From Draconibacterium orientale (GTDB taxonomy: Bacteria; Bacteroidota; Bacteroidia; Bacteroidales; JAADGE01), in the NCBI GenBank assembly GCA_022729995.1, contig DZBS01000018.1, positions 1 through 39,873 on the forward strand: a DNA stretch of 39,873 nt. Direction: 5' to 3'. Below the pieces are notes generated by a model. The model saw only the letters and a program-made list of their open reading frames with translations. It was not told the origin of the DNA and made no database searches. How positions within the stretch are numbered: the stretch's first letter is position 1; every line of letters begins with the position of its first letter. Positions 1-39,873 of this stretch are shown piece after piece. Both the position numbers and the translations under genes were made by a program.

Positions 1-363
1 AGTTTGAATATTCAAATTGTTTTCGACAGAAATGCACGCCGAAAAAGAATTACCGACCGTTTAAACCAACGCTTTCAGGAAGGAATGATTAAGGAAGTTG
101 AAAATCTTTTAACAGAAGGTGTTCCGCCGGAAACCCTTGTATATTACGGATTGGAATATAAATTTATAACTCAGTTTATAATGGGCGAACTTTCATATTC
201 CGAAATGGTTTTTCAATTAAACACCGCAATTCATCAGTTCTCGAAACGGCAAATGACTTGGTTTAGAAAAATGGAAACCGACGGACATAAAATTTATAAA
301 ATAGACGGATTTGTTCCTTTAGAAGATAAAATAGAAAAAATAAAAAACCTTTATAACTCTTAA
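1..363 (+). CDS. miaA: tRNA dimethylallyltransferase MiaA, C-terminal part (5' truncated by window)
   Basis: MiaA transfers a dimethylallyl group from DMAPP to N6 of A37 in tRNAs that read UNN codons. Only the last 121 codons are present, and the frame is open from base 1, so the gene starts upstream. The TTG at base 4 is an artefact of the ORF track. The visible part matches the MiaA C-terminus: the FDRNARRKRI segment, a helix with GMIKEVENLL, and near the end the family signature around SKRQMTWFRK. The catalytic P-loop and Asp lie outside the window. A lipoprotein gene starts 3 nt after the stop codon and is probably co-transcribed. Confidence 0.93.
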   Translation, partial: SLNIQIVFDRNARRKRITDRLNQRFQEGMIKEVENLLTEGVPPETLVYYGLEYKFITQFIMGELSYSEMVFQLNTAIHQFSKRQMTWFRKMETDGHKIYKIDGFVPLEDKIEKIKNLYNS

Positions 364-366
364 AAA

Positions 367-759
367 ATGAAAAAAATAATATTTTTTAAAGCGTTATTAT
401 TTACTGTTTTCTTTTTAGTTTCATGCAAGAACGACGATAAGATTTGCACAACAGAAGCAGTCGCAGGTTTAAATATCACAATAAAAGATGTTGCAACGGG
501 ACTAAAATTATGCGATGGAGTTACTGTAACAGCAAATGACGGCGATTATTCCGAAGCTCTTCAATTATTTACAAATCCCGAACCTGTATTTGTAGGAGCT
601 TTTGAACGAGAAGGAAATTATGTAATAACTGTTACAAAAGAAGGATACCAACCGTTTACAAGCGACACAATGTTTGTAATAAGTGATATTTGCCACGTTG
701 TTACACAACTCGGAGAGTTTGAAATAGCACCGATTAATACCAAAAAAATCAATTATTAA
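367..759 (+). CDS. small lipoprotein with a carboxypeptidase-regulatory-like beta domain
   Basis: A 130-aa protein of unknown specific function. The N-terminus is a lipoprotein signal: KK, a hydrophobic stretch FFKALLFTVFFLVSC, with the lipobox Cys at residue 20, so it should be anchored in the envelope. The rest (about 35-120) resembles carboxypeptidase-regulatory or PEGA-type beta sandwiches: GLNITIKDVATG near the start, then GNYVITVTKEGYQPF. The domain assignment is inferred from this pattern only. It lies 3 nt after miaA. A hairpin follows at 792-831. Confidence 0.75.
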   Translation: MKKIIFFKALLFTVFFLVSCKNDDKICTTEAVAGLNITIKDVATGLKLCDGVTVTANDGDYSEALQLFTNPEPVFVGAFEREGNYVITVTKEGYQPFTSDTMFVISDICHVVTQLGEFEIAPINTKKINY

Positions 760-791
760 AAAACAAAAATTAATCGAATTTTGAAATAAAA

Positions 792-831
792 AAACATTTA
801 TCAGTTTATTTTATAAAACCGATAAATGTTT
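792..831 (-). terminator. terminator hairpin between convergent genes
   Basis: The inverted repeat aaacatttatc / gataaatgttt (792-802 and 821-831) is an 11-bp perfect stem that can extend inward after a one-base mismatch (gttt/aaac). Read on the minus strand it is followed by a T-run, so it best terminates the minus-strand gene ending at 852. It may also stop transcription from the miaA-lipoprotein side. Confidence 0.7.
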
Positions 832-851
832 GATTTGAAAAATCGGTGTTT

Positions 852-1520
852 TTATTGAACAGTTATCTGCATAGTTTTAATAAGCAAATTTTGTTGTTCT
901 TGAATTTTCTTTTGTTTGTTAAGCTTAGCTTCTTCTTTAAGTTTAATGTTATTTTGTAATTCTGCTATTTTATTTTGATATCCGATAACTTCTTGTTGGT
1001 AACCCGAAATTTCGGCAGTTATAGCAACTTCATCTTCTTTAAAAACGTCCAATAATTTTTGTTGATCTTTAATTTTTTCGGCTAAACCTTGTTTACTTTG
1101 GTCAACGGCAAAATCATACATAATTTTTTTCATTGCTTGGTAGCTTAATTTATGATCTGTTTCATTCATAAAAGTTCCGCCCATATCTGTTGCTGTAGAG
1201 AAAGTTACAGCTCCGTCGGTCGAATATTTAACCATTCCGTAAATATCAACTGTATTTGGCGAAATTAATTTTATTGAAACATTATCAATAAACGATTCGG
1301 TTTTCCAATTTGCTTTATCGGAAAAATAAGTTACAGACATAAGCCTTGCCCATTCTTTCTTAATTGTTTCGGCATTTCTGTCGAAAATATTCACTGTAAT
1401 AGATTTTTTATTTCCAATAGTTCCGTAATTTTCAAAAGTATCGGAAACTTTAATAACATATTGTGAATTTGCATTGCCAAATATCAGCAATAAAATAAAA
1501 ATCAAATTAAACTTCTTCAT
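852..1520 (-). CDS. secreted protein with C-terminal coiled coil, unknown function
   Basis: A 222-aa protein that I do not recognise. It has a cleavable signal peptide (KKFNLIFILLLIFGNANSQ, probable cut before QY). A probably globular part of about 120 residues follows. The last 80 residues are rich in Lys, Gln, Glu and Leu (for example EISGYQQEVIGYQNKIAELQ) and should form a long coiled coil. It is therefore periplasmic or surface exposed. It is monocistronic, with a 227-nt region separating it from the divergent permease gene. The globular part faintly recalls Bacteroidetes DUF4468-type domains, but I could not support that. Confidence 0.7.
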   Translation of the reverse strand: MKKFNLIFILLLIFGNANSQYVIKVSDTFENYGTIGNKKSITVNIFDRNAETIKKEWARLMSVTYFSDKANWKTESFIDNVSIKLISPNTVDIYGMVKYSTDGAVTFSTATDMGGTFMNETDHKLSYQAMKKIMYDFAVDQSKQGLAEKIKDQQKLLDVFKEDEVAITAEISGYQQEVIGYQNKIAELQNNIKLKEEAKLNKQKKIQEQQNLLIKTMQITVQ

Positions 1521-1747
1521 AATGTATTTGTTTGGTATATAAATAATTTAGTTAAAAAAATCAATAGTAAAATTAATAAAAAAAATATCCTTCGCAAAAA
1601 GATTAGACAAATGTTATTTTCAATTATTATTGATAAACTTCACTAAATAAACGGCATAAAATTGAATAAATTTCAATTTATAAACTTAATTTCTTTTTTA
1701 ATAATCAAACTTTATTGAATATTTAATATCTTGCAAAAAAATTTATT

Positions 1748-2992
1748 ATGCTGATATTTTTCCTTATAAAAGAAAGTTTTGTTTATGCAATAAACTCACT
1801 TGTTGTAAATAAATTACGAACTTTTTTGTCGTTGCTTGGAATCACAATAGGTATTTTTGCAATGATTTCTGTTTTTACGGTAATTAATTCACTCGAAAGA
1901 AATATAAAAGACAGTATTGGCTCACTTGGCGACAATGTAATTTATCTTCAAAAATGGCCTTGGCAATTTGGAGGCGAATATCGTTGGTGGGATTATATGA
2001 AACGTCCGGTTCCTTCGCTTAAAGAAGCAGAAGAAATTAGAGAACGCTCAAAACTTGTAAAATCTGCTTGCTTTATTGCCGGTGCCCAAAAAACAGTGAA
2101 ATATAAAAGTAACTATGCCGAAAACATTGAAATAGACGCAGTTGAATACACCTATCACGATATAAAAAGTTTTGAATTAATTTCAGGAAGATATTTTACG
2201 CAATCGGAATCGGCTTCGGGAAAAAATATTGCAATTATTGGAAACGACATTGCAACAGAACTTTTTGACGGAAAAGATCCTGTAGGCGAAACAATAAAAA
2301 TTGGCGGAAACAAACTAAATGTTATTGGTGTTTTTAGTAAAGAAGGCGAAGATATGTTTGGAATGGGACTCGACAAAAAAGTTCTTGTTCCCATAAATTA
2401 TTTTAAAAATATTATCAATATAAAAAGCGAAACTACCGGTCCGGCAATTATGATTGAACCAAAAGAAAATGTTTCGCTTACAGATTTAAAAGAAGAATTA
2501 AGAGGAATTGTAAGAACAATTCGAAAACAAAAACCGTCGGTTGAAGATAATTTTGCTTTAAATCAAGCAAGCCTTATTTCTCAAGGATTCGACGGATTAT
2601 TCATAATTATTGATATTGCCGGAATAATTATAGGAGGATTTTCAATTCTTGTAGGCGGATTCGGTATTGCAAATATTATGTTTGTTTCGGTAAAAGAACA
2701 AACTCAACTTATTGGAATTCAAAAAGCTTTGGGAGCAAAAAGATATTTCATTCTTCTTCAATTTCTTTTTGAAGCCATAATTCTTTCACTTATAGGAGGA
2801 ATATTAGGTCTTATATTTGTTTTTGCAGGTGTTAAAATATTCACTTCTATGTATGATATGGAAATATTTATGAGTACCGGAAATGTAATTACCGGACTAA
2901 TATTGTCAATATCAATAGGAATTATCTCAGGTTTTGTTCCTGCAATGCAAGCCTCAAAACTCGACCCTGTTGTTGCAATTTCAACAGTATAG
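1748..2992 (+). CDS. ABC transporter permease, MacB/FtsX family
   Basis: A 414-aa inner-membrane permease of the MacB/LolC type VII ABC superfamily, which uses mechanotransmission to drive efflux or lipoprotein release. It has the classic layout: an N-terminal helix preceded by NKLRTFLSLLGITIGIFAMI, a periplasmic MacB-PCD domain (about 45-270) with the usual ISGRYFT...IAIIGNDIATELF segment, then three C-terminal helices of the FtsX domain starting near GGFSILVGGFGIANIMFVSVKEQTQLIGIQKALGA. No ATP-binding subunit lies next to it, so its partner must be encoded elsewhere. The start is ATG at 1748. Confidence 0.88.
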   Translation: MLIFFLIKESFVYAINSLVVNKLRTFLSLLGITIGIFAMISVFTVINSLERNIKDSIGSLGDNVIYLQKWPWQFGGEYRWWDYMKRPVPSLKEAEEIRERSKLVKSACFIAGAQKTVKYKSNYAENIEIDAVEYTYHDIKSFELISGRYFTQSESASGKNIAIIGNDIATELFDGKDPVGETIKIGGNKLNVIGVFSKEGEDMFGMGLDKKVLVPINYFKNIINIKSETTGPAIMIEPKENVSLTDLKEELRGIVRTIRKQKPSVEDNFALNQASLISQGFDGLFIIIDIAGIIIGGFSILVGGFGIANIMFVSVKEQTQLIGIQKALGAKRYFILLQFLFEAIILSLIGGILGLIFVFAGVKIFTSMYDMEIFMSTGNVITGLILSISIGIISGFVPAMQASKLDPVVAISTV

Positions 2993-3012
2993 TTTTTTTA
3001 AAAAAAAAGAAT

Positions 3013-3020
3013 TATTTTTG
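3013..3020 (+). promoter_or_regulatory. candidate -7 box upstream of the acyltransferase gene
   Basis: TATTTTTG fits the Bacteroidetes -7 consensus TAnnTTTG and lies 75 nt before the acyltransferase start. No convincing -33 TTG is present at the expected distance, so this is tentative. Confidence 0.35.
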
Positions 3021-3095
3021 CAAACCAAAATTATAGAACCATTTTATAAAATATTTCTATAATTTTTATATTTATTATTAAAAATTTATAAGAAA

Positions 3096-3656
3096 ATGGT
3101 TGCGATAAAAAAAGTATTTGGAAGATTTATGCTGTGGATATTAGGGTGGAAAATAAAAGGCGAACTTCCAACCGACCCAAAATACGTTGCGGTTATTGCT
3201 CCTCACACAAGCATTGCCGATATACTTATTGGCAAACTTTATAATTATGCTGTTGGTCAGAAGATTAAACTAATGATAAAAAAAGAATTTTTCTGGTTTC
3301 CGCTTAATTTAATTCTAAGATGGTGGGGCGGATTTCCGGTAAATAGAAAACATCCAAAAGGACTTATAAATCAAGTTGTTGACGAATTTAATAACAATAA
3401 CAAAATGATTTTAGGAATAACTCCCGAAGGAACTCGTGCTTTAAGATCTGAATGGAAAACAGGATTTTATAGAATTTCGCAAGAAGCAAATGTGCCAATA
3501 TTTCTAATGTTTGGAGATTTTAAAGAAAAAACCGTAGGATTTCTCGGAAAATTTGAAAAAACCGGAAATATGGAGCAAGATATTATTGAAATTAAAAAAA
3601 GATATGTTGGAATTACAGGTTATCATCCTCAAAAATTTACTGTCGGAGAAATATAA
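3096..3656 (+). CDS. 1-acyl-glycerol-3-phosphate acyltransferase family protein (PlsC-like)
   Basis: A 186-aa lysophospholipid acyltransferase-type enzyme that would transfer an acyl chain to a glycerolipid at the inner membrane. The HX4D catalytic motif is seen as HTSIAD (His37, Asp42). The acceptor-binding motif is PEGTR near residue 112, in the sequence GITPEGTRALRSEWKTGFYRIS. An N-terminal hydrophobic segment (FMLWILGW) could sit at the membrane. It is short for PlsC (usually about 230-250 aa) and lacks a long N-terminal anchor. This matches the compact PlsC-like subgroup found in Bacteroidetes. The exact substrate is unknown. Confidence 0.85.
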   Translation: MVAIKKVFGRFMLWILGWKIKGELPTDPKYVAVIAPHTSIADILIGKLYNYAVGQKIKLMIKKEFFWFPLNLILRWWGGFPVNRKHPKGLINQVVDEFNNNNKMILGITPEGTRALRSEWKTGFYRISQEANVPIFLMFGDFKEKTVGFLGKFEKTGNMEQDIIEIKKRYVGITGYHPQKFTVGEI

Positions 3657-3716
3657 TTTTTTCAACATTCCGTATTTAATATCACTTTTTAAATATCAAA
3701 ATAAATGAAAAATCTA

Positions 3717-3732
3717 TGTATAGCTCTATACA
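3717..3732. promoter_or_regulatory. palindrome upstream of the nitrilase gene
   Basis: The sequence tgtatagctctataca is a perfect 7-bp inverted repeat around a 2-nt centre, 65 nt before the next start codon. It has the size of a dimeric regulator's operator. No regulator gene is nearby and the function is a guess. Confidence 0.25.
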
Positions 3733-3796
3733 AACAAATGATTGACTATTTAAGATTTTCCTATGTGACCTTTAAAAACAATTTAAATATAAACAC

Positions 3797-4573
3797 ATGA
3801 AAAACTTAAAAGTTACAATAATTCAATCCGACCTAAAATGGGAAGATTCGAAAACTAACATTGAAAATTTTTCAAATAAAATTGATAATATCAAAGAAGA
3901 CACAAACCTGATTGTTTTGCCCGAAATGTTTTCGACAGGTTTTTCTATGAATCCCGAAAAATTTGACAGAGAATTAGCCGAAAGTTCAATTTCTTTTATG
4001 CAAAAAAAAGCATTCGAGAAAAATGCAATAATTGTGGGAAGTGTTATTTTTAAAGAAAATGACAAATACTTTAATCGGCTCATTTGGATGCAGCCAAACG
4101 GGAAATTCGATTTTTACGATAAACGTCATCTTTTCTCTTTTGCGGGTGAAGACAAACATTATTCGTCCGGAAACAAAAATTTAATTTGTAAAATCGGTGA
4201 TTGGCGAGTAAAACCGCTAATTTGCTACGATTTAAGATTTCCGGTTTGGAGCCGAAACAAAAACGATTACGATTTATTAATATACATTGCAAACTGGCCG
4301 GAAAGAAGAATTGACGCATGGGACACACTTTTAAAAGCAAGAGCAATTGAAAATCAAGCTTATGTTGTTGGTGTTAACAGAATTGGGAAAGATATTAACG
4401 AAATAGAACATTCGGGAAACTCACAAATTATTGACCCAAAAGGAAATGTAATTTCTGTTACAAAACCTCATGAAGAAAATACCGAAACTATTGAATTAAA
4501 TTTCGACGAACTTACGGATTTTAGAAATAAATTTAGAGTTTCCGACGATGCAGATACATTCAATATACTATAA
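3797..4573 (+). CDS. nitrilase-superfamily amidohydrolase, omega-amidase (YafV/Nit2) type
   Basis: A 258-aa C-N hydrolase. YafV/Nit2-type omega-amidases deaminate alpha-ketoglutaramate and alpha-ketosuccinamate, which repairs side products of glutamine and methionine metabolism. The catalytic triad is visible: Glu43 in LPEMFSTGF, Lys109 in FYDKRHLFSF and Cys143 in PLICYDLRFPVW. The motif MFSTGFSMNP is characteristic of the YafV branch. The length is normal for the family and no signal peptide is present, so it is cytoplasmic. The next gene starts 38 nt downstream and may be co-transcribed. Confidence 0.9.
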   Translation: MKNLKVTIIQSDLKWEDSKTNIENFSNKIDNIKEDTNLIVLPEMFSTGFSMNPEKFDRELAESSISFMQKKAFEKNAIIVGSVIFKENDKYFNRLIWMQPNGKFDFYDKRHLFSFAGEDKHYSSGNKNLICKIGDWRVKPLICYDLRFPVWSRNKNDYDLLIYIANWPERRIDAWDTLLKARAIENQAYVVGVNRIGKDINEIEHSGNSQIIDPKGNVISVTKPHEENTETIELNFDELTDFRNKFRVSDDADTFNIL

Positions 4574-4611
4574 AAATTTAAAAATATTAAATAATATAAA
4601 TAAAAACCAAT

Positions 4612-5364
4612 ATGGCATTACAAGAAGAATTTGAAAAACAAGGTAATTTTTTATTCAAATACAGAGGAATACTTCCGCTAATATTTCTTTTGGGCGGATT
4701 AATTTATTTTGTTGCAGATATTTATACTTCAACCAACGAAACCCCAAAAGTTAGTTTTGAAATAATTCAAATAATTGCAATAGCAACCGGTTTACTCGGA
4801 TTATTTATAAGAAGTTTCACAGTTGGTTACACTCCAAAAAACACTTCGGGACGAAACACCGAGCAACAAGTTGCCGATGAAGTTAATAATTTAGGAATAT
4901 ACTCAATTGTGCGGCATCCTTTATATTTAGGAAATTTTTTCATGTGGCTTGCAATTGCAATTCTTACCGCAAATGTTTGGTTTATAATTGTTTTTACGCT
5001 AATTTATTGGGTATATTATGAAAGAATTATGTTTGCAGAAGAACAATTTTTGAGAAAAAAATTCGGCGAAATTTATATAAATTGGGCAAACTCAACTCCG
5101 GCTTTTATTCCTTGTTTTAAAAAATATAAAAAACCAACATTAAAATTTAGTTGGAAAAAAGTATTTAAAAAAGAAAAAAACGGATTGTTTGCACTTTTCT
5201 TATTAATATTAGTTTTCAATACAATAAAATTTTATTTGGAAACCGGAAAATATATAACAACCGATAAATGGCTGATTTACACAACAATTGTTTCGGGTGT
5301 TTTATATTTTATTCTTAAAATATTAAAAAGAAGAACACAAATATTTAATGAAGAAGGTCGTTAA
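4612..5364 (+). CDS. isoprenylcysteine / phospholipid methyltransferase-like membrane protein
   Basis: A 250-aa integral membrane protein of the ICMT/PEMT fold. The family signature is seen as SIVRHPLYLGNFFMWLAIAI near residue 100, followed by a second conserved part YYERIMFAEEQFLRKKFGEIYINW. In ICMT and PEMT these two segments bind S-adenosylmethionine and shape the active site. At least four to five hydrophobic segments are present, two of them after the conserved core (about 190-235), making it longer than the minimal enzyme. The substrate cannot be told from sequence. It is convergent with hydF. Confidence 0.8.
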   Translation: MALQEEFEKQGNFLFKYRGILPLIFLLGGLIYFVADIYTSTNETPKVSFEIIQIIAIATGLLGLFIRSFTVGYTPKNTSGRNTEQQVADEVNNLGIYSIVRHPLYLGNFFMWLAIAILTANVWFIIVFTLIYWVYYERIMFAEEQFLRKKFGEIYINWANSTPAFIPCFKKYKKPTLKFSWKKVFKKEKNGLFALFLLILVFNTIKFYLETGKYITTDKWLIYTTIVSGVLYFILKILKRRTQIFNEEGR

Positions 5365-5375
5365 AATGTTATAAA

Positions 5376-5416
5376 AGATTCTTCTTTCGATTTACAAATA
5401 ATCGGAAGAAGAATCT
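5376..5416. terminator. long bidirectional hairpin overlapping the hydF stop codon
   Basis: Arms agattcttctttcgatt (5376-5392) and aatcggaagaagaatct (5400-5416) pair over 17 bp with one T-G wobble and a 7-nt loop. The right arm is the last codons of hydF, and the stop codon begins at the loop side. It is the only structure between two convergent genes 27 nt apart. It lacks a good U-tract on either strand. Confidence 0.6.
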
Positions 5417-6621
5417 CTGTTTTTAACAAAAGGAGCCACAGCTCTGTCAAAAATTCCTTGAATATATGCAATTGTCATTCCGTAATTTGAAACTGGAATT
5501 CCTGCATCAACAGCAGATTTCAAGCGATTTCTTAGTTGCTTTTCGGTAATCATACAACCGCCGCATTGAATTACCATTGAATATTCTTTTATATCTCTTT
5601 GCAAAGAATCCAAGCCTGCAACAACATCATATTCAATAGTTTTTCCGGTAAAATTTGTAATCCATCGCGGAATTTTTACACGACCTATATCGTCGCAAGA
5701 AGTATGATGAGTGCACGATTCAAGCAAAAGAATTCTGTCGCCGTTTTTTAGCTCCGAAATTTTTGGAGTTCCGGAAAGATATTTGTCAAAATCGCCTTTC
5801 AAACGAGCAAGTAAAATGCTGAAACTTGTTAACGGAATTTCATTTGGAATAGAAGCATCGGCTTTCTTAAAAATCTGACTGTCGGTTACAACAAGTGCCG
5901 GTTTTATTCCGGTTTTTTTCAAAAAAGTATCAACTTCTTTTTCCTTCACAACAACGGCAACACAATCGTTATCCAAAATATCTCTGATTGCCTGAACTTG
6001 CGGTAAAATCAATCTTCCGGCGGGAGCTTCAATATCAATCGGAGTAATAAGCAGAACAATATCTCCGTAAGAAATTAAATTGCCCAACAGCGACGGTTTT
6101 TTATATGCGGATTCGGGAATTGTTTTCTTAATTAAATCAATAATTTCATTAATATCATACATTTCAAAAGAAGAAAAATTAACGGTTTCAGAATTATATT
6201 CCGATTTTATTTTATCTTTTAAATTATTGGAAACTAAAGAAATATCGGCTTTATTATGAATTACAAAAAACGGACAATCATATTTTTTAAACTCACTTAT
6301 TAAATTCATTTCAAAACTTCCGAAAGAATTTTCGGAAATAACAAGAATTGCTAAATCAATTAATTTTATAGTTTCCAGAGTTTTAGAAATTCTTTGTAAA
6401 CCCAAATCGCCGGAATCGTCGATTCCGGCAGTGTCAACTAAAATTACGGGACCAAAACCTGTAATTTCAAAAGATTTTTTCACAGGATCAGTTGTTGTTC
6501 CCGGAACATCAGATACTATTGCAATTTGCTGAGAGGCAAGCATATTAATAATTGAACTTTTGCCCATATTTCTTTTTCCGTAAATACCGATATGCGGTTT
6601 TAGCTCTTTTCCTTTACTCAT
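5392..6621 (-). CDS. hydF: [FeFe]-hydrogenase H-cluster maturation GTPase HydF
   Basis: HydF is the scaffold on which HydE and HydG products assemble the 2Fe subcluster before transfer to HydA. The N-terminal GTPase domain has G1 GKRNMGKS (15-22), switch residues PGTTTDPV, G3 DTAG and G4 NKAD. A dimerisation domain follows, then the Fe-S cluster domain with C303-x-H305 (SCTHHTSCDDIGRVKIPRW) and Q352-C353-GG-C356. The usual motif is CxH...HCxxC, so the second His is Gln here. I chose ATG at 6621; the track's start at 6648 is TTG and adds nine atypical residues. No hydE, hydG or hydA gene is in the window, but the organism should have a [FeFe]-hydrogenase. Confidence 0.95.
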   Translation of the reverse strand: MSKGKELKPHIGIYGKRNMGKSSIINMLASQQIAIVSDVPGTTTDPVKKSFEITGFGPVILVDTAGIDDSGDLGLQRISKTLETIKLIDLAILVISENSFGSFEMNLISEFKKYDCPFFVIHNKADISLVSNNLKDKIKSEYNSETVNFSSFEMYDINEIIDLIKKTIPESAYKKPSLLGNLISYGDIVLLITPIDIEAPAGRLILPQVQAIRDILDNDCVAVVVKEKEVDTFLKKTGIKPALVVTDSQIFKKADASIPNEIPLTSFSILLARLKGDFDKYLSGTPKISELKNGDRILLLESCTHHTSCDDIGRVKIPRWITNFTGKTIEYDVVAGLDSLQRDIKEYSMVIQCGGCMITEKQLRNRLKSAVDAGIPVSNYGMTIAYIQGIFDRAVAPFVKNRDSSSDYL

Positions 6622-6743
6622 ATTTTTTTGTGTAATTTTTAAATTCAAAATTCGAAAATTAAATTAAATATATGCTTAAATATATGATAAAATACCATAT
6701 ATTTAGGTAAATTATTTTTATAATTTTCAGACAAATCATTTTG

Positions 6744-9152
6744 ATGAAATTTTTTAGAAAATACAGCATAAAACAAAAACTTTTGATTCCGCTTTTGGGA
6801 TTAATGATTGTTCTTTTTGTATCAATATTATCCGGTTCTATTTATATTTTAAACGAAACATATAAATCTCAAACAAAAAAAATTATTCGGAACAAAATAG
6901 AAGAATTCAATGCAATATCAGAAGAAATCAGCAATTATGCATTATATAGCGCAACAATAATTTCCGAGTCGGAAAAAGTAAAAAAATCTTATGAAGAATA
7001 TTACAAAACAGGTGATTTTGAAAAACCTTCGGAAGATTTACAAAGAAAATTTTCAAAAATAACAGACAAAGCATTTGAATTTTCAAATTATGAAACAAAA
7101 ATTCATTTTCATTTACCGCCGGCAATTTCATTTTGCAGATGTTGGACAAATACAAGCGGAGATAACATTTCGGAATTTAGAAAATCAGTTGTTCAAATAT
7201 CAAAAGATCATAAATTCAAAAAAGGAATTGAAACAGGAAGAGCCGGTTTGTCGATAAGAGGAATTGCTCCCATTTTTTCTGACTCAGGAAAATATTATGG
7301 TTCTGTTGAAGTAATTTATAATATAAAATATTTGTTGTCGCATAAGTTTAATCAAAAAAACGAAGATGCAGGCATATTCTTATCAGAAAAATATTTTAAA
7401 ATTCCGGAAAACTATATCGAAATAAATTCAGAAGTTTACAGCACATCAAAAAAAGAAATAGGTAATTATTATTTAATAGAGAAAACATCTAATTTTAATG
7501 AAGAAAATCTTGATAAAAAAAATCTTCGAGATACAAAATCGGGATATAAACTTTTAAAAAAAACACCTTATGAATATGCTGTAATACCAATAATAAGTAT
7601 AACAGGCGACGAAGAAGGTATAATTATTTTACAATTTAATTTAAACAATTTCAGAAATGAAATTCTGAAATTGTCAGCATTGTTTTCATTAATTTTTTTG
7701 ATATTTATTAGTTCTATAATACTAATACTTAACTCAATAAGCAATCATTACATAGCTAACAGAATTCAAAAAACAAACAGATATTTAAAAAAGTTATCAA
7801 AAGGAAAACTAATAAAAATTGACACTCCAAAATATTCAGACGAAATATCTACAATGCAAAATTCTTTAATGGAACTAAGCATTTCATTAAAAGAAAAAAT
7901 AAACTTCTCTGTTTCAATAGGTAAAGGAGATTTTGATTACCAATACAAAGCTGTCGGACAGTTTGACATTTTAGGAAAATCTCTTATTGAAATGAGAGAA
8001 AAATTAATTTTAAGCAGAATAGAACTTGAAAAACAAAAAGATATTGCAGAAGAAAGCTCGGCTTTAAAATCGCAATTTCTAAAAAACATGTCGCACGAAA
8101 TAAGAACGCCTCTTAACGGAATTGTAGGGTTTTCGGAACTTATTGCCAATGACGAAATATCGCCCGAACTTAATAAAGAATACACCGGTATAATTGTAAG
8201 TTGCAGCCGGCAATTACTAAAAATAATTGACGATATTCTGGAAATTTCGGGGTTTGAAACAAATAAGAATAAGCCAATAATTTCGCAAGTAAATTTTAAC
8301 GATGTTCTTTCAAAATTAAGAGATTTCTACTATTTGATTTCCCGAGAAAAAAATATAAACCTTATACTTTCGGGAAGTTTGCAGGATAATCTTAGTTTTA
8401 TAGAAACAGACGAAAACAGACTTTATAAAATCTTGGATTGTTTTGCAAATAATGCATTCAAATTCACCGAAAAAGGAAATGTAGAAATCGGATATGTTAC
8501 TTCTGATAAAAAAATTAGATTTTATGTTAAAGATAGTGGAATTGGCATCGGTAAAGAAAATATAAAAAAAATATTTGAACGTTTTTCTCAAGCAGATGAA
8601 GACATTTCATTGAAATACGGAGGTTTGGGTTTAGGACTTTCAATTGCTTTGGAAAACTCAAAAATGATTGGAGGTGAAATAGACGTAAAATCAGAACGGA
8701 ATAAAGGTTCCGAATTTTCTTTAATTTTACCGTATTCTCCTGTAATTCAAGAAAAAGAAGAAAAATATATTAAAATTATAAATACAAAAACTAAAATTCT
8801 TGTTGCCGAAGATGAAGAAGTAAATATTTTATATCTCAAAACAATTATAGAAAATTTCTCTTCGAATTTTGAGATTTTACATGCAATAAACGGAAAAGCG
8901 GCAATAGAAATTTTTGAAAAAACCGAAAATATTAAAATGGTTTTTATGGATTTAAAAATGCCTATTTTAGACGGGTTTCAAGCAACTGTAGCAATAAAAA
9001 AAATAAATCCGAACATTCCGGTAATTGCACAAACTGCATATACTTCGGAAGAAGAAATAAGAAAATGTTATGAAATAGGAATTCATGATTTTTTAACAAA
9101 ACCAATTTCCAGAGAAAAAATAAATTCGATTATTCAAAAATATCTCAGATAA
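6744..9152 (+). CDS. hybrid sensor histidine kinase / response regulator with dCache_3-like sensor
   Basis: An 802-aa inner-membrane hybrid kinase. It has TM1 at about 11-35, a periplasmic sensor of about 270 residues, and TM2 at about 312-335. A HAMP-like linker is followed by HisKA with the phosphorylated His451 in MSHEIRTPLNG. The HATPase has an N box around NAFKF and the glycine-rich GGLGLGLSIA. A receiver carries phospho-acceptor Asp736 in VFMDLKMP. The sensor resembles double Cache domain 3: FHLPPAISFCRCW, then GIETGRAGLSIRGIAPIF and GSVEVIYNI. Two cysteines (FCRCW) lie in it. No output regulator is adjacent, so the phosphorelay partner is unknown. ATG at 6744 is preferred to the preceding TTG. 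Confidence 0.92.
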   Translation: MKFFRKYSIKQKLLIPLLGLMIVLFVSILSGSIYILNETYKSQTKKIIRNKIEEFNAISEEISNYALYSATIISESEKVKKSYEEYYKTGDFEKPSEDLQRKFSKITDKAFEFSNYETKIHFHLPPAISFCRCWTNTSGDNISEFRKSVVQISKDHKFKKGIETGRAGLSIRGIAPIFSDSGKYYGSVEVIYNIKYLLSHKFNQKNEDAGIFLSEKYFKIPENYIEINSEVYSTSKKEIGNYYLIEKTSNFNEENLDKKNLRDTKSGYKLLKKTPYEYAVIPIISITGDEEGIIILQFNLNNFRNEILKLSALFSLIFLIFISSIILILNSISNHYIANRIQKTNRYLKKLSKGKLIKIDTPKYSDEISTMQNSLMELSISLKEKINFSVSIGKGDFDYQYKAVGQFDILGKSLIEMREKLILSRIELEKQKDIAEESSALKSQFLKNMSHEIRTPLNGIVGFSELIANDEISPELNKEYTGIIVSCSRQLLKIIDDILEISGFETNKNKPIISQVNFNDVLSKLRDFYYLISREKNINLILSGSLQDNLSFIETDENRLYKILDCFANNAFKFTEKGNVEIGYVTSDKKIRFYVKDSGIGIGKENIKKIFERFSQADEDISLKYGGLGLGLSIALENSKMIGGEIDVKSERNKGSEFSLILPYSPVIQEKEEKYIKIINTKTKILVAEDEEVNILYLKTIIENFSSNFEILHAINGKAAIEIFEKTENIKMVFMDLKMPILDGFQATVAIKKINPNIPVIAQTAYTSEEEIRKCYEIGIHDFLTKPISREKINSIIQKYLR

Positions 9153-9156
9153 AAAA

Positions 9157-9188
9157 AATCGCTCCGACAAAAATTTATCGAAGCGATT
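9157..9188 (-). terminator. intrinsic terminator of ppdK
   Basis: Arms aatcgctccga and tcgaagcgatt form an 11-bp stem with one mismatch. On the minus strand the stem is followed by eight T residues, the usual intrinsic terminator layout for ppdK. It also lies just after the stop of the convergent kinase gene. Confidence 0.8.
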
Positions 9189-9217
9189 ACATTATAAATA
9201 AAAATTCAAATCATCCG

Positions 9218-11926
9218 TTATCTTAAATTTGCCTGAGCTGCAGCTAATCTTGCAATAGGCACTCTGTATGGAGAGCAACTAACATAATCTAAACCTGTTC
9301 TGTGACAAAATTCAACAGAAGAAGGTTCTCCGCCGTGTTCGCCGCAAATTCCCAGTTTAATATTTGGTCTTGTTTGACGGCCTTTTTTAACAGCCATTTC
9401 AACTAATTGTCCAACGCCTTCTTGGTCGAGAACTTCAAAAGGGTCGCTTTTTAAAATTCCTTTTGCAATATAAACGGGCAGGAATTTTCCTGCGTCGTCT
9501 CTTGAATATCCAAAAGTCATTTGAGTAAGGTCGTTTGTTCCGAAAGAGAAGAATTCTGCTGATTCTGCAATTAAATCCGCAGTTAAAGCTGCTCTCGGAA
9601 TTTCAATCATTGTTCCAACCAAATGTTCGATTTTATCGTTTCTTTCAGCAAATATTTTTGCAATTGTATCTCTAACAATTACTTCTTGCATTTTCATTTC
9701 GGCTAATGTTCCTGTTAAAGGAATCATAATTTCCGGAATTGCTTTAATACCTCGCTTTTTGAGATTTAATGCAGCCTCAATAATAGCACGAGTTTGCATT
9801 TCTGTAATTTCGGGATATGTGTTTCCCAAACGACAACCTCTATGACCCAACATTGGATTTACTTCCGATAAATCTTCAACTTTTTGTTTGATAATAGAAA
9901 CATCAACTTTCATAATATCAGCCATTTCTTTTTGTCCTTTATCATCATGAGGAACAAATTCATGCAAAGGCGGATCAAGTAAACGAACAGTTACCGGTAA
10001 GTCTTTCATTGCTTCAAAAATACCTTCAAAATCGGTTCTTTGCATAGGCAATAATTTTTCAAGAGCTTTTCTTCTTTCAGTTTCATTTTCGGCAAGAATC
10101 ATTTCACGCATTGCAACAATTTTTTCGCCTTCAAAAAACATGTGTTCTGTTCTGCAAAGACCAATTCCTTTTGCTCCGAATTCGCGAGCAACTTTTGCAT
10201 CGTGAGGTGTATCGGCGTTTGTGCGAACATACATTCTTGTATATTTATCGGCAAGTTCCATAATTTTACCAAAGTCGCCGCTTAATTCAGGATCTATTGT
10301 AGCAATTTTTCCGTCGTAAACTTCACCTGTAGAACCGTTTAACGAAATCCAGTCGCCTTCTTTATATAATTTCCCGCCGGTTTCCATTGTGCGAGCTTTG
10401 TAATTAATTTTTATTGAGCCTGCACCCGAAACGCAACATTTTCCCATTCCTCTTGCAACAACAGCTGCGTGAGATGTCATACCTCCGCGAGCGGTTAAAA
10501 TACCGTTTGCAATATTCATTCCTTCCAAATCTTCCGGAGAAGTTTCTATTCTGGCTAAAATTGAGTTTGGATATTTAGCGGCTTCGTCGGCAAAGAAAAC
10601 GATTTGACCTGTTGCAGCTCCCGGAGAAGCGGGTAAACCTTTAGCTTTTACTGAAGCATTTGCAACAGCCGATTTTTCAAAAATAGGGTGAAGTAATTCA
10701 TCTAATTTTTCGGGAGATTGTCTAAAAATAGCAGTTTTTTCGTCAATCATTCCTTCATTAAGCATATCAATTGCAATTTTAACCATTGCAGCACCTGTTC
10801 GTTTACCGTTTCGAGTTTGAAGCATCCAAAGTTTTCCTTCTTGAATTGTAAATTCAATATCTTGCATGTCTTTGTAATGTTTCTCAAGATTATTTTGAAT
10901 TTCGTTCAATTCTTTATATTGTGAAGGCATTCTTTCTTCTAATGAAGGATATTTATTTTTTCGTTCTTCTTCGGTAACTTGAGCTAAAATAGCCCAACGT
11001 AAAGAGCCTTCTTTTGTTATTTGTTGCGGAGTTCGAGTTCCTGCAACAACGTCTTCACCTTGAGCATCAATTAAATATTCACCGTTGAAAAGATTTTCGC
11101 CTGTTCCTGCATCTCTTGTAAAAGCAACTCCTGTAGCAGAATCTTGTCCCATATTTCCAAAAACCATTGCTTGAACATTTACAGCAGTTCCCCAATCTCC
11201 GGGAATTTTATTCATTTTTCTGTAGTAGATTGCTCTGTCGGTGTTCCAACTGTCGAAAACCGCCATAACAGCACCCCAAAGTTGATCCCAAGGGTTTGTA
11301 GGAAAATCGTGTCCGGTTTGTTTTTTTACGGCTGCTTTGAATTTTGTAACTAATTCTTTTAAATCTTCAACAGTAAAATCTGTGTCGTTTTCAACTCCGC
11401 GAGATTCTTTAAGTTCTTCCATAATTTCTTCAAACGGGTCGATGTCTTCTTTTGATTCTGGTTTCATTCCCAAAACAACGTCGCCGTACATTTGAACAAA
11501 TCTTCGGTATGAATCCCAAGCAAATCTTTCGTTACCGGTTTTTTTAGCTATTCCTACAACTGCATCGTCGTTTAATCCGAGATTAAGAACAGTATCCATC
11601 ATTCCGGGCATTGAAACTCTTGCTCCCGAGCGAACAGAAAGCAAACAAGGATTTTCGGAAGAACCGAAACTTGTGCCCATAATTTTTTCAACATATTTTA
11701 CGGCTGCTTCAACTTCCAATTTTAAAAACTCAACAGCTTTGTCTTTTCCAAGTTCATTATATTCGGTACAAACTTCGGTTGTAATTGTAAATCCGGGAGG
11801 AACAGGAACTCCTACAAGGTTCATTTCTGCAAGGTTTGCTCCTTTTCCGCCTAATAAATTTTTCATTTCTGCTTTACCTTCAGCTTGCTTATTACCAAAA
11901 GTATAAACTCTTTTCTTGTTAATCAT
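9218..11926 (-). CDS. ppdK: pyruvate, phosphate dikinase
   Basis: A 902-aa enzyme that interconverts pyruvate + ATP + Pi with PEP + AMP + PPi. In anaerobes it often works in the glycolytic direction to gain ATP from PPi. The nucleotide-binding N-terminal domain starts with LLGGKGANLAEM. The swivelling phosphohistidine domain contains GGMTSHAAVVARGMGK with the phosphorylated His. The C-terminal PEP/pyruvate barrel contains GICGEHGGEP with the catalytic Cys, followed by DYVSCSPYRVPIARLAAAQ. Length and motif order are normal for bacterial PPDK. It starts with ATG at 11926 and stands alone, diverging from the duplicated envelope-protein genes. Confidence 0.98.
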   Translation of the reverse strand: MINKKRVYTFGNKQAEGKAEMKNLLGGKGANLAEMNLVGVPVPPGFTITTEVCTEYNELGKDKAVEFLKLEVEAAVKYVEKIMGTSFGSSENPCLLSVRSGARVSMPGMMDTVLNLGLNDDAVVGIAKKTGNERFAWDSYRRFVQMYGDVVLGMKPESKEDIDPFEEIMEELKESRGVENDTDFTVEDLKELVTKFKAAVKKQTGHDFPTNPWDQLWGAVMAVFDSWNTDRAIYYRKMNKIPGDWGTAVNVQAMVFGNMGQDSATGVAFTRDAGTGENLFNGEYLIDAQGEDVVAGTRTPQQITKEGSLRWAILAQVTEEERKNKYPSLEERMPSQYKELNEIQNNLEKHYKDMQDIEFTIQEGKLWMLQTRNGKRTGAAMVKIAIDMLNEGMIDEKTAIFRQSPEKLDELLHPIFEKSAVANASVKAKGLPASPGAATGQIVFFADEAAKYPNSILARIETSPEDLEGMNIANGILTARGGMTSHAAVVARGMGKCCVSGAGSIKINYKARTMETGGKLYKEGDWISLNGSTGEVYDGKIATIDPELSGDFGKIMELADKYTRMYVRTNADTPHDAKVAREFGAKGIGLCRTEHMFFEGEKIVAMREMILAENETERRKALEKLLPMQRTDFEGIFEAMKDLPVTVRLLDPPLHEFVPHDDKGQKEMADIMKVDVSIIKQKVEDLSEVNPMLGHRGCRLGNTYPEITEMQTRAIIEAALNLKKRGIKAIPEIMIPLTGTLAEMKMQEVIVRDTIAKIFAERNDKIEHLVGTMIEIPRAALTADLIAESAEFFSFGTNDLTQMTFGYSRDDAGKFLPVYIAKGILKSDPFEVLDQEGVGQLVEMAVKKGRQTRPNIKLGICGEHGGEPSSVEFCHRTGLDYVSCSPYRVPIARLAAAQANLR

Positions 11927-12045
11927 TTTATATTATTTTTAATAAAAAAAAAACTTCCTTTAAGTTCGGTAAAAATATAAAAAAAAGCAATATTAAAAAT
12001 TTTTTGAAAAACTATTTTTAATAATTTTTTTCAATTTTGTTTTTA

Positions 12046-12053
12046 TAACTTTG
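12046..12053 (+). promoter_or_regulatory. -7 promoter box of first paralogue
   Basis: TAACTTTG matches TAnnTTTG and lies 36 nt before the start codon. The same box in the same context precedes the second copy. The -33 TTG is not evident in this T-rich stretch. Confidence 0.65.
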
Positions 12054-12088
12054 TGTATTAAATTAATTTTTACTAAAAACTATTTTAT

Positions 12089-12691
12089 ATGAAAAAAATT
12101 ATTTTTCTTTTATTAACAGCAGTATTATTTACTGTTTTGAGTGGAAACGGAAGAAAAGAGGGAAGATATAAAATAGAAGCTGCTCTAATCGAATATGAAT
12201 TAGATATGATGGGAATGAAAGCCAAATCTTTTTTATATTTTAAAGATTACGGAAAACATCAGTGTATTGAAACTTCTATGGAAATGATGGGTCTTAAATT
12301 GGTAAACAGAACTTTGGAAATAGCCGGTTATACATATACTTTAAATATGAATGAAAAAACCGGAACAAAAATTAAAACTGTTGTTAACGAAGAAGAAATA
12401 GATCCTAATAATATGGATTTTGAAAATATGAGCGATGAAATAAAAACAAAATATAAAATTGTTGAGAAAGGAAATCAAGATTTTGCCGGAAAAAATTGTA
12501 AAGTTTTCGGAATGACAATTGAAGGACAAGATGCTTCATTTTTTGTTTGGAATAATATTCCTTTAAAATATGAAATGTCTCAAAACAATATGAGAATGAT
12601 TATGAAAGCTGTAAGAATTGAAGAAAATCCAAGTTTTCCTGCAGGTATTTTTGAAATTCCCGTTGATTTTAAAATAGAAGAAATCAATTAA
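12089..12691 (+). CDS. exported protein, first of a duplicated pair, lipobox lost
   Basis: A 200-aa protein of unknown function. It has an N-terminal signal sequence nearly identical to that of its neighbour (MKKIIFLLL.AVLFT), but the region with the lipobox Cys and the acidic linker is missing (FTVLSGNGRKEGRYK). It is therefore probably secreted or periplasmic, or held by an uncleaved signal, rather than lipidated. The conserved body has Met-rich parts (IEYELDMMGMKAKS, SMEMMG) and a tail KNCKVFGMTIEGQDASFFVWNNIP reminiscent of DUF4412/LolA-like beta folds, as an inference. The open frame is intact, so I do not call it a pseudogene. Confidence 0.75.
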   Translation: MKKIIFLLLTAVLFTVLSGNGRKEGRYKIEAALIEYELDMMGMKAKSFLYFKDYGKHQCIETSMEMMGLKLVNRTLEIAGYTYTLNMNEKTGTKIKTVVNEEEIDPNNMDFENMSDEIKTKYKIVEKGNQDFAGKNCKVFGMTIEGQDASFFVWNNIPLKYEMSQNNMRMIMKAVRIEENPSFPAGIFEIPVDFKIEEIN

Positions 12692-12769
12692 TATTTTTCT
12701 AAAACAAAAAAACAATTTTAAAAATTTTTAAAAAGCTATTTTTTATATTTTTTTTCGTTTTTGTTTTTA

Positions 12770-12777
12770 TAACTTTG
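12770..12777 (+). promoter_or_regulatory. -7 promoter box of second paralogue
   Basis: TAACTTTG lies 37 nt before the start codon at 12814, in the same context as the box at 12046. This supports separate transcription of each copy and argues against the longer start at 12775, which would overlap this box. Confidence 0.65.
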
Positions 12778-12813
12778 TATACTAAATTAATTATTTATCT
12801 AAACTATTTTTCT

Positions 12814-13491
12814 ATGAAAAAAATTATTTTTCTTTTATTAGCCGCAGTATTATTTACTTTTTCGTGTAAAGACGGTGGAAAAGACTCAAAAAATGAAAAT
12901 GACAGTTCGGTTACTGTTAACGGCGAATCCAACGAAAAAGGCGACGCAGTAAAATCGGAAGGCCGATATAAATTAAAAGCTGCTTTAATTGAATATGAAA
13001 TAGATATGATGGGAATAAAAGCCAAATCTACTTTATATTTTAAAGACTACGGAAAATTTCAATGTGTTGAAGCTTCAATGGAAATGATGGGCGTTAGCTC
13101 TGTTAACAGAACTTTGGAAATTGACGGTTATACTTATACATTAAACATGGATCAAAAAACCGGCTCAAAGATTAAATCTGTTGTTAACAAAGAAGATATG
13201 GACCCTAACGAAATGGATTTTGACAATTTGAGTGATGAAATTAAAACAAAATATAAAATTGTTGAGAAAGGAAATCAAGAAGTTGCCGGAAAAAATTGTA
13301 AAGTGTTTGGAATGACAATTGAAGGACAAGAGGCTACTTTTTATGTTTGGAATAATATTCCGGTAAAGTATGAGATGAACCAAAATAATATGACAATGAT
13401 AATGAAAGCTATAAGAATTGAAGAAAATCCAAGTTTCCCCGCCGGTATTTTCGAAGTTCCCAAAGGTTTTACTATTGAAGAAATAAAATAA
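12814..13491 (+). CDS. lipoprotein, second of a duplicated pair
   Basis: A 225-aa lipoprotein of unknown function. ATG at 12814 gives a clean signal MKKIIFLLLAAVLFTFSC with lipobox Cys18. The ORF track's start 13 codons upstream would bury this signal and overlap the promoter box. After the Cys comes a charged linker rich in Asp, Lys, Ser and Asn (about 19-49), then the body shared with the upstream copy, including GYTYTLNMDQKTGSKIKSVVNKED and VAGKNCKVFGMTIEGQEATFYVWNNIPVKYEM. The pattern of repeated beta strands resembles DUF4412/LolA-like lipoproteins, not proven. The glycosyltransferase gene follows 34 nt later. Confidence 0.8.
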   Translation: MKKIIFLLLAAVLFTFSCKDGGKDSKNENDSSVTVNGESNEKGDAVKSEGRYKLKAALIEYEIDMMGIKAKSTLYFKDYGKFQCVEASMEMMGVSSVNRTLEIDGYTYTLNMDQKTGSKIKSVVNKEDMDPNEMDFDNLSDEIKTKYKIVEKGNQEVAGKNCKVFGMTIEGQEATFYVWNNIPVKYEMNQNNMTMIMKAIRIEENPSFPAGIFEVPKGFTIEEIK

Positions 13492-13514
13492 TTTTTTAAA
13501 ATCTACAATAAAAT

Positions 13515-13566
13515 AATACTCCGAAATGACAGCTTTTATTACAATAAGCATTATTTTCGGAGTATT
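13515..13566 (+). other. inverted repeat spanning the glycosyltransferase start codon
   Basis: aatactccgaaa (13515-13526) and tttcggagtatt (13555-13566) form a perfect 12-bp stem with a 28-nt loop. The left arm ends on the A of the ATG start. It could attenuate or terminate read-through from the lipoprotein gene, or mask the translation start. Confidence 0.5.
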
Positions 13567-14656
13567 TTATTTTATAATGATTTCTTCATTTATATTCGGA
13601 ATATTCTTTCCAAAAAAAAATCTGCCGTATAATCACAATCAATTTTCAGAAAAATCGGTGTTTATTTCTGTAATAATTCCTTTTAAAAACGAAGAGAAAA
13701 ATCTTGTAGATTTAATTTCCGGACTTAAAACCCAATCTCTTTCTTCGGATTTATTTGAAGTAATTTTTGTAAACGATTTTTCCGATGATTCTTCGGCTAA
13801 AATTCTCGCAAATCTAATTTTAGGAATAGAAAATTTCAAAATTATTAATTCAAAATACCGAACCGGAAAGAAAAATGCCGTAGGTGAAGGAATAGAAAAT
13901 TCAAAAGGAAATTTAATTGTAACAACAGATGCCGATTGTGAGCACGGAAAAATATGGTTGGAGAAAATCTATAATTTTTATATTGATTTTAAACCAAAAA
14001 TGATTATAGGTCCGGTAAAATTGACAGGCGAAACATTGTTTGAAAAATTTCAATCTCTTGAATATATGAGTTTATCGGCTTCAACCGAAGGTGCTGCAAA
14101 TATAAAACAAGCTTTTATGTGCAGTGCCGCAAACTTAGCTTTTGAAAAGGTAATTTATAATGAATGTAATAATTTATATAAAGAAAAATATGAATCGGGA
14201 GATGATGTTTTTCTTCTTCATAAAATAAAAAAAAAATATAGAAACGACATATTATTTTTAAATTCAAAAGATGCAATTGTTTATACAAAAGCTGAAAAAA
14301 AACTCAAAGGTTTTATAAATCAACGAAAAAGATGGGCAAGTAAAGCAAAAGGCTACAAAGATTCTGATGCTGTAATAATTTCGTTAATTGTAGCTATTTT
14401 TAATATCAATATAATTTTATTTGCAATTTTAACGGCAATTCATACATCATTTTTGTTTACATTCACTATAGTTTTTTTATTGAAAATAATTCCGGATTTT
14501 ATTATTCTTAATAAAAAATCAAAATTTTATAACTCGGGTAAATTGATGAAATTATTTTTACCGTTTTCAATTATTTACCCGTTTTATATATCTTCAATTT
14601 CAATTTTATCAATTTTTTCAAACAAACTAAATTGGAAATCGAAAAAGAATAAATAG
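13526..14656 (+). CDS. family 2 glycosyltransferase, membrane bound
   Basis: A 376-aa GT-A fold inverting glycosyltransferase that would use a nucleotide sugar at the cytoplasmic membrane. It has an N-terminal TM helix (about 3-28), then the GT2 core: SVIIPFKNEEKNL, nucleotide-binding FVNDFSDDSS, the metal-binding DxD motif in VTTDADCEHG, an acidic ESGDDVFLLHKI segment and the QRKRW motif of processive-type enzymes. Two or three TM helices close the protein (about 285-365). This layout is like cellulose- or hyaluronan-synthase-related and exopolysaccharide/glycolipid enzymes. The acceptor and sugar are unknown. It ends only 4 nt from the convergent gene. Confidence 0.88.
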   Translation: MTAFITISIIFGVFYFIMISSFIFGIFFPKKNLPYNHNQFSEKSVFISVIIPFKNEEKNLVDLISGLKTQSLSSDLFEVIFVNDFSDDSSAKILANLILGIENFKIINSKYRTGKKNAVGEGIENSKGNLIVTTDADCEHGKIWLEKIYNFYIDFKPKMIIGPVKLTGETLFEKFQSLEYMSLSASTEGAANIKQAFMCSAANLAFEKVIYNECNNLYKEKYESGDDVFLLHKIKKKYRNDILFLNSKDAIVYTKAEKKLKGFINQRKRWASKAKGYKDSDAVIISLIVAIFNINIILFAILTAIHTSFLFTFTIVFLLKIIPDFIILNKKSKFYNSGKLMKLFLPFSIIYPFYISSISILSIFSNKLNWKSKKNK

Positions 14657-14660
14657 AATT

Positions 14661-16097
14661 TTATTTCGAGATAATAATTTTTCCAAAGTAAATTTTATTG
14701 TCTGCTAAAACTTTAAGAATATAAATTCCGTTGTTTAAGTTTTTCAAATCAATACTTGTAACATTCTCATTACTAAACTGATTAAATATTTCTTTCCCTG
14801 AAAAATCAATAACTGAAATCATTTTATTGCCACTCAGTTTAAGAGTAAAATCTCCGGAAGAAGGATTTGGAAAAACATTAATTTCATTATTAACAATATT
14901 TTTTATCGCAACATTTTCGGTAACATTAACTGTCCATTCTTGCGAAAGCGGTAAAGTTTCGTGAGAAACAGTATAAACGACTGTTCCGGAAGAAAAATCT
15001 ACAGTTTGAGCAGATTCCGGTGAAATTTTAAAACCTGAATAAATAGTAATTATCGGTTTCAAAATAGATAAATCTGTTCCTTCATTTACAGATATATCAA
15101 CAGCATACAGCGGACTTCCTGTTATAACAGCATCTCCGATTTGCGATGTTAATACAAAAGATAAAATATCGGGAGTTGCATTTAGAACATTTACAGCCCA
15201 AGTTTTAGAAATCTTTCTTTTTTCATTAGTAACAGTGTAATTAACAGGTCCTGAACTAAAATCGACAGTTACGCCTGAGGCCGGAGAAATTGTATATCCT
15301 GCGGGAATAAGAATTTGAGGAGTTAAAGCGTTCAATTCGGTTTCGGCAGGCATAATAATTTCAATTTTAAAATCCGGAAAATTAACAATTTCTGTTTCAA
15401 TAATTTGAGTAGGAATATTGAACGATAAAATTTCCGGATCCGGATCCAAATATTCACCGTATACATTTGTAATCATCATCATATCCGGAAATAAAATTTC
15501 CGTAACATTAATTGGATTATCAACTCCGCAAAATGGTGCACGAATATATGTATTGTCTGTTTGTCCGACATTATTTGCACCAATGAAAAAAATATTTCCT
15601 TCGAGCGAATAATCCGGAACATAAACTTCTATTACCAATATTCTCCCTTTCGGAATAGTGATTTGTTGGGAAAGAGGAAAATTAATAACTTGTCCGGAAT
15701 ATTCATCAAGAATATTTACGGGCAATGTTCCGAGAAGAGTCAAACTGTCGAGTATAATTGACGATTCATACACACTCATTGTATAAAACTTCAATGAAAT
15801 ACTTTGAGAATTACCAACGGCTGCATCAGCTAAACCAATTCCTATATCGACACTTTGTACAACCCAATCGGAGTTTATATTGAAATAATTAAAAAGATCA
15901 AAAGCTCGATAATATGAATTTTCATAAGTTGCATGTGTAGTTGTAACATTGCATGCAAGTGCGTGAGAATTATCAATAATTTGACTTACAGAATGAGTAA
16001 TCATAAAACTTTTGGTTTGATTTTTTATTTCAAACTGAGCAAATAAATAATATCCTGTAAAAAGATGAAAAATTAATAAAATAAATAACTTTTTCAT
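14661..16097 (-). CDS. type IX secretion cargo protein with two DUF5018-like repeats
   Basis: A 478-aa secreted protein. A signal peptide ends near FAQFEIKNQ. The N-terminal region of about 200 residues looks like a jelly-roll-type beta domain. Two consecutive repeats follow: TPQILIPAGYTISPASGVTVDFSSGPVNYTV and a second with KPIITIYSGFKISPESAQTVDFSSGTVVYTV. They resemble the DUF5018 beta-sandwich seen in Bacteroidetes surface proteins. The end is a type A sorting domain: NVFPNPSSGDFTLKL, then LNNGIYILKVLADNKIYFGKIIISK. That signal directs export by the PorSS/T9SS machinery and attachment to the surface. Ligand or activity unknown. Confidence 0.88.
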   Translation of the reverse strand: MKKLFILLIFHLFTGYYLFAQFEIKNQTKSFMITHSVSQIIDNSHALACNVTTTHATYENSYYRAFDLFNYFNINSDWVVQSVDIGIGLADAAVGNSQSISLKFYTMSVYESSIILDSLTLLGTLPVNILDEYSGQVINFPLSQQITIPKGRILVIEVYVPDYSLEGNIFFIGANNVGQTDNTYIRAPFCGVDNPINVTEILFPDMMMITNVYGEYLDPDPEILSFNIPTQIIETEIVNFPDFKIEIIMPAETELNALTPQILIPAGYTISPASGVTVDFSSGPVNYTVTNEKRKISKTWAVNVLNATPDILSFVLTSQIGDAVITGSPLYAVDISVNEGTDLSILKPIITIYSGFKISPESAQTVDFSSGTVVYTVSHETLPLSQEWTVNVTENVAIKNIVNNEINVFPNPSSGDFTLKLSGNKMISVIDFSGKEIFNQFSNENVTSIDLKNLNNGIYILKVLADNKIYFGKIIISK

Positions 16098-16130
16098 TTT
16101 TGAAAGATTTGAAATATTTTGTAAAAATAA

Positions 16131-16160
16131 AAAAAGAGGGCTTAAATCAGTCCTCTTTTT
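16131..16160 (-). terminator. intrinsic terminator of the ribosomal superoperon
   Basis: aaaaagagg / cctcttttt form a 9-bp stem (16131-16139 and 16152-16160) with a 12-nt loop, ending in a T-run on the minus strand. It lies just after rplQ and before the next minus-strand gene's start at 16097. Confidence 0.85.
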
Positions 16161-16183
16161 ACTTTAATAATAAAAAATATTTA

Positions 16184-16723
16184 TTATTTATTATCTTCTG
16201 TGTTTTCGTTTTGAACTTCATCGTTCGATTTTTCAACTGATTTTTCTTTAGCAACAGTTTTTGTTTCTTTTTCAATAGTTTCAGTTGTAGTTTCGGAAGC
16301 TTTTTTGGTTGTTCTTCTTGTTCTTTTTTTCTTAACGTTTTTAGCGTCGTCTGAAATATAAGTATCGTTATAATCAACCAATTCGATAATACACATATCA
16401 GCATTATCACCTAATCTGTTTCCTGTTTTTAAAATTCTTGTGTATCCTCCAGGTCTGTCGGCAATTTTTTTGGAAACGTCTCTGAATAATTCAGTAACAG
16501 CATCTTTGCTTTGCAAAATGCTAAAAACTATTCTTCTTGAATGAGTTGAATCTTCTTTAGCTTTGTTAAGAATAGGTTCAACATACATTCTTAAAGCTTT
16601 TGCTTTTTGAAGCGTAGTTGAAATTCTTTTATGTTCTATTAAAGAAATAGCCATATTAGCCAACATTGCTTTTCTGTGAGAGCTTGTTCTCCCTAAATGA
16701 TTAATTTTTTTATTGTGTCTCAT
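16184..16723 (-). CDS. rplQ: 50S ribosomal protein L17
   Basis: L17 binds 23S rRNA near the exit tunnel. Residues 1-120 match the family well ([21 protein letters not shown] near the start, [28 protein letters not shown] near 94-121). A low-complexity tail of about 55 residues follows, rich in Lys, Thr and Glu ([20 protein letters not shown]), making it 179 aa against about 127 in E. coli. Extended L17 tails occur in Bacteroidetes. It is the last gene of the operon, 6 nt after rpoA, followed by a terminator. Confidence 0.97.
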
Positions 16724-16729
16724 TTTCTG

Positions 16730-17722
16730 TTATTCCTTATCTAATTTATATTTAGAAACGTCCATTCCAAAAGAAAGTCCTCTGTCAATCAATAAGTCTT
16801 CAATTTCGTTTAAAGATTTTTTACCGAAATTTCTGAATTTCAACAAATCATTTCTGTTGTAGATAACTAACTCTCCGAGAGTGTCAACATCAGCAGCTTT
16901 TAAACAATTTAGTGCTCTAACGGATAAATCCATATCAACTAATTTAGTTTTGAGCAATTGTCTCATGTGCAATATTTCTTCATCAAATTCGTCGTTTTCT
17001 TTTTTATCGTCGGAATCTAAAGTGATTTTTTCATCTGAAAATAAAACGAAATGGTGAATTAATATTTTAGCAGCTTCTTTAAGTGCTTCTTTTGGGTAAA
17101 TAGAACCGTCTGTTTGTAGATCTAAAATAAGTTTTTCATAATCGGTTTTTTGACCGACACGATAATTTTCTACTTTATATTTTACATTTTTAATAGGTGT
17201 AAAAATGGAATCTACTGCAATTACCCCGATTTTTTCGCTTACATTAAGCTGTTCTTCTGCAGGTAAATATCCTCTTCCTTTTTCGATTGTAATTTCCATT
17301 TGGAATTTTACATCGCTTTCCATTTTACAAATTGATAATTCCGGGTTTAACACCTGAAATGCAGTCATTGAGTTGTTGATGTCTCCGGCAAGAAATTCAT
17401 TTTTGCCGTTTAAAGTAACAAGAACTCTTTCTTCTTGAATTTCTGGAACAATATTTTTAAATCTAATTTGTTTAAGATTTAAGATTATTGACGGAATATC
17501 TTCAATAACACCGGGTATTGTAGAAAATTCATGGTCAACTCCGTCGACATGAATAGATGTTATGGCAAATCCTTCCAAAGAAGATAATAAAATTCTTCGT
17601 AAAGCATTACCAACCGTTATCCCGTATCCCGGTTCGAGGGGACGAAATTCAAACTGACCGGAAAAATCGTCAGATTTAATCATTATAACTTTATCCGGCT
17701 TTTGGAAATCTAAAATTGCCAT
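16730..17722 (-). CDS. rpoA: RNA polymerase subunit alpha
   Basis: The 330-aa alpha subunit nucleates RNA polymerase assembly as a dimer and contacts activators and UP elements. The N-terminal assembly domain includes [24 protein letters not shown]. After an acidic linker ([14 protein letters not shown]), the C-terminal domain is intact: [21 protein letters not shown] with the DNA-contacting Arg equivalent to E. coli R265, and [14 protein letters not shown]. Length is normal. It sits between rpsD and rplQ in the alpha operon order. Confidence 0.98.
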
Positions 17723-17740
17723 AAATATTTTCTTTATTTA

Positions 17741-18349
17741 TTATTTAGAGTATAGTTCAACTATAAGTTGTTCTTTAATATTTTCGGGTATTTCGTCTCT
17801 TTCCGGAACATTTAAAAATTTACCGGTCATAAGATTATTGTCCCATTCTAACCATGAGTATCTTGTATAAGATGAAGTGCCTAAAGAATCAGTAATAACC
17901 TCTAAAGATTTAGATTTTTCTCTAACACTGATAATGTCGCCGGGTTTTAACAAGTATGAAGGTATATTCACACCGCTTCCGTTAACATTTATGTGTCCGT
18001 GAGATACTAATTGACGTGCTTGAGATCTTGATGATGCAACTCCTAATCTGAAAACAACATTGTCTAATCTTGATTCCAAAAATTTTAAGAAAAGCTCACC
18101 TGTAATACCTTTGGTTCTAACTGCTTTTTGGAAAAGATTGTAAAATTGTTTTTCCAAAAGTCCGTAAGTATATTTTGTCTTTTGTTTTTCTTTAAGTTGT
18201 GTACCGTACTCCGAAACTTTTCTTCTTCTTTTGCTTGGACCATGTTGTCCCGGAGGGTAATTTTTTTTCTCGTATGCTTTATCTGCTCCAAAAATAGGAG
18301 AACCGAATTTTCTTGCAATTTTGGTTTTTGGACCTCTATATCTTGCCAT
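17741..18349 (-). CDS. rpsD: 30S ribosomal protein S4
   Basis: S4 is a primary 16S rRNA binder that begins 30S assembly and, in E. coli, represses the alpha operon translationally. The 202-aa protein starts [16 protein letters not shown], the zinc-free type lacking the CxxC set. It has the S4 RNA-binding domain around [33 protein letters not shown]. The linker [16 protein letters not shown] is typical. Confidence 0.98.
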
Positions 18350-18381
18350 TTATACTTTTATTTAAATATATTTTCAATTAA

Positions 18382-18777
18382 TTAAACTCTTCTTCTTTTT
18401 GGCGGTCTACAACCGTTATGAGGTAACGGAGTAACGTCAATAATTTCGGTAACCATAATTCCGGTTGTGTGAATTGCTCTAATTGCAGCTTCTCTTCCGT
18501 TTCCGGGTCCTTTCACATATACCTTTACTTTTCTTAAACCTAAATCGTATGCTTCTTTAGAACATTCCGATGCTGCGGTTTGAGCTGCATAAGGAGTATT
18601 TTTTTTGGATCCTCTGAATCCCATTTTTCCTGCTGATGACCAAGATATTACTTGTCCTGTGCCATTTGACAGTGAAATAATTATGTTGTTAAATGAAGAA
18701 TGTATGTGTGCTTGACCTTGTGCGTCAACAATTACTTTTTTCTTCTTTAATGCTTTAATCTTTTTTTTCTTTGCCAT
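18382..18777 (-). CDS. rpsK: 30S ribosomal protein S11
   Basis: The 131-aa S11 sits on the 30S platform near the E site and mRNA exit. It carries a Lys-rich N-terminal extension ([15 protein letters not shown]) and the core [18 protein letters not shown], with the conserved end [17 protein letters not shown]. It lies between rpsM and rpsD, the usual order. Confidence 0.98.
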
Positions 18778-18801
18778 GATAATACAATTACAATATTGGT
18801 G

Positions 18802-19152
18802 TTAGTTGACTCTTCTACTTTTTCTGGTTTTAGCATTATTCTTTGTATGCTGACCTCTAACCGGTAATCCCATTCTGTGACGAATTCCTCTGTAACATCC
18901 TATCTCTCTCAACCGTTTTATATTCATTTGTTTTTCGGTTCTGAGTTCTCCCTCGATTTTGTATCCTTCAACGATAATATTTCTGATATTACCTTGTTGG
19001 TCGTCAGTCCAATCTTTAACTCTTGTATTTCTATCAACAGCAGCTTTATCCAAAATCACTTGCGCAGTGGTTTTTCCAATGCCGTGAATGTATGTTAATG
19101 CTATTTCTCCTCGCTTATTATCCGGTATATCAACACCTGCAATTCTAGCCAT
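18802..19152 (-). CDS. rpsM: 30S ribosomal protein S13
   Basis: The 116-aa S13 contacts the P-site tRNA and forms bridges from the 30S head to the 50S subunit. It starts [26 protein letters not shown] and has [27 protein letters not shown]. It ends soon after this (SRRVN), so the basic tail is shorter than in several Bacteroides homologues. It follows rpmJ by 23 nt. Confidence 0.98.
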
Positions 19153-19175
19153 AATTTTTTTGATTATTAAATTTT

Positions 19176-19292
19176 TTAACCTTGTCTTTGTTTAAATTTC
19201 GGGTTTTTCTTATTTATAACGTATATTCTCCCTTTCCTTTTGACTATTTTACAGTCAGCAGTTCTCTTTTTTACCGATGCTCTAACTTTCAT
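19176..19292 (-). CDS. rpmJ: 50S ribosomal protein L36 (zinc-free type), missed by ORF track
   Basis: Reading the minus strand from ATG at 19292 gives 38 codons: [20 protein letters not shown] then [18 protein letters not shown] and a TAA stop. This is L36. Only one Cys (residue 14) remains of the four zinc ligands (three Cys and one His) of the classical form, so it is the zinc-independent 'C-minus' type. It starts 4 nt after infA and ends 23 nt before rpsM, its standard place. It is below the length limit of the ORF track. Confidence 0.95.
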
Positions 19293-19296
19293 TTCA

Positions 19297-19518
19297 TTAA
19301 TTTTTATATCTGTATGTTATTCGTCCTTTGGTTAAATCATAGGGCGACATTTCAACCTTCACTTTATCTCCGGGTAAAATTCTGATATAATGCATTCTCA
19401 TTTTCCCCGATATATGGGCTGTTATTGTATGCCCGTTTTCCAGTTCTACTCTAAACATTGCATTTGGTAATGCATCTGTTATAATTCCGTCTTGTTCTAT
19501 TGAAGATTGTTTTGCCAT
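19297..19518 (-). CDS. infA: translation initiation factor IF-1
   Basis: The 73-aa IF-1 is an OB-fold protein that blocks the 30S A site during initiation. The sequence [20 protein letters not shown], then [20 protein letters not shown] and [21 protein letters not shown] is nearly canonical. It directly follows secY with 7 nt between them. A map gene is often found in this gap but is absent here. Confidence 0.98.
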
Positions 19519-19525
19519 ATTAATT

Positions 19526-20863
19526 TTAAATTGAAGTAGCTCCCGCTCTTCCTTTAATTCTGCCGGATTTCATAAGACCGTCGTAATGTCTCATGAGTAG
19601 ATGACTTTCAATATGTTGAAGAGTGTCTAAAACAACTCCTACAAGTATCAATAGTGATGTTCCTCCAAAGAAATTGGCGAATTGATTATTTATTCCCGCA
19701 ATCATTGCAAATGCAGGTAATATTGCTACAAATGCTAAAAATATAGAACCCGGGAATGTTATTCTTGACATAACTGTGTCGAGAAATTCAATTGTTTTCT
19801 TTCCGGGTTTAACACCGGGAATAAATCCTCCGTTCTTTTTCATATCATCAGCCATTTGCGTTGGGTTCACAGTAATTGCGGTGTAAAAATATGTAAAGAT
19901 AACAACTAACAGGAAAAATACAAAATTATACCAAAATCCGGTAATGCTTGAGAATGCTGCACCAATTGCATTTGTTGTTTCGGTATTGAAACTTGAAAAC
20001 ATCATTGGTATAAACATAAGTGCTTGAGCAAAAATTATAGGCATTACTCCTGCTGCATTAATTTTTAATGGGATATATTGTCGAACTCCGCCATATTGCT
20101 TGTTACCAACAATTCTTTTTGCATATTGAACAGGTATTTTTCTAACTGCTTGTACAAGTGCTATTGATGCAACAAATACTAAGAACAGCATTACCATTTC
20201 TACAAGGAAGATAATGAATCCGCCGCCGCCTGCACTAACTCTTGAAACTATTTCAGATGCTAACGACTGTGGAAATCTTGCAACAATACCAATCATGATA
20301 ATTAAAGAAATTCCGTTACCAATTCCTTTGTCGGTAATTCTTTCACCTAACCACATAACAAACATAGTTCCTGCAACCAAAATTACTATTGATGAAACCC
20401 AGAAAAGATTTTGGTTTTGCATTATAAATGCATTTTCACCTAATTGATAATGTAAATTTATTATGTAACTTGGTGCTTGAAATCCTGTAATTAAAACTGT
20501 AAGGTATCTGGTAATTTGATTAATTTTGTTTCTTCCGCTTTCTCCTTCTCTTTGAAGTCTTTGGAAATACGGCACTGCCATTCCCATAAGTTGAATAACG
20601 ATTGAAGCAGAAATATACGGCATAATTCCTAACGCAAAAACTGATGCGTTGGCAAATGCACCTCCGGAAAACATGTTAATCATTGCTACCAATCCGGTGC
20701 TTGCTTGATTTTGCAAACCTGTAAGTGCAAGCGGATCAATTCCGGGCAGAACAACATGTGCGCCGAATCTGTATATTAAAATTAATCCTAAAGTAGCTAA
20801 AAGTTTATTTCTTAGGTCTACGATAGTGTATATATGCTTTAAAGTTTGGAGAAATTTCTTCAT
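19526..20863 (-). CDS. secY: preprotein translocase subunit SecY
   Basis: The 445-aa channel subunit of the Sec translocon has ten predicted TM helices. Recognisable parts are the N-terminal [21 protein letters not shown], the plug-side region [23 protein letters not shown], and the cytoplasmic loop [20 protein letters not shown]. The C-terminal part has [30 protein letters not shown] and ends with [20 protein letters not shown]. It begins 4 nt after rplO, as in the spc operon. Confidence 0.98.
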
Positions 20864-20867
20864 TAAT

Positions 20868-21314
20868 CTATAGTTTTATAGCTTGTCCGCCTTGTTTTTC
20901 AATTGCTTCTATCGCTGATTTGGAAAATGCATTAGCTGTAACTTCCAATTTCATTGACAATTCACCGTTACCAAGAATTTTTACTAAATCATTTTTTGAT
21001 ATAACTCCGAAATTTCTAAGAGTTTCAATATTGATTACGTTAATAGATTCTTTATTTGCTAAAGCTTCTAACACTTCAAGATTAACCGCTTTATATTCAA
21101 CACGATTAACATTTCTGAAACCGAATTTTGGTAATCTTCTGTGTATTGGCATTTGTCCGCCTTCAAAGCCTGCTCTTTTTGAATATCCTGAGCGAGATTT
21201 TTGTCCTTTATGACCTCTTGTAGAAGTTCCTCCTTTGCCTGAACCGGTACCACGACCAATTCTCTTTCTTTTTCTAACCGAACCTTCTGCGGGTTTTAAA
21301 TTGCTTAAATTCAT
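20868..21314 (-). CDS. rplO: 50S ribosomal protein L15
   Basis: The 148-aa L15 binds 23S rRNA late in assembly. It has the Gly/Arg-rich N-terminal arm (RKRKRIGRGTGSGKGGTSTR, then GHKGQKSRSGYSKRAGFEGGQMPIHRRLPKFGF) and the globular end with LEVTANAFSKSAIEAIEKQGG. It sits between rpmD and secY. Confidence 0.98.
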   Translation of the reverse strand: MNLSNLKPAEGSVRKRKRIGRGTGSGKGGTSTRGHKGQKSRSGYSKRAGFEGGQMPIHRRLPKFGFRNVNRVEYKAVNLEVLEALANKESINVINIETLRNFGVISKNDLVKILGNGELSMKLEVTANAFSKSAIEAIEKQGGQAIKL

Positions 21315-21334
21315 CTTAATTTGATTTTCGAGAA

Positions 21335-21517
21335 TTATTTAACTTCCTCAACTTTTACTAAATGATTTACTTTCTTTACCATTCCCATTATTTGCGGAGA
21401 AGCATCGTGTTCAACGGTTGCTCCGATTTTTCGTAAACCTAAAGCTGTAAGTGTGTCTTTTTGTCTTTTAGAAGATCCTATCTTGCTTCTTGTTTGTATT
21501 ATTTTAATCTTAGCCAT
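21335..21517 (-). CDS. rpmD: 50S ribosomal protein L30
   Basis: The 60-aa L30 is a small 23S rRNA-binding protein. The sequence KIIQTRSKIGSSKRQKDTLTALGLRKIG is the family signature, and MVKKVNHLVKVEE closes it. It lies 13 nt after rpsE. Confidence 0.97.
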   Translation of the reverse strand: MAKIKIIQTRSKIGSSKRQKDTLTALGLRKIGATVEHDASPQIMGMVKKVNHLVKVEEVK

Positions 21518-21530
21518 TGTGTTTTATATT

Positions 21531-22049
21531 CTAACCGTTAAAAACTTTATCTAAAGTAACACCTCTGTTTTCAGCAATGCTAAATGCATCTCTAAGTTCT
21601 CTTAGTGCTTGCATTGTAGCTTTTACAAGGTTGTGCGGATTCGATGAGCCTTTTGATTTTGCAAGAACGTCTGTTATTCCTACGCTTTCAAGTACCGCAC
21701 GCATAGCACCTCCGGCTTTTACTCCGGTTCCGTGTGATGCAGGGATAATTAAAACATTTGCTCCGCCATATTTTGCAACTTGTTGATGTGGAATTGTTCC
21801 TTTATAAATTGGTATTCTGAAGAGATTTTTCTTAGCATCTTCAACACCTTTTTGAATTGCAGTTGTTACTTCGCTTGCTTTTCCCAAACCGTATCCTACA
21901 ACACCATTTTCGTCGCCGACTACAACTATAGCCGAGAAACTAAATGTTCTTCCTCCTTTGGTTACTTTTGTAACTCTTTTAATTGCTACTAATCGGTCTT
22001 TTAATTCAACGTCAGTAGTACTAACTTTTTTCATATTGCTTTTAGACAT
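21531..22049 (-). CDS. rpsE: 30S ribosomal protein S5
   Basis: The 172-aa S5 helps decoding accuracy and the mRNA entry helicase. The N-terminal dsRNA-binding-like domain has [23 protein letters not shown] and [26 protein letters not shown], followed by the C-terminal ATPase-like fold with [40 protein letters not shown]. Length is normal. Confidence 0.98.
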
Positions 22050-22054
22050 TGTTC

Positions 22055-22414
22055 TTAAAATTTAAGGCCTGCTGTGCGTGCAGATTCTGCTAATGCTTTA
22101 ACTCTTCCGTGATATAAATATCCTCCTCTGTCAAATACAACTAATTCAACACCTGCTTCTTTAGCTTTTTCTCCAATTGTTGTTCCCACTAATTGTGCTT
22201 GTTGAATTTTATTTATATCTGTTTTTTCAATTATACCTTTATCTTTTGATGATACAGATAGAATTGTTACTCTATCGTCATCGTTTATCAATTGAGCATA
22301 TATATTTTTATTGCTTCTAAAAACTGATAATCTGGGACGTACAGCTGTACCTGATATATTTTTTCTTATACGTCTCTTAATTCTTATTCTTCTTTCGCTC
22401 TTAGTTAAAGCCAT
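22055..22414 (-). CDS. rplR: 50S ribosomal protein L18
   Basis: The 119-aa L18 binds 5S rRNA together with L5 in the central protuberance. It shows the basic N-terminal arm ([37 protein letters not shown]) and the end [28 protein letters not shown]. It lies 5 nt before rpsE. Confidence 0.98.
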
Positions 22415-22439
22415 TTCTTTTTTAATTTAAATGAATTAA

Positions 22440-22997
22440 TTATTTGTCAGAGGCAGATTTACCTGCTTTTCTTCTGAGAACTTCATCTGTAAATTTAATA
22501 CCTTTTCCTTTATAAGGTTCGGGTTTTCTATAAGAGCGAACTTTAGCTGCTACATGTCCCAATAATTGTTTATCGAAACTTGTTAATGTTATAAAAGCAT
22601 TTGCTCTTTTTTCTTGTTCTACTAAAACTTTGACTTCTGCAGGCAGCTCAAATATAATCGGGTGTGAATATCCAAGATTTAATTCAAGTAATTGTCCGGT
22701 TGCAACTGCTCTGTAACCAACTCCAATTACTTCCATTTTCTTTGAGAATCCTTCAGAAACTCCAATAATCATATTATTGATTAATGATCTGCTTAATCCG
22801 TGAAATGCTTTGTGTTGTTTCTCTTCGCTCGGTCTTGTAATTGTAAGAACGCCATCTTCTATTTTAACAACTATTTCAGGATTTATTTTTTGAGTTAATT
22901 CACCTAATTTACCTTTAACGGTTACGGTATTATCGTTGTCGATTTTAACTGTTACACCGCTTGGGATATTTATGGGTAATTTTCCTATTCTTGACAT
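22440..22997 (-). CDS. rplF: 50S ribosomal protein L6
   Basis: The 185-aa L6 lies near the factor-binding site and the sarcin-ricin loop. It has two tandem L6 folds. MSRIGKLPINIPSGV begins the protein and the second fold ends in AKVRSYRKPEPYKGKGIKFTDEVLRRKAGK, a highly conserved signature. Confidence 0.98.
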   Translation of the reverse strand: MSRIGKLPINIPSGVTVKIDNDNTVTVKGKLGELTQKINPEIVVKIEDGVLTITRPSEEKQHKAFHGLSRSLINNMIIGVSEGFSKKMEVIGVGYRAVATGQLLELNLGYSHPIIFELPAEVKVLVEQEKRANAFITLTSFDKQLLGHVAAKVRSYRKPEPYKGKGIKFTDEVLRRKAGKSASDK

Positions 22998-23006
22998 TGC
23001 TTTATA

Positions 23007-23405
23007 TTAATATACGTAACATAATATTTCTCCGCCAATATTTTTCATTCTGGCTTGTTTATCTGTCATTACACCTTGTGATGTAGAGACTACTGCAACT
23101 CCTAATCCGTTTAAAACTCTTGGCAGTTCTGTTGCTCCGGCATATTTTCTTAAGCCCGGGGAACTAACTCTGTCGAGTTTTTTGAATGCGGGGTTTTTAG
23201 TTTTTGGATGATATTTTAAAGCTATTTTAATTATACCTTGTTTGTCGTCTTCTTCAAATTTGTAGCTTAAAATATATCCTTGTTCAAAAAGTATTTTTGT
23301 TATTTCCTTTTTTAAATTAGAAGCCGGAATTTCAACAATTCTGTGTCTTGCCATTGCGGCATTTCGGATTCTAGTAAGATAATCTGCAACCGGATCTGTT
23401 ATCAT
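23007..23405 (-). CDS. rpsH: 30S ribosomal protein S8
   Basis: The 132-aa S8 binds helix 21 of 16S rRNA and in E. coli is the translational repressor of the spc operon. It starts with the conserved DPVADYLTRIRNAAMARHRIVEIP and ends VLNGLGVAVVSTSQGVMTDKQARMKNIGGEILCYVY. No S8-like mRNA target was looked for beyond inspection. Confidence 0.98.
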   Translation of the reverse strand: MITDPVADYLTRIRNAAMARHRIVEIPASNLKKEITKILFEQGYILSYKFEEDDKQGIIKIALKYHPKTKNPAFKKLDRVSSPGLRKYAGATELPRVLNGLGVAVVSTSQGVMTDKQARMKNIGGEILCYVY

Positions 23406-23429
23406 TTTTAATAATTTTTAATTTTTTGA

Positions 23430-23699
23430 TTACCAACTTGCTTTTTTTACACCGGGAATAAGACCTTGTGAAGCCATTTCTCTAAATGTAATTCTGCTGA
23501 TTCCGAATTGTCTCATGTAACCTTTAGGTCTTCCTGTAAGGCTGCATCTGTTGTGCAATCTAACTTTCGAAGAATTTTTCGGAAGTTTTTGCAAACCGAT
23601 TGAGTCATTGTTAGCTTTTAACTCGGCTCTTTTTTCAGCGTATTTGTCAACTAATTTTTGGCGTTTTACTTCACGCGCTTTCATTGATTCTTTAGCCAT
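23430..23699 (-). CDS. rpsN: 30S ribosomal protein S14 (zinc-free type)
   Basis: The 89-aa S14 lies in the 30S head near the A site. It is the longer type without CxxC zinc pairs: [22 protein letters not shown] near the start and [42 protein letters not shown] at the end. Only one Cys is present. Confidence 0.98.
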
Positions 23700-23711
23700 C
23701 TCTCTATTTAT

Positions 23712-24260
23712 TTATTTTTGAAAAGGAAATCCAAATTCTTTTAATAATGCGTATGCTTCTTCATCGTTATCGGCTGAAGTAACGAATGTTATATTCATTC
23801 CGATAATATCACTTACTTGCTCCAATACAATTTCAGGAAAAATAATTTGCTCTTCAATACCGAGTGTATAATTTCCTCTTCCATCCATTTTACTTGGAAT
23901 TCCTCTAAAGTCTTTAATACGTGGTAACGCAACAACTAACAATTTTTCAAGAAATTCATACATCCTGTCTCTTCTTAAAGTAACTTTCACACCGATTGGC
24001 ATTTCTTCTCTCAACTTGAAATTTGAGATATTGTTCTTTGCTTTTCTTTGCACGGCTTTTTGACCTGCAATGATTGTTAATTCGTCTTGTGCGTTTTGGA
24101 TAAGTTTTTTATCTGCAACTGCTTTTCCGATTCCTTGGTTTAAAACAATTTTTTTAAGTTTTGGAACCTGCATAACACTTTTGTATCCAAATTCTTGTTT
24201 AAGGTTTGGTACAATGTCGTTAAGATATTTTTTCTTTAATGTAGGAATATAGTTCTCCAT
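23712..24260 (-). CDS. rplE: 50S ribosomal protein L5
   Basis: The 182-aa L5 links 5S rRNA and P-site tRNA in the central protuberance. The conserved parts are KKIVLNQGIGKAVADKKLI, AVQRKAKNNISNFKLREEMPIGVKVTLRR and DFRGIPSKMDGRGNYTLGIEEQIIFPEI. The start codon overlaps the rplX stop by one base (TAATG), which suggests coupled translation. Confidence 0.98.
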   Translation of the reverse strand: MENYIPTLKKKYLNDIVPNLKQEFGYKSVMQVPKLKKIVLNQGIGKAVADKKLIQNAQDELTIIAGQKAVQRKAKNNISNFKLREEMPIGVKVTLRRDRMYEFLEKLLVVALPRIKDFRGIPSKMDGRGNYTLGIEEQIIFPEIVLEQVSDIIGMNITFVTSADNDEEAYALLKEFGFPFQK

Positions 24261-24589
24261 TATTTGATCTCTTGTTTGTTAGTTGACTTCTTTGAATAAC
24301 GGACCAACTTGCCGTTTCTTTCTTCTCTACCGATTCTTGTTGCTTTTCCTGTTTCCGGACAAACCAACATTAGATTTGAAATATTAATCGGTGCTTCTTT
24401 CTTCACAATTCCTCCTTGTGGGTTTTCAGTGTTGGGTTTTGTATGTTTAGATATTATATTAACACCTTCAACAATTGCTTTTCCTTTTTTTGTGAAAATT
24501 TCCAAAACACGACCTTGTTTGCCTTTATCATCGCCGGCGTTGACAAAAACCATGTCACCTTTTTTTATGTGTAGTTTCTTTTGCATCAT
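24260..24589 (-). CDS. rplX: 50S ribosomal protein L24
   Basis: The 109-aa L24 is an assembly initiator that binds the 5' part of 23S rRNA through a KOW motif: [40 protein letters not shown]. Two ATG codons in a row (24589 and 24586) make the start uncertain by one residue. It ends overlapping rplE by one base. Confidence 0.97.
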
Positions 24590-24603
24590 TATAAACTTTA
24601 TTT

Positions 24604-24969
24604 TTATAATACTTCCGGAGCTAATGAAATTATCTTCATGTTTGTTTTTCTTAATTCTCTGGGCACCGGTCCAAAAACCCGTGTTCCTCTCATTTCTCCT
24701 GCGTTATTAAGCATTACTACTGCATTGTCATCAAATCTGATATAAGATCCGTCGGGTCTTCTTATTTCTTTTTTTGTTCTTACAACTACTGCCTTAGAAA
24801 CTGCTCCTTTTTTAATATCACCGGATGGTAATGCACTTTTTACTGCTACCACCACGGTATCGCCAATTGTAGCGTATTGTTTATTTGTTCCGCCTAAAAC
24901 TCTGATTACCAGAACTTGTTTGGCGCCACTGTTATCGGCAACATTTAATCTGCTCTCTTGCTGTACCAT
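24604..24969 (-). CDS. rplN: 50S ribosomal protein L14
   Basis: The 121-aa L14 forms an intersubunit bridge and binds the silencing factor RsfS in bacteria. It matches along its length: [27 protein letters not shown], the basic loop [25 protein letters not shown], and ending in [12 protein letters not shown]. It lies 2 nt after rpsQ. Confidence 0.98.
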
Positions 24970-24971
24970 AA

Positions 24972-25229
24972 TTACTTAGCTCTTTCAATGATTTCAACTA
25001 ATCTCCAATTTTTGCTCTTACTCATTGGTCTTGTTTCCATGATTTTAACAGTATCGCCCATTTTACAAGTGTTTTCTTCGTCATGAGCCATATATCGTTT
25101 TGTTTTGGTAACAAATTTACCATAGATAGGGTGCTTGAACTTTCTGTCAACTGCAACAGCAATAGTCTTTTGCATCTTATCGCTAACTACAACCCCTGTT
25201 CTTTCTTTTCTGAGATTTCTTTTTTCCAT
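24972..25229 (-). CDS. rpsQ: 30S ribosomal protein S17
   Basis: The 85-aa S17 is an OB-fold protein that binds the 5' domain of 16S rRNA. The signature [71 protein letters not shown] is spread across the sequence (shown here as continuous conserved segments). It lies between rpmC and rplN. Confidence 0.97.
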
Positions 25230-25243
25230 TTTAGTATCTTATT

Positions 25244-25447
25244 TTAGGCTCTTTCTTCACTTAATTCTCTCTTCCTCAATTCAGTTTTTAATCTAGCAAT
25301 GAATCGTTTTGATTCACTGATTTTGTGCGGATTATCTAAATTGGAAACCTTATGGTTTATCCTTAATCGAACTAAAAGTTTTTTTTCTTCTTCGATTTTT
25401 TCGATAATCTCTTGCGTTGTCAGATCTTTAATTTCAGAGTTTTTCAT
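25244..25447 (-). CDS. rpmC: 50S ribosomal protein L29
   Basis: The 67-aa L29 is a two-helix protein at the tunnel exit, where SRP and trigger factor dock. It has the family pattern: EIKDLTTQEIIEKIEEEKK, then LRINHKVSNLDNPHKISESKRFIARLKTELRKREL. Its start overlaps the rplP stop by one base (TAATG). Confidence 0.97.
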   Translation of the reverse strand: MKNSEIKDLTTQEIIEKIEEEKKLLVRLRINHKVSNLDNPHKISESKRFIARLKTELRKRELSEERA

Positions 25448-25878
25448 TATTCTGCTGTATTTTCTACGTAATCTCTTCTAATTACAAATTTTGTTTTTAC
25501 GGGCATTTTTTGAGCTGCGAGTCTAAGAGCTTCTTTAGCTACTTTTAAAGGTACTCCGTCTGCTTCAAATATAATTCTGCCCGGTGTAACTCTGGCTACA
25601 AACATTTCCGGTTCTCCTTTACCTTTACCCATTCTAACCTCTGCCGGTTTTTTAGATATTGGTTTATCGGGAAATATTCTGATCCAGATTTGTCCTTCTC
25701 TTTTCATGTATCTTGTAACTGCTTGACGTGCAGCTTCAATTTGTCTTCCGTTAACCCAAGTCGTGTCAAGAGACTTTATTGCAAATGAACCGAATGCTAT
25801 TGTATTTCCTTGATTGGAATTACCTTTCATTCGTCCTTTTTGCTGCTTTCTGAATTTAGTTCTTTTGGGCTGTAACAT
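25447..25878 (-). CDS. rplP: 50S ribosomal protein L16
   Basis: The 143-aa L16 organises the A-tRNA site of the 50S subunit. It begins [19 protein letters not shown] and has [43 protein letters not shown], including the Arg (RYMKR region) that is the hydroxylation site in E. coli. Overlaps rpmC by one base. Confidence 0.98.
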
Positions 25879-25911
25879 TTTTCTAAAATTTCAAATGCGA
25901 TTAATAATTAA

Positions 25912-26631
25912 TTATTTTCTTTTTCTTCTGTTTGGGTTACCGCCTTGTGGACGTGAACTTACAGGTTTTCTTTTCTTTTTATTAAAGTCGGGGCTTAAAT
26001 CTTGTTTTCCAAATTTTTCTCCTCTGCATATCCAAACTTTAATTCCAAGAAGTCCAACTTTTGTAAGTGCTTCAGCATGGTTATAGTCGATGTCTGCTCT
26101 TAGTGTATGAAGCGGAGTTCTTCCTTCTTTATACATTTCGGATCTTGCCATTTCAGCTCCGTTTAATCGACCTGAAACCATAACTTTAATCCCTTCTGCA
26201 CCCATTCTCATTGTAGAAGCAATTGCCATTCTTACGGCTCTTCTGTATGCAATGTTTCCTTCAACTTGTCTTGCTATGTTTTCAGAAACAATAACGGCGT
26301 CTAATTCAGGTTTTTTTATCTCAAAAATATTTATTTGAATATCTTTTCCTGTAATCTTTTTTAATTCTTCTCTTAATTTATCGACTTCTTGACCGCCTTT
26401 TCCGATTATTATTCCGGGACGTGAAGTTGTGATTGTAACGGTTACTAATTTAAGAGTTCTTTCGATTATTATTTTAGAGATACCTGCTTTTATTAAACGA
26501 GTTTTAAGGTATTTTCGAATTTGGAAATCTTCTTTAATTTTTTGTGCGAATTTTCTTCCACCATACCAATTCGAGTCCCAACCTCTAATAATGCCTAATC
26601 TGTTACTGATCGGATTTGTCTTTTGTCCCAT
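25912..26631 (-). CDS. rpsC: 30S ribosomal protein S3
   Basis: The 239-aa S3 forms the mRNA entry tunnel with S4 and S5. The KH domain includes [25 protein letters not shown], and the C-terminal domain includes [50 protein letters not shown]. It ends with a Lys/Arg-rich tail ([22 protein letters not shown]). The start overlaps the stop of rplV by one base. Confidence 0.98.
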
Positions 26632-27032
26632 TATCTAATTTCTTTACTGTCAATATATAAAGTTACATGATTCGAACGCTTTCTGATTCTGTGAGCTCTT
26701 CCTTGTGGTGCCGGTCTATATCTTTTTAACATTCCGGCTGCGTCAACTTGAACTGTTTTTACTATCAGATTATGTTCTTCCGGTCTTTTACCGTCATTTT
26801 TGGCTTCCCAATTTGATAATGCAGATTTTAAGAGTTTTTCCATTTTAATGGAAGCTTCTTTTGAACTGAATTTCAATATATCGAGAGCTTTTAATACATC
26901 TACACCTCTAATCATGTCAGCAACGAGTCTCATTTTTCTGGGAGACGTCGGACAATTTCTCATTATTGCAAAATATTGTCCTTTGTTTGCTTCTTTGATA
27001 CTTTCGGCTCTTAGTTTTTTACGTGCACCCAT
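26631..27032 (-). CDS. rplV: 50S ribosomal protein L22
   Basis: The 133-aa L22 has a globular part on the surface and a hairpin into the exit tunnel. The core signature [28 protein letters not shown] is followed by the hairpin with [27 protein letters not shown]. Its end overlaps rpsC by one base. Confidence 0.98.
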
Positions 27033-27038
27033 TGCTTT

Positions 27039-27311
27039 CTATTTTTTCTTTTTGTTATCTTTATGGCCTCTGTATGTTCTTGTAGGAGAAAATTCTCCTA
27101 ATCTATGGCCTACCATATTTTCAGTAACATAAACAGGTATAAACTTGTTTCCGTTATGTACAGCCAGTGTATGTCCTACAAATTCCGGAGAAATCATTGA
27201 ACGTCTTGCCCAAGTCTTAATAACTTGTTTTTTTCCTGACTCAGTCATGCTTACTACTTTTCGGTCCAACTTAAAGTCAATGTATGGACCTTTTTTGAGT
27301 GATCTGCTCAT
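27039..27311 (-). CDS. rpsS: 30S ribosomal protein S19
   Basis: The 90-aa S19 pairs with S13 in the 30S head. It starts [15 protein letters not shown] and contains [47 protein letters not shown]. It ends in a Lys cluster. It is located between rplB and rplV as usual. Confidence 0.98.
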
Positions 27312-27321
27312 ATGTCAACGA

Positions 27322-28158
27322 TTATTTTTTACGTTTTTTATTCTTTCTTCTTTCGAGGATATATTTATCGGATGCTTTAACTTTTCTTGTTCTGTATCCT
27401 TTTGATAATAATCCTTTTCTTGATCTTGGATGTCCGCCTGATGATTTTCCTTCACCGCCACCCATTGGGTGATCTACGGGATTCATAACAACACCTCTAA
27501 CTCTCGGTCTTCTTCCTAACCATCTTGATCTTCCTGCTTTTCCTGATCTTTCAAGAGCATGATCGGAGTTTGAAACTGTTCCGATTGTTGCTTTACATGT
27601 AATAAGAATTTTTCTTATTTCACCTGAAGGCATTTTAATTATAACATAATTACCTTCTCTGGATATAAGTTGGGCGTAAGTTCCTGCACTTCTGGCAATT
27701 TCTGCACCTTTTCCGGGTTGCATTTCAATTGCATGTATTACAGTTCCAAGTGGTATTTCAGATAAGAATAATGTGTTACCGATTTCCGGAGCAATTCCGG
27801 TTCCTGAAAGTAATTCTTGACCTATTTGTAATCCGTTTGGTGCAATTATATATCTTTTTTCTCCATCAGCATAGAAAAGCAATGCAATTCTTGCCGAACG
27901 ATTTGGATCATACTCAATAGTTTTTACTATTGCAGGGATTAAATCTTTATCTCTTTTAAAATCGATAGCTCTGTAACTTTGTTTATGACCACCGCCGATA
28001 TAGCGCATCGTCATTCTTCCTTGATTATTTCTTCCTCCTGATTTTGCTTTTCCTGTCATCAAAGATTTTTCGGGTTTTGAAGCTGAAATTTCTTCAAAAC
28101 TGCTTGCTATCTTATGTCTCTGTCCGGGTGTTACCGGTTTTATCTTTTTTACTGCCAT
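27322..28158 (-). CDS. rplB: 50S ribosomal protein L2
   Basis: The 278-aa L2 is required for subunit joining and lies close to the peptidyl transferase centre. It includes [22 protein letters not shown] near the N-terminus and [23 protein letters not shown] near the C-terminus, with the conserved His in NPVDHP. Length is normal. Confidence 0.98.
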
Positions 28159-28164
28159 TTTACT

Positions 28165-28455
28165 TTAAATATTGCTGTAAAAATCTATTGAATCGCCCTT
28201 AGCTAAAGTTATTATTGCTTTTTTGTAAGAACTTGTTCTTCCTCTTACAACTCCGCCTCTTGTAAATCTTGATCTTGATTTACCTCCGTAACGCATTGTG
28301 TTAACTTCGTCAACACTTACGTTATATAGCTCTTCAACAGCTTTTTTAATTTCTATTTTATTGGCGCTTTTTTCGACTATAAAACCAACACGGTTTAACT
28401 TTTCGGTTAATCCGGTCATTTTTTCGGTTATTATCGGTTCTATCAAAATGCTCAT
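28165..28455 (-). CDS. rplW: 50S ribosomal protein L23
   Basis: The 96-aa L23 is the docking site for trigger factor and SRP at the tunnel exit. It has EPIITEKMTGLTEKLNRVGFIVEKSANKIEIKKAVEELYNVSVDEVNTMRYGGKSR and the basic segment SRFTRGGVVRGRTSSYKKA. It is shorter than some homologues but complete. Confidence 0.97.
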   Translation of the reverse strand: MSILIEPIITEKMTGLTEKLNRVGFIVEKSANKIEIKKAVEELYNVSVDEVNTMRYGGKSRSRFTRGGVVRGRTSSYKKAIITLAKGDSIDFYSNI

Positions 28456-28462
28456 AGCTTTA

Positions 28463-29101
28463 TTATTCTTTAATTAGTCCGAAAGTTTGATTAATTACGT
28501 CAATTGAACTCTCTGTTAACACCAACATTGATGCGTTCATAACGCTATAAGTGTTTAATTCTGAAACCGTTAACACTTTAGAGTCTTTTAAATTTCGGGC
28601 TGACAAATATATATTATTATTTTTATTTGCTAAAACTAAAACAGACTTTTTATCAACAATTTTCAAATTATTTTTAATATTGATAAAGTCTTTTGTTTTA
28701 GGTGCCTGAAAATCAAAGTCTTCAACAATAATAATATTATTATTTAAAGCTTTGTATGTTAATGCGGATTTACGAGCTAATTGTTTTACTTTTTTATTAA
28801 GTTTAAAGTCGTAAGTTCTGGGTCTTGGACCGAATACTCTTCCACCACCTCTGAACAAAGGATTTTTTCTGCTGCCGGCTCGGGCAGTTCCTGTTCCTTT
28901 TTGTTTTTTCAATTTTACGGTACTGTAGGCTACTTCACTTTTTTCTTTGGCCTTATGTGTTCCTTGTCTTTTATTTGCTAAATGTTGTTTTACATCTAAA
29001 TAAATAACATGGTTATTTGGTTCAATTCCAAAGACTCCTTCATCAAGTGTTATTTTTCTGCCTGTATCCACTCCTGATATGTTTAATACGCTAAGTTCCA
29101 T
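28463..29101 (-). CDS. rplD: 50S ribosomal protein L4
   Basis: The 212-aa L4 sends an extended loop into the exit tunnel and, in E. coli, represses its own operon. The loop is seen as [42 protein letters not shown]. Its start codon overlaps the rplC stop by one base. There is no long leader before rpsJ that could carry an L4-type attenuator. Confidence 0.98.
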
Positions 29102-29718
29102 TATTTTTCAATTATTATGTATGAACCTTTTGCTCCGGGTACTGAACCTTTAACAACTATTAAATTTTGTTCCGGAATTAGTTTTAATATTTCCAAATTA
29201 AATATTTTCACTTGGTCTCCTCCTGTTCTTCCTGCCATTCTCATTCCTTTAAATACTCTTGAAGGATATGATGATGCTCCTAATGAACCCGGCGCTCTTA
29301 ATCTGTTGTGTTGTCCGTGAGTTTGACCTCCAACACCTTGAAAACCGTGTCTTTTTACAACTCCTTGGAATCCCTTCCCTTTGGAAGTTCCTGTAATGTC
29401 TACGAAACTTATATCGTTAAAGATATCAACAGTTACGCTGTCTCCTAATTTAAAATCTCGAACATAATCTGAAAATTCGACGATTTTTCTTTTTGGAGTT
29501 GAGTTGGCTTTTTTGAAATGTCCTCTTTCTGCTGCGTTTGTTCTTTTTTGTTTTTTGTCTTCGTACGCAATCTGAAGGGCATTATAGCCATCTTTTTCAA
29601 CTGTTTTTACTTGAGTAACGACACAAGGTCCGGCCTCTAAAACAGTGCATGGAATGTTTTTTCCCTCGGCACTGAAAATTGATGTCATTCCAATTTTTTT
29701 ACCTATTATTCCGGCCAT
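29101..29718 (-). CDS. rplC: 50S ribosomal protein L3
   Basis: The 205-aa L3 binds 23S rRNA early and reaches toward the peptidyl transferase centre. The signature [23 protein letters not shown] is followed by [34 protein letters not shown]. It overlaps rplD by one base. Confidence 0.98.
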
Positions 29719-29745
29719 TTTATTAAATGTTACTTGTTAAAAAAA

Positions 29746-30051
29746 TTACACTTTTATTTCTACTTCTACACCGCTCGGCAATTCTAATTTCATTAAAGCG
29801 TCAACTGTTTTAGGTGTTGAGCTGTAAATATCTATTAGTCTTTTGAATGATGATACTTGAAATTGTTCTCTTGCTTTTTTGTTTACAAAAGGTGATTTCA
29901 ATACTGTAAAAACTCTTTTACGAGTAGGTAACGGTATTGGACCGCTAACAACTGCACCTGTAGCTTTTACTGTCTTTACGATTTTTTCGGCTGAATTATC
30001 AACCAAATTATGATCGTAGGATTTTAGCTTTATACGAATCTTTTGAGCCAT
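29746..30051 (-). CDS. rpsJ: 30S ribosomal protein S10
   Basis: The 101-aa S10 (NusE) is part of the 30S head and also joins NusB in antitermination. It is highly conserved: [61 protein letters not shown]. It begins only 25 nt after fusA, so the S10 operon has no evident promoter of its own. Confidence 0.98.
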
Positions 30052-30076
30052 TTAAAAAACTTGATTATATTCGTTA

Positions 30077-32179
30077 TTAAATATTATTTCCTGTTACACT
30101 GCTAATTATTTCAGCAGCTATTTTTTCAGTTACTTCTTCATAATGTGAAAATTCCATTGTAGAAGTTGCTCTTCCCGAACTTAATGTTCTAAGAATTGTA
30201 ACGTAACCAAACATTTCCGATAACGGAACTGATGCTTTTATTGCTTTTACATTTAATTTATCTGATGCTCCCGATATTCTTCCTCGTCTTCTGTTAAGAT
30301 CGGAAATAACGTCACCCATATTTGCTTCGGGAGTTAAAACTTCAACATTCATTATTGGTTCCATAATTACGGCACCGGCTTTTTTAGCTGCATCTTTAAA
30401 TGCTATTGAAGCTGCAATTTCGAAAGAAAGTGCATCAGAATCTACATCATGATAAGAACCGTCTATTAAGGTAATTTTTAAACTTTCTGTTGGAAATCCG
30501 GCCAAAGGACCATTTTTCATTGCGTTTGTAAATCCTTTTATTATTGCAGGAATATATTCTTTTGGAATTACGCCGCCTTTTGTTGCATCTATAAATTGAA
30601 GTCCTTTTAATCCTTCATCAATTGGTCCGAGTTTAATGCTTATATCGGCAAATTTACCTCTACCTCCGGATTGTTTTTTAAACACTTCTCTATGGGTAAC
30701 TTCAATTTTAACTGCCTCTTTATATGCAACTTGTGGTCGTCCTTGATTACATTCAACATTAAATTCTCTGAAAAGTCTGTCGATTAGAATTTCTAAGTGC
30801 AATTCTCCCATTCCTGAGATAATTGTTTGTCCTGAATTTTCGTCGATTTTAACTTTGAAAGTTGGATCTTCTTCTGCTAATTTGTTAAGTGCAATTCCTA
30901 ATTTGTCTAAATCTTTTTTTGTTTTAGGTTCGATTGAAATTCCTATAACAGGTTCAGGGAATTTGATTGTTTCAAGAATTATTTGTTTGTTTTCTACAGT
31001 GAGTGTATCTCCTGTGATAACGTCTTTAAAACCTACTACTCCGCAAATATCGCCGGCAGAAACTGATTCAATCATGTTTTGCTTATTGGCGTGCATTTGA
31101 TATATGTGAGATATTCTAACTTTTTGTTTTGTACGAGGATTATATACCTGAGATCCTGATTCAAGAGTTCCTGAATAAACTCTAACGTAGGCAAGTCTTC
31201 CCACAAATCTGTCGGTACTTATTTTAAATACCAGTGCAGATAAAGGTTCTTCGGCATCAGCTTTTCTTGTAACGATTTCATCATTTTTAGGATTAATTCC
31301 TTCAACAAACGGTCTATCTAAAGGGCTTGGTAAAAACTGAACTATTCCGTCAAGTAAATGTTGAACTCCTTTATTTTTGAATGCAGAACCGCACATAACG
31401 GGAATTATTCTTCTATCTACAACAGCTTTTCTTGTTGCAGCCATAAATTCTTCAACAGAGATTGAGTCTCTGTCTTCAAAAAATCTTTCAAGCATGTTTT
31501 CGTCTTGTTCTACGATAGCTTCAATTAGTTTTTCTCTCCATTCTTCAACTTCTGCTTCCATTTCTTGAGGAATTGGAACGAAGCCGTAATTTACGCCAAG
31601 TTTGTCGTCTTCTGTCCAAAGTACAGCTTTTCTTTGAACTAAATCAATAAAGCCTTTAAAATTCTCTTCGGCTCCTATGGGAATTTGAATTGGAATAGCG
31701 TTTGCTCCAAGTCTTTCATTAATTTGTTCAACTACTGCAAAAAAATCCGCCCCTGCTCTATCCATTTTGTTGATAAAAGCGATTCTCGGGACATTATATT
31801 TATCAGCTTGTCTCCAAACTGTTTCAGATTGTGGTTCAACACCGCCGACTGCGCAAAAAACTGCAACGGCACCATCTAAAACCCTGAGAGAACGTTCAAC
31901 TTCAACAGTAAAATCAACGTGTCCGGGAGTATCGATTATATTTATTTTAAAGTCTTCATCTTGGAATTTCCAATATGTAGTGGTTGCAGCAGAAGTAATT
32001 GTAATACCTCTTTCTTGTTCTTGCTCCATCCAATCCATGGTTGCAGCTCCATCATGAACCTCACCTATTTTGTAATTCACTCCCGTGTAAAACAAAACAC
32101 GCTCGGTTGTTGTTGTCTTTCCGGCATCAATGTGTGCCATGATGCCAATGTTTCTTGTATGTTTTAAATCTGTTGCCAT
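30077..32179 (-). CDS. fusA: elongation factor G (canonical)
   Basis: The 700-aa translocase moves tRNAs and mRNA after peptide bond formation. All G motifs are canonical: AHIDAGKTT (G1), [11 protein letters not shown] (switch I), DTPGHVDF with the catalytic His (G3), and NKMDR (G4). Domain IV includes [12 protein letters not shown] and [14 protein letters not shown] with the tip His. This is the housekeeping copy. A diverged second EF-G gene lies at 33542-35698. Confidence 0.99.
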
Positions 32180-32187
32180 TTTAATTT

Positions 32188-32664
32188 TTAGAACCTAAAG
32201 TGTGCAAAAGCTTTGTTTGCTTCTGCCATTCTGTGCATATCTTCTTTTCTTTTAAATGCTCCGCCTTCTTCGTTGTATGCATCTAATATTTCACTTGCTA
32301 ATTTTTCGCTCATTGATTTACCTTTTCTGTTGCGAGCATAAGAAATAAGATTTTTCATGCAAACAGAAACTTTTCTGTCTGCTCTTATTTCCATTGGAAC
32401 TTGGAATGTTGCTCCGCCTACTCTTCTGCTTTTAACTTCAACGTGTGGAGTTACATTTTCAAGTGCTTTTTTCCAAATTTCAAGGTTTGTTCCTTCTATG
32501 TCTTTTTTACGTAGTTCAACTATTTCAAGTGCTCCGTAAAAAATATTGAAAGAAGTAGTTTTTTTTCCGTTAAGCATCAAATTATTTACAAATTGTGTAA
32601 CTAATTTGTCGTTAAATTTTGAATCGGGAGTAATTTCTCTCTTTTTTGATCTAGCTTTTCTCAT
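32188..32664 (-). CDS. rpsG: 30S ribosomal protein S7
   Basis: The 158-aa S7 nucleates the 30S head and lies near the E-site tRNA. It has the conserved [28 protein letters not shown] and [29 protein letters not shown], with [26 protein letters not shown] at the end. It lies between rpsL and fusA with short gaps. Confidence 0.98.
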
Positions 32665-32683
32665 GTTTTTAAAAAATCAATGA

Positions 32684-33061
32684 TTATTTTTTCTTTGGAG
32701 TTTTTGTACCGTATTTTGAGCGTCTTTGAGTTCTGCCGTCAACTCCTTGAGTATCCAATGTTCCTCTTATAATGTGATATCTAACACCCGGTAAATCTTT
32801 AACTCTTCCGCCTCTAACCAACACTATAGAGTGTTCTTGCAGATTATGTCCTTCTCCCGGAATGTATGCATTTATTTCTTTTCCGTTTGTTAATCTTACT
32901 CTGGCAACTTTTCTCATTGCAGAGTTAGGTTTTTTAGGAGTTGTTGTATAAACTCTCACGCATACTCCTCGTCTTTGAGGGCATGAATCTAATGCAGGAG
33001 ATTTACTTTTTACTTCGATGCTCTTGCGTCCTTTTCTTACTAATTGTTGAATTGTAGGCAT
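32684..33061 (-). CDS. rpsL: 30S ribosomal protein S12
   Basis: The 125-aa S12 lies at the decoding centre and controls fidelity. [10 protein letters not shown] and [12 protein letters not shown] are both present. The two Lys residues usually changed in streptomycin-resistant strains (Lys43 and Lys88, counted with Met) are wild type, as is Asp89, the usual methylthiolation site. It is the first gene of the 32-gene array and its ATG lies about 37 nt after a promoter box. Confidence 0.99.
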
Positions 33062-33097
33062 ATATTATATTAAAATATTTTAGTTATTTTCGGCTTG

Positions 33098-33127
33098 CAA
33101 AGGTAAAATTATTTTAATTCAATCCAA
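33098..33127 (-). promoter_or_regulatory. promoter P1 of the ribosomal superoperon
   Basis: On the minus strand TTG, 19 nt, then TACCTTTG: both boxes and their spacing match the Bacteroidetes sigma-A consensus TTTG-N19-TAnnTTTG. The -7 box is at 33098-33105. Transcription would start about 25-30 nt before rpsL. Confidence 0.75.
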
Positions 33128-33241
33128 CTCTTTTAAAAATAATTTTAAAAAAAAATCATCTTTTTTATTGTTACTAAAAGTATTGATGACTTTTTATTAA
33201 TTTTAAAAGGCTTATTGAATGCTTCCGAATTATTAAGAGTG

Positions 33242-33249
33242 CAAAGTTA
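33242..33249 (-). promoter_or_regulatory. possible second promoter P2 of the ribosomal superoperon
   Basis: The minus-strand box TAACTTTG matches TAnnTTTG. No clear -33 TTG is found at the right distance. It lies about 140 nt upstream of P1. Confidence 0.35.
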
Positions 33250-33460
33250 ATTTATTTTATTGAAATATAAAGTTAATAAATCCTTATTCCACAGTTTTTT
33301 TTTAATTTTAATATCACATATTTTAATTTTGTAATACATTATATAAGGTGTAATAAATATTGCATTTTATGCTTTATAAATACGACTATTGAATTTAAAT
33401 AATTATTTTACAGTGTTATATTGAGAAAATATGATTTATAACATAAAACATATTATACTA

Positions 33461-33490
33461 TTGAATGTTATGTTTTTTTTTTTATTTTTG
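33461..33490 (+). promoter_or_regulatory. promoter of the EF-G2 gene
   Basis: TTG at 33461-33463, 19 nt, then TATTTTTG at 33483-33490. Both boxes and spacing fit the Bacteroidetes consensus. The leader would be about 45 nt. Confidence 0.75.
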
Positions 33491-33541
33491 CATGCTACAT
33501 TAATTTCTAGCGAATAAAAATCACATTCAAAATCATATAAA

Positions 33542-35698
33542 ATGAAAATTTACCAAACAGGAGAAATCAGAAATATTGCATTAATCGGTAACGCAGGTTC
33601 AGGAAAAACCACGTTTGCCGAAGATATGCTTTTTGAAGGCGGGAAAATAACAAGAAGAGGAGCAATTGATTCCAAGAATACTGTATCAGACTATAGATTA
33701 GTTGAACACGAGCAAGGAGGATCTGTTTTTTCATCAGTTTTAAATACCGAATTGAACGGGGTAAAAATCAATATACTTGATGCTCCCGGTGCTATAGATT
33801 TTATTGGCGGAGCTGTTTCGTCGATGAGTATTACAGACACAGCAATTTTGTTTTTGAATTCGCAAAACGGAATTGAAGTTGGAACAGAAATTCATTGGAG
33901 ACAAGCCGACAGGTTGAAAAAACCTGTTATGATAATAGCAAATCATTTAGACCACGATAAAACAAATTTTGACAAAACTATTGACGAAGCCAAAGAAAAA
34001 TTAGGCAAAGGAGTAGTTTTAGTTCAATATCCCGTAAATCCGGGAACCGAATTTAATGCCATTATCGATTTGATAATGATGAAAATGTATAAATGGGATG
34101 AGAAATCTGAAAAAGTTGAAGAATTAGAAATTCCTGACAGCGAAAAAGAAAAAGCAGAAGAATTGAGGAATACTTTAATTGAAGCTGCCGCAGAAAATGA
34201 CGAAAAATTGATGGAAGTATTCTTTGAAAAAGAAACACTGACCCAAGACGAAATGCGAAAAGGAATTTTAGCAGGCATCTTAAACCGTGGATTGTTTCCT
34301 GTTATGTGCTCATCGGCAAAGAAAAATTTCGGAACAAAAAGAATCATGGAATTTATAAAAAACGCATTACCTTCTCCCGACAAAGCTGCGACTCCTGTTA
34401 CAGTGGAAAACCAAGAAATAAAATGCGATTCGACCGGAAAAAAATCTTTATTTGTATTTAAAATGTCTGTTGAAGAGCATTTGGGAGAAGTTGTATTCTT
34501 CAAAGTAATGTCGGGCAAAATTAGCGAAGGAGAAGATTTAATCAATTCAAAAAACAGTTCAAAAGAAAGAGTTTCACAAATTTTTGTATCCAACGGAAAA
34601 ACACGTGAAAATGTTACCGAAATAAACGCCGGTGATATTGGAGCAACCGTTAAATTAAAATCAACCAAAGGAGAAAATACTTTGAGCGAAAAAGGTGCTG
34701 AATACGTATTCCCTAAAATAAAATATCCGAATCCAAAATATCGTGCAGCAATAAAAGCACTTAGTGAATCCGACGAAGAAAAACTTGGTGAATATTTGCA
34801 CAAAATGCGAGATGAAGACCCAACATATATATTAGAATATTCTACAGAATTAAGACAGTTGATTATCCATTCACAAGGCGAGCACCATTTAAATACATTA
34901 AAATGGCATCTTGACAATATATTTAAATTACAAGCAGAATTTATTGCACCAAAAATTGCATACAGAGAAACAATTACGAAATGTTCTCAGGCAGACTACA
35001 GACACAGAAAACAATCAGGAGGTTCAGGTCAATTTGGCGAAGTTCACATGATTATAGAACCTTTTGAGGACGGAAAAGTAAAACCGTCTGCTTTTAAAAT
35101 TGACGGCAAAGAATATGTTGTAAACGTTAGAGACACACAAGAATTTGAACTAAAATGGGGTGGAAAACTTGTATTTTGTAATTGCATTGTTGGAGGTGTT
35201 ATTGAAGCAAGTTATATGCCTGCAATTGTTAAAGGTTTAATGGAAAAAATGGAATTTGGTCCTTTAACAGGAAGTTATGCAAGAGATATCAGAGTTAGCG
35301 TTTACGACGGAAAAATGCACTCTGTTGATTCAAACGAAATTTCATTTAAATTAGCCGGAGCAAAAGCTTTCTCTGATGCATTCAAAAAAGCGGGACCAAA
35401 AATTCTTGAACCTATTTACAATTTAGAAATTATGGTTCCGGGCGACAGAATGGGAGACGTAATGAGTGATTTACAAGGAAGAAGAGCAATAATCCAAGGC
35501 ATGTCAAGCGAAAAAGGATTTGAGGTAGTTAAAGCCAAAATCCCGTTGGCTGAAATCACAAAATATGCAACTGCATTGAGTTCAATAACAGGCGGAAGAG
35601 CAACATTTGAAACAGAATTTTCGGAATATGCTCCCGTTCCCGGAGATTTACAAGATAAACTTATTAAAGCTCATGCTGAAGAAGAAGACGAAGAATAA
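33542..35698 (+). CDS. fusA2: elongation factor G-like protein EF-G2 with altered GTPase site
   Basis: A 718-aa EF-G paralogue with the domain order of EF-G. The P-loop GNAGSGKT (16-23) is intact and differs from the canonical AHIDAGKT. Switch I lacks RGITI (EHEQGGSVFSS). G3 reads DAPGAIDF, so Ala84 replaces the catalytic His of DTPGHVDF, and G4 is NHLD in place of NKMD. Domain IV is kept: RKQSGGSGQFGEVHM and the tip DGKMHSVDS with His593. It should bind the ribosome and nucleotide but hydrolyse GTP poorly. It resembles the Bacteroides EF-G2 reported to translocate without GTP hydrolysis. It is monocistronic with its own promoter and terminator. Confidence 0.93.
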   Translation: MKIYQTGEIRNIALIGNAGSGKTTFAEDMLFEGGKITRRGAIDSKNTVSDYRLVEHEQGGSVFSSVLNTELNGVKINILDAPGAIDFIGGAVSSMSITDTAILFLNSQNGIEVGTEIHWRQADRLKKPVMIIANHLDHDKTNFDKTIDEAKEKLGKGVVLVQYPVNPGTEFNAIIDLIMMKMYKWDEKSEKVEELEIPDSEKEKAEELRNTLIEAAAENDEKLMEVFFEKETLTQDEMRKGILAGILNRGLFPVMCSSAKKNFGTKRIMEFIKNALPSPDKAATPVTVENQEIKCDSTGKKSLFVFKMSVEEHLGEVVFFKVMSGKISEGEDLINSKNSSKERVSQIFVSNGKTRENVTEINAGDIGATVKLKSTKGENTLSEKGAEYVFPKIKYPNPKYRAAIKALSESDEEKLGEYLHKMRDEDPTYILEYSTELRQLIIHSQGEHHLNTLKWHLDNIFKLQAEFIAPKIAYRETITKCSQADYRHRKQSGGSGQFGEVHMIIEPFEDGKVKPSAFKIDGKEYVVNVRDTQEFELKWGGKLVFCNCIVGGVIEASYMPAIVKGLMEKMEFGPLTGSYARDIRVSVYDGKMHSVDSNEISFKLAGAKAFSDAFKKAGPKILEPIYNLEIMVPGDRMGDVMSDLQGRRAIIQGMSSEKGFEVVKAKIPLAEITKYATALSSITGGRATFETEFSEYAPVPGDLQDKLIKAHAEEEDEE

Positions 35699-35716
35699 AA
35701 TTTACTTTTCAAAAAT

Positions 35717-35746
35717 AAAAAAGCTGTCGAAATCGACAGCTTTTTT
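35717..35746 (+). terminator. intrinsic terminator of the EF-G2 gene
   Basis: aaaaaagctgtcga and tcgacagctttttt form a perfect 14-bp stem around a 2-nt centre, ending in a T-run. It lies 19 nt after the stop codon. Confidence 0.92.
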
Positions 35747-35778
35747 ATTTTATTTTTCAATTTATCAATAATTAATTT

Positions 35779-35786
35779 TACTTTTG
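35779..35786 (+). promoter_or_regulatory. candidate -7 box of the LptF/LptG-family gene
   Basis: TACTTTTG fits TAnnTTTG and lies 22 nt before the start codon, downstream of the terminator. The -33 box is not clear. Confidence 0.45.
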
Positions 35787-35808
35787 AAATCTTACTTTTA
35801 TTAAATAT

Positions 35809-36885
35809 ATGAAAATACTTGACAAATATATAATTCGTAAGTTTCTGAGTACTTTTGTTTTTTCTATAATCCTTATAATAAGTATAGCAATTATTATCGA
35901 CCTTACAGAAAAAATGGATAATTTTATAGAAAAACAAGCTCCGCTTAACGCAATTATTTTTGCATATTACATGAACTTTATTCCATATTACACAAATCTT
36001 TTCATGTTTCTGTTTATTTTCATTTCTGTTGTATTTTTCACTTCAAAAATGGCAGGAAGATTAGAAATAATTGCAATGATAAGCAGCGGAATAAGCTTCA
36101 ACAGATTAATGTTTCCATATTTTATTTCTGCACTTTTATTAGGAATTTTGTCTTTCGTTCTGAGTAATTTTATTATTCCGCCTGCCAATGCTGTGAGGCT
36201 AAAGTTCGAAAATACTTATATAAACGGCACTTATTATCACAGCGGAAGGAATATTCATAAGCAAATTTCTCCGGGTGTTTTTCTGTATGTAGAAAATTTT
36301 AATACATTAAATAATTCGGCAAACCAATTTTCTTTAGAAAAATACAGCAAAAAAGAAATGGTTTCAAAACTTATGGCTCCGCGTGCAATCTGGGACAGCA
36401 CAAAAAACAAATGGCATTTAACACAATACTATATTAGAAATATTAACGGCGACAAACAAAGAATTATTGAAGGAAGAAACCTCGACACTGCAGTTAATAT
36501 TACACCAAAAGATTTTAAAAGACGAGATGCCGAAAAATCTACAATGAATTATAGAGAACTTAACGAATACATTAGCGAAATAAAATTAAGAGGAGAATCA
36601 AATTTAAACACATATTTGCTTGAAAAAAATCAGCGATGGGCATTCCCGTTTTCTACTTTTATTTTAACTTTAATAGGCGTTTCGTTAGCTTCTAAAAAAA
36701 CAAGAGGCGGAACCGGAATGAATATCGGTATTGGAATTCTGATAAGTTTTGCATATATTTTTCTTATGAGAATGTCGGCACAGTTTTCAATAAAAGGAAA
36801 TTTATCTCCTGTATTGTCGGCTTGGATTCCAAATTTAATATTTCTAATTTTAGGAGGATTTCTTTACAGAATTGCTCCAAAATAA
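35809..36885 (+). CDS. LptF/LptG-family permease (YjgP/YjgQ)
   Basis: A 358-aa inner-membrane subunit of the LptB2FG exporter, which extracts lipopolysaccharide from the inner membrane. It has the family architecture: KYIIRKFLSTFVFSIILIISIAI at the N-terminus, the coupling segment FFTSKMAGRLEIIAMISSGISFNRLM, and FVLSNFIIPPANAVR before a periplasmic domain (about 125-275). Three C-terminal helices close the protein. The protein is close in length to E. coli LptF/G. LptF and LptG cannot be told apart from the sequence alone. It stands alone here. Confidence 0.9.
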   Translation: MKILDKYIIRKFLSTFVFSIILIISIAIIIDLTEKMDNFIEKQAPLNAIIFAYYMNFIPYYTNLFMFLFIFISVVFFTSKMAGRLEIIAMISSGISFNRLMFPYFISALLLGILSFVLSNFIIPPANAVRLKFENTYINGTYYHSGRNIHKQISPGVFLYVENFNTLNNSANQFSLEKYSKKEMVSKLMAPRAIWDSTKNKWHLTQYYIRNINGDKQRIIEGRNLDTAVNITPKDFKRRDAEKSTMNYRELNEYISEIKLRGESNLNTYLLEKNQRWAFPFSTFILTLIGVSLASKKTRGGTGMNIGIGILISFAYIFLMRMSAQFSIKGNLSPVLSAWIPNLIFLILGGFLYRIAPK

Positions 36886-36926
36886 AATATGCTGTATGAA
36901 TTTAATAAATTATCATACAGCATATT
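36886..36926. terminator. bidirectional hairpin between convergent genes
   Basis: aatatgctgtatga and tcatacagcatatt pair over a perfect 14 bp with a 13-nt loop, filling the 61-nt gap between the permease and enolase stop codons. No strong T-run follows on either strand. Confidence 0.7.
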
Positions 36927-36946
36927 ACAAATATTATTCAAATCAA

Positions 36947-38215
36947 TTAATAAATCCCAAATCTTGCCGATTCACCAAGTTGCTCTTCAATTCGTAACAA
37001 TTGATTATATTTTGCAGTTCTTTCCGAACGAGATGCAGAACCTGTTTTAATAAATCCGGTATTTAAAGCTACCGACAAATCTGCAATTGTTGTATCTTCG
37101 GTTTCTCCGGAACGATGACTTATTATTGTTGAATAACCGTTTTGTTTTGCCATTTGAACTGTATTTATTGTTTCTGTTAATGTGCCTATTTGGTTAAGTT
37201 TAATTAAAATTGAATTTGCAACTCCTTCTTGAATTCCTTTTATAAGTCTTTCGGGATTTGTAACAAATAAATCATCGCCAACCAAGTGAATTTTGTCGCC
37301 CAATTCGTCGGTAAGAAGTTTCCAACCGTCCCAATCGTCTTCCCACAAACCGTCTTCTATTGAAGCAATAGGATATTTATCAACAAAATTTTTCCAATAT
37401 GAAACCATTTCTTCGGAAGAAAATTCTTTGTTAATAGATTTAAGTTTATAAATTTTCTTTTCTGTATCATAAAACTCGGAAGCAGCAGCGTCTAAAGCCA
37501 AAACAATATCTTTTCCTATTCCGTAGCCGGATTTTTCTATAGCTTTTAATACATATTCAATTGCTTGTTCATTTGAATTCAAATTTGGAGCAAAACCTCC
37601 TTCATCGCCCACATTTACAGAAAATCCGTCGTTTTTAAGAACTTCTTTTAAATAATGAAAAACCTCCACTCCCATTCGTAATGAATCGCTAAAATTTCTT
37701 GCACCAATCGGCATAATCATAAACTCTTGAATATCAATATTATTATCGGCATGCGAACCGCCGTTTAAAATATTCATCATTGGAACCGGCAAAGTATAAG
37801 CATTAACTCCGCCAATATATTTATGTAAGGGTTGTGAATGAATTTGAGCTGCTGCTTTTGCTGCGGCAAGAGAAACACCGAGAATTGCATTTGCTCCCAG
37901 ATTTGATTTATTAGGAGTTCCGTCGAGTTGAATTAATGCGGCATCAATCAAACTTTGGTCGTCGACATACATTCCTTTTAATTCTTCATTAATAATTTTA
38001 TTGATATTTCCAACAGCTCTTGAAACTCCTCTTCCCAAAAATTTACCTTTGTCATTGTCTCTGAGTTCAACCGCTTCGTGCTTTCCGGTTGATGCACCGG
38101 AAGGAACTGAGGCTCTTCCAAAAGCACCGTTATTTGTATATAAATCTACTTCAATTGTAGGGTTTCCGCGAGAATCTAAAATTGTTCTGGCAATAATTTG
38201 AGCTATTTGAGACAT
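36947..38215 (-). CDS. eno: enolase
   Basis: The 422-aa enzyme converts 2-phosphoglycerate to PEP in glycolysis. It shows [17 protein letters not shown] at the N-terminus, [15 protein letters not shown], the metal-binding and catalytic segments [12 protein letters not shown] and [14 protein letters not shown], the catalytic Lys in [10 protein letters not shown], and the signature [21 protein letters not shown]. Length is normal. The PEP it makes is the substrate or product of PPDK encoded at 9218-11926. Confidence 0.99.
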
Positions 38216-38232
38216 AATTTTCGTTTTTCTTA

Positions 38233-38240
38233 CAAATTTA
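38233..38240 (-). promoter_or_regulatory. candidate -7 box of eno
   Basis: The minus-strand TAAATTTG matches TAnnTTTG, 17 nt before the eno start. The -33 region is not recognisable, and the leader would be very short. Confidence 0.4.
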
Positions 38241-38333
38241 ATTCTTTTTCCGATAAAACGATAAAAAAAGATATTGTTAATAAAGATTTAAATAATAGTT
38301 TTAAATTATGTGTGAATTATGCAATTTTTGAAA

Positions 38334-38341
38334 TATATTTG
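38334..38341 (+). promoter_or_regulatory. candidate -7 box of the bcp-recA unit
   Basis: TATATTTG matches TAnnTTTG, 30 nt before the bcp start. No TTG at the expected -33 position. It would drive bcp and, through an 8-nt gap, recA. Confidence 0.45.
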
Positions 38342-38371
38342 TGTGAATTTCAAGAATAAAAAATTATATAT

Positions 38372-38821
38372 ATGCCAAAACTACAAATTGGAGACAAAGC
38401 CCCGCATTTAGATAAAATAATTAGTCCCGAAAAGTTATCGGGAAAAAAGCTTGTTTTATATTTTTATCCAAAAGATAATACTCCGGGTTGCACTGCCGAA
38501 GCATGCGATTTGAGAGATAATTATACGGAATTAAACAATAAAAATTTTGTTGTTGCGGGAATAAGTCCGGACAGCAAAGAATCTCACGAAAAATTTTCAA
38601 AAAAATTTGAACTTCCATTTACTTTGATACCCGATACAGAAAAAGAAATATTAAATGCTTACGGTGTTTGGTCCGAAAAAAGTATGTACGGAAAAAAATA
38701 TATGGGAGTTGTCAGACAAACTTTCATTATAAATGAAAAAGGAATTATAGAACACATTTTTGAAAAAGTAAAAACTAAAGAACACACAAATCAGATTTTT
38801 AAAGAACTAAATATCAAATAA
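38372..38821 (+). CDS. bcp: thioredoxin-dependent thiol peroxidase (BCP/PrxQ)
   Basis: A 149-aa peroxiredoxin that reduces hydroperoxides in the cytoplasm with thioredoxin. The peroxidatic Cys40 and resolving Cys45 lie in [16 protein letters not shown], five residues apart as in the alpha-type PrxQ. Other family parts are [24 protein letters not shown] and the conserved [26 protein letters not shown]. It protects an otherwise anaerobic cell. recA starts 8 nt after the stop codon and is probably co-transcribed. Confidence 0.96.
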
Positions 38822-38829
38822 TTAATAAA

Positions 38830-39855
38830 ATGGCAAAAAAAGAAAACGAAATCACAGATAATAAATCAGATAAACTAAAAGCTCTTCAAGCTACACTTGA
38901 TAAAATTGACAAAGAATTCGGCAAAGGAACAATAATGAAATTATCGTCAGATGCTGTTGTTTCAATTCCTTCAATTTCATCAGGTTCCATAGGATTAGAC
39001 GTTGCAATGGGTGTTGGCGGATATCCAAAAGGAAGAGTAATTGAAATATACGGACCTGAATCGTCGGGAAAAACAACCTTAGCATTACATGCAATTGCTC
39101 AAGCACAAAAAGCCGAAGGAATTGCCGCATTTATTGATGCAGAACACGCATTCGACAGTGCTTATGCAGAAAATTTAGGAATCGACATTGATAATTTACT
39201 TGTTTCGCAACCCGACAACGGAGAACAAGCTCTCGAAATTGCCGACCATCTAATCCGCTCCGGAGCTGTTGATATTATTGTTATCGACTCGGTTGCAGCA
39301 CTTACTCCGAAAGCCGAAATTGAAGGCGATATGGGCGATTCAAGAATGGGACTTCAAGCCAGATTAATGTCGCAAGCTTTACGAAAATTAACATCAAGTA
39401 TCAGCAAAACAAAAACTTGCGTTATTTTCATTAACCAATTAAGAGATAAAATTGGTGTTATGTTTGGAAATCCGGAAACAACAACAGGTGGAAACGCTTT
39501 AAAATTCTATTCTTCAATGAGATTGGACGTAAGAAAAGTTGGTCAATTAAAAGATAACGACGACGCTACCGGAAACAGAACAAGAGTTAAAGTTGTTAAA
39601 AACAAAGTTGCTCCGCCATTTAAAAAAGCTGAATTCGATATTATTTTTGGAGAAGGAATTTCAAAAATTGGTGAAATTATAGACATAGGTGTTGAGCTTG
39701 AAATTGTTACCAAAAGCGGTTCGTGGTATTCTTACGGCGACACAAAATTGGGACAAGGAAGAGACGGAGTTAAAGCAATTCTAAAAGACAATGTCGAATT
39801 AGCCGACGAAATTGAAGCAAAAATTAGATCTCATTACAGCACAAAATTATCTTAA
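38830..39855 (+). CDS. recA: recombinase RecA
   Basis: The 341-aa RecA forms filaments on single-stranded DNA, drives strand exchange and stimulates LexA-type cleavage. Walker A is GPESSGKT (75-82), Walker B lies in [12 protein letters not shown], and the DNA-binding loops include [23 protein letters not shown] and [30 protein letters not shown]. The C-terminus stops at HYSTKLS without a long acidic tail. It follows bcp closely, so it may be expressed with the peroxiredoxin. Confidence 0.99.
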
Positions 39856-39873
39856 CAGTCTTCAGTCTTCAGT
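39856..39873. repeat. heptamer tandem repeat at the window edge
   Basis: Directly after the recA stop codon lie 2.6 copies of the 7-mer CAGTCTT, running off the end of the window. The full length cannot be seen. Confidence 0.7.

Follow-up and report, generated by a model that had tools for sequence, protein, structure and literature searches.

A tandem pair of envelope proteins with a predicted LolA-type fold and different predicted membrane anchoring in Draconibacterium orientale

The window analysed here, a stretch of 39,873 nucleotides of DNA from Draconibacterium orientale, contains two adjacent genes for closely related envelope proteins, of which one (copy 2) is a predicted lipoprotein while the other (copy 1) has a serine opposite the lipobox cysteine. 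Judged by the family tree, predicted anchoring has changed repeatedly, and this pair is a recent instance. As an event it is of a known kind, ordinary paralogue divergence; the added finding is the many anchoring switches across the family. The account that we favour, with moderate confidence, is that a lipoprotein gene of LolA/RseB type was duplicated, that copy 2 would be anchored and copy 1 exported unlipidated, and that the domains of both would bind ligand. Loci, genomes and contigs are referred to by our own L, G and C numbers. The genes, their folded domains and the downstream neighbour are:

12089..12691, + strand: copy 1, a Cys-less member of 200 aa, predicted to be exported without lipidation
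12814..13491, + strand: copy 2, a 225-aa predicted lipoprotein
12158..12688, + strand: folded domain of copy 1, from the alignment
12955..13488, + strand: folded domain of copy 2, for which AlphaFold2 and Foldseek predict a beta half-barrel of LolA/RseB type
13526..14656, + strand: GT2 membrane glycosyltransferase (DAD and QRKRW motifs), separated from copy 2 by 34 nt

The two copies lie head to tail as complete, uninterrupted ORFs, flanked by ppdK (9218-11926, - strand) on one side and by the GT2 gene on the other. Aligned over 177 residues (47-224 of copy 2), the proteins share 79% of their amino acids at E = 2.3e-96, a similarity far above chance and close to the 80% over 175 residues given in the preliminary description, which had also placed both ORFs correctly. 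As the start of copy 2 we took ATG 12814, which corresponds to the start of copy 1; the mechanical ORF list begins this gene at TTG 12775, which is unlikely because that codon falls on a -7-like box, TAACTTTG (12770-12777). At the DNA level the similarity reaches approximately 100 bp beyond the 5' end of each gene, and this region contains a 14-mer located 35-36 nt before the ATG in both copies:

12040..12053, + strand: promoter-like TTTTTATAACTTTG (contains TAnnTTTG), upstream of copy 1
12764..12777, + strand: promoter-like TTTTTATAACTTTG, identical, upstream of copy 2

We take the TAnnTTTG inside this 14-mer to be a Bacteroidota-type -7 box. Given the shared upstream region, the duplicated unit appears to be a whole transcription unit, with each copy having its own promoter-like region.

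The principal differences between the copies are at the N-terminus, where three features are relevant:

12865..12867, + strand: TGT of copy 2, coding for Cys18 of FTFS-C, where lipidation is predicted
12140..12142, + strand: AGT (Ser18) of copy 1, opposite the copy 2 lipobox Cys in the codon alignment
12868..12954, + strand: linker of copy 2, hydrophilic and charged (residues 19-47), 25 residues of which are absent from copy 1

Copy 2 has the basic start, hydrophobic stretch and lipobox Cys of a signal peptidase II substrate (MKK-IIFLLLAAVLFTFS-C), and its N-terminus, MKKIIFLLLAAVLFTFS-C, continues into a linker that is hydrophilic, charged and 29 residues long; the intact FTFSC lipobox and charged linker recorded earlier are thus both present. 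The N-terminus of copy 1, MKKIIFLLLTAVLFTVLSGNGRK, enters the domain directly, with neither lipobox nor charged linker; Ser18 occupies the aligned position and there is no Cys before residue 59, so that copy 1 does not qualify as a signal peptidase II substrate. The copies differ in length by exactly 25 residues (75 nt), and the 25-codon gap in the codon alignment starts after codon 23, separate from the Cys18/Ser18 pairing. Loss of the Cys by deletion is ruled out, since Cys and Ser align in a gap-free stretch. The preliminary description had copy 1 lacking approximately 26 residues including the Cys; the loss of the linker stands (25 residues), but the Cys was substituted (TGT vs AGT) outside the gap. 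Copy 2 is therefore a predicted lipoprotein, whereas copy 1 cannot be lipidated at the aligned position, and since it has no Cys there, the two copies should differ in anchoring. Surface export of lipoproteins in Bacteroidota is signalled by motifs such as C-X-K-(D/E)2 or a polar residue followed by acidic residues (PMC5080379); copy 2 reads C-K-D-G-G-K and does not match this motif, which may not be the signal of this lineage.

Both copies look maintained under purifying selection, because dN/dS is well below 1: for the whole gene it is 0.24 (NG86; dN 0.113, dS 0.469), for the signal region 0.39 and for the domain 0.22, and other estimators give lower or somewhat higher values, all below 1 (domain 0.07-0.34). 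Together with the intact frames, this argues against both a decaying copy and an artefact. The assembly is fragmented (172 contigs), and the preliminary description had named a sequencing or assembly error in copy 1 as one finding that would overturn it. Such an error is hardly credible, however: approximately 21% of residues differ between the copies, synonymous and nonsynonymous differences occur throughout in a purifying pattern and with no frameshift, and the pair has unique flanks on both sides. We also consider it very unlikely that copy 1 is a decaying, functionless duplicate with a broken localisation signal. Its Cys and linker are gone, and a tandem pair of this kind occurs in no other genome examined, but the reading frame, the high identity, the low domain dN/dS and the retained promoter-like box all point the other way.

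Of 295 genomes sampled from the order, 50 contain relatives of the pair; for the taxonomic family the count is 5 of 21. Nine named relatives came from a second contig scan, the first having yielded none; the named relatives are from metagenome genomes labelled Bacteroidales, Draconibacterium, Chlorobiota and Ignavibacteria. Among 55 aligned members, the lipobox Cys is present in 33 and absent from 22, start codons and lipobox classes having been called by a simple scripted rule, which may misclassify single members. Members with the Cys have a median of approximately 48 residues before the domain, versus approximately 26 for those without (Mann-Whitney p = 7e-7, ignoring kinship). The best tree of the 55 members, whose deep branches are weak, needs 13 switches between lipoprotein and non-lipoprotein (11-14 among bootstrap trees), of which at least 7 are imposed by well-supported branches. 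The window pair groups together with a support of 100/100. It is because of these switches that we regard the pair as one case of a recurrent change; a recent split in location, as originally proposed, is a fair reading of this pair but not a one-off in the family. The pair nevertheless provides a clean recent case, in which the predicted anchor is kept in one copy while anchor and spacer are lost in the other, with the folded domain preserved, and natural pairs allow the contribution of lipidation to a LolA-fold protein to be compared directly. Loss of the Cys and loss of the linker tend to coincide across the family; the association is strong before correction for kinship and has p = 0.125 after it, and with 3-4 usable independent pairs on supported branches, a correlated loss is not established. 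We also discarded an obligate pairing of soluble and lipidated paralogues, which is seen in approximately 6 of 10 multi-copy genomes when approximately half would be expected by chance. A second sister pair (L005 and L009, genome G003), located on different contigs, consists of a lipoprotein and a Cys-less member (FTYSS), and the latter, L009, has kept its linker despite the loss of the Cys.

The form that existed before the duplication was probably a lipoprotein, so that the change would have been from lipoprotein to non-lipoprotein. The nearest relative outside the pair, L004 (46%; the same gene as L069), is a lipoprotein that has FSCK in common with copy 2, and L015 has FTFSCK, exactly as in copy 2; the comparison with homologues that had been proposed for identifying the ancestral form therefore favours the lipoprotein. 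This direction is not certain, because in G017, where ppdK and GT2 have the same arrangement with approximately 6 kb inserted, the single family gene in this neighbourhood is non-lipidated. Such a gene would fit an ancestor that was non-lipidated and had no linker, with copy 2 gaining lipobox and linker after duplication, as would the shorter domain branch of copy 1 (0.07 vs 0.20). We consider this reversed order unlikely, since the lipobox of copy 2 is shared with L004 and L015, copy 1 does not have the Gln expected of an old signal peptidase I form, and a working lipobox plus a 25-residue linker takes more steps to gain than to lose. In addition, a relative-rate test by site counts found no significant difference between the copies. 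In G001, a genome of the same genus, the family is absent, as is ppdK, and the region may be missing from that assembly.

While copy 1 would not be lipidated, its release into the periplasm is likely rather than secure. In Bacteroidota, a Gln directly after the cleavage site is the rule for signal peptidase I substrates (PMC5837995). An [AGS]-Gln after the hydrophobic stretch is present in 19 of the 22 non-lipidated members but absent from copy 1, L009 and L047, and copy 1 has no Gln before residue 58; it is for this reason that release is not secure. These three members each group with lipoproteins on supported branches, and we read them as recent lipobox losses in which the standard site has not been acquired. 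The main rival to periplasmic release, which we consider possible but doubtful, is that the signal peptide of copy 1 stays uncleaved as an inner-membrane signal anchor, so that both copies would be membrane-tethered by different means. Besides the missing [AGS]-Gln, this would be in line with the S-Q or A-Q endings of the signals of other exported proteins seen in this genome and with the absence of the linker, which leaves the copy 1 domain close to the hydrophobic stretch. However, the uncharged stretch of copy 1 (16 residues, mean hydropathy 2.87) is short for a transmembrane anchor and typical of cleavable signals, being mid-range among relatives in which such signals are clear, and this is why release remains the likelier fate. 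Cleavage at VLS|G or GNG|R would fit the general -3/-1 rule. Moreover, in P. gingivalis the fraction of predicted signal peptidase I substrates with Gln exceeded 60%, so many substrates do without it (PMC5837995). The original claim that one copy is lipidated and the other released thus holds with regard to different anchoring (lipobox vs Ser18), but is less certain with regard to release.

What the domain might do is suggested by its predicted fold. Neither copy reaches the cut-off of any Pfam or NCBIfam profile; weak matches to glycyl-tRNA synthetase, pectate lyase and aminotransferase were below cut-off and were discarded. Profile matches of relatives indicate that the domain is distantly related to DUF4412 (Pfam PF14371), a group of exported proteins without known function for which a literature search found no paper: at E <= 0.1 the profile is matched by 11 of 24 relatives, the best with E = 7.1e-7, but neither copy matches at E <= 1, and both are below the curated cut-off of 21.6 bits. 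A model of the domain generated with AlphaFold2 from eleven sequences (mean pLDDT 88.5, pTM 0.82) has the curved antiparallel sheet and open half-barrel of LolA, LolB and RseB. The best solved structures retrieved by Foldseek are the LolA-LolB complex (8orn; E = 8.6e-8), RseB (3m4w) and Bacteroides LolA (4mxt), and the matches include Porphyromonas LolA, with TM-scores of approximately 0.5-0.65 at approximately 10% identity. The domain is thus predicted to have the LolA/LolB/RseB fold, which is that of periplasmic lipid and lipoprotein binders; the match is one of fold, not of function.

As with LolA and LolB, soluble and lipidated forms both exist in this family, but the window copies are close paralogues, which LolA and LolB are not, and have no detectable sequence similarity to either: the LolA profile (PF03548) matches neither copy nor any of 24 relatives, and the LolB profile (NF053559; 50 bits needed) matches neither copy. 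The pair is not the Lol carrier set of the genome, because separate genes for LolA (contigs C58 and C61) and LolB1 (C100) exist, none of which is detected by the family profile. The N-terminal domain of RseB/MucB is similar as well (TM-score approximately 0.6, and a weak profile match with E = 0.042 in one relative). RseB has a second domain, however, which the single-domain window proteins lack, and no RseA-like partner was seen in the window. A further parallel is the flexirubin operon of Flavobacterium johnsoniae, in which soluble and lipidated LolA-fold proteins, LolA2 and LolB2, are encoded together among biosynthesis genes (PMC11885536); the window pair has one biosynthetic neighbour only, the GT2 gene, and the likeness is one of description.

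That neighbour is conserved. In the window and in G017, G002, G082, G036 and G186, a related GT2 gene on the same strand comes directly after the family gene, the distance between them ranging from -63 to +65 nt; in G278 it is nearby. This gives seven genomes, the window included, in which GT2 follows the family gene. The GT2 protein resembles PgaC/IcaA and HpnB-type enzymes, far below their cut-offs. Because of this recurrent neighbour, gene order suggests a link of the family with a glycolipid or glycan, the first functional lead for a family otherwise without one.

In the mechanism that we propose, a lipoprotein gene of LolA/RseB-type fold, located upstream of the GT2 gene, would have been tandemly duplicated with its promoter. 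Copy 2, in which lipobox and linker would be retained from the ancestor, would be held in a membrane by an N-terminal lipid. In copy 1, the lipidated Cys would have become Ser and the linker that spaces domain from membrane would have been lost, with the folded domain staying under purifying selection; the protein would be exported without lipidation and most likely be free in the periplasm. The open half-barrel of both domains probably accommodates a ligand that is hydrophobic or amphipathic. A (glyco)lipid with a connection to the adjacent glycosyltransferase is a plausible candidate, and one copy would act at the membrane and the other in the periplasm. A lipid or glycolipid as the bound molecule is the guess that requires the fewest assumptions, given the LolA-type fold and a glycosyltransferase as partner. 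By analogy, loss of the anchor need not abolish function, because a soluble Cys17-to-Gly variant of LolB1, a LolA-fold lipoprotein, fully complemented the deletion in F. johnsoniae (PMC11885536), and both copies may be active in different places; a Cys17-to-Gly sialidase of Capnocytophaga was likewise described as soluble (PMC5080379). We see only a slim chance that the copies go further and form a soluble carrier and an anchored receiver for a glycolipid made by GT2, i.e., a LolA/LolB-like relay that evolved independently by a single tandem duplication. If so, the family would amount to a naturally occurring series of gains and losses of lipid anchor and spacer.

The neighbourhoods of family genes are envelope-related more generally. 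An LPG_synthase_TM-like gene lies upstream at two GT2 loci (L013 and L019), and a second recurrent setting, seen at L015, L016, L018, L058 and others, is next to a gene whose product is secreted and has an OmpA domain at its C-terminus. In the genome that carries the window, the LolA gene on C58 (L109) is located beside genes for a short lipoprotein and for ketosynthase-like and deacetylase-like proteins, surroundings that resemble an aryl polyene/flexirubin cluster. Within the window, the product of the gene at 14661-16097 (- strand) carries a C-terminal sorting domain for type IX secretion (PF18962), and in G017 a gene for a similar protein adjoins the GT2 gene.
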